A stretch of DNA of 64,000 nucleotides, from NCBI GenBank assembly GCA_013297655.1, contig JAAFHV010000005.1, positions 1 through 64,000 on the forward strand. Reading direction: 5' to 3'. Both the position numbers and the translations under genes were made by a program. Of this stretch, positions 1-64,000 are shown in pieces. Positions within the stretch are counted from its first letter, which is position 1. Each line of letters begins with the position of its first letter. This DNA comes from Myxococcales bacterium (GTDB taxonomy: Bacteria; Myxococcota_A; Polyangia; Polyangiales; Polyangiaceae). The notes beneath the pieces are model-generated. The model was not told where the DNA came from and ran no database searches. It worked only from the letters and a program-made list of their open reading frames with translations.

Positions 1-465
1 GGCGCCCTCGTCGCGGTCGGGTCGATGATGGCCATTCGTGACAACCGACGAGCGCTGCTCGCGACTCATGCCCTCGTGGTGTTCGGCGCGGTGGTGGTCG
101 CGGGCAGCACCCTCCTCTTCCAGCTCGGGCTGCTCGGCCCCGCGCCATGGATGATCGCGGTCGGCCTCGGGCTCTACATCGGCTACGTGCCGTTCAATTG
201 TGTGCTCTTCGATCGCCTCATCGCGACGACACGCTCGGTCGCGACGGCGGGGTTCTTGATTACCCTCGCGGACGCGTTCGGCTACCTCGGGAGCACCTCG
301 CTCCTCGTCGGGAAGAGCCTCGGTAAACCAACGCTCCCGTGGCTCGCTTCGTTCGAGGCGTTCTCGTACGTCGGCGCCCTCGTGTGTGCAGTATGCATGG
401 GGTTCGCGGCGTTCACGTTCGCGAAGCTGGACTCGGTGAAAGTGACCCCCGCGCCGGCGAAGTAG
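1..465 (+). CDS. DUF5690-like integral membrane protein, C-terminal part only
   Basis: The reading frame is open from the first base, so the window holds only the last 154 residues of a larger membrane protein. Three or four long hydrophobic segments are visible (for example LVVFGAVVVAGSTLLFQLG), followed by a conserved-looking stretch GFLITLADAFGYLGS and a final hydrophobic segment before a short charged tail. The pattern FNCVLFDRLIATTR then GFLITLADAFGYLGS is how I remember the C-terminus of DUF5690 transporter-like proteins, which are uncharacterised and resemble the major facilitator fold. The substrate is unknown. The start lies upstream of the window. An alternative reading is some other MFS-type permease. 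Confidence 0.6.
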   Translation, partial: GALVAVGSMMAIRDNRRALLATHALVVFGAVVVAGSTLLFQLGLLGPAPWMIAVGLGLYIGYVPFNCVLFDRLIATTRSVATAGFLITLADAFGYLGSTSLLVGKSLGKPTLPWLASFEAFSYVGALVCAVCMGFAAFTFAKLDSVKVTPAPAK

Positions 466-524
466 CGAGAGACTTGGCCCACCGTCGTAGACCTCGCGAA
501 GATCCCTTTTTTCGCGAGGAGCCC

Positions 525-1274
525 ATGAATACGACCCCCGAGGCGAGCCCAATTCCCGTAGCGGCTCCCGCTGGACCCGAAGGTCTCGACTCGTCGGCGA
601 CTCGTCGTGCGCTCGACCTCGCCACGCTCACCGCGGTGTTATGGAGCGAGGGGGGAACCGTGCCCTATGCCATCGCCTCCGCGATCGTCGTAGAGGCGTG
701 CAACGTGCTCGCGACGCTCCCGTCCGCTTCGTGTCTCGTCGCGCTCGAGCACCTCTCGATCGACACGAGCGGGCGTATCGCGCTCGGCACCGTCGCGCAT
801 GCACCTTCGGTCTGCGAGCCCATGGTCGACCTCGGGGTGGTGGCCTGGGAGCTCTTCGCCGGCAGGCGTTTTTCCCTCCAGGACGTGCTCCCCGGCGGCG
901 ATGTCCCGAGCCTCGTCTCGATCTGTGCGCGCGAGGGTCGTTCCACTGGAAGCCTCGAGCGGCGCATGCTCTCGGAGATCGATCCGCTCGTGCGGCGGGC
1001 GACAGCGCTCGATCCGGCGCAGCGTCACGCGTCGTTCTTGTCGTTCGCGCGCGCGATGGACGCGACCGTACGACCCTCGAGCATGCTCCGGGTCGCGGCG
1101 TGGTTCTCGTCGATGACGGGCCCGCGTCTGCGCGCGCCGCTCGTCACTCCGTCGCCACCGAAGGTCCGCTTCGGCGCGCCCGCTCCCGTACGTCGCATCG
1201 ACGGGTTCGACGCTCTCGACATGCTCGCCGACCTCGCCCTCGTAATGCCTCCCGCGCGAACGAAGACGGCTTGA
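525..1274 (+). CDS. Degenerate protein-kinase-like (pseudokinase) protein
   Basis: A 249-residue soluble protein that looks like the C-lobe of a serine/threonine kinase with the catalytic parts lost. The segment HLSIDTSGRIALGTVAHAP sits where a kinase has its catalytic loop and DFG, but HRD and DFG are absent. Then LGVVAWELFAGRRFSLQDVL matches the F-helix region (normally DxWSLGVxLxELLTGxxPF), and RRATALDPAQRHASFLSFARAMD matches the kinase tail with its LDPxxR signature. No glycine-rich loop or lysine of the N-lobe is seen. It probably binds a partner rather than phosphorylating. The ATG at 525 follows GCGAGGAGCCC, a good ribosome site; the frame is open further upstream but overlaps the previous gene. 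Confidence 0.6.
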   Translation: MNTTPEASPIPVAAPAGPEGLDSSATRRALDLATLTAVLWSEGGTVPYAIASAIVVEACNVLATLPSASCLVALEHLSIDTSGRIALGTVAHAPSVCEPMVDLGVVAWELFAGRRFSLQDVLPGGDVPSLVSICAREGRSTGSLERRMLSEIDPLVRRATALDPAQRHASFLSFARAMDATVRPSSMLRVAAWFSSMTGPRLRAPLVTPSPPKVRFGAPAPVRRIDGFDALDMLADLALVMPPARTKTA

Positions 1275-1323
1275 TGTAGCAGCGGTGTTCGTCGGCGCGG
1301 ACGCGTGATACCGATACCCCACG

Positions 1324-1863
1324 ATGTTCTTCGTGATGTGGGGCACGACGGTCCGCCGAGAGAGCCAAGGGGTGGTCGCGGATCTGTGCCCCTATTGTTG
1401 CGAGCTTCGCCCGTTCGAGGTGATGGACCACTACCGAGTGGGTCACCTCTATTACATCCCGCTCGGCCGCGGCACCTTCGTCGCGCGCACGCGGCAGTGC
1501 CGTAGGTGCTGGCGTCAGCTCGCGTTCGACGAACGGACGTACTCGGGCGCCGTTCAAGTCGTTCACGCACGGCAAATGTCGCTCGAAGAGGTCCTCGCGC
1601 GCACCAATCCTCGCCTCCGCCATCGCATCGACGAGCTCGCGCGCCTCGAAGAAATGGCCAAATCGACGGCCTATCGCGACCAGGGCGGCGACGCCCGAAT
1701 GCTCGAATGTGTGCAGTGGTTGCGTTGGCTCTCCAGTATGGCGGTGAACGAAGAAGCGCTTCACCTCGTCGCCTCCTGGAGCACCCTCTCCGACGACGAG
1801 CGTGACGCGCTCCTATGGAAGCTCCGCGATACGGCCGCTCGCGCCCGCGCCGCACTGCGATAG
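1324..1863 (+). CDS. Zinc-ribbon protein of unknown function
   Basis: A 179-residue cytoplasmic protein with two CxxC knuckles about 45 residues apart (CPYC near residue 23, CRRC near 60), which should bind one zinc ion. The N-terminus MFFVMWGTT resembles small zinc-ribbon proteins that begin MFFIxWG, which supports this start although no clear ribosome site precedes it. The C-terminal half is helical and charged (LARLEEMAKSTAY, then LSDDERDALLWKLRDTAARAR) without a domain I recognise. It follows the pseudokinase gene by 49 bases in the same direction and may be co-transcribed. I cannot assign a function. Confidence 0.6.
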   Translation: MFFVMWGTTVRRESQGVVADLCPYCCELRPFEVMDHYRVGHLYYIPLGRGTFVARTRQCRRCWRQLAFDERTYSGAVQVVHARQMSLEEVLARTNPRLRHRIDELARLEEMAKSTAYRDQGGDARMLECVQWLRWLSSMAVNEEALHLVASWSTLSDDERDALLWKLRDTAARARAALR

Positions 1864-1877
1864 GCAACGAGCCGCGT

Positions 1878-1904
1878 GGGCTCTCACGACGATCGCGAGA
1901 GCCC
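1878..1904. terminator. Bidirectional hairpin between convergent genes
   Basis: Perfect 8-base arms GGGCTCTC (1878-1885) and GAGAGCCC (1897-1904) separated by 11 bases lie between the plus-strand zinc-ribbon gene and the minus-strand DUF481 gene. A smaller alternative hairpin (GAGCC 1869-1873 with GGCTC 1879-1883) competes with it. There is no long T-run. Confidence 0.5.
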
Positions 1905-1915
1905 CATCGATGGAC

Positions 1916-2992
1916 TTACGGCTTCGGCTCGACGCTCGTAGGAGTCGTCGCGGCAGGAGTCGTCGCGGCAGGTGAGGGCGGGGTCGGAGGCGCGGGATCA
2001 GCGGGCTTCGTCTCCGGCACGACCGGCGAAGGCGGCGGTGGCGGTGGGCACGCCGGGCACTCGGGGCATGGCTTCGCCTCTTCGACCTTCTTCGGGGCGT
2101 CGTTCCACGAATAGATCACGCTCAGCACCGTCGACGTATCGAGCCTCTCGCGGCCCGGGATCGGCAATCGGTCGTAGCGGGCGGTGAATCCGACGCCGAG
2201 CGAGAAGCCGAAATCCAGCTTCGCGGCCACGTTCGCGTCGAAGTTCACGCGGGTGTCGAAATCGCCGAGGTCGGTCTTCACGAACGACTGCAAGAGCTCG
2301 AGTCCGGTCGAGAACGTGACCGCCGAGTTGAAGTTTCGGCGGTAACCGACGAACGCGCGCGCGGAGTGGTCCGTACGCGTGGAGTCGAGCAGCGTGGTAG
2401 AAGGCGGGATCGCCGCGCGGCCGGCGTCGTTTCGGGCGTCGAACTGGAAGTCGTAACCGGCTTCACCCCAGAACGATTGAACCTCGTCTTTGTAGGCGAC
2501 CACTTTGACGCCAGGGTCCAAGTTGAGTCGAAACGAGAGGCCCTGGAACTTGTCGTGACGACCGGTAACGAGCAAGAAGCCGGCGACACGATCGACGAAG
2601 AAGCGATCGTAGCGGAGCTTACCCTGGATGTTCTGCGCGGTGGCGGCGGAGGGGTTCGGCGCGATGGTGCTCTCTCCGTAGTTGCCCAAGACGCCGATGA
2701 GGAACCCGTTGTCGCCCCGGCGCATGTCGACCTGCCCGTTCAACGTCAGGGCGAGGGTCTTCGAGTTACCGGTCGTGATGAGACCACCCGCCGAGAGGTT
2801 CACGTTGGTCTCGTCGGACGTGGGCTTCGGGATCGCCGGCGCGTCGTTCGGGCCTTTCGGACCGGCGACGAGGGCTTTGGCGTCTGCGGGCGGAGCCGCG
2901 GCGCCAATGGCGGGAGGCGTCGTTTGCGCGAGGGTTGGGGCAGCGAAGGTCACGGCGATCAGCGCGACTGCGAGGCTCGAGAAGCGATTCAT
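1916..2992 (-). CDS. DUF481-family outer membrane beta-barrel protein
   Basis: A 358-residue secreted protein. The first 23 residues form a signal peptide ending APTLAQ. After a proline/alanine-rich linker, the segment from about residue 60 (NVNLSAGGLITTGNSKTLAL) shows the alternating polar/hydrophobic strands of the DUF481 (YdiY-like) barrel, whose family opens with the same glycine-rich GGxxxTTGNS motif. The C-terminus carries a Cys-Pro cluster (CPECPACPPPPPP) followed by a Pro/Thr/Ala-rich tail, unusual for a barrel and possibly a periplasmic or surface extension. The ATG at 2992 is chosen over one 12 codons upstream because it opens a clean signal peptide. DUF481 proteins are thought to be outer-membrane proteins; no function is known. 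Confidence 0.75.
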   Translation of the reverse strand: MNRFSSLAVALIAVTFAAPTLAQTTPPAIGAAAPPADAKALVAGPKGPNDAPAIPKPTSDETNVNLSAGGLITTGNSKTLALTLNGQVDMRRGDNGFLIGVLGNYGESTIAPNPSAATAQNIQGKLRYDRFFVDRVAGFLLVTGRHDKFQGLSFRLNLDPGVKVVAYKDEVQSFWGEAGYDFQFDARNDAGRAAIPPSTTLLDSTRTDHSARAFVGYRRNFNSAVTFSTGLELLQSFVKTDLGDFDTRVNFDANVAAKLDFGFSLGVGFTARYDRLPIPGRERLDTSTVLSVIYSWNDAPKKVEEAKPCPECPACPPPPPPSPVVPETKPADPAPPTPPSPAATTPAATTPTSVEPKP

Positions 2993-3166
2993 GGACTTAG
3001 GAGCTCCGAGGAGAAAGGCGGCCGACATGGCCGGACGGATGCCCCCTCAGCAAGAATCGGGACAAGCGCTACTGCGCGGAATTTCCCGAGGAAATCGGTG
3101 CATACACGCCGACGCGCTGCGCGTTCACCTCAGGATCTCGCGGTCTCGAGACCTCGGTCGCGAGGG

Positions 3167-3775
3167 TCAAGGTTCGCTGGAGGTGCCCTTCGGTCCGCGT
3201 CTCCGCGCGAGGCCGGCGGTGACCCCGCCCACGACGAGGGCGACGATCGCCAGGATCGCAACCGACTTGCCGTGCGCGGGCGGCTCCAGGACGACGCAGC
3301 GAAGACTCGAATCGTCTCCCGCGCCGTTTCCTTCGACGCATCGTCCCTCGTCGCAGGCCTCGGTTCGGCACGTATCACCGGGCTTGCGCGCGGAGCAGTC
3401 GGAGTAGCGATCCACCCTCGCGGGCTCGCGCGAGTCGGCGATCTCCTTGGCGAGGTCCGTCGGCACGCAGAGAAAGCATGGCGCGGTCTTCCGCTCGCAC
3501 GCCGCTTCGCACGAGCCTGCGTCGGCCTTGTTGCAGAGCACGCACGCCGCGAGATCCGACGCCGCGCAGCTCGTACCCGGGAGGGTTCCGCACGCTCCCG
3601 GATTGCAGCGATCGGTCTTGCAAGGCGCGCCGGGGCTCGCGCCTTCGCACGGCCGCACGTTCGACGGGAGCACGTCGGCGCGCGACTCGACCCCGATGCC
3701 GCAGGAGAGCGCGACGAGCATCGACGCGAGGGCTCGAAAGGCCGCTCTCCGCTCGCTCCGCACGCACTCCCTCAT
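3167..3775 (-). CDS. Cysteine-rich exported protein with C-terminal membrane anchor
   Basis: A 202-residue protein with an N-terminal hydrophobic export signal (AFRALASMLVALSCGIGVES). A cysteine-rich ectodomain follows, with about 16 cysteines in short repeats such as CKTDRCNPGACG, CVLCNKADAGSC and CRTEACDEGRC, probably disulphide-bonded. Near the C-terminus a hydrophobic segment (VAILAIVALVVGGVTAGLA) is followed at once by RRRGPKG, a TM-then-arginine arrangement resembling sorting or anchor signals such as MYXO-CTERM, although the CGC-type motif before the helix is missing. The ATG at 3775 is chosen because the frame upstream encodes no plausible signal. Function unknown; a surface-displayed protein is likely. 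Confidence 0.65.
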   Translation of the reverse strand: MRECVRSERRAAFRALASMLVALSCGIGVESRADVLPSNVRPCEGASPGAPCKTDRCNPGACGTLPGTSCAASDLAACVLCNKADAGSCEAACERKTAPCFLCVPTDLAKEIADSREPARVDRYSDCSARKPGDTCRTEACDEGRCVEGNGAGDDSSLRCVVLEPPAHGKSVAILAIVALVVGGVTAGLARRRGPKGTSSEP

Positions 3776-3940
3776 TCGATCATCGTACACGCGAGGTAAG
3801 CGAGATCGTTGGCCAAAAGCGTGCTGGTGGATGCTCGATGGCGCTCCGTGACAGGGAGGTGACGGCCCTGATCGTTCGAGCTTGGAGCGCGCTCGAAGGG
3901 CCCGCGACAGCCGCATGTTCCGGCGTCGGCGCTCGTGTTC

Positions 3941-3968
3941 GCGGTCGGAAGGCCCTTCTTCCGACCGC
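3941..3968. promoter_or_regulatory. Perfect 11-base inverted repeat in a divergent intergenic region
   Basis: Arms GCGGTCGGAAG (3941-3951) and CTTCCGACCGC (3958-3968) flank a 6-base loop, 41 bases before the start of the PNPOx-fold gene and in the 234-base gap between two divergent genes. No transcript from either gene ends here, so a terminator is not expected. It could be an operator or a 5' leader hairpin. Confidence 0.45.
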
Positions 3969-4009
3969 CGCAGCCCACCGAGGGCACGACTCGTGGTAGC
4001 GGTTACGGC

Positions 4010-4717
4010 ATGGATCGCTCCGAGCTTCTCTCTTTTTTGCGGGACCAGAAGTGGGCCGTCGAGGCCTCCGTCTCGGTGCACGGCGCGCCGCAGGCCGCTG
4101 TCATCGGTGTCGTCGTCACCGACGAGCTCGACATCGTCTTCGACACCTTCGACGACTCCCGTAAAGCGGAGAACCTACGCCGTAACCGCAAGACCGCGAT
4201 CGTCATTGGCTGGGACGACGGTCGCACCGCGCAGATCGAGGGCGTCACCGACGAGCCGCGCGGTGACGATCTCGCGCGCTTGACGAAGTTGTATTACGCA
4301 CGTTTTCCGGACGGCGAAGAGCGCGCAAAGACCGCCAAATTGGCCTATTTCCGCGTTCGTCCGACCTGGATTCGGTACACCGATTTCCGCGAGAAGGAGC
4401 CGGTCGTGTTCACGCTCGGCCCGTCCGATCTTCGCGAGCCACGCCGTCCGTCGCGCGGTCCGCGCGAGAGCCGCGAGGCGCGTGAAGCGCGTGAAGCGCG
4501 TGAAGCTCCGGTCGCCGAGCCGCTCCCCGTCGTCGCTGCGCCGGCGGACGAGCCCGCGTTCGACGAGACCGCGTGGGACGAGACCCCCGCGGACGAGCCC
4601 GAGTCGCTCGAGAGCCCCGAGAGCTCCGAGACCAGCTCGGAGGCCGACTCGAGCGAGCCGCCGCCGCCGTCGTCGTCCGCTCCGCCGCGCGGGTCCGATC
4701 AGGGCACGCTCTTCTGA
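4010..4717 (+). CDS. Pyridoxamine 5'-phosphate oxidase-fold (flavin-binding split barrel) protein
   Basis: A 235-residue protein. Residues 1-135 form a PNPOx-like split barrel: SELLSFLRDQKWAVEASVS, then AAVIGVVVTDELDIVFDTFDDSRKAENLRRN (read as two pieces), the typical motif in which a strand leads into TxxxSRKxxNLxxN, and ending VRPTWIRYTDF. Such domains bind FMN, F420 or haem and often act as general stress or reductase proteins. From about residue 150 the protein is a low-complexity tail: Arg/Glu repeats with an EAR-type tripeptide, then Glu/Ser/Pro-rich sequence, probably disordered. The ATG at 4010 starts exactly where homology to the family begins. The cofactor cannot be predicted. Confidence 0.75.
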   Translation: MDRSELLSFLRDQKWAVEASVSVHGAPQAAVIGVVVTDELDIVFDTFDDSRKAENLRRNRKTAIVIGWDDGRTAQIEGVTDEPRGDDLARLTKLYYARFPDGEERAKTAKLAYFRVRPTWIRYTDFREKEPVVFTLGPSDLREPRRPSRGPRESREAREAREAREAPVAEPLPVVAAPADEPAFDETAWDETPADEPESLESPESSETSSEADSSEPPPPSSSAPPRGSDQGTLF

Positions 4718-4726
4718 GCGTTCGGG

Positions 4727-4763
4727 GCTGCCGTTCGGCCTCGGCCGGCGGCAGCGCTCGTTT
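4727..4763. terminator. Hairpin between convergent genes
   Basis: GCTGCCG (4727-4733) pairs with CGGCAGC (4749-4755), followed by a short run of four Ts on the plus strand. It lies between the PNPOx-fold gene and the esterase gene that converge here and could serve both. Confidence 0.5.
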
Positions 4764-4793
4764 TCCACGACGCTCGTGGGTGTTTCGCGTGCC

Positions 4794-5858
4794 TCAGTTG
4801 GCGGCGAAGAACTGCCAAACGCCGGCTGCGGAGCCGGTCCAGAGGGTGTGCCCGAGGCCGGGGATCGAGCAGAACACGACCGGCTTCGTGCCCCCGTTTT
4901 GTCGCTGACACGGGCTCGGGGTGGTCGCCGCTTGGCCGGCGGTGTTCCTCGCGGCGGCGCGCCAATAGGTGAGGCTCTTCATGCCCTCGGCGATGTTGAC
5001 CGAGCCGTCGTTCTGGCCGTGGACCATGAACACGGCGAGCGGCGCGCCGATGCGGAGGCTGCCCGTCGCGGGGTCGAAATCGGCGGCCGCGTTGCCGAAG
5101 GGGCCGCCGCCGGACATGGGCGCGAGGGCACGAAGCGCGCTCGTACGCCAACGGCCGAGCTGGTTCACGAAGTACGCTCCGCCGCTCATGCCGTGCGCGT
5201 ACACCTTCGTCTTGTCCACGCAGTACGTCGTGGAAATGGCCGTGATCATCGCGTCGAAGAACGACACATCGGCGTTCGCGGGCGGGTTCCGAGCTTGGTC
5301 GAACGAGTGGCCGTTGTTGTTGTTCGTACCGTTCGGCCAAACAAAGATGGCGCGCGTCCCGCCCTGCGCTTCGATAGGAAACGAGCTGCGGTATGCCGCG
5401 CCATTCCCGCCGTCGCCGTGGAAGCCGAACACGAGAGGATAGAGCCTGGTGCCGTCGTAGCCCGCGGGCACGGAGAGCGCGTAGGTGCGGTTCGCGGCGC
5501 CGACCCTCACCGTGAGGCTGGCGATGAATCCCTTCGCCGGGTTCGCGGTGCCACACGAGCCGGGAGGGACCACGACCACACCGGAGTCGCCATCGCCCCC
5601 GCCTCCGCCTCCGCCGTCATCGTCGGTCGGCCCGACGCCTGCTTCGCCCGCATCGCCCGAGGAAATCGGGGTAGAGCCATCGGTGCCGACGACGGGGAGC
5701 TTGGACGGCGGGCTCGGATCGCCCGTTCCATTCGTGCTCGCGCTCGTGTCGACGCTGCCAGTGGTGCCGTCTTCGGAGTCGCCGCACGCTGCGCTGCCGA
5801 GCGAGCCCACGATGACGATCGAAGCGAGGATGGAGACGACGGGTTTCCGTACGATCAA
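4794..5858 (-). CDS. Secreted LpqC-like esterase / polyhydroxybutyrate depolymerase-family lipoprotein
   Basis: A 354-residue alpha/beta-hydrolase lipoprotein. The signal peptide ends in a lipobox (GSAAC, Cys25), followed by a Ser/Thr/Gly/Asp-rich linker to about residue 100. The catalytic domain has the oxyanion segment FGFHGDGGNG near 145, the nucleophile in GMSGG (Ser225), and a late acid and His (HGQNDG; GLGHTLW). Such enzymes act on aryl or polyester esters, including feruloyl groups and polyhydroxyalkanoate. I use TTG at 5858: AGGGAG lies five bases upstream and the start gives a clean signal peptide, while upstream starts do not. A paralogue sits at 37453-38433. Confidence 0.75.
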   Translation of the reverse strand: MIVRKPVVSILASIVIVGSLGSAACGDSEDGTTGSVDTSASTNGTGDPSPPSKLPVVGTDGSTPISSGDAGEAGVGPTDDDGGGGGGGDGDSGVVVVPPGSCGTANPAKGFIASLTVRVGAANRTYALSVPAGYDGTRLYPLVFGFHGDGGNGAAYRSSFPIEAQGGTRAIFVWPNGTNNNNGHSFDQARNPPANADVSFFDAMITAISTTYCVDKTKVYAHGMSGGAYFVNQLGRWRTSALRALAPMSGGGPFGNAAADFDPATGSLRIGAPLAVFMVHGQNDGSVNIAEGMKSLTYWRAAARNTAGQAATTPSPCQRQNGGTKPVVFCSIPGLGHTLWTGSAAGVWQFFAAN

Positions 5859-6088
5859 GCGAGCTCCCTGAAATGCCCCCGAAAAGAGCCGGCCGATGAC
5901 ACGCGCTTGGCGTTGGTCGACGCGACGCATCCAACATAGCCGGAATGCGGCGGTGTGCACCTTACGAGCCGATTGCTCTGCGAACAGGTAGGAGAACGTG
6001 CAACTCGCCCCGACCCGCAGGACAGGTTCGCGACGCTTTCGAGCCGCGACGCGGGTCACACGTCCTCGCGCAGACTATGCCGTCGTGG

Positions 6089-7405
6089 CTAGTTCGCGGC
6101 CCGCGCCTTCGCCGAGGTGAGCGCTCGTTCGAAAAGTGCGAGCGGCTGCGCTCCGACGACGCGCTCGTCCTCGACGAACGTCGTGGGCGTCCCCTCGACA
6201 CCGAGCTTCCGCGCGAGCGCGCGATCCTCCTCGAGGCGAGCGGCGGTCCAGGGGCCGTCGAGGTCCTTCGTGAAGCGGGTCATGTCGAGGCCCGCTTTTC
6301 GGGCGTGCTCCTCGAGGACCGCGCGATCTTGCGTGTGCTGGTTCGTGAACACCTGCGCGACGAACGGCGCGAGCTTGCCCTGCGCGTCCGCCGCGATCGC
6401 CGCCCGCGCCGCGAGAGGCGCGTTTTCGTGCATCGGAAGCGGTGCATGACGGAGCACGACCTTCACCTCGGGGTGCTTCTCGGTGAGCTCACGGAGGCGC
6501 GTATCGAGCCGCGCGCAATACGGGCACGCGAGGTCGGTGAAGAGCGTGAGCGTGGTCTTCGCGGAGGGCGATCCGAGGAAGTGCGCACCGCCCACGCCGC
6601 GCGCCTCGCGTACGACCGTGGTCTCTTCCGGATCCTTCTCGAGCGGCGCAGGGTTCTCGTGCGCCTCTTTCAAGATCGCCTCGTAGAGCGCGACGCGTGG
6701 AACCCCGGCGCCTTCGAGGTCGTGCGTGTGGGTGATCTCCTCGTCGACGATCGTCTCGAAGGTGGCCAGCGTTTGCGCGCCGCGCACGATGCGCCCGTTG
6801 ACGAAGAACGTAGGGGTCCCGTTCACGTGGAGAGCGCTCGCCAGCTTCGCGGAGCGGGCGAGGGCGTCCTTGGTGCCCGCGCTCGCGAGCGCCGTCGTGT
6901 AGCTCCGCGACGAAACGCCAGCCCCCTCCGCGAACGCGAGCAGATCGTCGTCCGTTCGCGCGCGTTGATCGGCGAAGAGCTTCGTGTGCATCGTCACGAA
7001 GGCCTCCGGCTTCGCCTCGAACACCGCGAGCGACGCGCGCGCGGCCGTCTCGGCGTGCGGATGCATCGGCAGCGGCACGGGGAGCACGACCACCCGCACG
7101 TCGCGCGGGTGCTTCTCGCGCAGCGTCGCCATCGTGTTTTCTGCGCGCGCGCAGTACGGGCAGTCGTAGTCCGTCGCTTCTACGATCGTGACCCTCGCGT
7201 CGCGCGGGCCGTAGCTCGGGAGCCCATCGACGGGCACCGTGAAGCGCTTCACCGCGAGGTCACCCCGAGCGGGGGCCGCCGCGAGCGGTGCTTCGGACGT
7301 GGGCTCCGGCTTCGTGCCTTGCGCCGCGCGGGTCGCTTCGTCCGTGCAGCTCGTCGTCGCGAGAGCGACCGCGAACGACACCATCAAACCATTCATCTTG
7401 TTCAT
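6089..7405 (-). CDS. Lipoprotein with two tandem DsbA-like thioredoxin domains
   Basis: A 438-residue lipoprotein (lipobox ATTSC, Cys20). Two DsbA-type thioredoxin domains follow one another, each with a CPYC redox centre (Cys82/Cys85 and Cys294/Cys297) and a cis-proline loop (NGTPTFFVNG and EGTPTTFVED). Single-domain relatives oxidise or isomerise disulphides in the periplasm; the tandem form is less usual. It is the last gene of an operon with an ECF sigma factor and a small membrane protein, 27 bases behind the latter, suggesting envelope redox stress control. A GAGGT site precedes the ATG at 7405. Confidence 0.8.
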   Translation of the reverse strand: MNKMNGLMVSFAVALATTSCTDEATRAAQGTKPEPTSEAPLAAAPARGDLAVKRFTVPVDGLPSYGPRDARVTIVEATDYDCPYCARAENTMATLREKHPRDVRVVVLPVPLPMHPHAETAARASLAVFEAKPEAFVTMHTKLFADQRARTDDDLLAFAEGAGVSSRSYTTALASAGTKDALARSAKLASALHVNGTPTFFVNGRIVRGAQTLATFETIVDEEITHTHDLEGAGVPRVALYEAILKEAHENPAPLEKDPEETTVVREARGVGGAHFLGSPSAKTTLTLFTDLACPYCARLDTRLRELTEKHPEVKVVLRHAPLPMHENAPLAARAAIAADAQGKLAPFVAQVFTNQHTQDRAVLEEHARKAGLDMTRFTKDLDGPWTAARLEEDRALARKLGVEGTPTTFVEDERVVGAQPLALFERALTSAKARAAN

Positions 7406-7432
7406 GAGTACCTCCGTGTACGTGACGGAGAT

Positions 7433-7912
7433 TCATGGCCCGAAGAGGGTGCAAGTTACGATTCGCGCGTCCGAAACTCCAACGTCGGTCGACATCGTCG
7501 TCTCTTGTGCGGCGCGCGAGAACGACGCCACGGACAGCAAATTTCCCGGAGCCGCACGCGGCTCGACGGTCTCGGGGCAAAAGCCCACCGCCGCCTCGCG
7601 TTCGTCGGAGGGGGCGAAGGCGGACTCGTGTGCTCCGAGGCTCAAGAAGAAGCACGCCGCCGCCGCGAGCCCGCCGATGCTCGAGAGCCACGCTCCGTTT
7701 CGGTCACGGAACCCGGTCGCCACCCGCGAGGCCGTACGCGCAGCCCACGTACGCCTCGCCTCGGCGCGGAGCTCCGTCGCGCGGGCGTGCACCGCGGCGA
7801 CGTCGAGCGCAATCGCGGGGAGCGCCGCCTCGCGTGCGCGGAAGAGGCCCACGAGATCGTCGTCCTCGTCCTCGAGATCCGTTTCGTAGAGGTCGTCGGC
7901 AGGGTGCTTCAT
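7433..7912 (-). CDS. Small membrane protein coupled to an ECF sigma factor (candidate anti-sigma)
   Basis: A 159-residue protein whose ATG overlaps the stop codon of the sigma-factor gene (ATGA), so the two are translationally coupled. The N-terminal 70 residues are acidic then helical and arginine-rich, followed by one short hydrophobic segment (IGGLAAAACFFLSLG) and a roughly 60-residue periplasmic tail with two cysteines. Gene order sigma-membrane protein is classic for anti-sigma factors, but no zinc-binding HxxxCxxC motif is visible, so the role rests on position only. The two tail cysteines and the next gene, a tandem DsbA, would fit redox sensing. Confidence 0.6.
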   Translation of the reverse strand: MKHPADDLYETDLEDEDDDLVGLFRAREAALPAIALDVAAVHARATELRAEARRTWAARTASRVATGFRDRNGAWLSSIGGLAAAACFFLSLGAHESAFAPSDEREAAVGFCPETVEPRAAPGNLLSVASFSRAAQETTMSTDVGVSDARIVTCTLFGP

Positions 7913-8451
7913 TTGGAGGCCTCGAGGTGCGCGCGGAGCGCCTCTTTTGCGCGAAATATCTCGATTTTTACCTTCGCGAGCGAGACGCCCATCGTCGTCG
8001 CGACGTCGTCGTACGACAGGCCGTGATCGAGGCGAAGGAGCAGGATGGCGCGACGCTCCTCGGGGAGCTCGGCGAGCCCGGCGCGTAGGGCGGCTGCGGT
8101 CTCCCTACAGGCGAAGCTCGCTTCGGGACACGCGCTCGGCGGCGCGATCGTCTCGGGCTCGTTGCCCGTCGCGCTCCCCGCTCGCACCCGCGCCTTCCGC
8201 AGCTCGAGCGACACGTTCCGCGCGATCCCGAAGACGAACGGCACGACCCGCGAAGCGTCGTGGGAGAGGTGCGGGTGGAGCAGCACGCGCGCGAACGTCT
8301 CTTGTGTTCCATCTCGCGCGAGCGTCGCGTCGAAGAGCAGATCGCTCAGGAACCGATGGATGCGAGGCGCGAGGGTCGCGTAGAGGCGCGCGAACGCGTC
8401 GCGCTCCGTGGCCTCGAGCGACGGCGAGCGCGTCTCGGCGGGGGGAGCCAT
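7909..8451 (-). CDS. ECF-family RNA polymerase sigma factor
   Basis: A 180-residue sigma factor. Region 2 (AFARLYATLAPRIHRFLSDLL to DGTQETFARVLLH, read as separate pieces) carries the usual DxxQETF motif, and region 4 (LPEERRAILLLRLDHGLSYDDVATTMGVS) is the helix-turn-helix for the -35 element. The ending VKIEIFRAKEALRAHL is typical. The ATG at 8451 is chosen because the upstream extension encodes a non-homologous proline-rich stretch; neither start has a clear ribosome site. It heads the three-gene operon 8451-6089 and presumably controls its own operon. Confidence 0.85.
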   Translation of the reverse strand: MAPPAETRSPSLEATERDAFARLYATLAPRIHRFLSDLLFDATLARDGTQETFARVLLHPHLSHDASRVVPFVFGIARNVSLELRKARVRAGSATGNEPETIAPPSACPEASFACRETAAALRAGLAELPEERRAILLLRLDHGLSYDDVATTMGVSLAKVKIEIFRAKEALRAHLEASK

Positions 8452-8579
8452 TCCGAGCGCGAAGGGAAAGGGAAGTGCGGCCACGCAGAGACCTGGCCAC
8501 GGCAACCCGGAAGTTTCGAAAAACCTTCCTCAGCGCGCAAAACGCTGGAATTTACGCAATACGAGTCGTGTCGGCGCGC

Positions 8580-9497
8580 TCAGGGGCAGGGGGAGGGCGG
8601 CTCCGACACGAACGCGGGTCGTGTCACCGAAGGCGCGGGCCGCGGCGGCTCGCTCGGTGGCGTGGGGCCGCTCGCATCGAAGCCGAGACCCGCGTCACGA
8701 GGGACCACCGCGCCGTCGTTGCTCGCGTCGCTTCCGGCGTCGGCAGGGCGCAGATGGCTGTTCCGCGCGAACGCGAGGAGCGCTGGCATCGTGCCGTTGA
8801 ACGTGTCGAGGTCGACGTTGCCCGTGACGCCGTCGACCCGTCCGGACTCGGAGCTTTGCCAGAAGACCCAGTCGGTCCAGCCGGTGGGCATGAGCGGGCA
8901 GGTGACGCCGTAGTTCGCGACCCACAGCGGGTAGCTCGAGAAATGATTCTGCGTCACGTACGACATGAAGTTCGCCGTGTAGACGAGCGGCTTCACGTGG
9001 AGCTCGGCCTCGACGCGCGCGATCCAGTGCTTTGCGAGCGCGACCACGGTCGCCACCGGTTGGCCGTCGACCGTCTCGATGTCGAGCACGGGAGGCAAAT
9101 CGTCGGGCCCGAACCCTGCCGCGCGGAGGGTGCTCACCATCGTGTCGACCTGCACGTCGACGTCGCGCGCAGGCCAAAAATACTGATACGCGCCGCGCAC
9201 GAGGTTCGCGTCTTTCGCCGCCGCCCAGTTCGTCGCGAACTTGGTGTCCACGTTCTGGCCAGACGACAGACGCAAGAACACGAACCCGTTGCCGGCCGCC
9301 GCGACGCGCGCAAAATCGACGGTGCCTTGGTACGACGACACGTCGATGCCGGGCACGATGTTCGGCCCCGCGCAGGTGCGGAGCGCTTGCGACGTGGAGT
9401 CGATGCACGCCGGCTTCGCGCTGTCGGAGCAGGCCGCGACCATGGCCCCGGAGGCGAGCACGAGCGCCACGAAGAGTGCACTTTGCACGATTCTCAC
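8580..9497 (-). CDS. GH25-family lysozyme-like lipoprotein
   Basis: A 305-residue lipoprotein (lipobox MVAAC, Cys23). From residue 48 it has a glycoside hydrolase 25 domain: VPGIDVSSYQG with Asp52, and the paired acids LDIETVDG (Asp139 and Glu141), the catalytic set of Chalaropsis-type muramidases, then YPLWVANYG and WTDWVFWQ. The enzyme would cleave the glycan of peptidoglycan, either for self-remodelling or against prey. After about residue 245 comes an Asp/Ala/Pro-rich tail without a domain. The start is GTG at 9497, which alone gives a clean signal peptide; the ribosome site is weak. Confidence 0.85.
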   Translation of the reverse strand: MRIVQSALFVALVLASGAMVAACSDSAKPACIDSTSQALRTCAGPNIVPGIDVSSYQGTVDFARVAAAGNGFVFLRLSSGQNVDTKFATNWAAAKDANLVRGAYQYFWPARDVDVQVDTMVSTLRAAGFGPDDLPPVLDIETVDGQPVATVVALAKHWIARVEAELHVKPLVYTANFMSYVTQNHFSSYPLWVANYGVTCPLMPTGWTDWVFWQSSESGRVDGVTGNVDLDTFNGTMPALLAFARNSHLRPADAGSDASNDGAVVPRDAGLGFDASGPTPPSEPPRPAPSVTRPAFVSEPPSPCP

Positions 9498-9658
9498 GAG
9501 ACCAAGAGACCGGAGATTCGGCCCGCCGTCGAGGGTCTCGGTTGCCTTTTTGCGCAGTCGGCTCGTTCGAGCACAACCAGGCCTAAAGGCGCGTCGCGTC
9601 ACGGGTTTTGCCTTGACGCGAGACCCGGCGTCGAGTCCCGCGTCTCGGCCACTGCCGT

Positions 9659-10168
9659 CTAGCCGCGCACTTGGGTGAGCATCGTCTCGGCGTTGCTCGT
9701 CTCGAACTTGCCGGCTTCTTCCACGTTGACCGACTTCACGACCCCGTCGTCGACGAACATCGAGAAGCGCTTGCAGCGCACGCCCATCCCGTTGGCGGTG
9801 AGATCGAGCTCGAGGCCGAGCGCCTTCGTGAGCTCTGCGCTCCCGTCGCCCAGCATGCGCACCTTGCCCTCGGTCTTCTGGTCACGGCCCCACGCGCCCA
9901 TGACGAAGCCGTCGTTCACGCTGATGCAGACGATCTCGTCGACCCCGGCCTTCTTGAGGTCTTCGGCGAGCGCGACGTAGCCGGGCACGTGCTTTCCGGA
10001 GCATGTGGGAGTGAAGGCGCCGGGGAGGCCGAAGAAGACGACCTTTTTGCCCGCGGTGAGGGCGGCGACCTCGACCGGTTGCGGGGGCACCGGGCAGTGC
10101 GTCTCGTCGCTGTAGCCCGTGGATTCTCGAAGGGTTGCGTTGGGGATCTTGTCACCGGGTTTGATCAT
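9659..10168 (-). CDS. Peroxiredoxin 5-family thiol peroxidase
   Basis: A 169-residue cytoplasmic peroxiredoxin. The peroxidatic cysteine is in the signature PGAFTPTCSGKHVPGY (Cys56), exactly as in the Prx5/AhpE-type atypical group, followed by IVCISVNDGFVMGAWG and VRMLGDGSAELTKALG. It reduces hydrogen peroxide and organic hydroperoxides with glutaredoxin, thioredoxin or glutathione as donor. The length is normal for the family without a fused glutaredoxin. A cysteine in ECxSVND-like context (CISVND) and one in GVRCKRF could resolve. AGGTGA precedes the ATG at 10168. It appears monocistronic. Confidence 0.9.
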   Translation of the reverse strand: MIKPGDKIPNATLRESTGYSDETHCPVPPQPVEVAALTAGKKVVFFGLPGAFTPTCSGKHVPGYVALAEDLKKAGVDEIVCISVNDGFVMGAWGRDQKTEGKVRMLGDGSAELTKALGLELDLTANGMGVRCKRFSMFVDDGVVKSVNVEEAGKFETSNAETMLTQVRG

Positions 10169-10266
10169 GCGTTCACCTCGCGCCGCAGGGTGGCGGTGCG
10201 ACGCGCGGTTGTAAAGGGACGCTTCCGACGCGGCGAGGCTGTGGCATCATGTTCGTGGGGAGCACG

Positions 10267-12468
10267 ATGGGGGACCGTCTTCGCGTAGCTATTTTCGATC
10301 CCGATGGCCAAGGCTCGGGACCGCTCGAGGCAGCCTTGGTCGCCCGGCGATGCGACGTGAGCGTCGTCCGTGTCGCGGCGGGGCTGCTCGTGGCTCACGC
10401 GCTCGACCTGGTCGTCGTCGGCGGCGACGCGGCGGCCCGTTCGGCGCTGTGCGACCTGCTCATTCCGACCGGCGTCGCGTCGCGCCCGTTCCTCGTCGCG
10501 CTCGTGCCGAGCTACGACGACGCAGACGTGGAGCCCGCGCTCGCGGTCGGGGTCGACGACGTGCTCGTCTCGACGGACGTGTCGCGGCTCGGCCCGCTCC
10601 TCCGCCACGCGTCACGCTACCGGCGCGCCGAGCGCGAGGTCGCGGCGCCGCAAGGGCTCATCGAGCACGTCTCTGATTTCGTGCTTCAGCTCGACCGCAA
10701 CGCCATGATTACGTTCATGAATCGCGACGGTCCGGTGAAGACCGTGAGCGAGAGCGTGGGTAGCTCGGCTTACGAGCACTTGCCTGCCGAGTGGCAGCCG
10801 AAGTTCACCAAGGCGTTCGAGGCCGCGCTCGAGACGGGGCAGCCTCGCGTCTACGAGACGGCGTCGTACGGTCGCATCTTCCGCGTCCGCATCGTGCCCA
10901 CCGCGCGCGACGGAGCGATCACGGGAGCGACCCTGCTCGCGGCCGACGTGACGGAGCTCTCGAGCGTGGTGCGAAAGCTGCGCGAAAGCGAGTCGCACGC
11001 GGAGGCGATCCTCGACGCGCTCCCCGACCTCGTCGTCCGCGTTCGTGACGACGGTGTGCTCCTCGACGTGCACGCGCCTCCGCGTCCACAAAGCTCGGAC
11101 CTTCCGTCGAAGAGCGACGTGGGAAAATCCTTGTTTCGCCTGGTCCCGGTCGCGGTCGGCGAGAAGCTCGTCGATGGCATTCGGCGATCCGGGGTGTCCG
11201 CCGATCTCGAGGTCGTCACCTACGAAATCGGTGAGGGCAACGAGCGCCGCGACTTCGAGGCGCGCATCGTCGCGAGCGAAGTGGGGCAGGCGATCATGGT
11301 CGTCCGCGACATGACGGAGCACAACCGCAGCCGCGAGCGCTCCACCGTCACCGAGCGTCTCGCGTCGCTCGGCACGATGGCGGCGGGGGTCGCCCACGAG
11401 CTCAACAGCCCGCTCACGTTCGTCATGCTCGGCCTCGAGTGGATCGCGCGCATGCTCGGCACGGTGGAGCCGGGCGTCGCGATCCCGAAGGTGGCCCACC
11501 ACGCGATCGCGGAGCGCCTCCGCGAGGTGCTCGATGGTGCCCAGCGCATCCGCCGAATCGTGCGCGATTTGAAGGGATTTACGCGCCCCGAGGAGACGAA
11601 GCTCAGCCTCGTCGACGTGCCGAGCGCGATTGACGGCGCCCTCAGCCTCGCCGCAGCCGAGCTCCGCTACCGCGCCACCGTCGACAAGCGCTACGGCGAG
11701 CTACCGCCCGTCCTCGGCAACCACGCGCGGGTGGGCCAGGTGGTTCTCAACCTGCTCGTCAACGCCGCCCACGCGCTAGCCGAAGATCGGGGAGCGGAGA
11801 ACGTCGTCACGATCGCGGCGTTCCAGCGCGACGCCCAGGTCTTGATCGAGATCTCGGACAACGGAACCGGCATCCCGCAGCACCACTTGTCGCGCCTGTT
11901 CGAGCCGTTTTTTACGACAAAGCCCGTGGGCCAGGGCACCGGCCTCGGCTTGTGGGTGTGCCACGAAATCGTGAAGGAGCTCGGCGGCGAAATCACGGTC
12001 GAGAGCGAGCTCGGCAAGGGCTCTACGTTTCGCGTCGCGCTCCCGGTCGGAGAGCCACGGAGCGCGCACCCGCCCGACCTTCGCGAGAGCACCGCGCCCT
12101 TGCCACGCGCGCGAATCCTCATCGTCGACGACGAGCCCAACCTCGCCCGCACCCTCGCGCGCCTCCTCGACGGGCACACAGTGGAGGTCGCCGGCGGCGG
12201 CGATCTCGCCCTCGAGCTCTTCGCGCGGGACTCCGAGTTCGACCTCGTGCTTTGTGATCTGATGATGCCGGGAAGAACGGGCATGGACGTGCACGCCGAG
12301 GTCACCAAGACCTGGCCGTTCCTCGCCGACCGGTTCGTGTTCATGACCGGCGGCGCGTTCACCCACCGCGCGAAGACGTTCCTCGCCGAGGTCGGGCTCC
12401 CGTACCTCGAGAAGCCCTTCCGCTACGAAGCGGTCCTCGAGATTTTGAAGAAGATGCGCGAAAAATAA
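10267..12468 (+). CDS. Hybrid PAS-sensor histidine kinase with C-terminal receiver
   Basis: A 733-residue cytoplasmic hybrid kinase with no membrane segment. Order: receiver-like domain (about 1-120) without a phospho-acceptor aspartate in the usual place (LDLVVVGGD), two PAS domains (about 130-240 and 245-350), HisKA with His377 in GVAHELNSPL, HATPase with ISDNGTGIPQ, FFTTKPVGQGTGLGL and ITVESELGKGSTF, and a canonical receiver (LIVDDEPNLA, Asp664 in LVLCDLMMPG, then MTGG and EKPF). It would sense a soluble signal and pass phosphate to its own or a separate receiver. The ATG at 10267 has GGGGAG four bases upstream; an ATG at 10249 is possible. Confidence 0.85.
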   Translation: MGDRLRVAIFDPDGQGSGPLEAALVARRCDVSVVRVAAGLLVAHALDLVVVGGDAAARSALCDLLIPTGVASRPFLVALVPSYDDADVEPALAVGVDDVLVSTDVSRLGPLLRHASRYRRAEREVAAPQGLIEHVSDFVLQLDRNAMITFMNRDGPVKTVSESVGSSAYEHLPAEWQPKFTKAFEAALETGQPRVYETASYGRIFRVRIVPTARDGAITGATLLAADVTELSSVVRKLRESESHAEAILDALPDLVVRVRDDGVLLDVHAPPRPQSSDLPSKSDVGKSLFRLVPVAVGEKLVDGIRRSGVSADLEVVTYEIGEGNERRDFEARIVASEVGQAIMVVRDMTEHNRSRERSTVTERLASLGTMAAGVAHELNSPLTFVMLGLEWIARMLGTVEPGVAIPKVAHHAIAERLREVLDGAQRIRRIVRDLKGFTRPEETKLSLVDVPSAIDGALSLAAAELRYRATVDKRYGELPPVLGNHARVGQVVLNLLVNAAHALAEDRGAENVVTIAAFQRDAQVLIEISDNGTGIPQHHLSRLFEPFFTTKPVGQGTGLGLWVCHEIVKELGGEITVESELGKGSTFRVALPVGEPRSAHPPDLRESTAPLPRARILIVDDEPNLARTLARLLDGHTVEVAGGGDLALELFARDSEFDLVLCDLMMPGRTGMDVHAEVTKTWPFLADRFVFMTGGAFTHRAKTFLAEVGLPYLEKPFRYEAVLEILKKMREK

Positions 12469-12525
12469 GCTTCAAAGCGCTTCTTTTCGTCTCGTCCGGC
12501 CACGGGCCCGCGCGATACTGGCGCC

Positions 12526-13659
12526 ATGAGCCTCGTCCGTTGGAGCTTTCCCACCACCATCGTTTTTGGTCCCGCCGCTTCCCTGCAGCTCGCCGAGCAC
12601 GTGAAACGCCTCGGCGGCACGCGTGTCCTCATCGTGGCCGATCCGGGCGTCGTGAAAGCGGGCATCGTCGCGAAGATCGAGAAGCACCTCGCGGAGGCGG
12701 GCCTCGCCGCCAAGGTCTTCGACAAGGTCGCCCCGAACCCGGTCGAGCAAAACGTGTTCGACGGCGTCGCCGCCTACAAAGAGCACGCGGCCGACTTCGT
12801 GGTCTCCGTCGGAGGGGGCTCGCCGCTCGACGCGGGCAAGCTCATCGCCCTCGCGACCACCCACACGCGCCCCCTCGTCGACTACGACGACGCGACCGGC
12901 GGCGACGCGTTCATCGGGCCGAACGTTCCCCCGATCATCAACATCCCCACCACCGCCGGCACCGGCAGCGAAGTGGGCCGCTCGGGGGTGGTCACCCTCG
13001 CCGCCAACGCGCGCAAAACGGTCATTTTTAGCCCGTATTTGCTCGCAAAGGTCGCGCTCCTCGATCCGGAGCTCACCGTCTCGATGCCCGCACACGTCAC
13101 CGCCGCGACCGGCTTCGACGCGCTCACGCACTGCCTCGAAGCGTACCTCTCGAAGGGCGATCACCCGATGGCAGACGGCATCGCGCTCCAAGGGATCGAG
13201 CTTTGTCGCGACAACCTCCTCACCGCGACGAAGGACGGCGCGAACCTCGACGCGCGCGGCGGCATGATGAAGGCCGCGATGATGGGCGCGGTCGCGTTCC
13301 AGAAGGGCCTCGGCGCGTGCCATTCGCTCGCGCACCCGCTCTCGAGCGAGAAGGACATGCACCACGGGCTCGCGAACGCGCTGTGCCTCCCCGCCGTCTG
13401 CGACTTCAACACGAGCGCCGTCCCCGAGCGTATCGAGCGTGTGCGCGCGCTCCTCGATCCGAGCGCAAAAACCCTGGGCGACGCGCTCCGTGGCCTCCGC
13501 GAGAAGCTCGGTCTCCCGAACGGTCTCGCCTCGCAAGGCGTCACCAAGGCCGACATCCCGAAGCTCGCCAAGAAGGCCCTCGAGGACGCTTGCCACCAGT
13601 CGAATCCGCGCGCCTGCAGCGAAGCCGATCTCGCGGCCCTCTACGAAGCAAGCTTGTAA
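12526..13659 (+). CDS. Iron-containing alcohol dehydrogenase (group III)
   Basis: A 377-residue enzyme of normal family length. The N-terminal Rossmann-like domain starts FPTTIVFGPAASLQLAEH, includes the NAD-binding GGGSPLDAGKLIAL and PTTAGTGSEVGRSGVVT, and the C-terminal helical domain carries the metal ligands: Asp and His in GFDALTHCLEAYLS, His in GACHSLAHPL and His in DMHHGLANAL. Family members oxidise or reduce small alcohols, diols or lactaldehyde; the exact substrate is not predictable. The PTTAGTGSEV motif is the family signature. A strong hairpin terminator follows, so it is probably monocistronic. Confidence 0.88.
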   Translation: MSLVRWSFPTTIVFGPAASLQLAEHVKRLGGTRVLIVADPGVVKAGIVAKIEKHLAEAGLAAKVFDKVAPNPVEQNVFDGVAAYKEHAADFVVSVGGGSPLDAGKLIALATTHTRPLVDYDDATGGDAFIGPNVPPIINIPTTAGTGSEVGRSGVVTLAANARKTVIFSPYLLAKVALLDPELTVSMPAHVTAATGFDALTHCLEAYLSKGDHPMADGIALQGIELCRDNLLTATKDGANLDARGGMMKAAMMGAVAFQKGLGACHSLAHPLSSEKDMHHGLANALCLPAVCDFNTSAVPERIERVRALLDPSAKTLGDALRGLREKLGLPNGLASQGVTKADIPKLAKKALEDACHQSNPRACSEADLAALYEASL

Positions 13660-13689
13660 TCCGCACCTATTGCCCGTCGCGAACGGAGC

Positions 13690-13734
13690 GAAACACGGCG
13701 CACGGCCCGCGAAGGCTTCGACGCGCCGTGTTTC
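13690..13734 (+). terminator. Long hairpin after the alcohol dehydrogenase gene
   Basis: Perfect 12-base arms GAAACACGGCGC (13690-13701) and GCGCCGTGTTTC (13723-13734) enclose 21 bases that contain a second small hairpin (CGAAG/CTTCG, 13710-13720). It starts 31 bases after the stop and ends 42 bases before the next gene. The 3' arm ends in TTTCC instead of a long T-run. Confidence 0.65.
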
Positions 13735-13776
13735 CATGACGTTTCCGCGGGGGCTTTTGCTAAGCTCGCCATCACG

Positions 13777-15204
<1,428 letters not shown>

Positions 15205-15206
15205 CG

Positions 15207-16514
15207 GTGCCGGCGGCCGCGGTGGCGAAACGCCTCGAATCGAGCCGCCCTCCGCCCGCGAGCGCCTCGACCACGAGGCGCGTCTCTTCGAGGTCACGTG
15301 CCTCGAGGGAAATCGTGGGCGTCGTGTCCGCGCTCGTCCTCGTCGCGCTCTCGGTCACCTCGTGCAAGGGCTGCTCTGACGACCCCGTGAAGCCCAAAGA
15401 AGACGGGCCGTCCGCCACCGCCGACGGAGGCGCCAAGTCTTCTTTTCTAGGTCGATCGCAGGACGCGGGCCCCAAGCTCGGCGCGCCGAGGCCGGGCATG
15501 GCGTGGATCCCGGCGGGTGTGCTCAAGGCCGGGACGCCAGAAGGAAAGCTCCCTCGCGTCGCGACCGAAGAGCTCCCCGGCACGCCCATCCAATTGGGTG
15601 CATTTTACATCGACGTGTTCCCTTATCCCAACGAGCCGGGCGCGATCCCGCAGCCGAACGTCTCGCGCGACGAAGCGAAGAAGCTCTGCGAAGAGAAGGG
15701 CAAGCGCCTCTGCACGGAGCTCGAGTGGGAGCGCGCGTGCAAAGGCCCGGACAACACCACCTACGAGTACGGCGAGGCCTACCGCTCGTCGGCGTGCCTC
15801 ACGGGGCAAACGGCGGAGCTCTCGTCGCGGAAGCCGTGCGGCGAGCGCTCGGGTTGTCGAAGTGGGTTCGGCGTCCTCGAGATGCACGGCGGCGCGTGGG
15901 AATGGACCGACAGCCTCTGGGGCCGCGGAACCCACGATCCGAACCTGGGCGTTTTGCGCGGTGGAAACGCGGAAGCAGGAGAAATCGTGGGTCGCTGCGC
16001 GAACGCGATCGGCCGTCCCATCTCCAAGAAGCACCCCACGTTCGGCTTTCGGTGCTGCATCGGCGATCGCAACGCGGCCGAGGTCGCGCTCGATCCGAAG
16101 AACACGGGCCGCACGCTGACGCTCCTCACGAAGCCAGACGAGCGCGCGCGCCCGCTCGTGCCGCTCCTCGACAAGGGGCAATGGGGCCCCGACGTCACGA
16201 GCCTCGAGGTCGATCGCGCGTGGCTCTGGCAGCCGGTATCGAACGAGGATCTCCTCGTGTTCGGCGGCTGCACGCCCGAGGTCGCGTCGCGAAAATGCGG
16301 CTTCGTCGTAGGTCGCACCTCGGCCGCCGGAGAAACGCGAGTGCTCGCCCAAGTCGCGTTCCCCCGCGCCATGCCCGAGATGAAGACCACCGGCGAGCCG
16401 CCTAAGATTCAGGCCGTCGCGATCGACATCAAGGGCAAGTATTCTATCGAATTTTCATACAGTTACGGCAAGGTCAACGTCGGCGCGCCGATCCGGATGG
16501 CGGAGCATCCGTGA
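15207..16514 (+). CDS. Formylglycine-generating-enzyme-fold (SUMF1-like) lipoprotein
   Basis: A 435-residue exported protein. After an Arg/Ser-rich leader there is a hydrophobic signal and lipobox (LSVTSC). Residues about 95-290 show the FGE-sulfatase fold: PGMAWIPAG, LGAFYIDVFPYPNEPG, EWERACKGPDNTTYEYG, GGAWEWTDS and TFGFRCC. The remaining 145 residues are a separate beta-rich part. Many FGE-fold proteins are not enzymes, and the active-site cysteine pair cannot be confirmed here. The start is GTG at 15207 with AAGGGAG inside the preceding gene. Coupling to the NtrC-like gene suggests co-regulation. Confidence 0.7.
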   Translation: MPAAAVAKRLESSRPPPASASTTRRVSSRSRASREIVGVVSALVLVALSVTSCKGCSDDPVKPKEDGPSATADGGAKSSFLGRSQDAGPKLGAPRPGMAWIPAGVLKAGTPEGKLPRVATEELPGTPIQLGAFYIDVFPYPNEPGAIPQPNVSRDEAKKLCEEKGKRLCTELEWERACKGPDNTTYEYGEAYRSSACLTGQTAELSSRKPCGERSGCRSGFGVLEMHGGAWEWTDSLWGRGTHDPNLGVLRGGNAEAGEIVGRCANAIGRPISKKHPTFGFRCCIGDRNAAEVALDPKNTGRTLTLLTKPDERARPLVPLLDKGQWGPDVTSLEVDRAWLWQPVSNEDLLVFGGCTPEVASRKCGFVVGRTSAAGETRVLAQVAFPRAMPEMKTTGEPPKIQAVAIDIKGKYSIEFSYSYGKVNVGAPIRMAEHP

Positions 16515-16578
16515 GCCGATCCTAGGTCGTAAGGGTTCTTCCGCTCCCGCGCGACGTTTGGGTGGGTACGCTGATTTC

Positions 16579-17133
16579 GTGGCCCCTCCTCGCGACGATC
16601 TCGAAGCCGCGCAGCAGCGCATCCGCGCCCTCGAAGATCGAATCGAGGAGCTCGAGATCGAAGACGCGCCCGCGGCTCCCGCGTCGGACGCTCGCCCGAA
16701 GAGAGCTCCCGCGCGGAAGGCGATCGCGGAGATGGAAGCCGCGGGCCTCGCGCAGGCTGCGAAAGCGCAGTCCGACATGGCCGCGATCCTCGCCAAGGCG
16801 CAACGAAAGACGCGCGCCGGTCTGGCGGTCGTCTTCGGTACGACGCTCCTCGTGTTCGTGTTTTGGGCTCTCGACTACCTGGTCGCGACGCGGATCGATC
16901 CGGCACGTGAAGCGATGGGCCGCGCTGCGCTCTTCGCGAACGAGGGCGTGGTCTTCGCGGCCGCCGCGGCGGCGGTGGTCGCGAGCTTCGCGTCCACGCG
17001 CATCTACGCGCCGGCACCCCTGCTTTATCGGGCCGACGATCCGCGCGCCGACGAGCCTCGCCTCTCGCGGCGCGGTTGGGCCATGCTCACGGTCGTAGCG
17101 CACGTGCTCGTGCTCGTGCTCGGAAACCGCTGA
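16579..17133 (+). CDS. Coiled-coil membrane protein, paralogue 1
   Basis: A 184-residue protein of unknown function. It opens with a short coiled coil (DDLEAAQQRIRALEDRIEELE), then an Ala/Pro-rich linker, a helical region (AIAEMEAAGLAQAAKAQSDMA), and three hydrophobic segments (AVVFGTTLLVFVFWALDYL, VVFAAAAAAVVASFA, MLTVVAHVLVLVLG). I choose GTG at 16579 because its N-terminus aligns with that of the next gene (APPRDDLEAAQQRI versus PPHRDDLEAAQQRI). The two are tandem paralogues 13 bases apart, implying a duplicated gene pair and perhaps a hetero-oligomer. Confidence 0.65.
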   Translation: MAPPRDDLEAAQQRIRALEDRIEELEIEDAPAAPASDARPKRAPARKAIAEMEAAGLAQAAKAQSDMAAILAKAQRKTRAGLAVVFGTTLLVFVFWALDYLVATRIDPAREAMGRAALFANEGVVFAAAAAAVVASFASTRIYAPAPLLYRADDPRADEPRLSRRGWAMLTVVAHVLVLVLGNR

Positions 17134-17146
17134 CCCGTGAGGAACC

Positions 17147-17740
17147 ATGCCTCCCCATCGTGACGATCTCGAAGCTGCGCAGCAGCGGATCCAGGCGCTC
17201 CAAGATCGGGTCGACGAGCTCGAAGCCGAGAAGCATCCTCCGCCCCCCGAGCCGGAAGCTCCGGCCGCCGCGCCTCCGCCTCGGAACGAGAGCCGCAAAC
17301 AACGGCGAATCCGCGAGCAAAACCAGGCGAACGCTGGCCACGTCGCGATGAACGAGACCCGCGCGCTCGTCGATCAAGCGCTCGCGACGCATCCCACGCT
17401 CAAAGACGCGCTCGTCACGGTGCTCGGCGGGATCGCGGTATTTTTGGTCGCGAGCGCAGCGAACGTCGCGATCTTTTTCGTGATCGACGAGCCGCGCCGC
17501 ATCGCGCGCGAGCCGGCGCTGTTCGACCAGGGTCACATCGTCGCGCTCGTGATGCTCGCGGTTGCCGTCATGAGCCTCGCGCTTCCGCGGGTGATCCACC
17601 CGGCGCCGATCTTCCGCGTCCGCTCGGAAGATCAGATGACCTACTCCGCGGGCGTTCGTCTCTCGCGAGGCACCTGGGCCGGCGTGGCGATCGCAGCGCT
17701 GGTCTCGAACGCGCTGGTGTTCGTGATCGCGGCGCGGTGA
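17147..17740 (+). CDS. Coiled-coil membrane protein, paralogue 2
   Basis: A 197-residue partner of the preceding gene. The N-terminal coiled coil (DDLEAAQQRIQALQDRVDELE) is nearly the same, the linker is longer and proline-rich, and a charged helix (ESRKQRRIREQNQANAGH) precedes the membrane region. Three hydrophobic segments follow (LVTVLGGIAVFLVASAANVA, IVALVMLAVAVMSLALP, WAGVAIAALVSNALVFVIA). The membrane parts have diverged far more than the coiled coil. GAGGAACC precedes the ATG. It ends nine bases before the convergent panE gene. Function unknown. Confidence 0.68.
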   Translation: MPPHRDDLEAAQQRIQALQDRVDELEAEKHPPPPEPEAPAAAPPPRNESRKQRRIREQNQANAGHVAMNETRALVDQALATHPTLKDALVTVLGGIAVFLVASAANVAIFFVIDEPRRIAREPALFDQGHIVALVMLAVAVMSLALPRVIHPAPIFRVRSEDQMTYSAGVRLSRGTWAGVAIAALVSNALVFVIAAR

Positions 17741-17749
17741 GCGCGTGCC

Positions 17750-18778
17750 TCAATGACGAAGCGAGAGCGCCTCGGAGAGCTCGTCCGGGGTCATCGCGGG
17801 CGAGCCGTCTTTTGCCTCTTCAGCCGCGCGCACGAGCGACACGATCCGCGCGTTGATCGGCGCGTCTTCGCCGCGTGACTTGGCGAGCTTCACGATCTCC
17901 CCGTTCAGCTCGTCGATCTCGGTCTTCCTTCCGAGCCGCAAATCTTCCCACATCGACGAGCGCGCCTCGGGATCGATCCGGATTTGCGCGCGCGCGACGA
18001 AGCGGAAGATCGGCGTGGGTAGTCGGAGCAGGCGCGGAAAGAGCGAGACGGGCAGGGGTCCTAGGCGCGCCGTCTTCGTCTGCGAAACGCGGAGCACCCG
18101 GATCGCTTCTTCCATGATCGCCGCGACGATGCGGCGGTAGCTCGCTTCGGCCAAGATCGTGGCAGTGGTCGCGTCGGTGAGCGCGCTCACCGCGTTGTTC
18201 AAGTTCATGACCAGCTTCGACCACTGAAGCGGCCGCACGTCGCGCGGCGACTCGACCACGAGGCCTTCGCGTCCGAGCTCGAACATCATCTGATCCACCG
18301 GGCCGAGGGGCCCGCCCTCCACCACGAGCGGCCCCGTCGTCGTACGGCGGAACCGGCCCTCGCCCTTGTCGACCACGTTGAAGCCCACGATTCCGCCGCG
18401 CACGTCGCGCGCCCCCAACACGTCGCGGAGGAGGTCCGCGTTCCGTACGCCGTTTTGGAGGCTCACGATCGTCGCGCTTTGGGGCACGATCGCGTCGAGC
18501 GTTTTGCCCGCTTCCGTGGTCGCCGCGCTCTTCACGCAGACGAGCACCACCTCGCGATCCGCGAGCGCTTCGGGCGACTCTCCGTAGCGGACCTCTCCCT
18601 TCGGGATGCTGCGCCCGCGCCCGTCGAGATCCTCTACCGAGAGCCCGCAGGTCGCGATCGTGTCGCGGAGCCGCGGCCTGCCGACGAGAACCACGTCGAC
18701 CCCGCGTGCCGCCAAGAGCCCGCCGACGTAGCAGCCGATCGCCCCCGCTCCCATCACTCCGACCCGAGGTCCTCGCAT
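17750..18778 (-). CDS. panE: 2-dehydropantoate 2-reductase
   Basis: A 342-residue NADP-dependent ketopantoate reductase, the second step of pantothenate (coenzyme A) synthesis. The N-terminal Rossmann motif is VGVMGAGAIGCYVGG; the mid segment VSLQNGVRNADLL and the catalytic lysine context LQWSKLVMNLNNAVSALT are diagnostic, as is the C-terminal SSMWEDLRLGRKTEIDELNGE (two pieces) that holds the substrate-binding Ser and Glu. ATG at 18778 is chosen because family homology starts there; an ATG 20 codons upstream would add a non-homologous tail. Some family members act on other 2-keto acids, so the gene symbol is tentative. Confidence 0.85.
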   Translation of the reverse strand: MRGPRVGVMGAGAIGCYVGGLLAARGVDVVLVGRPRLRDTIATCGLSVEDLDGRGRSIPKGEVRYGESPEALADREVVLVCVKSAATTEAGKTLDAIVPQSATIVSLQNGVRNADLLRDVLGARDVRGGIVGFNVVDKGEGRFRRTTTGPLVVEGGPLGPVDQMMFELGREGLVVESPRDVRPLQWSKLVMNLNNAVSALTDATTATILAEASYRRIVAAIMEEAIRVLRVSQTKTARLGPLPVSLFPRLLRLPTPIFRFVARAQIRIDPEARSSMWEDLRLGRKTEIDELNGEIVKLAKSRGEDAPINARIVSLVRAAEEAKDGSPAMTPDELSEALSLRH

Positions 18779-19052
18779 CCCGGGAAGGTACCGCGCCGAG
18801 GCTCGTTTTGGATGAGCTGAATAACCAAGCAATTTCATTGTGTTGCAAACTCGCGTCTAGCGATGGAAGAATTTTTCATGGCGCTCGGAACCTTTCCCGG
18901 GAGCCCCTGTCAATGCTCCACGAAGGCGGTCGGCAAGGGCAAACGAGGCGAAGGCCTCGGCCCCGGCGGTACTCGCGCACCGATGCCTTCTCCACCCGAA
19001 ACCGTGCGCGTCCGCGCATCTCCAATGCCCGTCCGCGGCAGTGAGGCAAGCC

Positions 19053-20678
19053 ATGTCCACCACGTTCAAGCCCGCCTTTTCGACCGACGCCATGTTCGCT
19101 CCCGTCCAAGCCGTGGCGAACCCTTTCCTCGCGTCGACCCGCGCCACCGAATCCGGCGAGGGTGGCGAGGCGAGCTACGTGTTGGTTCCCTCCGGTCCGC
19201 GCGTCTCCGACGAAGAAGTCGAGACGATGGCGAGCGCGGTCGAAGTGCAGGTCCTCTGGGGCCAGAACGTCCTCTCCGTCACGCACCTCACGCAGGGCAA
19301 GCCGTTCGCGGTCGGCGCCGGTGAAGGTGTCGACTTCGTGCTCGCCGAGGAGACGCTCGGCCGTGACCGCCTCTCGCTCGTCTCGGTGAACAGCGGCTCT
19401 CCCAAGATCGTGATCCCCGAAGGCGCGACCGTGTGTGTCGCCGGCGAAAAAGCCGTCACCGTCGCCGACCTCGCAGCCCTTGGCCGCGCGGTCCCCTCGA
19501 GCGAAGGCACGCGCCTCTTCGAGATGAGCGTCGCGGAAGGTCAGAGCATCCGCGTGAACCTCGCGGGCTCGGACATCGCGTACATCGTCCGCGGCGTTCG
19601 CGCCGGCAAGGCCCCCGCCGCCGTAGGCTTCCTCGGCGCGCTCTCCAGCAACGTGACGAAGTACGTCGGCCTCTCGCTCATCGGTCACCTCGGCATCATG
19701 GCGAGCCTCGCCTACTTCATGCCCAGCATGGGCGCCGACGACGCGGAAGCCAACTCGCGCGAGAACATCCTCTTCATGCAGAAGATGCTCAACGCTTCGG
19801 CTCCCCCGGAGCTCAAGGAGCAGGACACGTCCGGCGGCGAGACCGCCTCGAAAGAAGAGGGCGGCAAGGGCGAGCGCGCACAAGGCGCGGAGGGCACGAT
19901 GGGCAAAGCGACCGCGGCCAAGGCCGACGCGCGCTGGGGCTTCAAGGGCACCTCGTCGAACCCGCAAGTTCAGCAGAAGACGGACATCGAGCTCGCGCGC
20001 CAGTTCGGCATGGTCGACCTCCTCCTCAGCTCGAAGTCTGGCCCCTCGGCCCACGATCCGAACGCTCCGTCCGCAAAGTGGGGCGCGTTCGAGGCGCAGG
20101 GCTCCGACGCGAAGAGCGCTCTCGGCAGCATGTGGGGCAACACCATCGGCGACTCGCTCGGCGGCGGCGCGTTCGGCCTCTCGGGCAACGAAGAAGGCGG
20201 CGGCGGTCTCGGCGCGGGCATCGGCCTCGACAAGGTCGGCGGTCTCGGTCACGGCGCTGGCGGCGGCGACGGCAACGGCTTCGGCCCCGGAAAAGACGGC
20301 ATCGGCAACGGTCACGGTCCCCTCAGCCGCGGTCACGTCGCGAAGGGGCCGAACCCCATCCGCGAGCTCAAGGTCGACGTCGGCGGCCACCTCCCGCCCG
20401 AGGCCATCCAACGCGTCGTCCGCGCCAACTTCGGTCGCTTCCGCAACTGCTATGACGCGGGCCTCCGCACGAACCCGAGCCTCACCGGTCGCGTCGTCAC
20501 CAAGTTCATCATCGGTCGCGATGGCTCGGTCGCGGTCTCGGCCGACGGCGGCTCGGACATCCCCGACCGCAGCGTGGTGAACTGCGTCGTCCGCAGCTAC
20601 CAGGCGCTCTCGTTCCCCACCCCGGACAACGGCCAGGTCACCGTGACCTACCCCCTCATGTTCACGCCCTCGGAATAA
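19053..20678 (+). CDS. AgmX/PglI C-terminal domain protein (TonB-like, myxobacterial)
   Basis: A 541-residue protein. The N-terminal 190 residues are cytoplasmic with an FHA-like beta pattern (SVTHLTQGKPFAVGAGEGVD). One membrane helix (YVGLSLIGHLGIMASLAYFM) near 210 leads into a long periplasmic part: a Glu/Lys-rich helix, then a glycine-rich linker from about residue 365 to 415, then the AgmX/PglI domain (IQRVVRANFGRFRNCYDAGL, LTGRVVTKFIIGRDGSV, FPTPDNGQVTVTYPLMF). This domain resembles TonB C-termini and occurs in gliding and transport proteins of myxobacteria. ATG at 19053 has GAGG six bases upstream. Confidence 0.82.
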   Translation: MSTTFKPAFSTDAMFAPVQAVANPFLASTRATESGEGGEASYVLVPSGPRVSDEEVETMASAVEVQVLWGQNVLSVTHLTQGKPFAVGAGEGVDFVLAEETLGRDRLSLVSVNSGSPKIVIPEGATVCVAGEKAVTVADLAALGRAVPSSEGTRLFEMSVAEGQSIRVNLAGSDIAYIVRGVRAGKAPAAVGFLGALSSNVTKYVGLSLIGHLGIMASLAYFMPSMGADDAEANSRENILFMQKMLNASAPPELKEQDTSGGETASKEEGGKGERAQGAEGTMGKATAAKADARWGFKGTSSNPQVQQKTDIELARQFGMVDLLLSSKSGPSAHDPNAPSAKWGAFEAQGSDAKSALGSMWGNTIGDSLGGGAFGLSGNEEGGGGLGAGIGLDKVGGLGHGAGGGDGNGFGPGKDGIGNGHGPLSRGHVAKGPNPIRELKVDVGGHLPPEAIQRVVRANFGRFRNCYDAGLRTNPSLTGRVVTKFIIGRDGSVAVSADGGSDIPDRSVVNCVVRSYQALSFPTPDNGQVTVTYPLMFTPSE

Positions 20679-20712
20679 GCTCCGCCGCGCGCAACCGAAT
20701 CGGCAGCAAATC

Positions 20713-20857
20713 GAAGGCCTCGCGCCTTTGGAGCGAACGAAAAGGCCTCGCGCCTTTGGAGCGAACGAAAAGGCCTCGCGCCTTTTGGAGCGAACGAAAG
20801 GCCTCGCGCCTTGGAGCGAACGAAAGGTCTCGGGCAAACGCTCGGGACCTTTGGTCC
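20713..20857 (+). repeat. Tandem hairpin-forming repeats, array 1
   Basis: Four near-identical units start at 20713, 20741, 20769 and 20798 (28, 28, 29 and 26 bases), with a fifth diverged unit from 20824. Each unit holds an inverted repeat AAGGC-CTCGC-GCCTT followed by TGGAGCGAACGA. The period is not a multiple of three and no gene uses it. The array begins 35 bases after the AgmX-type gene and could act as a series of weak terminators or RNA-stabilising stems. Related units occur at 38447, 44008 and 50653. Confidence 0.85.
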
Positions 20858-20961
20858 TTTTGTCGTCTCGTGCGACGCGCTGCGACGTGCGGGAGACGTG
20901 CCGTGCGCCTTGCTTCGGGGTCACCGGGGCGACATGCTCCCGGTCTCTGGAGGACGCCGAG

Positions 20962-21366
20962 ATGAGCGACGAAAAGCGGATCGAGAGCTTCGAAGAGTTT
21001 TGGCCCTACTACGTGAAGGAGCACGCGCAGAAGAGCACGCGCATCATGCACTTCGTGGGCACCACCGCGGCGGTGGGCATGTTCGCGACGGGCGTCCTCC
21101 TTCGCAAGAAGTGGATGATGATGGTCGCCCCGGTGTTCGGCTACGGCCCGGCTTGGGTGTCGCACTTCTTCATCGAGAAGAACCGCCCCGCCACGTTCAA
21201 GTACCCGCGTTGGTCGCTCATGGCGGACTTCGTCATGTGGAACAAGATGGTGCGTGGCGAGATGGACGCCGAGGTGGAGCGCGTGCTCGCCGCGGAGGCC
21301 GCAAAAAAGGAGGCGAAGGCGCCCGCGCAGGAATCGCGCACGAGCCAGGGTGCGCTGGTAAACTGA
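20962..21366 (+). CDS. Mpo1-like (DUF962) family protein
   Basis: A 134-residue protein with the complete DUF962 pattern: FWPYYVKEHAQKSTRIMHFVGTT, then PVFGYGPAWVSHFFIEKNRPATF, then PRWSLMADFVMWNKMVRGEM (pieces). Two hydrophobic stretches make it membrane-associated. The yeast relative Mpo1 is an Fe(II)-dependent dioxygenase acting on 2-hydroxy fatty acids in alpha-oxidation, and its conserved histidines (MHF, SHF) are present here; the bacterial role is untested. The ATG at 20962 has GGAGG eight bases upstream. A charged Lys/Glu/Ala tail is added at the C-terminus. The repeats upstream are not part of the gene. Confidence 0.82.
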   Translation: MSDEKRIESFEEFWPYYVKEHAQKSTRIMHFVGTTAAVGMFATGVLLRKKWMMMVAPVFGYGPAWVSHFFIEKNRPATFKYPRWSLMADFVMWNKMVRGEMDAEVERVLAAEAAKKEAKAPAQESRTSQGALVN

Positions 21367-21370
21367 GCGT

Positions 21371-21904
21371 GTGAGGGAGAAGACCACGCGTTTCATCGGC
21401 GGGTGTGCGCCATTTGTCGTGCTCGCGTCCGTCGCGGCATGGGCGTGTGGCGGGGGCGGCGGGCTCGTCGAGGCCCCGTCGCTCCCCACCGGCGCGAAGT
21501 TCGCCGTGCTCCCGCTCGGAGAAGACGCGGGCGACGGCTCTGCGGGAACGCGAAGGCCGAGCACGAGCTCACTCAAAGAGGGCGACGTGTTCCGCGGCAC
21601 GAGCTACTGCCGCGTGGGCCAAGTCACGGTCGTGCTTCGCATCACGGAGCTCGACGCGGACGACGTGCGTGGGAACGTGGAAATCGCCTCGCAACGTGGT
21701 GGCGCGCGCGGCACGTACCAAGTGTCCGGCACGTACACCGCGTCGAACCGTCACGTGAAGCTCGAGGGCGGCGATTGGATCGACGAGGCCGACGAGCTCG
21801 AAGCGGCAGACCTCGAAGGCACCCTCACCGCGACCGGCTTCCAAGCGCGCCTCGGCATGTCCGGGTGTGGCTCTGTTTCTCTCAAGCGCGACGGAGCCCC
21901 ATGA
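21371..21904 (+). CDS. Hypothetical lipoprotein
   Basis: A 177-residue lipoprotein of unknown function. The start is GTG at 21371, four bases after the Mpo1-like gene. The signal peptide ends in a lipobox (AAWAC) followed by six glycines. The mature part is beta-rich, with a central segment GDVFRGTSYCRVGQVTVVLRIT and a late cysteine in GMSGCGSVSLKR that could pair with the first. The pattern (GTYQVSGTYTASNRHVKLEGG) suggests a small lipocalin- or barrel-like fold; this is inference only. Its stop overlaps the next start (ATGA), so the two are co-translated. Confidence 0.6.
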   Translation: MREKTTRFIGGCAPFVVLASVAAWACGGGGGLVEAPSLPTGAKFAVLPLGEDAGDGSAGTRRPSTSSLKEGDVFRGTSYCRVGQVTVVLRITELDADDVRGNVEIASQRGGARGTYQVSGTYTASNRHVKLEGGDWIDEADELEAADLEGTLTATGFQARLGMSGCGSVSLKRDGAP

Positions 21905-22359
21905 CCCCTCGATCTCTCGCTCGCCTCGCGAGCCTCGGTGTCGCGAGCCTCGTCGTTCCCCTCGCTATCGGAGCGTGCTCGAAGGCCTCTGCCGGCACCT
22001 TCCCGGACCTCGATCCGAAGAGCGCCAAGGAAGAGACCTGGGCGATGGATGAGCTCGGAAGTACTCAGGTTTTAGTCTTTGCGAGCGCCAAGGTCGCGCT
22101 CGGAAAATCGTGCCTGAAGGGGGCCGCGCTCGACTGCGAGGCGCTCAAGGTTCTGAAAGCGGGCAACGTGGTCGAGGTGAAGAAGGCGCAGCTCGATGGC
22201 CGCATGAGCGCCGGCTCGCGCGTGTGCCTCGCGCTCAAGGCCGACCTCGTGAACGGCAAGGGTCCCTCCGGGAGCGAGGACGGCTTTTGCAAAATGAAGG
22301 ACGGCTCGCTCGTCTCCTGCGGCGCCCTCGAGAGCTACGCGATCAAGATCGTGCCCTGA
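21901..22359 (+). CDS. Hypothetical lipoprotein
   Basis: A 152-residue lipoprotein (lipobox AIGAC), ATG overlapping the previous stop by four bases. The mature domain has four cysteines spaced as two likely disulphides (KSCLKGAALDCEAL; SRVCLALK and GFCKMKDGSLVSCGAL) and no recognised family. It belongs to a small operon with the Mpo1-like gene and the preceding lipoprotein. Codon use is like its neighbours. No function can be assigned from the sequence. Confidence 0.6.
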   Translation: MTPRSLARLASLGVASLVVPLAIGACSKASAGTFPDLDPKSAKEETWAMDELGSTQVLVFASAKVALGKSCLKGAALDCEALKVLKAGNVVEVKKAQLDGRMSAGSRVCLALKADLVNGKGPSGSEDGFCKMKDGSLVSCGALESYAIKIVP

Positions 22360-22423
22360 GTCGCGCGGCGTGGAGTGCGGAGAGGGCTCGCCCCGAAAAA
22401 CCGGGCGGAGTACCTTATTCGCC

Positions 22424-24085
22424 ATGGCCTTCCACCAAGATCCGCCCACCCTCAAGGACCCCTTCGAGAACGACTCGTTCCTTCGCGGGTACTTGTCGCG
22501 TCACGTGGCGGGGGATGCGCATCGGGCGATCGCGGACGATCTCCGCGAGGTGGGCGCGATCGCTTCGGAGCTCTACGCGCTGAAACAAGCCGATCCGAAA
22601 GACGAGCCGCGCCTCGTCTCGTGGGACGCATGGGGCCATCGTATCGACCGCATCGAGCTCTCTGCGCTCTGGAAAAAAGCGAAGCGTGTCGCCGCCGAGC
22701 GCGGCGTGGTGGGCACCGCCTACGAGCGCAAAAACGGGGAATACTCACGCATTCACCAGTTCGCGCTCGCGTACCTGCTCGAGGGAACGTGGGACGTGTA
22801 CTCGTGCCCGCTCGCGATGACCGACGGCGCCGCGAAGACGCTGATCGCCTCGAAAAATCAGGCGCTCGTGGAGCGCGCGGTGCCCAGGCTCACGAGCCGG
22901 AACGCCGACGACGCGTGGACCTCGGGGCAGTGGATGACCGAGCGCACCGGCGGGAGCGACGTCGCGATCTCGGAGACCGTGGCCCGCGAAGAGAACGGCG
23001 TGCACAAGCTCTACGGCACCAAATGGTTCACCTCTGCGACCACCTCGGAGATGGCGCTCACCCTCGGTCGCCCCGAAGGCGGCACCCCCGGCGGAAGTGG
23101 GCTCGCGCTCTTCTACGTGGAGACCCGCGACACGAAGGGGCTCCTCAACGGGATCCAGATCAACCGCTTGAAGGACAAGCTCGGCACCCGGAACGTGCCC
23201 ACCGCGGAGCTCACCCTCGACGGCGCGATCGCGACCCCCGTGATGGGCCTCCGCGACGGGATCAAGAACATCACCCCGATGCTCGGGATCACACGAACGT
23301 GGAACGCGGTGTGCGCGGCAGGTGGCATGCGAAAGGGGCTCTTGCTCGCGCGTGACTACGCGTCCAAGCGCACCGCGTTCGGCTCCACGATCGATCAGAA
23401 GCCGCTCCACACCGACACCCTCGCGTGGATGGCGGCAGAGACGGACGCCGCGTTTTGCCTCGCGTTTCGTGCGGTGGAGCTCCTCGGCCGCGAAGAAGCG
23501 GGGGTGGCCAGCGAGACGGAGCGCGCGCTCTCGCGCATCCTCACGCCGATCGTGAAGCTCACCACCGGCAAACAAGCGGTCGCGGTCGCGAGCGAGACGC
23601 TCGAGGCCTTCGGCGGCGCGGGATACGTGGAAGATACAGGTTTGCCGCAGCTCCTCCGCGACGCGCAGGTGCTCCCGATCTGGGAGGGCACCACGAACGT
23701 GCTCTCACTCGACGTGCTCCGCGTGCTCGCGCGTGGTGGCTCGCTCGACCCGATCCGCACCGAGATCGCGCGCGCGACGGAGGCCGCACCCGCGTCGCTC
23801 GCGGAAGCCGCGAAGGCAGCCCGTGCTGCGTTCGATCACGCGGAATCTTGGGCGATTTCCACGCTTTCCAAGGGGCCCGCCGCGCTCGAAGCGGGGGCGC
23901 GCAGGTTCGCGCTCACCCTCGGTCGATCGTTGTCGCTCGCGCTCTTGGTCCACGAGGCCACCCTCGCCGAACGCGCCGGCGACGCGCGTGTCGCTGCCGT
24001 CGCGCGAAGATTCGCGCGCACCGCGATCGATCTCGTGGACGAGGGCGTCGCGGAGGACGAGTCGCGCCTCGTCGCGCTCGGCTGA
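22424..24085 (+). CDS. AidB-like acyl-CoA dehydrogenase
   Basis: A 553-residue FAD enzyme, longer than ordinary acyl-CoA dehydrogenases (about 380) and in the AidB/ACDH-11 size range. The N-terminal segment has WDAWGHRIDRIELSALWKKA. The middle domain carries the FAD contact motif QWMTERTGGSDVAISET and TKWFTSATTSEMALTL. The C-terminal helical part has QKPLHTDTLAWMAAETDAAF and the glycine motif EAFGGAGYVEDTGLPQLLRDAQVLPIWEGTTNV (pieces), which is diagnostic. AidB in E. coli takes part in the alkylation response; other relatives are lipid enzymes. ATG at 22424 begins the family homology. Confidence 0.85.
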   Translation: MAFHQDPPTLKDPFENDSFLRGYLSRHVAGDAHRAIADDLREVGAIASELYALKQADPKDEPRLVSWDAWGHRIDRIELSALWKKAKRVAAERGVVGTAYERKNGEYSRIHQFALAYLLEGTWDVYSCPLAMTDGAAKTLIASKNQALVERAVPRLTSRNADDAWTSGQWMTERTGGSDVAISETVAREENGVHKLYGTKWFTSATTSEMALTLGRPEGGTPGGSGLALFYVETRDTKGLLNGIQINRLKDKLGTRNVPTAELTLDGAIATPVMGLRDGIKNITPMLGITRTWNAVCAAGGMRKGLLLARDYASKRTAFGSTIDQKPLHTDTLAWMAAETDAAFCLAFRAVELLGREEAGVASETERALSRILTPIVKLTTGKQAVAVASETLEAFGGAGYVEDTGLPQLLRDAQVLPIWEGTTNVLSLDVLRVLARGGSLDPIRTEIARATEAAPASLAEAAKAARAAFDHAESWAISTLSKGPAALEAGARRFALTLGRSLSLALLVHEATLAERAGDARVAAVARRFARTAIDLVDEGVAEDESRLVALG

Positions 24086-24097
24086 TTCGGGAAAATC

Positions 24098-24117
24098 CGT
24101 TTCGTCCTCGCGAAACG
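24098..24117 (+). terminator. Hairpin after the acyl-CoA dehydrogenase gene
   Basis: Perfect 7-base arms CGTTTCG (24098-24104) and CGAAACG (24111-24117) with a 6-base loop, 12 bases after the stop codon. No T-run follows, so termination strength is uncertain. Confidence 0.4.
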
Positions 24118-24212
24118 AACACGAAGACACGCCGCTCGTGCGTGGTCGCGTTCGCACGTGTCCTGACCGAAGAGTGACGGCGCGACACACGATCGCTTCG
24201 TACGGTTCAGGC

Positions 24213-25031
24213 GTGGAAGGCTCAATCCTCGGCGCATACACGTACCTCGAGTTCGCCGCGTGCACGGCGGGCATCCTGCCGGCGACCGTGATCTCGGCCG
24301 TGCGCCATCGCGACGATCCGGTCCCGCGCTATCCGGGGCGCTGGGTTCGCAGGCTCGCGGTGGCGAGCTCCACCCTCACGCCGCTATGGAAATTCTCGAT
24401 CGAAGGTAAACCGCCGGCCGACATCGATCGGCGCGGGTACGTGGTGGTCGCGAACCACGAGTCGCAGGCCGATCCGTTCTTGCTCTCGCACCTCCCGTGG
24501 GACATGCGCTGGGTCGCGAAGTCCGAGCTGTTCCGTGTTCCGGTCTCGGGGTGGCTCCTCCGCGCCGGTGGCGACATCCCGATTCGCCGCGGCGACAAGG
24601 CGAGCGCGGCGGCCATGATGAGCACGTGCAAAGAGACGATCGAGGGCGGGCTCTCGGTCATGCTCTTCCCGGAAGGCACCCGATCGAAGGACGGCGCGCT
24701 GCTCCCGTTCAAGGCGGGCGCGTTCCAGCTCGCCCTCGAGACGGGCGCGAAGGTGCTCCCCGTCGCGCTCGCCGGCACGCGCCGCTGCCGACCCAAGGGC
24801 TCGTTCTGGTTCGGAAAAGCGGAGGCGATCGCGCGGGTGCTCGAGCCCCTCGATCCCAAGGATTTTGCCGGTCCCAACGCGCTCGCCGAGCTTCGCGACG
24901 CGACCCGCGCGCGGATCGTGACGAACGTGCACGAGCTCGAGCGCCGCCTCGGGTTCTCGCCGATGCCACCGCGCCCGCAGCACGAGGAGCATCCCGCGTC
25001 CTCGCCCGATGTGACGACCTCGGCGCAGTAA
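24213..25031 (+). CDS. 1-acyl-sn-glycerol-3-phosphate acyltransferase (PlsC-like)
   Basis: A 272-residue membrane-associated acyltransferase. The catalytic HX4D box is NHESQADPF, the glycerol-phosphate site is FPEGTRSKDG, and the two further family blocks GDIPIRRGDKAS and VLPVALAGTRRCRPKG are present in order. A hydrophobic segment near the N-terminus (AYTYLEFAACTAGILPATVI) anchors it. It would transfer an acyl chain to lysophosphatidic acid to make phosphatidic acid, or act on a related lipid. The start is GTG at 24213; the frame is open far upstream over the previous gene but without homology. It stands alone between two hairpin-bearing gaps. Confidence 0.82.
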   Translation: MEGSILGAYTYLEFAACTAGILPATVISAVRHRDDPVPRYPGRWVRRLAVASSTLTPLWKFSIEGKPPADIDRRGYVVVANHESQADPFLLSHLPWDMRWVAKSELFRVPVSGWLLRAGGDIPIRRGDKASAAAMMSTCKETIEGGLSVMLFPEGTRSKDGALLPFKAGAFQLALETGAKVLPVALAGTRRCRPKGSFWFGKAEAIARVLEPLDPKDFAGPNALAELRDATRARIVTNVHELERRLGFSPMPPRPQHEEHPASSPDVTTSAQ

Positions 25032-25262
25032 GCGAGCTCAGCCGACTTCGAGGCTCCCGTGAACGTGCTCGCAGTGCGTTCCGCCCCTGCGCTGGTCGAA
25101 GGCGGAGTGGCCCTCGCGCGACCGGTGAAGCCCGCGAGCTCCGCGCTATGTGCTGGAAATTATGAACTAAAGGGACACTCCGAGGGACGCAGATCGGGCC
25201 TCGATCGTGGGCGCCGCTCCCGCGACGTTGGCCCGCTGCGCGATCGAGCGCGATAGTGAGGC

Positions 25263-25577
25263 ATGCCTCGGTTCAAGGCCAGCCTCGCCACCTTCGTCGC
25301 CCTGTCGTCGGTCCTTGTAGGATGCACGATTCTCGATCGGCTCTCGAAGGACTCCGATCCGGTGGTGGAGGACGCGTCGATCGATGGCTCCCCGGAAGAT
25401 GGGGGAAGCGACGCTTCGGCCTCTGACACCAGCGTGGCAACCGATGCCGCGACACAGGATGCGGCGACGTCGGCAGACGGGGGCGCAAGCGGGTCCGATG
25501 CAAGTGGGGCCGACGCGAGCGGGTCCGGGGCCGACGCTGGCGCGCAGGATGCGCAGACCGACGCCGACGCGGGCTGA
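25263..25577 (+). CDS. Short Asp/Ala/Ser-rich lipoprotein
   Basis: A 104-residue lipoprotein: signal peptide with lipobox LVGC (Cys near 21), then an almost purely Asp, Ala, Ser, Gly and Thr mature chain with repeats such as GASGSDASGADASGSGADAG. This is the same composition as the disordered linkers behind the lipobox of other lipoproteins in this window (for example 37453-38433), but here no domain follows. It could be a free surface spacer or the remnant of a gene that lost its domain. The following 100 bases show no continuation in another frame that I can recognise. Confidence 0.55.
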   Translation: MPRFKASLATFVALSSVLVGCTILDRLSKDSDPVVEDASIDGSPEDGGSDASASDTSVATDAATQDAATSADGGASGSDASGADASGSGADAGAQDAQTDADAG

Positions 25578-25796
25578 GCTACTCTGTGCTTGCGTGCGAG
25601 CTGCCGAGAACGGGTTTTCGCGGTTCGTATGGGGAGCCGGCCGCGTTCGCGAGGGTGGCCGCTTCAGCGCCCCAGTACGCGCGTGTGGGCTCGCACGCCC
25701 TGTGACGCTGGGTCCTCACTTCTCAAGCGACGTTGGCCGATGGTAACCTGTTCGCCGATCCGGGCTTCGATTCGCTTTTTGCCCGCCGAGGAGAAC

Positions 25797-26147
25797 ATGA
25801 GCAAATTCGTTTTGGGTACTCTCGCCCTGGTGGCGATCGCCGGTTGCGGAGGGAGTTTTCCTCCTCCGTCCGACAAGCTCTCGGCTTCGGAGGCCGCTTC
25901 GCGCAGCGCGCGTGAGCTCGGCGCCGAGAAGGAGCCGAAGGCCGCGCTTTATCTGAAGTACGCGAACGAGCAAATCGAGCAGGCGAAGGCCCTCATCGCC
26001 TCCGGCGACAACCGCCGCGCCGACGAAATCCTCCAGCGCGCGAGCGCCGACGCCGAGCTCGCCGTCCAGCTCGCGAAAGAAACCAGCACGCGCGCAGAGG
26101 CCAACGAGGCAATCGAGAAGCTCAAGGCTCTGAAAGGCGGAAAGTGA
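25797..26147 (+). CDS. DUF4398-type lipoprotein
   Basis: A 116-residue lipoprotein with lipobox IAGC (Cys near 17). The mature part is a helical hairpin (SASEAASRSARELGAEKEPKAALYLKYANEQIEQAKALI in pieces, ending with a lysine-rich tail), the pattern of DUF4398 proteins in which AxxYLKxAxEQxxxAKxL is typical. It sits directly ahead of an OmpA-family lipoprotein with the same helical N-terminal part; the stop and next start overlap (TGATG). GAGGAG precedes the ATG at 25797. The pair probably forms an envelope complex linking outer membrane and peptidoglycan. Confidence 0.72.
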   Translation: MSKFVLGTLALVAIAGCGGSFPPPSDKLSASEAASRSARELGAEKEPKAALYLKYANEQIEQAKALIASGDNRRADEILQRASADAELAVQLAKETSTRAEANEAIEKLKALKGGK

Positions 26148-27019
26148 TGCGCTCCATGATGAAAACCACCGCCCTCGTCTCGCTCGCCACCCTCGTGCTC
26201 GGTCTCGTGGGCTGCGCCGAAGCGGTCCCCCCGAAGGAGCTCAACGACGCGCGCGCCGCGTACAAGACCTCCGCCGAAGGCCCCGCCGGGAAAGAGAGCC
26301 TCGTCGAGCTCCACACCGCGAAGCAGTCGCTCGACGCCGCGGAGGCCGCCTTCAAGGAGAAGGGCGACGACCAAGAGACGCGCGACAAGGGCTACATCGC
26401 GATCCGCAAGGCCGAGCTCGCGGCCGCCTCGGCGCGCACCACCGTCGCTGCGCGCGAGAAGAAGGAAGCGGAGCTCGAGGGGCAGAAGTACCAAAACGAC
26501 ACCCTCAAGACCACGCAGGCCGAGCTCGCGAACACGAAGAACGCGCTCAACAAGTCGCAAGAAGACCTGAAGCGAGAAGCCGCTGCCCGCGCCGAAGCCG
26601 AGAAGCGCGCCGCGCAGGCGATGGCCGATCTCCAAAAGATCGCGGCGGTGAAGAAGGAAGACCGCGGCATGGTCATCACCCTCTCGGGCGGTGTCCTCTT
26701 CCAGACCGACAAGAGCGAGCTCCTCCCCGGCGCGATGGCGCAGCTCAACCAGGTCGGCGAGGCCCTCGTGCGCAACAGCCCCGACTCGCGCATCACGGTC
26801 GAAGGCCACACCGACAACCAGGGCGCGGCCGCGCACAACCAGGAGCTCTCCCAGAAGCGCGCCGAGTCCGTCGCGACGTACCTCCGCTCGCGCGGCATCG
26901 CTCCCGACCGCGTGACGGCCGTGGGCAAGGGCCCGGACAAGCCCACCGCCGACAACAAGACGATCGAAGGCCGCGCGCAGAACCGCCGCGTCGAGATCAT
27001 CGTCGAGCCGCCGAAGTAA
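26147..27019 (+). CDS. OmpA-family lipoprotein with DUF4398-like coiled coil
   Basis: A 290-residue lipoprotein. The lipobox is LVGC (near residue 23). Residues 25-160 form a long helical region related to the preceding gene (LVELHTAKQSLDAAEAAFKEK, then AREKKEAELEGQKYQN). The C-terminal 110 residues are an OmpA domain that binds peptidoglycan: GVLFQTDKSELLPGAMAQLNQVGEAL, VEGHTDNQGAAAHNQELSQKRAESVATYL, and NRRVEIIV (pieces), with the conserved Asp and Arg of the meso-diaminopimelate site. It would tether the outer membrane to the wall. The ATG overlaps the upstream stop. Confidence 0.88.
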   Translation: MRSMMKTTALVSLATLVLGLVGCAEAVPPKELNDARAAYKTSAEGPAGKESLVELHTAKQSLDAAEAAFKEKGDDQETRDKGYIAIRKAELAAASARTTVAAREKKEAELEGQKYQNDTLKTTQAELANTKNALNKSQEDLKREAAARAEAEKRAAQAMADLQKIAAVKKEDRGMVITLSGGVLFQTDKSELLPGAMAQLNQVGEALVRNSPDSRITVEGHTDNQGAAAHNQELSQKRAESVATYLRSRGIAPDRVTAVGKGPDKPTADNKTIEGRAQNRRVEIIVEPPK

Positions 27020-27035
27020 CTCTTCGCGTTTTCCA

Positions 27036-27059
27036 CCCCGCGCCCGGGGCCGCTTTTTT
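27036..27059 (+). terminator. Probable Rho-independent terminator of the DUF4398/OmpA operon
   Basis: CCCC (27036-27039) pairs with GGGG (27046-27049) across GCGCCC; CCGC and then six Ts (27054-27059) follow. It begins 16 bases after the stop codon. Confidence 0.45.
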
Positions 27060-27098
27060 GGAGCGGTTACCGGGCGTTGCGTTTTTGGCGTATCGCCC

Positions 27099-27127
27099 TT
27101 GACTTGGGGAAGCGGATCGGCGATTTA
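27099..27127 (+). promoter_or_regulatory. Sigma-70-type promoter of tRNA-Ser
   Basis: TTGACT (27099-27104) and GATTTA (27122-27127) are separated by exactly 17 bases and end seven bases before the first base of the tRNA, the spacing expected for a housekeeping promoter. Confidence 0.7.
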
Positions 27128-27134
27128 CGCGAGT

Positions 27135-27224
27135 GGAGAGCTGTCCGAGTGGCCGAAGGAGCCTGATTCGAAATCAGGTGGAGGTGCAAGCTTCCCAAGG
27201 GTTCGAATCCCTTGCTCTCCGCCA
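27135..27224 (+). tRNA. tRNA-Ser (anticodon CGA)
   Basis: Acceptor arm GGAGAGC (27135-27141) pairs with GCTCTCC (27214-27220), then discriminator G and an encoded CCA (27222-27224). The anticodon stem CCTGA/TCAGG encloses TTCGAAA, giving anticodon CGA at 27169-27171, which reads UCG. The long variable arm and the TTCGAATC T-loop fit a serine tRNA. UCG is a frequent serine codon in this GC-rich genome. Confidence 0.95.
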
Positions 27225-27229
27225 GGAAC

Positions 27230-27261
27230 ACCGCCGCCACTGCCTAGCGCAGGGCGGCGGT
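27230..27261 (+). terminator. Hairpin after tRNA-Ser
   Basis: CCGCCGCC (27231-27238) pairs with GGCGGCGG (27253-27260) and an inner CTGC/GCAG stem extends it, leaving a 5-base loop CTAGC. It starts six bases after the CCA end. No T-run follows. Confidence 0.6.
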
Positions 27262-27402
27262 TCGCATTCGAGCCTTTGAGCGAGCGCCCCTCCGAGGCGA
27301 GCGCGAACGAGGCGACGCGGACCCCATCGCCGTGCTCCCGGAGCGACCTTCGGTCCCGCGCGAACATTTGGATGTAAGGCGCATGCGTCCGCGCCCGCGT
27401 GG

Positions 27403-27747
27403 TCAGACCGCGCCGGAAGAAGGCGCCTCGCTCCGCTTTTTCGTGCCGGAGACCATGCCATCGAGCGCCTCTTTGCCTATCGCGGGGGCCCAGGGCAAAA
27501 GCTCGTACTGTGCCGTCCCCGCGTGGGTGAACGGGTCGCCGTCGCGGACGGCGTCGAGGGTCTTCGCGACGTCGGCCCCCTCGGGGATACGGAGGAGCAA
27601 CGCGCCGCCGCTGCGTGGCTCGAACGGCCCCGACGCGATAAGAATGCCGCGCGCCTGGAGCTCGCGGAGATAGGCGCGGTGCGCGTCGACGAGCGGGAGC
27701 ACCTCCTCGAGCGGCTTTCGATAACGAAGAATGGCGATCGCGTACAT
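27403..27747 (-). CDS. YciI-family protein
   Basis: A 114-residue small ferredoxin-like dimeric protein: MYAIAILRYRKPLEEVLPLVDAHRAYLRELQARG (pieces), then GILIASGPFEPRSGG and DPFTHAGTAQYELLPW. The conserved pattern of R, His and Asp matches YciI proteins (related to muconolactone isomerase and YCII dehydrochlorinases), whose role in most bacteria is unknown. The last ten residues are a Ser/Ala tail. It starts 21 bases behind the MscS-like channel gene and is probably co-transcribed with it. No strong ribosome site is visible before the ATG at 27747. Confidence 0.75.
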   Translation of the reverse strand: MYAIAILRYRKPLEEVLPLVDAHRAYLRELQARGILIASGPFEPRSGGALLLRIPEGADVAKTLDAVRDGDPFTHAGTAQYELLPWAPAIGKEALDGMVSGTKKRSEAPSSGAV

Positions 27748-27768
27748 GGCACTTTCCGGTCGGGGGAT

Positions 27769-29289
27769 TCACGAGAGATTGAAGAATGCCTTGACCCGCC
27801 CGAGGAGCGCGCTCGTTCGCTCCTCGAGCGCGCCGTCGGTGCTCCGTGAGGCGCGGGCGGCGAGGTGCGAATCGAGCTGATCTTGGCGCTCCGCGAGGAT
27901 ACGCGTCATTCGCGCCAAGAGCTCCGGCGCGGTGGTGATGATCGAGGAGAAATCGTCCTTCCCCACCACGACCACCTCCGTCTCGGTGAGGGCCTGCACC
28001 GAGGCTGCGCGCGGCTCTCCCGTCATGAGGGACATCTCGCCGAACAGGCTGCCCTTGCGGAGGCGCGCGACCTCCGCCGTGCTGTTGCCCTCGCGACCCA
28101 CGATGACGCTCACCTCGCCGCGAACGATGAGGTACATCGCGTCCCCGGCCGCTCCCTGGCGAATCACGGTTTCGCGCGGCGCGTAGACCTTCGTCGGTGA
28201 TCGTGCAGCCAGGTTCGCGAGCGCGTCGGCGGGGAGCACGGCCAAAAAGTCCACCTCACGGAGGCGCGACTCCACCTGCGCGCGCCGATGGGCGAGCGCA
28301 TTGCCCTCCTGCTCGTGCGAAACCTCGTAGAGATGCACGTCGCGGCGTGGGTACGGAATCGAGATGTCGGCGCGACGTAGGGCATACCAGATGCGCTCGC
28401 GAACGGCCGAGTCGGTGGCGTCGCGGAGCGCGAACGCGTCGGTGAAATAGCGTATCGAGTAGTCTACGCCGCTCGCCCCGAAGTGCTGCGTGAGCACGGC
28501 CGCGGCCGGCTCTGCGAGCACCCCGGGGATCTCGCTCAACGCGGATAGAATTGTCGCCCGCACCCGCTCCGGCGCTACTTCGTATCCGCATGAGACCTCG
28601 ACCGTGCGCCTCGAGACGGCGCTCGGTTTCGTGTAGTTTCGTATCGGCGCCTTCGCGAGCGAAGCGTTCGGCACGATGACTTCCATCTCGTCGTTCGTGA
28701 GCAACGTCGTGGCGCGCCAGTTGATCTCGATCACCCGCCCAATGAGGCGTGGATCGGGCTCGAACTGGATGTAGTCGCCCACCTCGAACGGCCGCTGCAT
28801 TTGGATCGAAATGCCGGCGAACAAGTTGCCGAGCGTGTCTTGGAGCGAGAGACCTATCACGGCTGTGAGGAGCGCGGACGTCGCGAGGATGCCGCCCGGT
28901 TCTACGCCGGCTACCCGCATCGCGAGGAGGGCTGCCGCGAGGTAAACGGCGGTCTGGAGGAGGTCGCGGAAGATACGGGGCATCGTGCGCTGCAGACGCG
29001 CCGCGAAGATGCCGTCCACCACGAGCACGAAGGCGCCGCGACCGAGTGCTAGAAGAAGCACGAAGACACCGAGCACCTCGGCCGGCTTCGTCACGACCGC
29101 GCCGGTCGGGAGCACCTGCGCGAGGAGCTCGAGCACCACGTGGATGGCTACGAGCGCTGCCGGCGCGACGATCTTTTTCCGCTCGCTCCGAGGCAGCACG
29201 ACGAGCATCGCGACGAGCAGGCCCACCGCCGCGACGATGCCGAGTCCGAAGAAGGAGTTGATGCCGAACCAGCGCTCGATGCCGCTCAC
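27769..29289 (-). CDS. MscS-family channel with C-terminal cyclic-nucleotide-binding domain
   Basis: A 506-residue membrane protein. Four hydrophobic segments lead to the pore helix region (GILATSALLTAVIGLSLQDTLGNLFAGISIQ in pieces), the glycine/alanine helix and QDTLGN motif of MscS channels; the beta domain follows (FEVGDYIQFEPDPRLIGRVIEINWRAT). After an alpha/beta vestibule and linker the last 150 residues form a cNMP-binding domain (FLAVLPADALANLA, RQGAAGDAMYLIVRGEVSV, GSLFGEMSLMTGEPRAASVQA). Such fusions (bCNG-type) open or close on cyclic nucleotide rather than tension. GTG at 29289 is preferred because the upstream frame overlaps the divergent gene and is not hydrophobic. Confidence 0.87.
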   Translation of the reverse strand: MSGIERWFGINSFFGLGIVAAVGLLVAMLVVLPRSERKKIVAPAALVAIHVVLELLAQVLPTGAVVTKPAEVLGVFVLLLALGRGAFVLVVDGIFAARLQRTMPRIFRDLLQTAVYLAAALLAMRVAGVEPGGILATSALLTAVIGLSLQDTLGNLFAGISIQMQRPFEVGDYIQFEPDPRLIGRVIEINWRATTLLTNDEMEVIVPNASLAKAPIRNYTKPSAVSRRTVEVSCGYEVAPERVRATILSALSEIPGVLAEPAAAVLTQHFGASGVDYSIRYFTDAFALRDATDSAVRERIWYALRRADISIPYPRRDVHLYEVSHEQEGNALAHRRAQVESRLREVDFLAVLPADALANLAARSPTKVYAPRETVIRQGAAGDAMYLIVRGEVSVIVGREGNSTAEVARLRKGSLFGEMSLMTGEPRAASVQALTETEVVVVGKDDFSSIITTAPELLARMTRILAERQDQLDSHLAARASRSTDGALEERTSALLGRVKAFFNLS

Positions 29290-29391
29290 GCTCGAGAAGT
29301 ACCAGAGCCGGGCGCTGCGCGACGCGGCAGTCGTGAGCCCTGGCGGGATAGGCCGTCTGCGGGGCGTGGGAACGGGTGTAGGGTGATCTGC

Positions 29392-30219
29392 GTGAAGGCG
29401 CACGATCCCACAAAAGCGTCCCCGCGCCCGCGCGCTCACCGCGACTCGTACCCCACCGATCCGTGCGTGGTCGTGCGCGGCAAGGGCCTTCGCGAACTGC
29501 TCCTCGAGTGCGAAGCGAAGCGCGCGCAAGTGGTGCTGATCGTCGACTCGGGCGACACGAGCGGGGAAATCGTTCTCGCCGACGGGGCGCCGTATCACGC
29601 AGCATACGCTGGAAAAATAGGGCTATCCGCGTTCGTGGCGCTCCTCGAAGTGGATGCCACACTCCTTCGCTTGGCGGTCCCGCGCACGCTCTCGCGATAC
29701 CCACGTTCGCTGTCGCTCTCGCTCGCCGACCTCGGCGTGTGCCGAACCGACGAGACGCGCCGCTTCGGCAGCGTGTTTCCGCCCGCCGAGATGCCTGCGG
29801 AGGAGAGCTCGTCTCTCAGCCTGGAGGGGATCGAGCCGCGCGACGGCGCCGTTCGCATCTCGAAGCGACTCATGGACGCGGCTTGGTCGGCGTGGACGCG
29901 CCTCGGCCCGCGCGCGTTTCGCGACGCGACGGTGCACTCGGCGTACGTTTTCGGCGCCCGCGACGAGACGCTCCATCTCGGCGGCGAGCGGCTCGGGCGC
30001 GCGCTCCTTCGTAAGGTCATCTCCGCGGCGTCGGAGGGTCGCCCCGGCGCTCTCGCGTGCGCCAGCGTCGACGGTATGGCCGCGGCTGGCGGGCTCTCGC
30101 AGAAGAACGAGTACGGCTGCGTCGTCGCCACTCGCGAGGCCGACGCGCACGTCGCGCGCGAGCTCGCAGGGGGGCTCATGAACGAGCTCCAGAGCTCCCT
30201 CGAATGCGGACACGATTGA
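29392..30219 (+). CDS. PATAN/DUF4388-domain protein
   Basis: A 275-residue soluble protein. Residues 20-95 match the DUF4388/PATAN domain (LRELLLECEAKRAQVVLIVD, SGEIVLADGAPYHAAYAGKIGLSAFVALL), a signalling domain common in myxobacterial and cyanobacterial regulators where a product is described as having a GxI(x)F.dG.xxhA motif. The C-terminal 150 residues are unassigned. The GTG at 29392 has GGTGA five bases upstream. It is transcribed divergently from the cyclic-nucleotide-gated channel across a 102-base gap, which suggests shared regulation but does not prove a functional link. Confidence 0.62.
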   Translation: MKAHDPTKASPRPRAHRDSYPTDPCVVVRGKGLRELLLECEAKRAQVVLIVDSGDTSGEIVLADGAPYHAAYAGKIGLSAFVALLEVDATLLRLAVPRTLSRYPRSLSLSLADLGVCRTDETRRFGSVFPPAEMPAEESSSLSLEGIEPRDGAVRISKRLMDAAWSAWTRLGPRAFRDATVHSAYVFGARDETLHLGGERLGRALLRKVISAASEGRPGALACASVDGMAAAGGLSQKNEYGCVVATREADAHVARELAGGLMNELQSSLECGHD

Positions 30220-30424
30220 CGCAGTGGGTTGTCGGACCGACACGCGCCCGCGACCTTGGCGCGCGCGCCGCGCACCGATCGTGACGGTTCGGCCGCCAGC
30301 CTCGTAACGGCGCCGTTCCGATGTTGACGGCTTGCTCCCGACCCCGAAATGGACGCGTCTCCGGCGTGGTCCGTCGCTTGCTTTGTGGCGCCGTCTGCTA
30401 CACCTCGTGCCGAGAGCTTCTTCT

Positions 30425-32482
30425 ATGAGCGTATCCCGACATCGTTTCTTCGTAGGCGCGTGTGGTCTCTTCGTGCTCGCGGCCGCGGTGGGCTCCGCGC
30501 CGAGCTCGCATGCCCAATCGACACCTTCGTCGTCCCACGGTTCGGCCGGTCCCCGGGCGCGCGCGACGATGCGAATGCCTACCCGTGAGGAGTGGTACCG
30601 GCTCGTCGAGCACGAGCGAAAAGAGGCACTCCGCGAGCAGACGATCGCGCGCATCGTCGCTTCCCGCCCGCGGCTCCCGGAGGGCCCGAAGCCGCCCCCC
30701 GAGCGCGCCGGCCTCGACGTCGTTCACCGCACGATGGACATCGAAGTCGACCCTCGCAACGGCGCCGTCACGGCCACGCTCGATCTCCGCATCTCGAGCG
30801 TGGGGCGCGCGATCTCGAGCCTCGGGCTCTCGATGGGGAAGGGGCTCGTCGTCTCTTCGGTAGACGTGGCCGGCGCCCCCGCCACCGTGGCGCAGCGCAC
30901 CTCGGAGGGCTTCGTGTACTACGAAGCGATCTTCCCCGCGCCGGTCGTCGTGGGGCGCGAGTCCCTCGTCCGCGTGAAGGTCGCGGGGACGCTCGATTGC
31001 GCCGCCGCCGACGGTCCGTGTACTTTGCAACCCGACTTCGCGCGCTTCACGACCGGGTCCATCTTCCCGTACGTGTTCGACCTCGAGAACGCCGCGCGCG
31101 CGTTCGACGGCGCGACGACGGACCTCACGCTCCGTGTTCCAGAAGGGATGGACACCGTCGTCTCGGCGGAGGTGGCGGGGAAACGCACCGAGAACGGCAA
31201 ATCCGTCACCGAGTGGAAGGTGCCCAAAGACGTCAATCATTCGTATGGCTTTTATGCCTTCGTAGGGAACCTGAAGCGACAAGCGATCGATGGCCGCCCC
31301 GTGCCGACGGAGCTCGTCGCGCCGAAGGACGGCTCCACCGCGGACGCGAAGATCGCCGCGTGGTCGAAGGGGGCGCTCTCGTTCGTCGAGGGCATGATGG
31401 GCACCAATCTTCCGTTCGCGAACCAAGCCCTCGTGCGATTGCCCATCTCGATGGACGACGTGGGTACGGTGAGCTACGGCATGACGCTCTTGAACGAGAC
31501 CTACGCGCGCGCGGGGGAGGACGTTTATCACGAGACTTGGGTCCACGAGAACGCGCACCTCGCGTGGGCGATCGTGGTGCCGGAGCCAGAGGGGTACCGC
31601 ACCCGTATGCTCACCGAGGGTCTCGCCACTCTCACCGAGGTCGACTTCACGAAGAGCCTCTTCCCGGAGGAGGAGCTCGATAAATACCTGGCCCGTCGAT
31701 ACCAATCGATCCGTCTCGACTGGCTCGGCAAGGGCGGGCTCGAGAAGCTCCCCCCCGTCGTCGCGACGGAGAGCGTGGCGCAGAAGCTCACCTCGAGCGG
31801 AACAGCGGGTTATGCCGGCTGGGCCTACGAAAAATCGGCTGCCACCCTCGACCACCTCCGCGCCACGATAGGCGACGAGGCCTTCGCGTCCGCGATGAAG
31901 GAATACGTACGCCTCTATGCGTGGAAGGGCGCCTCGGTGGACGAGTTCCGCGCCGTCATGGAGAAGGCGAGTGGCATCGACCTGAAGCCGGTGTTCGATC
32001 GTTGGTTCACGAAGACGAGCCGGCCCACCCTCACGGTCGGATACCGCAAGACGGCGGCCGGCGGCTACGAAGCGACCATCGACAAGGACGACGAGGACGA
32101 CCTCCCGCTCGCCTTCACCGTGGTCGACATGAACGGCGAAAGGAAGCCGCTCAAGGCGGTCGCGAAGGGCACGAGCACCGCGATCCCCCTCGAGACGACG
32201 GTCGGCATCTATGCGGTCGTGCCCAATCCGCGACTCGGCATTTTGGCCAAGCTCGCGTCGCCAGTGGCGGGCGACGTCGACTTCGACGGCGAGGCGGACG
32301 GCAAAGACCTTTTGGCGTGCGCGCGCGCCGTCGGGACGAAATTCACCACCACCGCGGCGGCGAACCCGGGGCTCTGGAACATCGAGTCTCGTTTCGCGGT
32401 CGAGTGCGACGTCGACGAGGACGGTGACGTGGACGAAAGTGACTGGACGGCGATCACGACCGCCTTCGGAGGTAAGCCATGA
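30425..32482 (+). CDS. Secreted M1-like zinc metallopeptidase with C-terminal dockerin-type repeats
   Basis: A 685-residue exported protein with an N-terminal signal (FFVGACGLFVLAAAVGSAPSSHAQ). The N-terminal half is a beta-rich domain like those of M1 aminopeptidases; the gluzincin active site is HENAH (His374, Glu375, His378) with the third ligand Glu398 in EGLATL. No GAMEN motif is present, but the equivalent MDDVGTVSYGM lies ahead. The last 70 residues have two 12-residue calcium loops, DVDFDGEADGKD (617-628) and DVDEDGDVDESD (662-673), with Asp at positions 1, 3, 5, 9 and 12, the arrangement of dockerin repeats. The stop overlaps the start of a lipoprotein gene. Confidence 0.82.
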   Translation: MSVSRHRFFVGACGLFVLAAAVGSAPSSHAQSTPSSSHGSAGPRARATMRMPTREEWYRLVEHERKEALREQTIARIVASRPRLPEGPKPPPERAGLDVVHRTMDIEVDPRNGAVTATLDLRISSVGRAISSLGLSMGKGLVVSSVDVAGAPATVAQRTSEGFVYYEAIFPAPVVVGRESLVRVKVAGTLDCAAADGPCTLQPDFARFTTGSIFPYVFDLENAARAFDGATTDLTLRVPEGMDTVVSAEVAGKRTENGKSVTEWKVPKDVNHSYGFYAFVGNLKRQAIDGRPVPTELVAPKDGSTADAKIAAWSKGALSFVEGMMGTNLPFANQALVRLPISMDDVGTVSYGMTLLNETYARAGEDVYHETWVHENAHLAWAIVVPEPEGYRTRMLTEGLATLTEVDFTKSLFPEEELDKYLARRYQSIRLDWLGKGGLEKLPPVVATESVAQKLTSSGTAGYAGWAYEKSAATLDHLRATIGDEAFASAMKEYVRLYAWKGASVDEFRAVMEKASGIDLKPVFDRWFTKTSRPTLTVGYRKTAAGGYEATIDKDDEDDLPLAFTVVDMNGERKPLKAVAKGTSTAIPLETTVGIYAVVPNPRLGILAKLASPVAGDVDFDGEADGKDLLACARAVGTKFTTTAAANPGLWNIESRFAVECDVDEDGDVDESDWTAITTAFGGKP

Positions 32483-33012
32483 GCGCTCGAATCATCGCGA
32501 CGTCGACCCTCGCGCTATCTCTGTTGCTCGCCGTAGCGGGTTGCAGCACGGACGAGCCAACGGGCCCCGGGCCCCTCAAGGCGACCGCGGACGGTCCGAA
32601 GACGGGCGCCTGGGTCGGGCTCGAGCCTCGCATCGAGAACGACAAGCTCGTGGTCGACGTGGTCGCGCACGACGTACCCGAGTTGTCCGGTGTCGCGGTG
32701 CGCCTCGAGCACCCGGAGTGGGCCAAATTCGAGGCACGAGACGTTGGTGCAGGCTGGGACGGCGAGGCGCTCCACCTCGTGAAGGTCGTCGGCACGCGGG
32801 AGGTCTCCGTCGTCGACACGGCGAAGGGCGACAAGGCGGGTCGACCGGGCGGCGCGAAGGTGCTCGTGTCGACGTTGCGGTTCAAGATCGAAGGCGCGCC
32901 GACCACGGGCGACCTCGGTGCGCTCCGGATCGTGCCGATACGCTCCGAGCTCCGCGACGGAACCGGCAAGGTGATCGCCGCCTCGTTCGCGGGCGCCCGG
33001 TTCAGCCGCTGA
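32479..33012 (+). CDS. Lipoprotein, candidate cohesin-like partner of the dockerin-bearing peptidase
   Basis: A 177-residue lipoprotein (lipobox VAGC, Cys near 22). The mature part is beta-rich and resembles the cohesin pattern: an early strand with paired acidic/valine residues (LVVDVVAHDVPELSGVAVRLEH), a strand after an Asp-Val-Gly, and a closing VLVSTLRFKIEG reminiscent of the final strand of type-I cohesins. The similarity is structural impression only. Its ATG overlaps the peptidase stop (ATGA) with GGAGG six bases upstream, so both are made together. If correct, it anchors the peptidase to the outer membrane. Confidence 0.5.
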   Translation: MSARIIATSTLALSLLLAVAGCSTDEPTGPGPLKATADGPKTGAWVGLEPRIENDKLVVDVVAHDVPELSGVAVRLEHPEWAKFEARDVGAGWDGEALHLVKVVGTREVSVVDTAKGDKAGRPGGAKVLVSTLRFKIEGAPTTGDLGALRIVPIRSELRDGTGKVIAASFAGARFSR

Positions 33013-33139
33013 GTCTTCACGCACGCGATCGCTCGTGCCGGTGCGTTCCGCGCCTCGGTCGCGCGCCCGCGCGCTCGTGCCGCGCGTGGTTGCGATCTCC
33101 GCGCGCTGCACTAGCGTGGCTCCTGATGAACAGGGAACT

Positions 33140-33895
33140 ATGGCACGGGCGCACGAAATGAAGACACTCGTCCTCGGGGCTACGTCCGCCATCGCTGCCG
33201 AAGTCTCGCGCCTCTTGGCGCGCCGCGGAGAGCGCCTCCACCTCGTCGGACGGAGCCGCGAGAAGCTCGAGAAGGTCGCCGCTGCCTGCAGCGGAAGTGC
33301 CGTGTCGACCGCGATCGCCGATTTTGGCGGAACGTTCGACGCCGAGGCTCTCGTCGCGGAGGCCGTGCGCGAGCTCGGGGGATTGGACTCGGTGCTGGTC
33401 GCCCACGGTGAGCTCGGCGACCAACTGGAGAGCGAGCGCTCGTATGCCCACGCCGAGCAGATTTTTCGCGTGAACTTGCTTAGCGTGGTCGCGCTTCTCG
33501 TCCCGATCGCGAACCTGATGGAGAGGCAACGAAGCGGCACGATCGGTGTCATTACTTCGGTCGCGGGGGAGCGTGGGCGCCCGCGGAATTACACCTATGG
33601 CGCTGCCAAAGGGGCACTCAACGTGTACCTGGAAGGTCTACGCTCGCGGCTTTACTCGTCCGGTGTCGCCGTGACTACGCTGAAGCTCGGGCCCGTCGAT
33701 ACTCCGATGACCGTAGGGCACGAAAAAAACGCGCTCTTCGGCAAGGTACCCGCCGTCGCGAGGGACATCGTGCAGGCCATGGACGCGAAGGTTCCGGCGG
33801 CCTACGTCCCGCGGATTTGGGGCCTCATCATGCCCGTCGTGAGGAACACGCCCGAGCCGCTCTTCCAGCGATTGCCCTTCTTGTCGGGGCGCTGA
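33140..33895 (+). CDS. DprE2-like short-chain dehydrogenase/reductase (copy 1)
   Basis: A 251-residue SDR. The NAD(P) motif is LGATSAIAAEVSRLLARRG, the active-site serine is in ITSVAGERGRPRNYTYGAAKGAL with Tyr and Lys in YxxxK, and KLGPVDTPMT follows. The block SVAGxRGRPxNxxYGxxKxxL fits decaprenylphosphoryl-2-keto-ribose reductases (DprE2) better than ordinary SDRs. The second enzyme of the epimerisation reduces the keto intermediate to the arabinose form. ATG at 33140 with AGGGA three bases upstream; an ATG at 33158 is equally possible. It converges with a second DprE2-like gene, so the locus has two. Confidence 0.75.
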   Translation: MARAHEMKTLVLGATSAIAAEVSRLLARRGERLHLVGRSREKLEKVAAACSGSAVSTAIADFGGTFDAEALVAEAVRELGGLDSVLVAHGELGDQLESERSYAHAEQIFRVNLLSVVALLVPIANLMERQRSGTIGVITSVAGERGRPRNYTYGAAKGALNVYLEGLRSRLYSSGVAVTTLKLGPVDTPMTVGHEKNALFGKVPAVARDIVQAMDAKVPAAYVPRIWGLIMPVVRNTPEPLFQRLPFLSGR

Positions 33896-33906
33896 GGGGC
33901 GCCTAT

Positions 33907-33936
33907 CCGCGCGACTCGTGATGGGGAGTCGCGCGG
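33907..33936. terminator. Bidirectional hairpin between the two DprE2-like genes
   Basis: Perfect 11-base arms CCGCGCGACTC (33907-33917) and GAGTCGCGCGG (33926-33936) with an 8-base loop in the 57-base gap between convergent genes. Both genes would stop here. Confidence 0.7.
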
Positions 33937-33952
33937 GGCGCGAATGGCGCGC

Positions 33953-34693
33953 TCAGAAGCCGATTTTGCGCATGATGAAGCGCGGCAGGAAGCGGATCAC
34001 GAGCATGACGAGCGCCCACATGCCGGGCGTATAAATAAGCGCCTTCTTCCGATCCATCGCCGAGATCACGTCGCGCGCGACCTGGTCTGGCTCACCGGCG
34101 AAGGGCGGGGGTTTCAGGCCTGCTGTCATTCCCGTCTTCACGAACCCGGGCTTCACGCAGAGCACGTTGAGGCCCTTTTCGTGAAACTTGTGATCGAGCG
34201 CTTCGAGGTAAATGGAGAGCCCCGCCTTGCTCGATCCGTAGATGATTTGCGGCTTGCGCCCGCGGTCGCCGGCGACCGAAGAGAACACGGTGAGGTGCCC
34301 GCCTCCGCGCTCGAGGAGCCGCTTTCGCGCGTGCTCGCAGAACACCACGGTGTTCGCGTAGTTCACCGTCACGAGGCGCTGCGCGAGCACGATGTCGGCC
34401 TCGAGCGCGTCTTGGGTCGCAAAAAGCGCCGCCGTCACGATCACAGCGTCGAAATCACCGAGCGCGGCGTCCGCGACGTCGAGCGCCTTCGCGAACGTGT
34501 CCGGCTTCTCCAGATCGCAGACGGCGTATCCCGAGTCGGTGCCCTTCGGGTGCCGCGATTTCAGGTCGGCCGCGCTCTTCGCGAGGTCGTCGTCGCCGAT
34601 GCCCATCAAGAACACGGAGTCACCGCGGGCGGCGAGCTGCTGGGCGATGGCGCGCCCCATACCGGTCGTGCCACCGAGAACCACTGCTTTCAT
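33953..34693 (-). CDS. DprE2-like short-chain dehydrogenase/reductase (copy 2)
   Basis: A 246-residue SDR with cofactor motif LGGTTGMGRAIAQQLAARG, active site SSVAGDRGRKPQIIYGSSKAGL and VKPGFVKTGMT. It shares SVAGxRGR with copy 1 and is on the same strand as the DprE1-like gene, 112 bases downstream of it, so it is the better candidate partner. The C-terminus ends in a hydrophobic, basic helix (MWALVMLVIRFLPRFIMRKIGF in part) that would bind the membrane where the polyprenyl-phosphate substrate sits. AAGGGAC precedes the ATG at 34693. An upstream ATG would add 11 residues without homology. Confidence 0.77.
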   Translation of the reverse strand: MKAVVLGGTTGMGRAIAQQLAARGDSVFLMGIGDDDLAKSAADLKSRHPKGTDSGYAVCDLEKPDTFAKALDVADAALGDFDAVIVTAALFATQDALEADIVLAQRLVTVNYANTVVFCEHARKRLLERGGGHLTVFSSVAGDRGRKPQIIYGSSKAGLSIYLEALDHKFHEKGLNVLCVKPGFVKTGMTAGLKPPPFAGEPDQVARDVISAMDRKKALIYTPGMWALVMLVIRFLPRFIMRKIGF

Positions 34694-34805
34694 GTCTCTG
34701 TCCCTTCGTTCCGTCGCCACGCGCACACGAGTCGCTCGAGGCTCACGAGCACACCGCCGCCGCCCCTTCGAGCGTCGGCGCGAGGTGTGTCGTTCGCCCG
34801 ACCGC

Positions 34806-36140
34806 TCATGCGCGATCTCCGAAGAGACGCACCGACTGCGCGCTCCTCAATTTTCGCTTCGGATCCCACTTCTCGCGGAGAGCGAGGAACCTCGGCAGCC
34901 GGGGCTCCATCGCGGCGAAGTGCTCACTCCGCGTAAAGCGGTCCTTCGTGAGGTAGATGCGGCCGCCCGTCGCGATCACGAACTCGTTCAAACGATCGAC
35001 GATGTTCTGGAGATCGGGCGATACGGCCATGTCGATCGCGATCGACGTGCCTTCGAGCGGGAACGAGAGCACCCCGCTCCCTTCGGGGCCGCAGTCTTTG
35101 ATGACGCACAAGGGAGACGCACCGCCGAGCTTGGTGAGGAGGAACATGAATTCGCGGACCGCCGGCGCGCCCGCCGCGCGCGGGATGACACACTGGTACT
35201 GCGTGAACCCACGCGAGCCGTAGGCGCGGTTCCACTCCAAGATCGCGTCGAGAGGGTAAAAGAAGGGCTCCGGGCCCACGATCGTCTCGAGATGGCGCGG
35301 AAGGTGGCGCCAGTAGTAAAGCGAGTTGAACAAGGTCGCGGTGACCGGGTTGAGGGCCCAGTTCGGCAGATCGATAGGAAACGTGATCTGCGGTCCGTCC
35401 TTGGGGGGAGCGCTCGCGGCCTCCTCGGGTGTCGCCCACCGGCCCGCCATCAAGATCCCTCGCCCCATCGAGCTACCCGTCGCGAGGCAGTCGATCCAAC
35501 CCATGGTCATCGGCCAGCGGGGGGCAGCTTCGTTCAGCCCGGTGAGGAAGGTGTCGATATCCGGCATTCGCGCGCTATCGAGCCATATCCAGGGACTGGC
35601 AATTTTGTGGAGCGTGACCTCTACCTCGAGGATATGCCCGAGGAGCCCCATCCCGCCGACGCTTCCCCAGAAGAGATCGGGGTTCTCCGTCTTCGTGCAC
35701 TCGACGACCGAGTCGTCGGCGAGGCGGATCTTCAGCGCCGATACGTGCTCGCCGAAACACCCCTCGACGTGGTGGTTCTTGCCGTGCACGTCGGAGGCGA
35801 CCATCCCACCGAGCGTGACGTACTTCGTGCCCGGCGTGACGGGGGAGAAGTACCCCCGTGGCATGAACAAGCGGTTGATCTCGACGAGCGAGAGCCCCGC
35901 CTCCGCGCGCAGACGCCCGCTCGTCGCGTCGAACGAGAGGATGCGGTTCGCGAGGCGAGTGCCGACGATCTTGTCGCTCTTACGGGCGGGGAGGGACGAG
36001 TCGCCATAAGAGCGACCGAGACCACGCGAGAGCACCGCGCCGTGAGTCGCCTTTTCGAGGTTCTCGGAGACGAGCTCGGTACCCTCGACGGGAATGCGGC
36101 CCCAGCCGGTCAACATCGGTACGGTGGCTTGTTTCGACAT
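34806..36140 (-). CDS. DprE1-like FAD-dependent oxidase (polyprenylphosphoryl-ribose 2-epimerase subunit)
   Basis: A 444-residue VAO-type flavoenzyme. The FAD-binding half has LSRGLGRSYGDSSL and GGMVASDVHGKNHHVEG (His119-His124), PGTKYVTLGG; the substrate half has YPLDAILEWNRAYGSRGFTQYQCVIP and GRIYLTKD (Lys399). These blocks line up, by memory, with mycobacterial DprE1, which oxidises decaprenylphosphoryl-ribose at C2 so that DprE2 can make the arabinose donor for arabinan. The residue at the DprE1 Cys387 position is alanine (Ala368 in GTSIAIDMA). Lengths agree (444 versus about 460). It lies upstream of a DprE2-like gene in the same direction. Confidence 0.83.
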   Translation of the reverse strand: MSKQATVPMLTGWGRIPVEGTELVSENLEKATHGAVLSRGLGRSYGDSSLPARKSDKIVGTRLANRILSFDATSGRLRAEAGLSLVEINRLFMPRGYFSPVTPGTKYVTLGGMVASDVHGKNHHVEGCFGEHVSALKIRLADDSVVECTKTENPDLFWGSVGGMGLLGHILEVEVTLHKIASPWIWLDSARMPDIDTFLTGLNEAAPRWPMTMGWIDCLATGSSMGRGILMAGRWATPEEAASAPPKDGPQITFPIDLPNWALNPVTATLFNSLYYWRHLPRHLETIVGPEPFFYPLDAILEWNRAYGSRGFTQYQCVIPRAAGAPAVREFMFLLTKLGGASPLCVIKDCGPEGSGVLSFPLEGTSIAIDMAVSPDLQNIVDRLNEFVIATGGRIYLTKDRFTRSEHFAAMEPRLPRFLALREKWDPKRKLRSAQSVRLFGDRA

Positions 36141-36171
36141 GGTCTCGTGGCGCCGGCCGCGCGCCGCCTCC

Positions 36172-37203
36172 CTAAGAAGTGGCCTTCGCGAGCCCGGCGC
36201 GGGCGATCAGGGCGTCGGCCTCGGCAGGGTGCTTTTTTGCCTCGAGGAGCGACTGGAGCACGAGCGGAGCGACGATGGTCGCGTCGGACTCGATGACGAA
36301 CATCGGGGTGTCCTCGGTGAGCTTGTCCCAGGTGATCTTCTCGTTCGGGGTCGCGCCGGAGTACGAGCCGTACGAGGTGGTCGAGTCCGAGATTTGGCAG
36401 AAGTAGGCCCAGGGCTTCGCCTCTTCTTGCATGTCGTACTTGAGCGACGGGACGACGCAGATGGGGAAGTCGCCCGCGATGCCGCCGCCGATCTGGAAGA
36501 AGCCGACCCCTCTTCCGGAGGAGAGCTCTTTGTATTGGTCGTAAAGGGCGCCCATGTACTCGATACCGGACTTCGCGATCGAGGCCGAGACCTCGCCCGT
36601 CTTCGCGTACGAAGCGAAGATGTTTCCGAAGGTGGAGTCTTCGTAGCCGGGCACGACGATCGGCAGGTTCTTCTGCGCCGCGGCGAGGAGCCAGCAGTCG
36701 TCGGCGTTGCCCTTGTGGAGCTCCGTCCCGATCGTGGTGACGAGCTCGTAGAAGTACTCGTGCCAATACCGACGGGTGTTGGTCTCCGACGCGCGCTTCC
36801 ACATGGGGACGACTACCTGCTCTACCGCGCGGAAGGCCTCGTCTTCCGGGATGCTCGTGTCGGTCACGCGCCGCATCCGATCTTCGAGGATCTTCGTGTC
36901 GTCCGCTTTGGTGAAGTAGCGGTAGTCGGGGAAGTCTTTGTAGTGGTCGTGAGCGACGAGGCGAAAGAGAGACTCCTCGAGGTTCGCGCCGGTGACCGAG
37001 AGGCCGTGGATGAGGCCCTCGCGAATCGCGGGCGCGAGCGAGATGCCGAGCTGCGCGGACGACATGGCCCCCGCCACCGCCCAGAACATCTTCCCGCCCG
37101 CTTGGATGTGCCGGTGGTACGCGACGATGGCGTCACGCGTGGCCCTTGCGTTGAAGTTCTTGAAGTTCGTCAGCACGAATTCGAGGGTGGGGAGGCTGGC
37201 CAT
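36172..37203 (-). CDS. Deoxyhypusine synthase-family protein (probably a polyamine enzyme)
   Basis: A 343-residue NAD-dependent enzyme of the deoxyhypusine synthase fold. It has FWAVAGAMSSAQLGISLAPAIREGLIHGLSVTGANL (pieces), the GxxSSAxxG and TGANxxHD-type NAD/spermidine site, and ends with the catalytic lysine in ITWDKL (Lys294), matching the SWGK block of eukaryotic enzymes. Bacteria lack eIF5A, so relatives usually make homospermidine or a related polyamine from spermidine or putrescine. GAGGGGCGACC precedes the ATG at 37203. It starts 31 bases before the DprE1-like gene's start on the same strand but is transcribed away from it on its upstream side; the next gene upstream is divergent. 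Confidence 0.78.
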   Translation of the reverse strand: MASLPTLEFVLTNFKNFNARATRDAIVAYHRHIQAGGKMFWAVAGAMSSAQLGISLAPAIREGLIHGLSVTGANLEESLFRLVAHDHYKDFPDYRYFTKADDTKILEDRMRRVTDTSIPEDEAFRAVEQVVVPMWKRASETNTRRYWHEYFYELVTTIGTELHKGNADDCWLLAAAQKNLPIVVPGYEDSTFGNIFASYAKTGEVSASIAKSGIEYMGALYDQYKELSSGRGVGFFQIGGGIAGDFPICVVPSLKYDMQEEAKPWAYFCQISDSTTSYGSYSGATPNEKITWDKLTEDTPMFVIESDATIVAPLVLQSLLEAKKHPAEADALIARAGLAKATS

Positions 37204-37452
37204 GGTCGCCCCTCCATACCACGGTCACGCGACCCGGGACGAACCGGCTCACCATTCGTTCTACCCGAGAAATTCCCTACCGTCGGCGAACGTATCTACC
37301 CACGCGTTCAGTTGTCCGAGGGACGAGGTCGGTTGACCTCCCGGTCGTCTGCTAGACTGGAAACGCATGCGCGGTGCCCTTCCTTCCGGGCTCTTCCCCT
37401 CGTACGAGGCGAAGGCCCATCGTCCCCCGCCGCTGGAGATAGAGCCTCCGTC

Positions 37453-38433
37453 ATGAACCTTCGCACGTCATTCTTGGTCGCCTTCGCCGTCAGTTCCGGG
37501 CTCGTCGTTTCGTCGGCCTGCGGTTCGTCCGAGGTCGCGGGTGCGCCCGATGCAGCCACCGGCCCCGACTCGGGCGCCGATAGCTTCGTCCCCGGCGCCG
37601 ACAGCGCGACGGACCCGGACGGGGAGCCCGCTCGTGACGCCGCGACTCGCGCCGACACGAGCGTCGAAGAAGACGCGACGCCTCCGCCGCCGCCCGATCC
37701 GCTCGTCGGTCACACGCTTCAAGTGGGCGCTCGCACCCGATCGTACGGCGTTCGTGTCCCGAAGACGTACGACCCGCTCGTGGCCTATCCGGTCGTCATG
37801 GTGTTCCACGGGGACGGCGGCACCCAAGACAACATGTACGGGTATTTCAAGTACCAAGTCGGCAGCGCCGACGAAGCGATCCTCGTTTATCCGAGCGGAG
37901 AGGGCCAAACGTGGGATCTTTACACTCCGGCCGCCACCAACAAGGACATCGCGTTCCTCGAGGCGCTCTTGCCGGACGTAGCGGCGCGTTATTCGATCGA
38001 TTCGGCGCGCGTGTTCGGCTTCGGGTGGTCGAACGGCGCCTACTTCGTGAACCAAGTGGCCTGTCGCAGGAGCGGCTATTTCCTCGGGGTCGCCTCCCAC
38101 GCTGGCGGCGCTCCGTACGAGCCCAACGATCTGAATCGCAAGTGGCCGAACGGCTTTCAGCAGTGCCCGGGGCAGACGGCGGTATCGTTCATCGGATTCC
38201 ACGGCCTCGACGACGGCGTCGTGGGGTATCCCGGCGGCGAGTTCAGCGCGACCTACTGGGCATATGTCAACGGCTGTGGCGGCACACGACAGGGCACCAC
38301 CCCGGCCCCGTGCGAGAGCCACCCGAATTGCACGTCGGGCAAGCCCGTCACGTGGTGCCCTATCCCCGCGATCGGGCACGGCATCTGGGCCGACGCGGCG
38401 AAGACGAGCTGGGACTTCTTCAAGGGGCTGTGA
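37453..38433 (+). CDS. Secreted LpqC-like esterase lipoprotein, paralogue of 4794-5858
   Basis: A 326-residue lipoprotein (lipobox SSAC, Cys23) with an Asp/Ala/Ser-rich linker to about residue 80, then an alpha/beta-hydrolase: VMVFHGDGGTQDN near 116, nucleophile Ser193 in FGFGWSNGAYF, acid in GFHGLDDGV, and His in AIGHGIW. Four cysteines late in the chain (GCGGTRQGTTPAPCESHPNCTSG, pieces) likely pair. It matches the minus-strand esterase at 4794 in both domain and unusual N-terminal linker, so one is a duplicate. The substrate is a polyester or aryl ester and cannot be specified. Confidence 0.75.
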   Translation: MNLRTSFLVAFAVSSGLVVSSACGSSEVAGAPDAATGPDSGADSFVPGADSATDPDGEPARDAATRADTSVEEDATPPPPPDPLVGHTLQVGARTRSYGVRVPKTYDPLVAYPVVMVFHGDGGTQDNMYGYFKYQVGSADEAILVYPSGEGQTWDLYTPAATNKDIAFLEALLPDVAARYSIDSARVFGFGWSNGAYFVNQVACRRSGYFLGVASHAGGAPYEPNDLNRKWPNGFQQCPGQTAVSFIGFHGLDDGVVGYPGGEFSATYWAYVNGCGGTRQGTTPAPCESHPNCTSGKPVTWCPIPAIGHGIWADAAKTSWDFFKGL

Positions 38434-38446
38434 GTCGCGAGCGCGC

Positions 38447-38471
38447 GAGGCTCGCGCCTCCAGAGCGACGC
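38447..38471. repeat. Single copy of the hairpin repeat, next to a stop codon
   Basis: One 25-base unit with inverted repeat GAGGC-TCGC-GCCTC followed by CAGAGCGACGC lies in the 43-base gap between convergent genes. Continuing as CGACGCTCA it supplies the stop codon (TCA on this strand) of the minus-strand gene ending at 38477, exactly as the array at 50653-50766 does for the gene ending at 50772. Confidence 0.7.
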
Positions 38472-38476
38472 GACGC

Positions 38477-39427
38477 TCACGGGCCCGCGTCGCTCGGTGT
38501 CGCCTTCGCCTTCACGGCGCGTGGGAAAAAAAGCGCGTACGAGCTCGGTCCAACGGTAACCAAGACAGCCGACGTGCCGATGCGCTCGGGATGCACCTTC
38601 CCGTACCAAGGCAGGCTCTGCCACGCCGCCGTGTCGCGTACCGCCTCCGGCACCACGAGATCGACTTCCATGTACTTTGCGCCGATCTTGGCGGAGATGT
38701 CGGCGCCGAAGCTCCAGCCTTCGTGGCCTTTCTTCGGTGATACGTCGTTGTGGAGGGCGCCGCCGTAAGCGAGCAGCATCGCGTCTTTGCCTTCGGTTTT
38801 GTCGAGGAAGGCGCGAATGTCGTTCGCGGTGAGGCGCGCGATCATGGAGAGCATCGCGTCCACGTCCCCGGCGCCAGCGTCGAGAATTTTGGCGTACTCG
38901 TCGCACGGGGGCACGAGCACGTGCGGCCGAATCCCGAGGCCCTTCGATACGTTTCCCAAGGTGACGAACTCGTTCTGGTTCGTCTCTGCTTGCGGCGCGG
39001 ATACCGCCTTTTGCTGCTGCGCGACCTTCGCTTCGGTCTTCTTTCCGCAGCTCCCGTTCGCGACCCAGAGCTCGATCAAAAGATCGGTCGCTTTGCCTTT
39101 GAAGATCGGGAGCAGCCCATCCATGAACCGCTTGGTGGTCGAGGGGCCTGCCGGCCCGTCTTTTTGGGCGTGGGCCTCGCCGAACGCGACCACCTTCGGC
39201 CCCTTCGCGACCAGCTTCGCGATGGCCTCTTCTGCAGTCGCGAACGACTCGCACGGGATCCCTTCGCACGGCTCGTTCGTGTTGGCGCTCGCGCTCGGAG
39301 CGACGGCTGCCGCCGACCCCGATGGCGCGCTCGACGACACGGGCTCAGGGATCGGCGCGGGAGGCGTCTTGCAGGCCACGACGCACGTACCAAGGACGAA
39401 GAGCGAGGCCACCCTGCGAGAGAACAT
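38477..39427 (-). CDS. ChaN/TraB-like lipoprotein (tentative)
   Basis: A 316-residue lipoprotein (lipobox VVAC, Cys near 19), then a Ser/Pro/Ala linker. From about residue 55 the fold looks like the ChaN/TIKI superfamily: VVAFGEAHAQKDGP resembles its GExHxxxD metal/haem motif, and further acidic/histidine positions follow (YGGALHNDVSPKKGHEGW). This is a weak fold-level impression. Relatives take part in iron-haem uptake or peptide processing. The stop codon coincides with the hairpin repeat described at 38447. ATG at 39427 is the only start that opens a signal peptide. Confidence 0.5.
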   Translation of the reverse strand: MFSRRVASLFVLGTCVVACKTPPAPIPEPVSSSAPSGSAAAVAPSASANTNEPCEGIPCESFATAEEAIAKLVAKGPKVVAFGEAHAQKDGPAGPSTTKRFMDGLLPIFKGKATDLLIELWVANGSCGKKTEAKVAQQQKAVSAPQAETNQNEFVTLGNVSKGLGIRPHVLVPPCDEYAKILDAGAGDVDAMLSMIARLTANDIRAFLDKTEGKDAMLLAYGGALHNDVSPKKGHEGWSFGADISAKIGAKYMEVDLVVPEAVRDTAAWQSLPWYGKVHPERIGTSAVLVTVGPSSYALFFPRAVKAKATPSDAGP

Positions 39428-39503
39428 GGCCGCATCGTAGGGGATTTTTCGACGCGCGGCCCAACACCTCGGACGCGGCCGCGATGCGCGCGGAGGCCGA
39501 AGC

Positions 39504-40340
39504 TCAGCCGTCATGCGTCGCCTTGATGACGTCACTGCCGCGGGTGAAGTCGAGCGTCTTCCAGCCGCGCCAGGAGAGCGGGCCGGTGGGGTGGTCGAAT
39601 ACCAACGGCTCGCCGCCATGGGAGACCCTGATCACACATGGCAGCTCGGATCGAAACAGCTTGAGCTCGTACCCTATGTTGACCGCTGCGCCGCGATCGA
39701 TCACGAACCAGTGGTACTTATGTTCGTCTGCGTGCTTGTTCACCGCGAGGAGAACCTCGAACGTTCGCGGTGCCTCCCGCTCCACGTCGGCGCCGGTGGC
39801 TTTCGTGACCGAGGTAGTCGTGCCGACCGTCACAGCGGGCTTGTTCGAGAACAGGCGAGAAGCGCCGAGCGTCAAGAGTGACCACGTCGCTTGATTCGTA
39901 TCGACCGAGACGGACGGGCTCGTCGTGACTTTGTCGGCGGGTAGAGTCTCGCCAACGGCCGCCGCGATTAGCTCCGGCCGCGCAGCGACGAGCGGCGAAC
40001 CATCCGCGCCCGTCACCGTCGGCGAAATCGTGGTCGCGAGGTCCGTCTGGTGCAGCTCCAAGGCCACACCGAAGAAGCGCTTCTTGGCCAAGATCGCGTC
40101 GAACGCCGGGGTCGGCTTCTCGATGTTCGCGCGCGTCACTTCGACCACGTGGTACCGGACGTCTACCGCGCCGACGAGCGCCTCCCCCGCCGCCGCGAGC
40201 TCCTTCTCGTTCGACGGCGCGCACACGAGCTCTTGATAGCGCTTTTCCCGCGCCAACGTGGCTACGCTCGGGCCGCACGCCGTCGACATGACGAACGCGA
40301 ACGAAGCGACGAAACACGACGACAAGAGACGAACGCGCAT
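39504..40340 (-). CDS. Hypothetical lipoprotein
   Basis: A 278-residue lipoprotein (lipobox STAC near residue 22; the mature chain opens CGPSVATLAREKRYQELVCAP). The rest is a mixed alpha/beta sequence without a family I recognise, with two more cysteines far apart. It has a long segment of Thr/Ser-rich strands in the middle (ATTISPTVTGADGSPLVA). An alternative ATG six bases upstream would add two residues. It sits between the ChaN-like gene and the trypsin homologue, all minus strand; the gaps are 47 and 76 bases, so they could be one transcript. Confidence 0.6.
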   Translation of the reverse strand: MRVRLLSSCFVASFAFVMSTACGPSVATLAREKRYQELVCAPSNEKELAAAGEALVGAVDVRYHVVEVTRANIEKPTPAFDAILAKKRFFGVALELHQTDLATTISPTVTGADGSPLVAARPELIAAAVGETLPADKVTTSPSVSVDTNQATWSLLTLGASRLFSNKPAVTVGTTTSVTKATGADVEREAPRTFEVLLAVNKHADEHKYHWFVIDRGAAVNIGYELKLFRSELPCVIRVSHGGEPLVFDHPTGPLSWRGWKTLDFTRGSDVIKATHDG

Positions 40341-40387
40341 AGGCATCAGCTTACGCGGTCGGCGCGATCCTTCTGTCCAATCGCCGT

Positions 40388-41164
40388 CTACTTCGCGTTC
40401 ATCGCTTCGCGCACGAAGTCCGCGTTCTCCGGGTGCTGGAACGGCGCGAAGAAGTTCGCCCGCTGCGTGCTCTCCGCGCACCAGGCCTCGCCCCAACTAA
40501 GGACGCCCATGATTTCCTTCTCGCCCGGGGCGGTGAGGGGGCCGCCGCCGAACCCGAAGCAGACAGTGCCTTGCCGCGCGACCGTCTGGATGAAACCGTG
40601 GTTATCGAATCCCGCTTTGGCGCACACGGACGCGCGGCTCTGCTCGTCGGTGACCTCGGAGGTGCGTGTCTGCGGGCCATAACCGACCGCCTCGTAGTCG
40701 CAGCGCTCTTTGTGGACGACGAGCTTCGCGGGGGTGAGCTCCGTCACGTCGCGCTCGAGCACGAGGTACGCGAGATCGGTCGGGTGCTGGTGCGCGGGAT
40801 CGTAGCTCGGATGCACGATCACCTTCGCTGCACGCACGCGCTTCGCGTCGCGCACTTTGCCGATGCCGAACGCGACACGGTATTTGCCCGCGTCTTGCCC
40901 GTACATGAACGAGACCTCCTCCGGCGAAAGGATGCAGTGTGCAGCCGTGATCACGACGCGCGGCGCGACGAGGGTGCCCGTGCAATGCGGTCCCGTTTGC
41001 CTCCCGGGGACATCGTCGATCACGTAGCCAATCGCGGACGCGGACGATGACGACGACACGTTCGACTCGAGCGTCTCGTCGGTCTCCGTGGGAGCCTCCG
41101 AGAAACATCCCGCGGTCGTGGCGAGAGACACGCACGAGAGAAGGACGAGCCAGGTGAAGCGCAT
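40388..41164 (-). CDS. Trypsin-like serine protease homologue lacking the catalytic serine
   Basis: A 258-residue lipoprotein (lipobox TAGC, Cys20) with a chymotrypsin-fold domain. The catalytic His is in VITAAHC (His76) and Asp in HPTDLAYL (Asp130), but the nucleophile block reads CFGFGGGPL (residues 202-210): the canonical GDSGGP has Gly206 for Ser and Phe205 for Asp. The rest of the fold, including IMGVLSWGEAWC, is intact, so it looks like a pseudo-protease, perhaps a binding protein. An intact relative sits at 62520. ATG at 41164 opens the signal peptide. Confidence 0.8.
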   Translation of the reverse strand: MRFTWLVLLSCVSLATTAGCFSEAPTETDETLESNVSSSSSASAIGYVIDDVPGRQTGPHCTGTLVAPRVVITAAHCILSPEEVSFMYGQDAGKYRVAFGIGKVRDAKRVRAAKVIVHPSYDPAHQHPTDLAYLVLERDVTELTPAKLVVHKERCDYEAVGYGPQTRTSEVTDEQSRASVCAKAGFDNHGFIQTVARQGTVCFGFGGGPLTAPGEKEIMGVLSWGEAWCAESTQRANFFAPFQHPENADFVREAMNAK

Positions 41165-41298
41165 GTTAGGAAGCGTACGAGGCTTCCCGCGAGCGCCCAG
41201 CCAAATCCCCGCGAAACCCGTCGTTTCGTCGGCGATCGTGCGGAGGGATGCCACCCGAGCCCACCCGCGTCGCGCGCGGAATGGGCTTACAAAACGAA

Positions 41299-41327
41299 CG
41301 AGGCTCGCCGCGTCGCGGCGAGCCTCG
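41299..41327 (-). terminator. Strong hairpin terminator after the di-haem peroxidase gene
   Basis: Perfect 13-base arms CGAGGCTCGCCGC (41299-41311) and GCGGCGAGCCTCG (41315-41327) with a 3-base loop. On the minus strand it is followed by TTCGTTTTG, a T-rich tail. It starts 25 bases after the stop. Confidence 0.8.
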
Positions 41328-41352
41328 GTGGATGTGGGTGCGTCGCTTTATC

Positions 41353-42447
41353 TCAGCCCGCGTTGGGCTTCGGCGTCTTCGCGGTGCTCTGCGGGAGGGT
41401 GGGCTTCTCTGCCTTCGGAGCCTCGCCGGTGAGCGACTTGAGGAACGTCACGATCGACGCGACGTCGGCGTCGGAGAGGTCTTTGCCGAGCTGGTAGGTG
41501 CCCATGAGCTTCACCATCTCGGGCAGCGTCGCGATCGAGCCGTCGTGGAGGTAGGGCGCGGTCTTCTCGACGTTGCGGAGGCTCGGCACCTTGAACAGGT
41601 GACGGTCGGCCTCTTGTTTCGTGAAGTCGTAGCGGCCGTTGTCCTTCAGGCCGGGGTACTCCTTCACGAACCCGAGCTTCTTGAACTCGGTGCCGCCGAA
41701 GCTCGACGTGGAGTGGCAGGTGTTGCAGCCGACGCTGAGGAACTTCTGGAAGCCGGCCTTCTCCTCTTCGGAGAGCGCCTTCGCGTCGCCTTTGGCGAAC
41801 GCGTCGAAGCGCGAGGGGGAGGCGAGGGTGCGCTCGAACGCGCCGATGGCGCGGGCGGTGTTCGCGGTCGTGAGCGGGTCCTTGTCGGCGGGGAACGCCT
41901 TCTTGAACGCCTCCTGGTACTCCGGCATCGACGAGAGCACCGTCACGATTTGTTGCTCGTTCGGGAGCGCCATTTCGATCGGGTTCGTGATCGGCTTGAG
42001 CGACTGCTCTTCCACGTCGCCGGCGCGGCCATCCCAGAACTGGGCGAGGTGGGAAGCGGCGTTGTACGTGGAGGGCGAGTTTCGCGCGCCGCGCTGACCT
42101 TTGTGGCCGGGCGAGGTCTTCTCGCCGTCGGTGCCGAAGCGGGCCGGATCGTGGCAAGAAGCGCACGAGATCTGCTGGTTCTTCGAGAGGCGGGGCTCGA
42201 AGTAGAGCATCTTGCCGAGGGCGACCTTCTCGTCCGTGATCGTGTTCTTCGCGCTCTCGAAGCGCGTCGGATACCCGGCGAAGGCAGCGAGCTGCGCGGG
42301 GTCGATCGTGATGCCCGCCGCGGTAGGAGCGGCGGTGGGCGCGCTGCTCTTCGGGGCGGGGGGAGGGTCGCTACGCTTGTTGCTGTCCTCGCACGCAGCG
42401 AGGAGGCCGACCATCGAAAAGGCCACGGCGAAATTCAGGACGCGCAT
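41353..42447 (-). CDS. Di-haem cytochrome c peroxidase (MauG/CcpA family) lipoprotein
   Basis: A 364-residue exported protein (lipobox LAAC, Cys19). Two covalent haem motifs are CASCH near residue 96 and CNTCH near 250, as in bacterial di-haem peroxidases. The blocks GKMLYFEPRLSKNQQISCASCHDP (piece), FWDGRA, ERTLASPSRFDAF and PSLRNVEKTAPYLHDGSIATLPEMVKLMG are typical. It would reduce hydrogen peroxide in the periplasm with electrons from a small cytochrome or quinol. The C-terminus is a Pro/Lys tail. It has a lacO-like palindrome 39 bases before its start. Confidence 0.9.
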   Translation of the reverse strand: MRVLNFAVAFSMVGLLAACEDSNKRSDPPPAPKSSAPTAAPTAAGITIDPAQLAAFAGYPTRFESAKNTITDEKVALGKMLYFEPRLSKNQQISCASCHDPARFGTDGEKTSPGHKGQRGARNSPSTYNAASHLAQFWDGRAGDVEEQSLKPITNPIEMALPNEQQIVTVLSSMPEYQEAFKKAFPADKDPLTTANTARAIGAFERTLASPSRFDAFAKGDAKALSEEEKAGFQKFLSVGCNTCHSTSSFGGTEFKKLGFVKEYPGLKDNGRYDFTKQEADRHLFKVPSLRNVEKTAPYLHDGSIATLPEMVKLMGTYQLGKDLSDADVASIVTFLKSLTGEAPKAEKPTLPQSTAKTPKPNAG

Positions 42448-42485
42448 GAGAGCTAAGTAACCGAATTGGGCCTTCGGGGGCAATT

Positions 42486-42509
42486 GTGAGCGGTCATGAA
42501 TTCGCTCAC
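42486..42509. promoter_or_regulatory. Palindrome upstream of the di-haem peroxidase gene (possible operator)
   Basis: GTGAGCG (42486-42492) and CGCTCAC (42503-42509) are inverted and separated by ten bases, 39 to 62 bases ahead of the peroxidase start. The flank AATTGTGAGCGG resembles the left half of the E. coli lac operator. It could bind a LacI-type or other dimeric regulator. Confidence 0.35.
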
Positions 42510-42522
42510 TGCACAAAAGAGC

Positions 42523-42550
42523 AATGCCCCCGCGTGAGGCGAGGGCATTT
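42523..42550 (-). terminator. Hairpin terminator after the outer-membrane barrel gene
   Basis: AATGCCC (42523-42529) pairs with GGGCATT (42543-42549); CCGC/GCGA adds an imperfect inner stem. On the minus strand it is followed by TTGCTCTTTTGTG. It lies 23 bases after the stop. Confidence 0.6.
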
Positions 42551-42572
42551 GCTGCACAGAGCCAGTCGCGGC

Positions 42573-43832
42573 TCAGTACGCGCCGAGGGCCGGACCGGTG
42601 CGGTTCTTCGCACGGATAACGCCGCCGTCGCCGCCGGTGCCCTCGATCGCCTTCGCGAGGTTGTCGAGGTTGACGTTGGCTCCGAGGTAGACGCGCATGT
42701 CTTGGTTGGCGTCGAAGAACGGGTTCCCGTAGGTGCCGTCCGCGCGGAGGATGTTGCGGCTCATGAAGTAGCCCACCTCGGCCGTGAGCCAGTGGGTGGC
42801 TTCGACGTCGACCCAGAAGCTGAAGTACGTCGCGTTGCGCACGTTGCTCGCGTCGGACAGGCGGCCGGGCGTCGCCGTCCCGGTGCCGGCGAGGGGCACG
42901 CTCTGATCTTTGAACGTGTAAACGAACTGGTGCGACATGTTGAACCAGAGCGCGGGGCTGATCGGGCCCCACGAGGTCGCGATGATGCCGGACCAAGAGA
43001 GGATGTCCGAGGCGTTCGCGACGCCGGTGAGCTGGTCGCCGCAGCCGAAGCCGCCGGCGCACTGGCGCTGGTAGGGTGCGTCGCCGCGAATGCCGGCCGT
43101 GGTGTTCGTGTAGAACGGGTGCGAGTAGCTGCCGAAGAAGAGGAGGTCGAGCTCACCGTCGCCGATGAACTTCTCGAAGCTCTTCGAGAGCTGCACCGTG
43201 AGCGCGGGCGTGGCCACCATGGTGCGGGCGCGCGACTCGGGCGACGTGGGGACCGTGACGCCGATCGCGATCTGCGGCTTGATGCCTGCAAACGCCGGAA
43301 TTCCACGGTAAAAGAGCTGGAGACCCGAGTCGCCGAAGCGGAACTCGTTGCGGGTCTGGGTGGAGTCCGAGTTGGTGTACTCGTAGGCGATCGTGGTGCG
43401 GCCACGGACCTGCCAATCCTTCGAGATGGTGTAACGCGGAAGGATGAAGGCCGAGGTCTCGATCGTAGGGTTCGAGTACTGCTGCTGATCTTGAACGAAT
43501 GTCGAGGTCGACACGCTGTTCATGATGAAGACCTGCGAGCCCGCGAACGGGCGCGGCTTGGGGGCCTTCTTCTCTTCTTCCTTCTTCGCGGGGGTGACCG
43601 CGTCCTTCTTCGGAGCGCCAGTGCCGAGCGTGATCCCGCCGGTCGCTCCTGCTGCCGGGGCCGCGTTGTCCGCGGGCGCCTGGTTCGGGTCCGTCGTGGT
43701 GCCGGCGGCCGGTGCCGTCGTCGGCGTGGTGGGGGTAGCGGGCGTGCTGTCTTGGGCGAACGCGGGACCCGTAAGGGTCGCCACCGCCACCGTGAGACCC
43801 ATTGCCGCCGCGATCTTTGCTGCTCTCTTCAT
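42573..43832 (-). CDS. Outer-membrane beta-barrel protein
   Basis: A 419-residue exported protein with signal peptide ending GPAFAQ, then a Pro/Thr/Ala linker and a Lys/Glu patch (KKEEEKKAPKPRP). From about residue 100 the chain alternates polar and hydrophobic residues with aromatic girdle positions (YTISKDWQVRGRTTIAYEYTN, LQLFYRGIPAFAGIKPQIAIG), as in porin-like barrels; one internal disulphide (QCAGGFGCGD) is likely. I cannot say which substrate passes. AGAGGGAAG precedes the ATG at 43832. It has its own terminator and is separated from the peroxidase gene by 125 bases. Confidence 0.7.
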   Translation of the reverse strand: MKRAAKIAAAMGLTVAVATLTGPAFAQDSTPATPTTPTTAPAAGTTTDPNQAPADNAAPAAGATGGITLGTGAPKKDAVTPAKKEEEKKAPKPRPFAGSQVFIMNSVSTSTFVQDQQQYSNPTIETSAFILPRYTISKDWQVRGRTTIAYEYTNSDSTQTRNEFRFGDSGLQLFYRGIPAFAGIKPQIAIGVTVPTSPESRARTMVATPALTVQLSKSFEKFIGDGELDLLFFGSYSHPFYTNTTAGIRGDAPYQRQCAGGFGCGDQLTGVANASDILSWSGIIATSWGPISPALWFNMSHQFVYTFKDQSVPLAGTGTATPGRLSDASNVRNATYFSFWVDVEATHWLTAEVGYFMSRNILRADGTYGNPFFDANQDMRVYLGANVNLDNLAKAIEGTGGDGGVIRAKNRTGPALGAY

Positions 43833-43894
43833 CGCTCCCACTTCCCTCTTCTGCTGCGCTCGCCGAGCCCGATGCCTCGACCTCTGCACCGGTT

Positions 43895-43913
43895 CGCGTC
43901 TTTGCAAGACGCG
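43895..43913. promoter_or_regulatory. Palindrome in the divergent barrel-gene intergenic region
   Basis: Perfect arms CGCGTCTT (43895-43902) and AAGACGCG (43906-43913) around TGC, 63 bases before the minus-strand barrel gene and 165 before the plus-strand one. Either operator or leader hairpin. Confidence 0.35.
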
Positions 43914-44007
43914 TGCTCGACCCCACCCCTGCGTAACCTGTTAATTCTATGAAGCTATTTGGAAAGCGCCGTGAGGCAGTCAGTTCGCTAACGCCATCGC
44001 TGTGCGC

Positions 44008-44032
44008 GAGGCACGCGGCTCCTGAGAGTCGC
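44008..44032. repeat. Diverged single copy of the hairpin repeat
   Basis: A 25-base stretch that begins GAGGCACGCGGCTCC and differs from the array-2 unit at three positions (22 of 25 match), in the gap between two divergent outer-membrane genes. The inverted repeat is damaged by the substitution at position 11. Confidence 0.55.
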
Positions 44033-44078
44033 GAGGACGGAGCTTCTAGCTCTGCGAGGGGGGCCCTGCAAGGAAACA

Positions 44079-45512
44079 TTGGGCGGCCTTGAGGGGCGAG
44101 CGGACCTGTCGGTCGTGCTATCGGTCGAACGCGTGGGCGCGACGACCTGGGCATCGCGAGGAGCGGCCGTTCTGGCGGTTTCCTTCGGGCTCGCCTCCGC
44201 GCGAGAGGCACGGGCGAGCGGACCGCTCGGACCGCAGGGCACCGCGATCACGACGAGCGACTACACGGTCGACCTCTTCCAGGGCCCACTTACGGCCTCG
44301 AACCGGGTCACGGGGCTCGCCGGGGCGGTCGCGCCGCTGGCGGAGGGCATCGACATGCACGCCTTCAACGCGGCCTCCCCCGCGATCCGAACCGCGCACT
44401 CCTCTCAAGTCACCGAGTTCGACATCAGCGCCGGCCTCACCTTCCCCGGAGCGCTCAAGGGGCTCGACTTCGACAACAACGGGACGAGGGGGTTTACCTA
44501 CGAAAATTTCATCTTCGTCACCATGGCCGGCCAGATCCAAGAGGGCCCGTTCGGCATCGGCGCGACGGTCGACGTGCAGCAGTACGACCTCGGGGGGACC
44601 ACCGGCGCGGAGAGCGTGTCGAGCGTCGCCTTTCGGCTCATCCAGGCGCGCCTCCTCGCGGCCTACGCGGTGACGGACGAGCTCACGATCGGCGGCGGCG
44701 TACGCGGGGTGCTCTTCAGCCTCCGCGACGCGGCTTTGTCGCGGATCGGGTTCTCGAGCTTCACCGATCTCTCCGGAGTGCTCGCGATGGCGGGGGTGGG
44801 GCCGGAGGTCGGCGCGCTCTATGCGCCCCTGAAGCTTCCGCTCCGCATCGGAATGTCGGCGCGCGCTCCCGTGACGGGGCGGATCATCCCGGGTGAAGCG
44901 GTCGACATCGACGAGCACGGCGATCGGCGTCTCGGTCTGCTCTACCTCCCGAGCCGGGTCGATCTCCCCTGGCAGATCGAGTGGGGCGTCGCGTTCCAGC
45001 TCGGGCCGCGCCCGCTCAACGTGAAGTGGCTCGACTCTCGCGACGAGCGTCACGACGACGTCGAGCGATACCGCAAGACCCCCGATGAGCAACGCTCCAC
45101 CGTGGTCGCGCGGATGGGCCGTCGCCGCTACGAAAAGCTGCCGCGCGAGAAGCTCCTCGTCTCCGTGTCGTTCACCGCGACGGGGCCCTCTGCGCAAGCC
45201 GTGGGGCTCGAGTCGTTCTTGGCCGGCGTGGTCGACCGGTCCGGCGAGAAGATCTCGTTCACCCCCCGCGTCGGCATCGAGACCGAGCCGTGGCCCACCC
45301 GCGTCGTGTTCCGCGCCGGGAGTTATGTGGAACCTACACGTTTTCGCAACGGGGCCCCGCGCCTCCACGGCACCGCCGGGGTCGAGGTGCGCACGTTCTC
45401 GTGGGACGTGTTCGGGCTCTTCGAGGAGCCGATGCCGCTTCGGGTGGGCGGCTCGCTCGACATCGCGCGCGAGTACTTCGGCTGGGGCGTGACGGCGGGG
45501 ATCTGGCACTAA
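44079..45512 (+). CDS. Outer-membrane transporter-like barrel protein
   Basis: A 477-residue exported protein. The N-terminus has a hydrophobic signal (GAAVLAVSFGLASAREARA). The barrel-like chain has many alternating strands (TYENFIFVTMAGQIQEGPFGIGATVDVQQYDLGG, pieces), ends with an aromatic near the C-terminus (GVTAGIWH), and has a charged loop (DSRDERHDDVERYRKTPDEQ) facing outward. It somewhat resembles FadL-type fatty-acid transporters in the N-terminal part, but this is an impression. The start is TTG at 44079 with AAGGA five bases upstream; a GTG at 44133 would also give a signal peptide. Confidence 0.6.
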   Translation: MGGLEGRADLSVVLSVERVGATTWASRGAAVLAVSFGLASAREARASGPLGPQGTAITTSDYTVDLFQGPLTASNRVTGLAGAVAPLAEGIDMHAFNAASPAIRTAHSSQVTEFDISAGLTFPGALKGLDFDNNGTRGFTYENFIFVTMAGQIQEGPFGIGATVDVQQYDLGGTTGAESVSSVAFRLIQARLLAAYAVTDELTIGGGVRGVLFSLRDAALSRIGFSSFTDLSGVLAMAGVGPEVGALYAPLKLPLRIGMSARAPVTGRIIPGEAVDIDEHGDRRLGLLYLPSRVDLPWQIEWGVAFQLGPRPLNVKWLDSRDERHDDVERYRKTPDEQRSTVVARMGRRRYEKLPREKLLVSVSFTATGPSAQAVGLESFLAGVVDRSGEKISFTPRVGIETEPWPTRVVFRAGSYVEPTRFRNGAPRLHGTAGVEVRTFSWDVFGLFEEPMPLRVGGSLDIAREYFGWGVTAGIWH

Positions 45513-45593
45513 GCCGCGTGGTGCGCTGGTAACCTGGTCGCGACGCGCTCGAGGCACTCGGTCGTAGCGTGAACATGAGGAGGGAAGCTGATC

Positions 45594-46046
45594 ATGGCAG
45601 CGAAGAAGAAGTCCGCGGTCGAATCATCGAAGTCCACGTCCGGCGCTGGCGCGGGAACGCCGGAGTCTCCCTGGACGCTGAAGACGCCACCGGGCACCTC
45701 GGAGCTCGTCGCCTACCGCGATCCTTCCGCTTCGCCGCCGGCGCTGGTCGTGAAGGTCGGGAGCACCGAGCTGCGGTATCACCTCCGCGCGATCGAGGAT
45801 CTGCACGCGATGCTGGTCGCGCACGGCGACTGGATGCTGCTCGGGAGCGCCGACGAGCAGAAGCCCGCCGCCGAGGGCACGGTCGAGGCTTGGGGTCGCT
45901 CCGAGAAGAACCCCGTCAAGGGATTCTATGGGTTGAAGAAAGGTTTCCGCGGTCGCTTCGGCATGTACCTGCCGCCGGTGCTCGAGGTGCTCGGTCTCGC
46001 CGAGGTGGAGCACCAACCGCGGAACAACCGCATGCGCGCGCGCTGA
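45594..46046 (+). CDS. DUF6855-like hypothetical protein
   Basis: A 150-residue soluble protein. After a 25-residue Lys/Ser/Gly leader comes a compact domain (SPWTLKTPPGTSELVAYRDPS, LRYHLRAIEDLHAMLVAHGDWM, GSADEQKPAAEGTVEAWGRSE, then LPPVLEVLGLAEVEHQPRNNRMRA) that I recall as the DUF6855 pattern, an uncharacterised family common in actinobacteria and myxobacteria. Function unknown. A near-perfect ribosome site (AGGAGGGA) precedes the ATG at 45594. Monocistronic by position. Confidence 0.65.
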   Translation: MAAKKKSAVESSKSTSGAGAGTPESPWTLKTPPGTSELVAYRDPSASPPALVVKVGSTELRYHLRAIEDLHAMLVAHGDWMLLGSADEQKPAAEGTVEAWGRSEKNPVKGFYGLKKGFRGRFGMYLPPVLEVLGLAEVEHQPRNNRMRAR

Positions 46047-46207
46047 CTCGACGCTGGAGAAGTCGTGCTCCGCGGAGCGACGTCTCGCCCCCGCGTGGTC
46101 TCCCCGCGATCGCGTGCGTCGGCTGACGCGGAGGTCGTCAATCGGCTGTCTCCTCCCGTAAAACGAAGCCAAATGGCGCGGCGCGCCACTTGCGTAGCGG
46201 GCAAGGC

Positions 46208-47356
46208 ATGCGCTCGATCCTGTTTGCCTGTGGTGTCTCACTCGTCTCCCTCTCCTTGTTCGCGTGCTCGGCCACAGTCGCCGCGCCACAATCCAACGAC
46301 GCGGGGCCAATCGTCGTCGCCGACGGCGGGGCAGACGCAGCTCTCGACCCCGCGTGCGAAGCCGAGGCGACCGCGATCCGCGAGGGCCTCGAGGCGGAGC
46401 GCGCCAAACAAAAGGTGCAGCACGCCGTCGTCGCCCTCGAGACCGTTCGCTGCAAGGCGCGTGTGTTTCGGGCAGACGATCCGACGAGCCAAGACACCGT
46501 CACCGACGACTCGCTCTGGCGCATCGGCAGCGTCACGAAGACGTTCGTCGCGGCGACGGTGCTGAACCTCGCTGCCGCCGGCAAGCTCGGCCTCGAGGAC
46601 ACCCTCGACAAGTACGTACCCACGTATCCGAACGCGCCGAAAATAACCGTGCGTCAGCTCCTCAATCATACGAGCGGCACGTTCAACTACACGAACGGAG
46701 ACGAGTTCGCCGCCGCGCTCGCCGCGAATCCGAAGAAGGTATACTCCGGCACGGACTTGCTCGCGTTCGCCGCTGGCCATCCGCCCGCGTTCGAGCCGGG
46801 AACGAGCTGGGACTACTCGAATACGAACTACGTGCTCCTCGGCCTCGTCGTGGAGAAGGCGACCGGCAGCTCGATAGGAAAAATGATCCGCGAGCATGCG
46901 CTCCAAAAGGCGGGCCTCGGGCGCACGTTCCTCGCGGGAGAAGAGCCCGTCACCGGCGCGATGGTGCCGGGTTACCAGGCGAAAAAAGACGTCACGAACA
47001 TCTACGATCCGTCCGTGGCTTGGGCCGCGGGGGCGATGGTCGCTACGCCCGCCGATTTGCTCGCCTGGCTCCATGCGCTCTACGGGAGCGAGGCCGTGCT
47101 CTCCGCAGCGTCTACGAAAGAGATGCTCACGTTCGTTCCGAGGTCGGACTACGGGCTTGGCGTGTCGTTCGTCGGCGCCTCGACGACACTCGGAAACGGC
47201 CGCGGGCTCGGACACGGCGGCTCGATCTTCGGGTATCAGACGCAGGCCTTCTGGTTCGACGACACGAAGGTGGGCGTGGTCGCGATCGTGAGCGATACGA
47301 AGGGCGATCCGAACGCGTTCAGCCTCGTGGCGCTCCGGGCGATCGCGGGCCAATAG
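46208..47356 (+). CDS. Beta-lactamase-fold serine hydrolase lipoprotein
   Basis: A 382-residue lipoprotein (lipobox LFAC, Cys20) of the class C beta-lactamase/D-Ala-D-Ala carboxypeptidase fold. Catalytic SVTK (Ser108-Lys111), YSN (Tyr203) and HGG (in GHGGSIFGYQ) are all intact. The N-terminal linker is Asp/Ala/Gly-rich. Likely activities are a DD-peptidase, an esterase or an amidase; a clinical beta-lactamase is not implied. The last codons overlap the first copy of an 80-base direct repeat that ends the gene with TAG and is repeated 430 bases on. Confidence 0.82.
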   Translation: MRSILFACGVSLVSLSLFACSATVAAPQSNDAGPIVVADGGADAALDPACEAEATAIREGLEAERAKQKVQHAVVALETVRCKARVFRADDPTSQDTVTDDSLWRIGSVTKTFVAATVLNLAAAGKLGLEDTLDKYVPTYPNAPKITVRQLLNHTSGTFNYTNGDEFAAALAANPKKVYSGTDLLAFAAGHPPAFEPGTSWDYSNTNYVLLGLVVEKATGSSIGKMIREHALQKAGLGRTFLAGEEPVTGAMVPGYQAKKDVTNIYDPSVAWAAGAMVATPADLLAWLHALYGSEAVLSAASTKEMLTFVPRSDYGLGVSFVGASTTLGNGRGLGHGGSIFGYQTQAFWFDDTKVGVVAIVSDTKGDPNAFSLVALRAIAGQ

Positions 47357-47421
47357 CCTACGAATATGGGTGTATATTCCCCGTAAAGCGGAGTGGAGAA
47401 AAGGGCCGAACCGGGCGCTCG
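47341..47421. repeat. 80-base imperfect direct repeat, copy 1
   Basis: It runs from the last codons of the serine-hydrolase gene through TAGCCTACGAA to GCGCTCG. Copy 2 is at 47771-47849. The two are identical over GGCCAATAGCCTACGAA and about three-quarters identical overall by eye. TAGcCTA gives a stop codon on both strands. Confidence 0.7.
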
Positions 47422-47481
47422 CGGAGCGAATGGTCGTTTCGCGGCGGGCGCGCGATTCAGCGAGATCGGCGTGCGTTTCGC

Positions 47482-47781
47482 TCAAGGCCGCAGCAAGACG
47501 AGCGGTCGGTCGGACGTCCCCGAAGTACGCAGTCCCCTCGACCCCGAGCGATACGCGCTCTCAACGCCCCTCGGAGCGTCGCTCACGGCTCCGAAGACCG
47601 CGATCCGCTCGTTGGGCACGAGTCGCGCCTCGAAGTAGCGGGTCCTGTGGCGCCCCCCGGGCGACAACGGGGCATTCGGGGGCCGCTCGACGGTGCGCCG
47701 CGGCCGGGCTCGAGGAACGCCTCGAGCGACGGGGTCGCGACGGCACGCGCGGTGACGTCTTCGGTTTGGAGATCGGGCCAA
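47482..47781 (-). pseudogene. Decayed coding remnant with GIDE-like motif
   Basis: A 99-residue frame lying between the two direct repeats. It has an Arg-rich opening and a segment RTRYFEARLVPNERIAVFG that matches the (R)YxEaxLxPgErVxVfG motif of GIDE-like membrane-protein domains; then it stops early. The rest of such a protein (transmembrane helices before and after) is missing and other frames do not continue it, so a truncated, decayed gene is the best reading. A short real protein is possible but less likely. The 429-base gap holds nothing else I recognise. Confidence 0.35.
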
Positions 47782-47849
47782 TAGCCTACGAAGATGTGTG
47801 CATATTACCCGTAACGAGGGAGCCGAGGAAGGGTTGAACCGTGCGCTCG
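47771..47849. repeat. 80-base imperfect direct repeat, copy 2
   Basis: It includes the last 20 codons and stop of the minus-strand ferritin-like gene. In that frame the copies read ERTVQPFLGSLVTGNMHTSS here and ERPVRPFSPLRFTGNIHPYS in copy 1, both closed by TAG. Confidence 0.7.
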
Positions 47850-48577
47850 AGGGTGCGGTAGAGGGCGCGCGCGTCGGCCGCGGGCTCGACGATCCCGGGG
47901 TTTCCCGTGGGTTGCGGCCGTGGGGGAGGGAGGTCGACGAGCGCCGTTCCTTGGGCGACGATCGCCACGAGCTCGGCGGTCGCGGTCTCGAGGCTCGTCG
48001 TGACGAAGCGGCGAGCCTCGTTGGGCCCCACGCGCCGCTCGTACGCGGCGAGCACGAGCGGCAGCACGTGGCGACCGAGGGCGGCGTGAGCGATCTCGTC
48101 GCGGAGGAACACGCCTATGCGCTCTCGGAACGCGGGCAGATCGGTCGCCGCCCACACGCTCGCGAAGCGTGACGCGCTCACGCTCTCGCACAAAAATAGG
48201 CCTACTGCGACGTCGTGAACGAGCTGAGAGAGCGGCGACGAGCCTGCCGCGCGGAGCTCCACCTCGTTCGGCGGCGCGCCTTGGCCGAGGGCGGCGAGCA
48301 CCTCGTTCGCGTCGAAGACGTGGGAGGCCTCGTCCTCGCCGAGGCGCACGAACGCGCCGTGCATCGCGCGCGCGAGGGGAGAATCGAGGCCCGCCTCGCC
48401 TACGTTCGCCGCGAGCCGCTCCGCGAGGCTCACCGAGGCCGACTCGTTCAGCGACCGTCGCGTCCACACGTAAACCGCTGCCGCGCGGGCTTCGGGGCCG
48501 AGGGCGCTCACGTCTTCGGCGAGCGCCGACGTCGGTCGTCGTGTGCGCCGCGCGACGAAGCCGTTCAGCCGTTGCAC
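47786..48577 (-). CDS. Ferritin-like (di-iron) protein
   Basis: A 263-residue helical protein with two ExxH pairs typical of a four-helix di-iron bundle: EDEASH near residue 85 and RDEIAHAALGRHVLP near 160, plus glutamates in WTRRSLNESASVSLAERL and LFLCESVSASRF. Relatives store iron or oxidise substrates; which applies is not clear. The start GTG at 48577 overlaps the end of the upstream small lipoprotein gene by 13 bases (GTG at 48586 is an alternative); the ribosome site is weak. The 3' end is part of the direct repeat at 47771. Confidence 0.65.
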   Translation of the reverse strand: MQRLNGFVARRTRRPTSALAEDVSALGPEARAAAVYVWTRRSLNESASVSLAERLAANVGEAGLDSPLARAMHGAFVRLGEDEASHVFDANEVLAALGQGAPPNEVELRAAGSSPLSQLVHDVAVGLFLCESVSASRFASVWAATDLPAFRERIGVFLRDEIAHAALGRHVLPLVLAAYERRVGPNEARRFVTTSLETATAELVAIVAQGTALVDLPPPRPQPTGNPGIVEPAADARALYRTLERTVQPFLGSLVTGNMHTSS

Positions 48578-48786
48578 GGGCCGCACATCGTCATCGTTCC
48601 CGCGTCCGTGCTCCCCGGCTCCGCCGCCCCGCCGTCCGGTAAACGAATGTAGGATGCACAGTTCCCCTTTTGGTAACACGGGTGGTTCGGATCGAGCGTC
48701 TGCGGCGACGCGGTGGTCTTCCCGGTGCTGCACGCCGAGACCGTGAGCAACCCGAGCATCGTGGTCCACGTGAGCGGCTTGTTCAT
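48565..48786 (-). CDS. Small cysteine-containing lipoprotein
   Basis: A 73-residue lipoprotein, signal peptide with lipobox VSAC (Cys19). The mature part has four more cysteines (HPCYQKGNCAS; MCGPCNG) and ends with CGPC, possibly a redox or metal site. It overlaps the start of the ferritin-like gene on the same strand, so the two are likely one transcript, which may hint at metal handling. Its size and short mature domain leave the function open. Confidence 0.6.
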   Translation of the reverse strand: MNKPLTWTTMLGLLTVSACSTGKTTASPQTLDPNHPCYQKGNCASYIRLPDGGAAEPGSTDAGTMTMCGPCNG

Positions 48787-48952
48787 CGCTTCGATGCTAC
48801 GCGTAGGCGTTCGGGGCGCCAAACGAGCTCGCCGGAACGCGAGAAAACGGGCCCGCCGTGTCTGGGCTCGCTTTCGGGTGGCGCGGCGCTCCGCCTTGCG
48901 TGACGCTGTGGAGGTGTGGCCCGCGATCCGCGCGGAGCCCGAGCGAGGCGCC

Positions 48953-49573
48953 ATGACGTACCGCAGCCACGAAGACGCCGCCCGCGATCGAAGGAACAGC
49001 CTCGAGGACGAGCTGCGAACGCTGCGCGATCGACAAGCCGACGCTCGCGCGCACGACGCCGAGGTGGAGCGTGTCACGAGCGAGCTTCGCAAGAACCGCG
49101 ACGTGCTCGATCGCATCACGAAGAGCCGCACGCTGCCGATGCTCGAGTCGATACGCATCGCGACCCCGTGCTCTGCGCGCTGGGAGGAGATGAAGGGTGA
49201 CGATCGCTCGCGCCATTGTTCGCACTGCGACAAGCACGTCTTCAACCTCTCCGCGATGACCCGGGAAGAGGCCGAGCTCACCATGCTCGAGAAGACGGGC
49301 GAGGTGTGCGTGAGGCTCTATCGGCGCGACGACGGCACCGTGCTCACGGAAGATTGTCCCGTCGGCGTGCGGCGAAGGCGCCTTCGTCTCGTCGGTGTCG
49401 TCACGCTCGCGGCGGGGCTCGCCGCCGCGGCCGCCGGGTCGGCCCTTTCGAACCTTCAAGCCGGCCAGCGACCCACCGGCGCCACCATGGGCCTCGCCCT
49501 TCGCGCCGATCCCGAGGCGATCGCGCCCGTGCTCGAGAAGGCGCGCGAGGTCATCGCAGGAGCCAAAAAATAG
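48953..49573 (+). CDS. Myxobacterial CxxC zinc-ribbon domain protein with membrane anchor
   Basis: A 206-residue protein. An N-terminal coiled coil (RNSLEDELRTLRDRQADARAHD in pieces) leads to a domain CSARWEEMKGDDRSRHCSHCDKHVFNLSAMTREEAELTML (pieces), a block frequent in myxobacterial proteins where it reads CxxxWxxMxGDxxxRxCxxCxxxVxxLSxMT. A hydrophobic segment (VGVVTLAAGLAAAAAGSAL) near residue 150 anchors it. GAGG precedes the ATG at 48953. Function unknown. It is divergent from the small lipoprotein and ferritin-like genes. Confidence 0.7.
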   Translation: MTYRSHEDAARDRRNSLEDELRTLRDRQADARAHDAEVERVTSELRKNRDVLDRITKSRTLPMLESIRIATPCSARWEEMKGDDRSRHCSHCDKHVFNLSAMTREEAELTMLEKTGEVCVRLYRRDDGTVLTEDCPVGVRRRRLRLVGVVTLAAGLAAAAAGSALSNLQAGQRPTGATMGLALRADPEAIAPVLEKAREVIAGAKK

Positions 49574-49588
49574 GCATCCGAGCGCGTT

Positions 49589-49621
49589 CGAGCGTGGTCT
49601 CGACGACTCGAGTCACGCTCG
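49589..49621. terminator. Hairpin between convergent genes
   Basis: CGAGCGTG (49589-49596) pairs with CACGCTCG (49614-49621) across 17 bases that themselves contain CTCGA-rich sequence. It lies in the 55-base gap between the plus-strand zinc-ribbon gene and the minus-strand lipoprotein gene. Confidence 0.45.
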
Positions 49622-49628
49622 TCGGACC

Positions 49629-50510
49629 TCACTCCATCCGGGGTACGGCGGGGGGCTCGAGGATGGTGCCCGGCACCCCGATCGGCGTTCGCTCCTCGGG
49701 GTTGTCGACCGGGATCACGCGGTCGCCGGTCACGTCTTCGACGTCGATGACGAGCTCGATCGCGACGTTGCCGCGTTGCCCGCTGCGGAGGCCGAGGTCG
49801 AACCCGATGATCGCGGCAGACGTGGCGGGGCGGTACTGCTCGAGGAGCGGATCGGGCTCGCTCGATCGGTTCTGGAGGTTGAACGCGCGGTTGAAGAGGC
49901 CCGGTCCCGCGAACGCCCCGGTGCCCGGTCGCGACGCGATCGTCATCGCGGTGCCGAGGTCGTTCGCGAGCTCGAGGAAGTCGTCGGGAGGGAGAATTCC
50001 CTCGATCCGTGACTTCGGTGGGATCACGAACCATCGGTTGATGCCGCTCACGTTCGGCGTCATCGAGTCTTCTTCTCCCGCGGAGAGGCCGGGCCGATAG
50101 CGCACGAACTCGTTCCACGGATCGACCAAGAGCTCCACCGTGCGCGGCTCGTCGTCGAGGTTCGACAGCGTGAATCGCACGGTGATGCGCGTGTCCGTGG
50201 AGAGCTGGAACGGCGCGCGCGGATAGGGCGCCGCCGCACCGAGGGCGGCCGCTTCTTCCGCCGTGGGCTGACGGAACGGGAGCTCCACCGGCGTCGTCAC
50301 TTGGTAGATCGTCGTCTGGTCGTCCTCGTAGAGAGGAGCGACGGTCGCGTTGATCGCGAGCACCACGGGCGGAATGGCTTGGTCACCCCCGCGCGAGCAC
50401 GACGCGAGCACCAGCGTGCCGAGAAGCGCTGCCGAGGCCAAGTGGGGGAGCGCTCCCACGCGGCGTGGGGGCAGAACCCCGCTTTTTGAGCTTCCCGTTC
50501 GATTTGACAA
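49629..50510 (-). CDS. Hypothetical lipoprotein
   Basis: A 293-residue lipoprotein. The start is TTG at 50510 with GGAGG five bases upstream; a GTG at 50459 is the next choice. A signal ends in lipobox LASC. The mature chain is mostly beta with Pro- and acid-rich turns (TPVELPFRQPTAEEAAALG, LDDEPRTVELLVDPWNEFVRY, RGNVAIELVIDVEDVTGD), suggestive of immunoglobulin-like or jelly-roll folding, with no catalytic motif I recognise. It lies downstream of the sigma-54 activator on the same strand, separated by the hairpin-repeat array. Confidence 0.6.
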   Translation of the reverse strand: MSNRTGSSKSGVLPPRRVGALPHLASAALLGTLVLASCSRGGDQAIPPVVLAINATVAPLYEDDQTTIYQVTTPVELPFRQPTAEEAAALGAAAPYPRAPFQLSTDTRITVRFTLSNLDDEPRTVELLVDPWNEFVRYRPGLSAGEEDSMTPNVSGINRWFVIPPKSRIEGILPPDDFLELANDLGTAMTIASRPGTGAFAGPGLFNRAFNLQNRSSEPDPLLEQYRPATSAAIIGFDLGLRSGQRGNVAIELVIDVEDVTGDRVIPVDNPEERTPIGVPGTILEPPAVPRME

Positions 50511-50652
50511 AGAATCCTCCGCCTTCGAGCTTATCCCTTGCGAGCGCCATGCCGGACAACTTCCGGCCCCGTGACGGTCGTTCGTTTCGCTCGGTACATG
50601 CATGGTGCAGCTTTTCCGTCGCGCGTGAGCGCGTGTGTGCGAGCGAGCTTTC

Positions 50653-50766
50653 GAGGCACGCGCCTCTGGAGCGTCGTGAGGCACGCGTCGCGAGGCACGC
50701 GCCTCCGGAGCGTTGTGAGGCACGCGCCTCCGGAGCGTCGCGAGGCACGCGCCTCCGGAGCGTCGG
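50653..50766. repeat. Tandem hairpin-forming repeats, array 2
   Basis: Units start at 50653, 50678 (truncated to 14 bases), 50692, 50717 and 50742, otherwise exactly 25 bases apart. Each full unit has inverted repeat GAGGC-ACGC-GCCTC then YGGAGCGTYGY. The last unit runs through GGGACGCTCA into the stop codon of the sigma-54 activator gene, which ends at 50772, and GAGCGTC/GACGCTC there is a second hairpin. The array fills the gap before the lipoprotein gene. Confidence 0.85.
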
Positions 50767-50771
50767 GACGC

Positions 50772-53087
50772 TCACGAGCGCCGCTCGAGGATGCGGTAGA
50801 GGCCCTGGCGGCTGAGCCCGAGGGCGCGGGCGGCCTCGAGCTTGTTCCCGTCCGCGGCGGCGATCGCGCGTCCGACGAGCGTCTGAACCTCCGCTTCGTG
50901 ACGGGCGCGTAAGGCCTCGAACGTGGTCTCGGGGAGCTCGCTCTCCTTCTGTGGCCCCTGGGCAGGCGACCGCTGCATCGCGAGCGCGATGTCGGGACGA
51001 CCGATGACGATCCCGTCGGCGAGGGCGGCGGCGGCGCGCAGCACGTTGCCGAGCTCGCGTACGTTTCCCGGCCACGTGTGCTCGGAGAGAGCCGCGAGCG
51101 CGGGCACGTCGAGCTTGTGATCGCGGGTCGTCGCCTCGCGGGCCAAGAGAGCGCGCGCGACGAGGGGCACGTCCTCGAGCCGCTCGCGAAGGGACGGCAC
51201 CTGCACCGTGAGGGCCGCGAATCGGTAGTAGAGATCTTGCCGAAACGCGCCGCGCTCGACGAGACCCGGGAGCGCGCGGTGGGTCGCGGCGACGATGCGC
51301 ACGTCCACCTTGCGGCTCTTCGTGCTGCCGAGCGCGCGCACCTCACGATCCTCCAGCACTCGCAGCAGCTTGACCTGCATTTGTGGAGTCATTTCAGCTA
51401 CTTCGTCGAGGAAGAGCGTACCCCCGTTCGCCTCCACGAAGAGGCCTCGACGCGCGCGATCGGCGCCCGTGAACGCGCCGCGCTCGTGCCCGAAGAGCTC
51501 CGCCTCGAGGAGATGCTCCGGCACCGCTCCGCAGTTGATCGCGACGAACGGACCCTCGGCGCGCTCCGACAGACGATGCACGAGCCGCGCGAAGAGCTCC
51601 TTGCCGGCGCCGGTCTCTCCAGAGAGGAGCACCGAGGTCGCCGTTCGTGCCGCGCGCGCTACCGTCGCCACCGCGCGGAGCAGCGAGGGAGCCTCCCCGA
51701 CGAGCCCCACCTCCGCCATCGCGCGCCGGACGTGGTCCGCGATCCGCTCGTCCGCGAGCGCCGCGACCTTGCGCGATCGTTTCTCGGCGAGGCGTCGTTC
51801 GACCTGGAAAAGCAAGCGTCGGAAGCGCGCGCGATGCTCTGCCGGGGTGCGCTCGACGAGCCGCGAACGAAGCACCGGGAGCGTCACGCGGGCGAGGCCC
51901 CCGATCGGATCCGGCTCGTGCACGAGGGCGGCGCAGGCCTCGTGCTCGACCCGACCCGCCGCTCCGCTGCCCGCGATCGCGAGCGCCCCGAGCCACCGCA
52001 AGAGCCACGCCTCGGGAGGGCCCGCGTGCGCCGCGAGTGCCAGCGCCTCTGCTGCGTGGAGACGAATGCCCGCGTTCGCCTCCAGGCTCATCAGCGCGAT
52101 CCCGGTTCGCTCCGCGTCGGCGGCGCGTCCGAGCACGAGCATCGCGTGCCCGCGCACCTTCTCGAGCGCCGATCGGGTCGGACGGAGGAGCCCCTTCAAC
52201 GCGAGACCTTGATCGGCGAGGGCGATCGCGCGCACCGCTTCGTTCGAGCGCTCGAGCACGAGGTCCGCTTCGAGGGCGAGGTGCTGCCCTCGGCGCCACG
52301 CAGGAGCGTCGTCGTCGAACGCGGTCGCGGCGAGGAGCGCGTCGGCCTCGTCGAACGCGCCCACGTCGAGGAAGATTTGCACTCGCGCGTGGCGAAGGGT
52401 CAGCTCCGCGGCGCGACCGGTCGTCACGGCCGGCGACGAACCCTCGGGCCTCGCGTCGGCGACGACCGCTTCGGCGCGCGCGAGCACGTCGAACGCATCC
52501 GAGAACCGGCCCGCCGCGCGGTGCACCGCGGCCAAATTGCAAAATACACGGAACGCGTGGAGAGGCGGTAAATCGTCGAGCGGCGTGCGAAGGAGCACCT
52601 CGAAGGCCTCCCGCGCGCGCTCGTGGTCCCCGAGGCGGCCGAGGAGGAGCGCGTACTCCGAGAGCACGAACATTTCGGTGCCCGGATCGTTCGCTCGTTT
52701 CGCGAGCGCGCGCGCACGGGCGGCGTGCTTGAGGCCCTCGATGTACTCGCCCGCTGCGCGGCGCACGTCGGCCAACACGATCTCCGCGAGCGCCTCTTCG
52801 CGAAACGACCGCGCCGTCCTCGCGATGCGCGCCGACTCGCGCGCCACACGTTCCGCCCCCACCGCGTCGTCGTCCTGCAGAAGCGCGGTCGCGAGCACCC
52901 GTCGCGCCGTCGCCCGATCGGTCCCGCGCGGGGTCTTGTCGGCGAGGGTGACCGCGTTCTCGGCGAGGGCGCGCGCTCCCTTCACGTCCGCGTCGTCGAG
53001 TGCCCACTGCGCCCGCTCCGCGAGCCGCGAAGCCTCGCTCGCTTCCAGCGCGGGATTCTTCGGACGTGTGCGGCTCGTGCTCACCAT
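50772..53087 (-). CDS. Sigma-54-dependent activator with N-terminal TPR-type sensor region
   Basis: A 771-residue activator without a receiver. Residues 15-410 are helical repeats of TPR type ([66 protein letters not shown]), a possible protein-interaction sensor. The AAA+ domain has Walker [25 protein letters not shown] and [12 protein letters not shown], and the C-terminal Fis-type helix-turn-helix is [23 protein letters not shown]. It would work with sigma-54 on a -24/-12 promoter, controlled by an unknown ligand or partner. The stop lies in the repeat array; a palindrome overlaps the start codon. Confidence 0.88.
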
Positions 53088-53107
53088 GTGTCCGAAATGT
53101 GGACACA
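53087..53107. promoter_or_regulatory. Palindrome overlapping the start codon of the sigma-54 activator gene
   Basis: TGTGTCC (53087-53093) and GGACACA (53101-53107) are perfect inverted arms seven bases apart. On the minus strand the second arm includes the A of the ATG start. It could be an autoregulatory operator or a hairpin limiting translation, and it lies between this gene and the divergent ABC-like gene. Confidence 0.45.
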
Positions 53108-53204
53108 CGTTCGCGGGGCCGTCAATTCGGTCTATCTCCGCTTCGGGGCTCGGCTTTCGCACGAAAGGAGGCGTGCTCCCACCCGACCTTGCTACGCTCG
53201 CGGC

Positions 53205-54095
53205 GTGGCTGATCCCGGCGCGAGCGAACGAATTCTCGAGGCGAAAGATCTCCGTCTCGACGAGGGGCGTTCGGTCGCGGTCGAGGGCCTCTCGTTCGCG
53301 ACGAACGGCGAGAAGGTGCTCGTGTTCGGCGCCTCGGCGCCCATCTTCCGCGCGATCACGACGGAGGTCCCCGTGAAACGTGGGGAGCTTCTCGTCGCTG
53401 GGCGCATGCCTCATGCTTCCCTCCGTGCCGGGCTCGCCGCGATAGCTCCCCTCGATCCGAAGCTCCCCGGTGACTTCACGCCGCGGGACTACGTCGCGTG
53501 GAGCGCGCGCCTCGCCGCTCCCGATACGGCGCTCGCGAAGAAGCGCGCCGCCGCCGCGTGCGCTGCGTTCCGCCTCGAATCGGTCGAGAAGACCCCGCTC
53601 CTTCGCTGCGTGAGCACCGCCCGCCGCGCGACCGTGCTCGCCGCTGCGCTCGCCACCGGGGCGCGCACGATTCTTTTCGAGGATCCCACCTCCGGCCTCG
53701 ACGACGAAGCGGCGCGTGGCTTCGCGAAGCTCGTCGCGAAGGCCTTCGAGAACGTGCGCTGGGCGCTCTTCGCTTCACGGATCGCGCTGGAGAGCCCGCT
53801 CGCCCTCGAGGCCGACGACGCGGTCGTTCTCGGCGCGAACGCGGTGCTCGCGCAAGGCGCCCCCGCCGATCTCGCGGCGCGCGAGAGGCGCTTCTCCATC
53901 GTCCTCCACGGGGACGCGACCGCGTTCGCCAAGGCCCTCGTCGCGCAGGGATTTTCTGCGGTCGGAGAGGCCCCGCGGCTCCTCGTCGACCTCGGCGACG
54001 CGCCCTCGGCCGGTACCCGCGATTTGTTCGCGCTCGCCCTCGAGCACGGGGTCACGATCGTGGAGCTCTCGCCGGTCGCGGGTGCTTTGGCGTAG
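53205..54095 (+). CDS. Degenerate ABC-transporter ATPase-like protein
   Basis: A 296-residue protein with the architecture of an ABC ATP-binding domain but broken motifs. [22 protein letters not shown] opens like an ABC domain, but the Walker A place reads [13 protein letters not shown], with no GKS/T. The signature is lost ([22 protein letters not shown]). Walker B remains almost intact ([17 protein letters not shown]), and the region after it resembles the H-loop part, followed by a C-terminal regulatory-like region. ATP hydrolysis is unlikely. GTG at 53205. It is followed ten bases on by an unknown gene. Confidence 0.6.
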
Positions 54096-54105
54096 AGTGC
54101 GCCCC

Positions 54106-54762
54106 ATGAGCGAGCACGACGAAGCACTCGAGTCCCACGAGGGGACGGGCACCCTGGCCGCGCGCACCCTCGGTCCGAGTCGCATCGGCGTGTACACCGT
54201 GCTCGGAACCCTGAGCGGCGTGGTCCCTCTCCCGTGGCTCCCGGAGGCCGCGGTTCGCCAAATTCGCGGCACCCTCGCGCACGAGGTCGCGACCCGTCAT
54301 GGGCTCTCGCTCACGCCCGAGGCGCGTCGCATCTTGGCGAACACGAGCGGCGTCGAAGGCCCGCGCGGCATGCTCGCGGAGGCGTTCATGTTCGCGTCCA
54401 CGAAGGTGCTCGGCCGCTTCGGTCCCCTCGGTGTGCTCTCGCCGGTTCGCTTCGGAGTGACCACGTTCCTGCTCGGTCACCTCTTCCAGCGTTACCTGGA
54501 GACGGTGCGTCGCGATCGCTCCGTGCGCGTCGACGCGGAAGAGGCGCGCAAGATCCGCCGCGCGCTCGACCTAGCGATCCTCTACGTGTTCACCACCGAG
54601 GTCGATCGCGACAAGTTCGAGATCCCGCGCGCCTCCGAAGATCTCCGCGACGGTACGACGCAGCTCCTCGACAGCGTGCTCATCTCGCTCGCGAACCTCC
54701 CGGCTTGGCTCGTTCGGCGCGTCGAAGCGTCGTTCGACGACCTGATCGTCAAACTCGCGTAA
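54106..54762 (+). CDS. Hypothetical protein following the ABC-like gene
   Basis: A 218-residue protein with no recognised family. It has a moderately hydrophobic segment (IGVYTVLGTLSGVVPLPWLP) and several amphipathic helices (LFQRYLETVRRDRSVRVDAEEARKIRRALD in pieces; LLDSVLISLANLPAWLVRRVE) so it is probably membrane-associated. The ATG lies ten bases after the ABC-like stop, and the gene ends 14 bases before proB, so all three may be one transcript. No catalytic motif is visible. Confidence 0.6.
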   Translation: MSEHDEALESHEGTGTLAARTLGPSRIGVYTVLGTLSGVVPLPWLPEAAVRQIRGTLAHEVATRHGLSLTPEARRILANTSGVEGPRGMLAEAFMFASTKVLGRFGPLGVLSPVRFGVTTFLLGHLFQRYLETVRRDRSVRVDAEEARKIRRALDLAILYVFTTEVDRDKFEIPRASEDLRDGTTQLLDSVLISLANLPAWLVRRVEASFDDLIVKLA

Positions 54763-54776
54763 ATAGTCGGATTATC

Positions 54777-55844
54777 ATGAGAAATTTGGTCGCGAAGGCC
54801 AGGCGCGTCGTCGTCAAGGTGGGCTCTCGAACGCTCGCGAACGACGGCGGGGTGTTCACGCGTCTCGCCGACGCGATAGCTCACGCCCACGGCGAGGGTC
54901 GCTCGATCGTGCTCGTCTCGAGCGGGGCCATCGCGCTCGGCACGAAGAAGCTCGGGTACAAATCACGACCGAAGGAGATGGCGAAGCTGCAAGCCGCCGC
55001 CGCCGCGGGGCAGAGCCTCCTCATGCGCGCGTACGAAGAGGCCTTCGCGGAGCGCAAGATCGCCGTCGCGCAGGTGCTCCTCACCCACGCCGATCTCGCC
55101 GATCGCACCCGCGTGAACAACGCGCGCGCCGCGCTCTCCGCGCTCCTCGACGCGCGCGCCGTTCCAGTTCTCAACGAGAACGACTCGGTCTCGGTCGAGG
55201 AGATCAAATTCGGCGACAACGATCAGCTCTCTGCCCTCGTCGCGCCCATCGTCGACGCCGATTTGCTCATCTTGCTCTCCGACGTGGCGGGGCTGCTCGA
55301 CCGGAGCGGCGCTCGTGTGCCGGAGGTCGTCGACATCGAAAAAGAGGCGCTCGCGCTCGTACGAAAAGGCAAAAGCGCAGAGGGCACCGGCGGCATGGAG
55401 AGCAAGCTCGAGGCCGCGCGCCAAGCCACCCTCGCCGGCGCGCAGGTGGTCATCGCCGACGCGCGCGAGCCCGGGATCGTGACCGACGTGCTCGCCGGAA
55501 AAGACGTGGGCACCTGGTTTCACGCGCACAAAAAGCGGCTCTCCGCGAAGCGAGCGTGGATCGCGTTCACCCTCCGTCCGCGCGGCGCGGTGGTGCTCGA
55601 CGCGGGCGCGGCGCGGGCCGTGATCGACAAGGGTCGGAGCGTGCTCGCGATCGGCGTGCTCGGGGTTCGTGGAGACTTCCGCGCCGGCGACTCGGTGCGC
55701 CTGCTCTCCTCGGAGGGCAAAGAGCTCGGCCGCGGTCTCGCGCGGTTCGCTTGCGAAGACGCGACCCGCCTCGCCGGAACCAAAGGCGAAACGGAAGACC
55801 ACGTGCTCATCCATCGCGACGAGCTCGTGGTCTTCGGTCCCTGA
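54777..55844 (+). CDS. proB: Glutamate 5-kinase
   Basis: A 355-residue enzyme that phosphorylates the gamma-carboxyl of glutamate, the first step of proline synthesis. The amino-acid kinase domain has VVVKVGSRTLANDGG, LVSSGAIALG, AVPVLNENDSVSV, FGDNDQLSALVA, LLSDVAGLLDRS and GTGGMESKLEAA. A PUA domain follows from about residue 275 (RGAVVLDAGAARAVIDKGRSVLAIGV), as in most bacterial ProB proteins. proA is not adjacent, which is less usual. The ATG at 54777 is preceded by AT-rich sequence without a strong ribosome site. Confidence 0.93.
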   Translation: MRNLVAKARRVVVKVGSRTLANDGGVFTRLADAIAHAHGEGRSIVLVSSGAIALGTKKLGYKSRPKEMAKLQAAAAAGQSLLMRAYEEAFAERKIAVAQVLLTHADLADRTRVNNARAALSALLDARAVPVLNENDSVSVEEIKFGDNDQLSALVAPIVDADLLILLSDVAGLLDRSGARVPEVVDIEKEALALVRKGKSAEGTGGMESKLEAARQATLAGAQVVIADAREPGIVTDVLAGKDVGTWFHAHKKRLSAKRAWIAFTLRPRGAVVLDAGAARAVIDKGRSVLAIGVLGVRGDFRAGDSVRLLSSEGKELGRGLARFACEDATRLAGTKGETEDHVLIHRDELVVFGP

Positions 55845-55880
55845 CCGCGGCGCCAAAGAACCAGCGCACACGTAGCCAGG

Positions 55881-58800
55881 TCAGTTGGCGGGCGCGCCTT
55901 CGATTTTCCCGCGACTGCCGGGCGGCACGTTCAAGTTCGCGGGGGAGGAGTCACGCGCCACCACCTGCGAGGCCTGGGTAAGGATGTCCGGGCGAACCGC
56001 GGAGTCGGTCGAGAGGCCGCTCACGGCGCCGTGGCAGCCCGCGCATATCCCGTCGAAGAGCGCCGGCTTGAACGATTGGTGCGCATATTCGCCGGGAGCG
56101 AACACCATCTGCTCGCGCTGGGTTCGTGGCCATTTGCGCTCGATCGAGGTGGCCGTATCGGGCAGCTTCACGACGAAGGGGAGCCCGCCGGGCACTTGGA
56201 AGTGCGCCGAGCCGTCGTTCTCGATAGGCACTTTGCCGAGCGAGCGGCGCCGCACGTACACCTTGCCGAACGGATCGCTCACCGACTGCGCGCCAGCGGC
56301 GTCGTGGGAGGTGATGTCGCCCGGGGGCGGCATGTCCTCGTAGATCTCGAACTCCTTCGCGTCGCTCTCGAGGATGCGCCCGGTAGGCGTGTTCTGGAAG
56401 AGCAGCGACGCGAGGATGGGCATGCTGAGCACGGTTACGTCGGCTTCGCTCTTGTTGTCGAAGATGCGCGTCTTTCCGTTCGGCTCGTCGAACGTGCTGC
56501 GGAACGTGCCGCGCGCCGCTTTGCCATACACCGCCACCGCGTCGATCTCTGCGAATCCTGCGTCTCCGAAGAGCTTCGTGCGCGCGCCGCGGCCGGCGTC
56601 GACCACGTAGAGATCGTAGTCGCCATTGAAGGAGCCCGTGTCAGCGGCGGCGCCGAAGCTGACCAGGATTTGCCCGTTGGGGAGGGCGGCCGGCGTGGTG
56701 TAGAGGCCCGCCGTGGGCTGCGCGCGCCGGCCGGTGACGGTGCCATCGACGAAGCGGAGCGAGCGCAGGAAGAAGCGCGGATCCACCGCCTTGGGCGACG
56801 CCGGATCGAGCACCGCGGGCTCGATGGGGTAGTCTTGCGGATTGGCACTTTGGAAGTCGAGGCCAATCGAGCGATTGATGACGCCGAGGGTGCCCCCGCC
56901 GAACGGAACGCCCGGCTCGCTGAATACGGCGACGAGGTCTTTCTGAGGGAGCTCCACGACGCGGGTGGCTTGCGCATAACCCACGGAGCCGCGCTGCGAG
57001 AAGAGCGGGTGGTAGTCGCCGCCGTCCATGTTGATGCGCCGGAGCGCGAGCTGGTAGAAGTTCGGCGCCCGCTTCTCGGTGGTGAAAATAAGGCGGCCGT
57101 CCGACATGAAGCTCGGCTCGCGCTCCATGTTGAGCAGATACGTGAGCTGCCGGATGCGATTGCCCACTCCGCGCTCGAACACGTAAAGGTTCGAGTTTGC
57201 CTTGCTCGGGTCGGCGGGGGTGCGCTGCGGCCCTTGGTAGTCGTAGGCCTCGTTCTTCAGGTTGCCGCGCGTCGACGCGAACACGAGCGGCGATTGCCCA
57301 TTTTCGGGCGGCCCGTATGCAGGGTCGAAGTTATGGACGAGGAGGCCGTTCTGGCTCGGTGCCCCGGCGGCGATCTCGGGGATCTTCGCGCAGCTCGTGC
57401 CGTCGGCGTTCATCTCGTAGATCGCGAAGGGCTCTTGCGCCGACGCGCGCGCCGCGAACGCGATCTTCGTGCCGTCCCAGGAGACTGCGGGCCTTCGGAT
57501 ATCGGCGGTGGCAGTCGCGAGGCCGCACCCTTGGTTCAGCGAGGCGGCCGTGCCCGGCGTGATCGCCCCCGTCGGCGCGATCGCAATGGGCAGTCGCGTG
57601 AGGTCTGCCCCCGGCTGGTACACGTCGAAATCCTGAGGCCTGCCGGGTACTTGGTCGAGGGGCCGCTTCACGAACACGATCGCCGAAAAGGGCGTCGGCT
57701 TCGACACTTCGCGCTCGCGACGGATCCACTCGACCATCACGCAATACGCGGGGATCTTGTCGAGGTCCCCGTTGTCGTAGTCGTAGGGAGGCGTCGCGGT
57801 GGTGCAGCGCTCGGGGGCGGCGGCGTCGTTTCGGAAGTCTTCCAAGAGGGGGCCGCCGCGGTGAACGATCCCAGAAGCGCGATCGCACCCGTTGCCGCCG
57901 CAGAGCTCGGGCCGATAGAGGTTCTTGCGAATGAACCGGCTCGCGTTCGGATCGGGGCTCTCGACCGCGATCTGATGGAGCGATAGCTCGTAGTTCTTCT
58001 TCGTCGCGGAGAGTGAGAAGTTGCCCCCCGAGCCGCCGCGGAGGCGGAAGTCGTGGAACATCGCCGCCGAGTGGCACTGCACCATCATGCAGCCCTTCTT
58101 CACCAACACTGGCTGGACCTTCTGCGCGAAGAAGGCAAACGCCGGATCGTCGGTCGGGGGCTTGGGCGGGCCGTGAGCGGCGGCCCACTCTTGAAGGGTG
58201 GCGTATCCGTTGTCGCTCTGAGACTCGAACACGACGCCACCTTCGTGGAACGCGCCGCCCTGACTCGGCGCGAGGGGGCGCCGCAAGAGCTCACTCTCCT
58301 CCGGGCTCTGCGCGAGGTAGTCGCGCGCCGCGAAGTAGTTCCAGCGAACCTGCTCGGGTGTGTCGTTGCAGGTGAGATAAAGGGTATTCGTGGGCGTGCC
58401 GTGGCAGTTTCCTGCCGCGCAGCTCTCTTTCAAGAGCGGGCCCGCTTTGTCTTTGAAGAGGGCAAAATCGGGAGTTGCCGGATCTTTGCTTACGTCCTGC
58501 CCGCCCGGAATTTCCGGGTTGCAGGGCTTCTTCTCGACGTTGGTCTTCGGCGGGCCGGCGTTGTTCTCGGAGGCGCCGTTCTGGATCCAACGACGGAGCG
58601 TTTGGTAGCCCGAAGAGGTCGCGTCGAAGACCGAGCCGCCCGCGTGTTTGATGTCGGTCGTGACGGTGGTGCGTTTACCGTCGTAAGCCTGAATCGTGAC
58701 TTGGAAGGGCTCGATGTTCTTTACGAGGAACGCCGGCTGACCATAGGGCCCGTAGTCGAGGAGGAGATCGCGCCGCTTCGCGAGCTGCGGAAACGTGGAG

Positions 58801-59030
58801 ACGTCGAGGTTGCCGAGGGCGTTCCCGCGATCGTCCGCCACGTGGCAGCCCGCCCCCGTGTTCGTGCGCACGCACGAAGTGGAGAGGATGGGCGCGATCG
58901 TGCGCTCGAAATACGTCGACTTCGGTATTTCCTTGTCTGCGCACGCCGCGGGCAAGAGCGCCAGAAGAGCGACGCACGTGACCGAGAGCGAAGCGAGAAA
59001 CGAACCGGACCCACGACTCGTAGAGCGCAA
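55881..59030 (-). CDS. HzsA-like multi-haem lipoprotein (large)
   Basis: A 1049-residue lipoprotein (lipobox PAAC, Cys30). The N-terminal third has atypical haem or metal motifs: CX8CH (Cys53-His63) and two CX4CH (Cys204-His210, Cys314-His320). The middle is a TolB/WD40-like propeller with repeated WDGTKIAFAARAS and SDGRLIFTTEKRA segments. A canonical CAGCH (Cys996-His1000) is near the C-terminus. This order resembles the alpha subunit of hydrazine synthase and its relatives; hydrazine synthesis is not implied. TTG at 59030 has GGAGG seven bases upstream. It is the last gene of a three-gene operon. Confidence 0.7.
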   Translation of the reverse strand: MRSTSRGSGSFLASLSVTCVALLALLPAACADKEIPKSTYFERTIAPILSTSCVRTNTGAGCHVADDRGNALGNLDVSTFPQLAKRRDLLLDYGPYGQPAFLVKNIEPFQVTIQAYDGKRTTVTTDIKHAGGSVFDATSSGYQTLRRWIQNGASENNAGPPKTNVEKKPCNPEIPGGQDVSKDPATPDFALFKDKAGPLLKESCAAGNCHGTPTNTLYLTCNDTPEQVRWNYFAARDYLAQSPEESELLRRPLAPSQGGAFHEGGVVFESQSDNGYATLQEWAAAHGPPKPPTDDPAFAFFAQKVQPVLVKKGCMMVQCHSAAMFHDFRLRGGSGGNFSLSATKKNYELSLHQIAVESPDPNASRFIRKNLYRPELCGGNGCDRASGIVHRGGPLLEDFRNDAAAPERCTTATPPYDYDNGDLDKIPAYCVMVEWIRREREVSKPTPFSAIVFVKRPLDQVPGRPQDFDVYQPGADLTRLPIAIAPTGAITPGTAASLNQGCGLATATADIRRPAVSWDGTKIAFAARASAQEPFAIYEMNADGTSCAKIPEIAAGAPSQNGLLVHNFDPAYGPPENGQSPLVFASTRGNLKNEAYDYQGPQRTPADPSKANSNLYVFERGVGNRIRQLTYLLNMEREPSFMSDGRLIFTTEKRAPNFYQLALRRINMDGGDYHPLFSQRGSVGYAQATRVVELPQKDLVAVFSEPGVPFGGGTLGVINRSIGLDFQSANPQDYPIEPAVLDPASPKAVDPRFFLRSLRFVDGTVTGRRAQPTAGLYTTPAALPNGQILVSFGAAADTGSFNGDYDLYVVDAGRGARTKLFGDAGFAEIDAVAVYGKAARGTFRSTFDEPNGKTRIFDNKSEADVTVLSMPILASLLFQNTPTGRILESDAKEFEIYEDMPPPGDITSHDAAGAQSVSDPFGKVYVRRRSLGKVPIENDGSAHFQVPGGLPFVVKLPDTATSIERKWPRTQREQMVFAPGEYAHQSFKPALFDGICAGCHGAVSGLSTDSAVRPDILTQASQVVARDSSPANLNVPPGSRGKIEGAPAN

Positions 59031-59063
59031 GGGAAAGCCTCCGGTCGATGATGTTACCCTAAC

Positions 59064-59981
59064 TTACAGGCGACGAAGAGCGATGGACGCTTGGTCGCGC
59101 ACGAGACCGTTCGTGTCCGTCTTGGCGACGTCCTCGAGGACCGAACGCGCAGCCGATGCGCGGAGCTCGCCGAGGGAGTGGCACGCCGAGCCGCGAACGT
59201 CCGCGTCGGGATCGTTCTTGGCGAGGGCGGTGAGCGTGGCGGCCGAGTCTTTCACCTTGAGCGCGCCGAGGAGCTCGACGGCGTTGCGGCGAACCACCGG
59301 CTCACCGTCGCCCGCGAGCTTGGCGATCGCGGGGGCATCGGCGAAGGTGTTCACGCGGCCGGCGGAGGAGAGCCCCGCGAGACGCACTTTTTTGTCGCCG
59401 TCGGTCATGGCGCGGGAGAGGGCGCCTGCGCCGTCGCTGTTGAGGCGACCGAGGGCGCTCGCGGCGGCCGCACGAACGCGCGGATCTGCGTCGGTCTCGA
59501 TGGCGGTCTTGCAGGCCTCGATGCCGGGGGTGGCGAGGAACTCACCGAGGGCGTACGCGGCGTTCGCGCGCTTCTCGGGGTTGCCGTCGCTCTTGAGGGT
59601 GTTGACAGTGCGCTCGTACGCCTCGCCGGGGCCGAACACGCCGAACATGCGACGACGGAGCCACCACGCGGCGATCTCGCGGGTGCGCGGGTTCGCGTCG
59701 TAGAGGAGAGGCTCCACCGCGGGGATGCAGTCGAGGCATTCCACGCGCTCGCCGTGCTCGAGCGTCTCCCAGATCGTGGTCATCGATCCGCCCGCCGCCG
59801 CGCTCTTGATGCGGTCGGGAGAAGAGAGAAACTCGATTTGGTCGTTGGGGATATTTCCGTAGATCGCCCGGGTGCCAGCGGCAGGATCCGGGGTGTCGTC
59901 GGAGTGGGCCGGCTCCGAGTGGAGCACGGTGCCGAAGAGCGCGATACCGATGGCGAGGACGCCGAGAATTTTGGTGTTCAT
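59064..59981 (-). CDS. Exported HEAT-repeat protein
   Basis: A 305-residue periplasmic protein with a signal peptide (GVLAIGIALFGTVLHSEPAHS). Residues 100-300 are tandem HEAT/PBS-lyase repeats of about 30 residues, for example ANAAYALGEFLATPGIEACKTAI and RGSACHSLGELRASAARSVLEDVA. Such scaffolds bind partner proteins or haem proteins. A CxxC-like pair (ECLDCIPA) lies before the repeats. It sits between the two HzsA-like genes with gaps of 13 and 33 bases, so it is likely an assembly or complex partner. GGAGA precedes the ATG at 59981. Confidence 0.78.
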   Translation of the reverse strand: MNTKILGVLAIGIALFGTVLHSEPAHSDDTPDPAAGTRAIYGNIPNDQIEFLSSPDRIKSAAAGGSMTTIWETLEHGERVECLDCIPAVEPLLYDANPRTREIAAWWLRRRMFGVFGPGEAYERTVNTLKSDGNPEKRANAAYALGEFLATPGIEACKTAIETDADPRVRAAAASALGRLNSDGAGALSRAMTDGDKKVRLAGLSSAGRVNTFADAPAIAKLAGDGEPVVRRNAVELLGALKVKDSAATLTALAKNDPDADVRGSACHSLGELRASAARSVLEDVAKTDTNGLVRDQASIALRRL

Positions 59982-59994
59982 GAACGTTCTCCTC

Positions 59995-62310
59995 TCAGTA
60001 CTTGTTGGCGCTGACGGGGTCTTGGTTGAATGCCTCGAACCCAGTGTTCTGGCGCGAGTAGTACTGCCCACCGATATCGATTGCGCGAATCAGCATTTGG
60101 CGCTCTTCGTCCGTCAAGTTGACGCCCTTGTCTTCCGGGTGCATCGCTGCGCCGGCGAAGGCGAGGGTGCCGTCGGCGGCCTTCACGTTGAGCTTCTTGA
60201 TCATGACCGACTCACGAGCGTTGTTCGGGATGGCCCAGAGCGGCGGCTTCTCGCCGACGACCATGGTTCCACGCCCGCCCATCTCGGAGGCAGCGGGATA
60301 GAAGAGCGAAACGTACGAAGCGGGGTACGTCGCGACGCGGCGGTCGTAGACGACCGTGACGGGGCGATCGCTGAGATCGAGGTAGGGGATGTTGTACGAG
60401 GTCTGCGCTCCCGAGCCCGGATCCGTGCGCGTCACGCGGTAGGTGCGGCCCGCGAAGGGGTCCGTCGCGCCGCCGTTGTGGCAGCTCGCGCACTTCTCGG
60501 TGAGCATCTTCTGGACGAGGTTCTTGGGATTCGCGTTCGGGTATTGTGCGGTATCGACCGCCCAGGGGTACTCCGTACGATCCGCGATCGGGGCGAGGAA
60601 CTTCTCGGCCTGCTTCTGCTCCGCGACGGTGGGCACTTGGCCCGCGCGGTTCGCGCCGATGCTGGTGCGGCTCTCGTGGCAACCCACGCAGCGGCGATCT
60701 TCGCCCGGCATGCCCTGAATCCAGGTGCGCTGGTTGCGGAGCGAGAGGCCGAACTTGTCAATCGGCTGGAGGTGAACCGGGATGTACGGAGGAACCTCCG
60801 CGAGCCAGCTTCCGTCCGGGTTCACCGTCGCTTCGCCGAGCACCGCGGCGCCCTCGTCCATGGTGAGGCCGAACATGGTGACGCCCTTGGCCGCTTCGCT
60901 CGAGAAGCCCTCGATGATGCGCACCTTGGCGGCTTGCTTGAGCGCGTCGCGGAAATCGACGCCCTCGCCGAGCTGGGCGCCCTTCACGCGCTCCTTGAGG
61001 CTGGTTTGCGTCACGTCGACCGAGCCGATGCGGACCGGGAGCGTGGTGTCGCCGTTGGCGGCCACGATGTCGCCGATGACGGCGGGCTCCTTGTGCACCG
61101 CGACCGGCAGCGCGTGGAGGTCCCACGTGTTGCGATCGTTGTAGATGAGCTGGTTCTTCTTCGTGACGGGGTCGAAGATGTAGATGCCGAAGTCGGGCGG
61201 CGTGATCGAGAGCTCGTTCGAGTCGTTCACCGGGCCTTCCGCGAACGAGACGATGATGCGCCCGTCGGGGAGGAGCGCGGGCTCGCGGTAACGACCCACC
61301 GGCGATGCGGAGTTGCCCGTCGGGACGTCGGGGGTGAGGATCTCGAACTTCGCGTTCTCCTCGTCGACGCACGCGTGGCCGGTTTTGTCGGCCTTGTCGT
61401 CCATGCAGGCCGGGTCGGCCGCGTTGCGGGAGTCGATCTTGACGAGCGCGCCGGCGTGGATCGTGCGGTTACGCGAAGTAGCGATACCGACCATCACGTT
61501 GGGCGACATCTCGCGAACGCTGAAGAGGGCAGTGGAGGGCTTTCCGTGCTGGCCCGCGAGCGCCACCATCTGGGTGCCGTCCGGGTTCGCGGCGAAGAGC
61601 TTCACGTCGTTCACCGCGCCAAGGTGCTCCCAGCGCGAATAGCCAATCTTGCCGTCGGCGCGGAGCCAGGGCGCGACCGTGTGCGACAAGTTCTGCGAGG
61701 CGAGGCGGCGGTCCGCGTCGCCGCCGTCGACCGAGATCGTCGCGAGCTGGGTGACCACGCGACCGTGCTCGTACTCGTCCGCGCGGGTGCCCATCGCGGT
61801 GTACATCTGGTTGGTCACGAAGGCGATGCGACCACCCGGCATGTAGATCGGGTTGATGTCGTCTTGGTTGCCACCGGTGCGCTGGTGGAGCTCGTACTTG
61901 CCATTCGCTTCGGAGAGCTGAACGGTATAAATGTGGTAGTGGTCGTTCTCGTCTTTCTTCATCGAGAAGACGGCCTGCTTGGCGTCGAACGACACGTCCA
62001 CGCCGTTGAAGTCGGCGCTGGGGAAGTCTTGGGTCAAGTTGATGAGCTTGCCGTCGGGCCGCGCGGGCGACAGCATGTTCAGGCTCCCGCCCGGCACGAA
62101 GCGCTCGTAGTCGAGCACCTGGCCGTTGCCGTTCGCCACGTTCACGCTCACGGCGCCGTTGCCGTCGGTGACGGTGTGTTGGCGCTTGATGAACAGAATC
62201 GAAGAGACCCCGATGTCCGAGCCGGCGGGGGTCTCGCCTCCACATCCGGCGCCTACGAACGCGGACGTGAGCGACGCGAGGACCATCGTGACGGTGGAGA
62301 TGCGAAGCAT
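59995..62310 (-). CDS. HzsA-like cytochrome lipoprotein (smaller)
   Basis: A 771-residue lipoprotein (lipobox GAGC near residue 23). A beta-propeller-like region covers most of the protein (VDVSFDAKQAVFSMKKDEN, YMPGGRIAFVTNQMYTA, LLPDGRIIVSFAEGPVNDSNE). Two CxxCH haem motifs are at Cys541-His545 (in GEDRRCVGCHESR) and Cys607-His611 (CASCHNGG). The block QGMPGEDRRCVGCHESR is what I recall from HzsA-family proteins. It is the first gene of the operon and shares its order with the large protein. A good site (GGAAGGAC) precedes the ATG at 62310. Confidence 0.75.
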   Translation of the reverse strand: MLRISTVTMVLASLTSAFVGAGCGGETPAGSDIGVSSILFIKRQHTVTDGNGAVSVNVANGNGQVLDYERFVPGGSLNMLSPARPDGKLINLTQDFPSADFNGVDVSFDAKQAVFSMKKDENDHYHIYTVQLSEANGKYELHQRTGGNQDDINPIYMPGGRIAFVTNQMYTAMGTRADEYEHGRVVTQLATISVDGGDADRRLASQNLSHTVAPWLRADGKIGYSRWEHLGAVNDVKLFAANPDGTQMVALAGQHGKPSTALFSVREMSPNVMVGIATSRNRTIHAGALVKIDSRNAADPACMDDKADKTGHACVDEENAKFEILTPDVPTGNSASPVGRYREPALLPDGRIIVSFAEGPVNDSNELSITPPDFGIYIFDPVTKKNQLIYNDRNTWDLHALPVAVHKEPAVIGDIVAANGDTTLPVRIGSVDVTQTSLKERVKGAQLGEGVDFRDALKQAAKVRIIEGFSSEAAKGVTMFGLTMDEGAAVLGEATVNPDGSWLAEVPPYIPVHLQPIDKFGLSLRNQRTWIQGMPGEDRRCVGCHESRTSIGANRAGQVPTVAEQKQAEKFLAPIADRTEYPWAVDTAQYPNANPKNLVQKMLTEKCASCHNGGATDPFAGRTYRVTRTDPGSGAQTSYNIPYLDLSDRPVTVVYDRRVATYPASYVSLFYPAASEMGGRGTMVVGEKPPLWAIPNNARESVMIKKLNVKAADGTLAFAGAAMHPEDKGVNLTDEERQMLIRAIDIGGQYYSRQNTGFEAFNQDPVSANKY

Positions 62311-62519
62311 GACGGAGTGTCCTTCCTACGAGACCGACCTCGGCCTCGCTTCCGAGTAGAGCACGACCGGTGCCAACTCGAATCGGCCCTATTTTCGACG
62401 GTTAGCGAACGAATGGGAAGCGATTCGGGGGGCGCGACGTCGATGCGTGGGGGCCGGTTCCCCCAAACGGCCCTTTTGGCTTGACGAGCGTTCTGCGGAG
62501 AAGCCGCTAGCCTTCGAAG

Positions 62520-63347
62520 GTGCGGTTCGTTCCCTTTGCGACGAGCGCGAGCGCTTGCGTGCTGGCTGCCCTCCTCCTCTCGGGGTGCGCCTCCGCTCAC
62601 GCCCGCACGGCGGCCGACCACGATCGCATCCTCGAGGAGACCACGCTCGGCGAGGCGACCGAAGGAAAGGCTACCCGTGGGGACGCCGTCGTCCGTGTGT
62701 TCGTCGGCCAGGGCACGTGCTCCGGGGCGCTCGTTTCCCGACGTGTGGTCCTCACCGCCCGTCACTGCGTCGTGCAAAACAAGAAGGTCGAGGGCGGAGG
62801 ACCTGTCCGCGTCGCGGGTGCGTTCCACGTCGAGCTCGGGGGCGACTACCTCCCGTGGGGCCGCGTCGCCGTCACCCGCGTCATCGCGTGCGATCCCGGT
62901 GTCGGCGAAGAGCGCGACCTCGCCGCCCTCGTGCTCGAGCGCAGCGTGCCGTCCGACGTGCCTCTCCTCGCGGTCGGCGCGCCGCACGACGGCGGGCGCT
63001 ACCGGGTCGTCGGCTTCGGCTCCAAGATTTGGCCGAAGACCACGGAGGGGGGCCTCTATTTCGAGGCGAAGCGACGCCACGGTCGGAGCGGAGCCGTGAA
63101 GTCCCTCACCGACGACGTGGTCACCGTGCACGCGGGGGCCGAGCCCGGTGACTCGGGCGGCGCTATCGTCGACGCGGACACTCGCGAGCTCGTCGCGATC
63201 CTTTCGCGCGGCGATTTTGCTGGAACGGTGGGCGGTTTGCCCTACGGACACCTCGCGATCGGCGCGCGCATCGACCGCTGCACGGAGGTCTTGAACGAGG
63301 CGCTCGCGAGCACTGGCGAGCGTCCCATGGCCGTCTCGACGCGCTGA
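62520..63347 (+). CDS. Trypsin-like serine protease lipoprotein
   Basis: A 275-residue lipoprotein (lipobox LSGC, Cys23) of the chymotrypsin family. The triad is complete: His82 in VLTARHC, Asp133 in ERDLAALVLE and Ser212 in EPGDSGGAIVD. It also has GTCSGALVS and VVGFGSKIW. Secreted proteases of this kind are common in predatory myxobacteria, and this one is anchored to the membrane. The start is GTG at 62520, with GAAGG directly upstream. Unlike the homologue at 40388 it keeps all catalytic residues. Confidence 0.85.
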   Translation: MRFVPFATSASACVLAALLLSGCASAHARTAADHDRILEETTLGEATEGKATRGDAVVRVFVGQGTCSGALVSRRVVLTARHCVVQNKKVEGGGPVRVAGAFHVELGGDYLPWGRVAVTRVIACDPGVGEERDLAALVLERSVPSDVPLLAVGAPHDGGRYRVVGFGSKIWPKTTEGGLYFEAKRRHGRSGAVKSLTDDVVTVHAGAEPGDSGGAIVDADTRELVAILSRGDFAGTVGGLPYGHLAIGARIDRCTEVLNEALASTGERPMAVSTR

Positions 63348-63430
63348 CGCGCCGCCCCGTGCACGGCCGAGTCGGACCGCCGAGGCCACTCTGTAATCGC
63401 GCGCACGAACCTGCTAAGGCGACGAGGATC

Positions 63431-63868
63431 GTGAAGCTCCTCGCCCTATCTGTGCTCGTTTCGGCCTCGCTCTGCATCGTCGCGTGCGGCAGCGCAGAGA
63501 ACCTCTGCACCAACGAGCTCGTGCCGAGCGAGCTCTCGGGAGATCTGCCGATCGCAGACGCGCCGACCACGCTCGATGGCACCCACGCCACGTTTTGCTG
63601 GCGAAACGAGTGCGGCGACATGAAGCCCAACGATCCCGCGCGACGGATCGGGAACTACTCCCTCGTCAACGGGGCTATCCGTGTAGGATACACGCGAGAG
63701 GGCTACGTCGACTTCAAGGACGGCGATCCCATCTTCTTTACGCTCTACGTCGACAACCCGGCTCCCGGCGCGAAGGCCAAATTCGAGCTTCCCGGCTCGG
63801 TCGCGGGCGTGTCGATCGCAGACGACGGGTGCCGTCGATACGCTCGTGGCAAGATCACGCCGCGCTGA
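63431..63868 (+). CDS. Hypothetical lipoprotein
   Basis: A 145-residue lipoprotein (lipobox IVAC, Cys19) whose mature part has five cysteines, likely two disulphides, and a beta-rich core (RIGNYSLVNGAIRVGYTREGYVDF, then DPIFFTLYVDN). No family is recognised. The start is GTG at 63431 with GAGG five bases upstream. It is followed by a good hairpin terminator that overlaps its stop codon. The gap to the protease gene is 83 bases, so they may share a transcript. Confidence 0.6.
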   Translation: MKLLALSVLVSASLCIVACGSAENLCTNELVPSELSGDLPIADAPTTLDGTHATFCWRNECGDMKPNDPARRIGNYSLVNGAIRVGYTREGYVDFKDGDPIFFTLYVDNPAPGAKAKFELPGSVAGVSIADDGCRRYARGKITPR

Positions 63869-63902
63869 GCCTGGCTCCCTGTTTCGAGGGAAAAACCAGG
63901 CT
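63868..63902 (+). terminator. Hairpin at the stop codon of the last plus-strand gene
   Basis: AGCCTGG (63868-63874) pairs with CCAGGCT (63896-63902), with an inner CCCT/AGGG stem. It could serve the plus-strand gene and the minus-strand gene ending at 63917. Confidence 0.6.
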
Positions 63903-63916
63903 CCGAGCGCCAGCCA

Positions 63917-64000
63917 TCACTTCCCGACGGTGTAGGTCACGCGCTGGCCGAGGGCGCGATCGACCTCTTCGCAGAACGCGCGGAACGCGGGGTACTCGGC
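63917..64000 (-). CDS. C-terminal fragment of a truncated gene at the window edge
   Basis: The last 27 residues and the stop of a minus-strand gene, ending RVTYTVGK. The segment YPAFRAFCEEVDRAL recalls the end of DUF3857/transglutaminase-type proteins, but 27 residues are too few to identify it. The rest lies beyond base 64000. Confidence 0.5.
   Translation of the reverse strand, partial: AEYPAFRAFCEEVDRALGQRVTYTVGK

Follow-up and report, generated by a model that had tools for sequence, protein, structure and literature searches.

A putative two-gene cohesin-dockerin tether for a secreted M1-family peptidase in Myxococcota

Cohesin and dockerin modules form one of the strongest protein clips known, and have been studied almost only in the cellulosomes of Firmicutes. 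The reason for the scattered occurrence of both modules beyond cellulosomes is a matter of discussion (PMC9012536; PMC12997984), and a search of the open-licence literature found no description of cohesins or dockerins with myxobacteria or Myxococcota. At one locus of the 64,000-nucleotide stretch of Myxococcales DNA analyzed here (the window), the gene of a secreted metallopeptidase with a dockerin tail overlaps that of a lipoprotein. A preliminary description had proposed a two-gene device which fixes the peptidase to the outer surface of the cell. The features of the locus are given in Table 1.

Table 1. Coordinates of the peptidase-lipoprotein locus in the window and the evidence for each feature
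Feature	Position	Strand	Evidence
Secreted M1-family zinc peptidase with C-terminal dockerin, 685 aa	30425-32482	+	translation; Pfam Peptidase_M1
Sec-type signal peptide without lipobox, ~residues 1-31	30425-30517	+	sequence, by eye
Peptidase_M1 catalytic domain, residues 342-527	31448-32005	+	Pfam
Position of GXMEN exopeptidase motif, VGTVS here (motif lost)	31460-31474	+	family comparison
HEXXH zinc site HENAH, residues 374-378	31544-31558	+	sequence, conservation
Third zinc ligand E398	31616-31618	+	sequence, conservation
Candidate catalytic Y468	31826-31828	+	invariant in 14 close relatives
Dockerin module, residues 615-682	32267-32470	+	Pfam; PDB profile search; AF2 model
Calcium loop 1, residues 617-628, D617-VDFDGEADGK-D628	32273-32308	+	sequence
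Cys632, probable disulfide partner of Cys661	32318-32320	+	invariant in 14 close relatives
Cys661, directly before loop 2	32405-32407	+	invariant in 14 close relatives
Calcium loop 2, residues 662-673, D662-VDEDGDVDES-D673	32408-32443	+	sequence
ATGA stop/start overlap, putative translational coupling	32479-32482	+	peptidase TGA 32480-32482, lipoprotein ATG 32479-32481
Cohesin lipoprotein, 177 aa	32479-33012	+	translation
Lipoprotein signal with lipobox VAGC22 (LAVAGC22)	32479-32544	+	sequence
Cohesin domain, residues 41-177	32599-33009	+	AF2; Foldseek, VIA-align; family profile vs PDB

The dockerin tail was found to contain two loops with Asp at positions 1, 3, 5, 9, and 12 whose starts lie 45 residues apart, exactly as the preliminary description had claimed. 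Its reading of the tail as a dockerin was borne out by the HMM search, in which residues 615-677 matched Pfam Dockerin_1 (dockerin type I, PF00404) at 24.5 bits when the tail was searched alone (cut-off 22.9; 18.1 bits, below the cut-off, within the whole peptidase). Dockerin_1 was also matched by 14/14 members of the close peptidase family. A profile search of the PDB also yields dockerins. The AF2 model of the module is of fair quality (pLDDT 73.9, pTM 0.61) and places a helix after each loop (model residues 29-36 and 74-83). Its 14 best Foldseek matches and all VIA matches listed are dockerin-bearing chains, with 2ozn_B being the best VIA match (Z 6.7, 2.0 A over 55 aa).

The starts of dockerin loops are usually some 30-35 residues apart, a spacing that is typical rather than strictly defining. 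The 45 residues found here fall outside this range, and relatives beyond the clade of the window mostly have shorter modules; the module is thus an atypical dockerin, for which the fold and profile matches nonetheless hold. In the 14 close relatives D617, F620, D621, D625, G626, and D628 of loop 1 are invariant, as are D662 and D673 of loop 2. Some relatives (G021, G104, and several of family f37) have a degenerate loop 2, and two bound calcium ions are therefore not universal. The long inter-loop segment holds Cys632 and Cys661 in the clade of the window only, dockerins outside it being without the pair, and a distant copy (G211) lacks both Cys together. Judged from this pattern, the segment is probably stapled by a C632-C661 disulfide in this clade. 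Both the wide spacing and the invariant Cys pair are derived in this clade.

The catalytic part of the enzyme had been described as M1-like, which was confirmed by a Peptidase_M1 (PF01433) match of 40.1 bits (Pfam cut-off 27.7). N-termini comparable to its signal peptide can be picked in nearly all complete relatives. Within the peptidase family HEXXH is present in 43/43 members and the third zinc Glu in 42/43, while the Glu of GXMEN is found in 0/43, compared with 15/15 canonical M1 enzymes from the same phylum. It has been suggested that the Glu and Asn of GXMEN may contact the N-terminus of the substrate (PMC2241622). As GXMEN is lost and the HEXXH motif and zinc Glu are kept, the protein, which belongs to family M1 by its domain and zinc site, is probably no ordinary M1 aminopeptidase. 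The loss suggests that it does not clip single N-terminal residues as classical M1 enzymes do, and endopeptidase activity would be a guess. The alignment also showed that a Cys pair of nearly all relatives is missing, both Cys together, from residues 498-503 of the window peptidase.

The lipoprotein as a single query gave nothing in Pfam, NCBIfam, or PDB except a weak lipobox match. Its body is beta-rich and was modeled by AF2 with a pLDDT of 86.5 (pTM 0.78). In VIA-align, 49 of the 50 matches listed for the lipoprotein model were cohesins (ranks 1-49), the best being 6kgc_A (Z 15.5, 2.3 A over 133 aa) and the first other match having a Z of 9.4; Foldseek gave the cohesin 6kge (E 1.7e-6). The profile of the 14-member lipoprotein family also finds solved cohesins in the PDB, with 5g5d (E 4.1e-5) as the best match and cellulosomal cohesin entries making up 15/16 of the sequences among the matches listed. 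A different fold had been sought as a refutation of the cohesin-like reading, and the matches were cohesins with high confidence. In the HMM search against Pfam Cohesin (PF00963), 9/14 close family members matched at E<=1, with G013 above the cut-off of 24.1 at 25.5 bits and G008 below it at 23.1 bits, and the window protein alone did not match. On the strength of its model, the lipoprotein is a cohesin by fold. A lipobox-like motif was found by pattern search in most of its homologues. In two cohesin lipoproteins elsewhere (L206 in G419 and L209 in G453) the cohesin is separated from the anchor by an IPT/TIG-like domain.

Of 184 genomes from the order, the same 14 gave strong matches to the lipoprotein profile and to that of the peptidase, the named ones being Labilithrix and other Polyangiales/Myxococcales MAGs. 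The overlap of the peptidase stop with the lipoprotein start, which the preliminary description had seen in the window, recurs in all of them, the two genes being neighbors that share 4 nt in 14/14. Every one of these genomes retains the loops, the overlap, and the two genes, which puts the arrangement well beyond chance. The -4 overlap puts the close-clade pairs out of frame, and there is therefore no natural read-through fusion in this clade. A third conserved gene was looked for around the window copy and none was found, and a scan for promoters and terminators gave nothing above chance. By eye, the surroundings include a deoxyhypusine-synthase-like protein, unusual in bacteria (window 36172-37203, minus strand), and an MscS-type channel with a C-terminal cyclic-nucleotide-binding domain (window 27769-29598, minus strand).

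The pairing was followed further with the cohesin profile over class and phylum combined with local profile scans, which gave 47 cohesin loci. An M1 peptidase adjoins 45 of these, with a dockerin in 43 and a contig end truncating the other two; the remaining loci (G502 and G540), which have no peptidase, both lie near contig ends and for that reason were not counted against the pairing. As these loci had been found through the cohesin, a dockerin profile was also run over 379 phylum genomes, giving 35 further loci, namely 25 M1-dockerins (four cut by contig ends) and 10 non-M1 dockerin loci. A cohesin lipoprotein adjoins 18/21 of the M1-dockerin genes with enough flank, compared with a cohesin-like neighbor at 2/10 of the non-M1 loci (Fisher p 7e-4). 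The three M1-dockerins without a neighboring cohesin are second copies (L192 in G486, L199 in G474, and L205 in G209) in genomes which carry a full pair elsewhere; these solitary copies might share the cohesin of that pair.

In total, 63 adjacent pairs were identified in 61 genomes across Myxococcota, all with both genes on the same strand. The pair is a conserved co-translated module, which a dedicated device would need to be. The peptidase comes first in 30 pairs and the cohesin in 33, and a start is available at a 4-nt overlap in 56/63. Shared descent accounts for part of the pairing, but not for its retention through inverted gene order. Co-evolution by partial Mantel was positive without singling out the dockerin (dockerin-cohesin 0.35 vs. 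M1-cohesin 0.45). Two complete pairs were found in each of G209 (L126 and L131) and G527 (L144 and L145), which makes these genomes useful for testing specificity.

The dockerin of this peptidase is the only Pfam dockerin in the window genome, which has no Pfam cohesin, and the Pfam-cohesin matches in the 14 close genomes fall only at this locus. For these reasons the locus is a private pair and not a cellulosome. No multi-cohesin scaffoldin was seen in the 14 genomes, each lipoprotein examined having one cohesin. Another secreted family, found at L010 (G008:C263) and L078 (G129:C1), combines calcium-loop repeats with a dockerin-like module at its C-terminus; no cohesin was seen nearby. A second type of pair was observed in family f38 (L214:1840-4241 in G323 and L211:672-3055 in G542), in which a cohesin-like lipoprotein gene overlaps the gene of an unrelated peptidase-like protein that is secreted, bears its dockerin at the N-terminus, and has the motif HETGHLLGLTAH. 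Both non-M1 dockerin proteins with a cohesin-like neighbor carry this unrelated HExxH peptidase-like motif; Pfam matches the cohesin of f38 weakly (16.4 bits), and the second f38 cohesin-like lipoprotein was found by eye.

We consider it likely that the two genes form a private cohesin-dockerin tether of one peptidase and one cohesin on a membrane lipoprotein, although binding itself is inferred. The Sec signal peptide would export the M1-type zinc peptidase, which has no membrane anchor of its own, and the co-translated lipoprotein would be lipid-anchored and present its single cohesin. The dockerin, folded around its two calcium loops, would then bind the neighboring cohesin, presumably in a calcium-dependent manner, and the enzyme would be held at the envelope on whichever membrane and face the lipoprotein may occupy. 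Translational coupling may set a stoichiometry of ~1:1. A tether is the simplest mechanism for an unanchored enzyme with a plain signal peptide beside a cohesin that carries a lipobox. Read from its sequence, the lipobox is a lipoprotein-type signal and does not fix which membrane or face is used; the outer surface named in the preliminary description is possible.

Tight co-translation in either order would fit an enzyme-inhibitor or enzyme-chaperone pair equally well, and a fold match alone shows no function. The lipoprotein might then bind the peptidase, perhaps through the dockerin, and serve its silencing or maturation instead of its anchoring. However, the cohesin fold is best known for binding dockerins, the partner bears a dockerin in every pair with the peptidase end present, and for a protein with a lipobox anchoring is the simplest role; we consider an inhibitor or folding partner unlikely. 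It is also conceivable that dockerin and lipoprotein bind other ligands and are co-inherited without ever meeting, given that dockerin-like calcium modules are found alone in unrelated proteins. This we regard as very improbable, the pairing having survived inverted gene order and deep divergence and f38, despite its unrelated peptidase-like protein, also having its dockerin beside a cohesin-like lipoprotein.

A miniature cellulosome, in which the cohesin lipoprotein also takes the dockerins of other proteins, would find clients in the second M1-dockerins without a cohesin of their own (G486, G474, and G209) and in the few other dockerin proteins of G008, G129, G174, and G021. Against such a many-client system, for which the chances appear slim, stand the single dockerin of the window genome and the absence of multi-cohesin scaffoldins among the lipoproteins examined. 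More tentatively, and with somewhat less than even confidence, cohesin-dockerin may in Myxococcota be a general plug-and-socket which mounts peptidases on membrane lipoproteins and has been adopted on at least two occasions (by the GXMEN-less M1 enzymes and the f38 HExxH proteins). If so, calcium-dependent docking would let the enzyme be both mounted and released, for instance in predation.

The locus provides a minimal, genetically linked, and phylum-wide example, with a single enzyme and a single socket, from a Gram-negative phylum with many predators, and offers a directly testable function for non-cellulosomal cohesins. It also supplies ~60 natural pairs for specificity studies, a dockerin variant with cysteines, and a subgroup of M1 enzymes that lacks the exopeptidase motif.

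The pair shares its cohesin fold (Z 15.5 to 6kgc) with cellulosomal type I/II pairs such as those of Clostridium thermocellum and C. acetobutylicum (CaCohA2-CaDoc0917). It likewise has a duplicated calcium-loop dockerin on a secreted enzyme and a non-catalytic cohesin protein which would hold that enzyme. Unlike in those systems, one cohesin and one enzyme are encoded together, with a lipid anchor, in a Gram-negative phylum; the enzyme is a peptidase and not a glycoside hydrolase, and no scaffoldin was found. According to a 2026 paper, no cellulosome has been described outside Firmicutes (PMC12997984). The NagJ cohesin and NagH dockerin of Clostridium perfringens (2ozn), the source of the best VIA match to the dockerin, are likewise non-cellulosomal, with both modules on enzymes of a multi-enzyme complex (PMC12997984). 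The cohesin here is instead a separate lipoprotein without an enzyme domain. Among archaeal non-cellulosomal cohesins (Archaeoglobus fulgidus 2xdh; ANME), of which 2xdh is one of the top structural matches of the lipoprotein, no dedicated operon with a peptidase has been described to our knowledge. Those of ANME archaea occur outside cellulosomes and include multi-cohesin proteins (PMC9012536). Dockerin-bearing peptidases, as here, have been reported in Ruminococcus flavefaciens (PMC2930009) and in the Limousia mucinolysome (PMC12997984), but these join large scaffoldins common to many enzymes. The Peptidase_M1 domain, HEXXH, and third zinc Glu are shared with M1 aminopeptidases (PepN/APN), from which the family differs in having lost GXMEN, including its Glu, in 43/43 members. 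This differs from the partial losses known in Actinobacteria, which retain the Glu, and in Ap-O, which retains the Met only (PMC2241622). Non-cellulosomal cohesin-dockerin pairs and dockerin peptidases were already known, and what is described here is a probable dedicated pair of dockerin peptidase and cohesin lipoprotein in Myxococcota.
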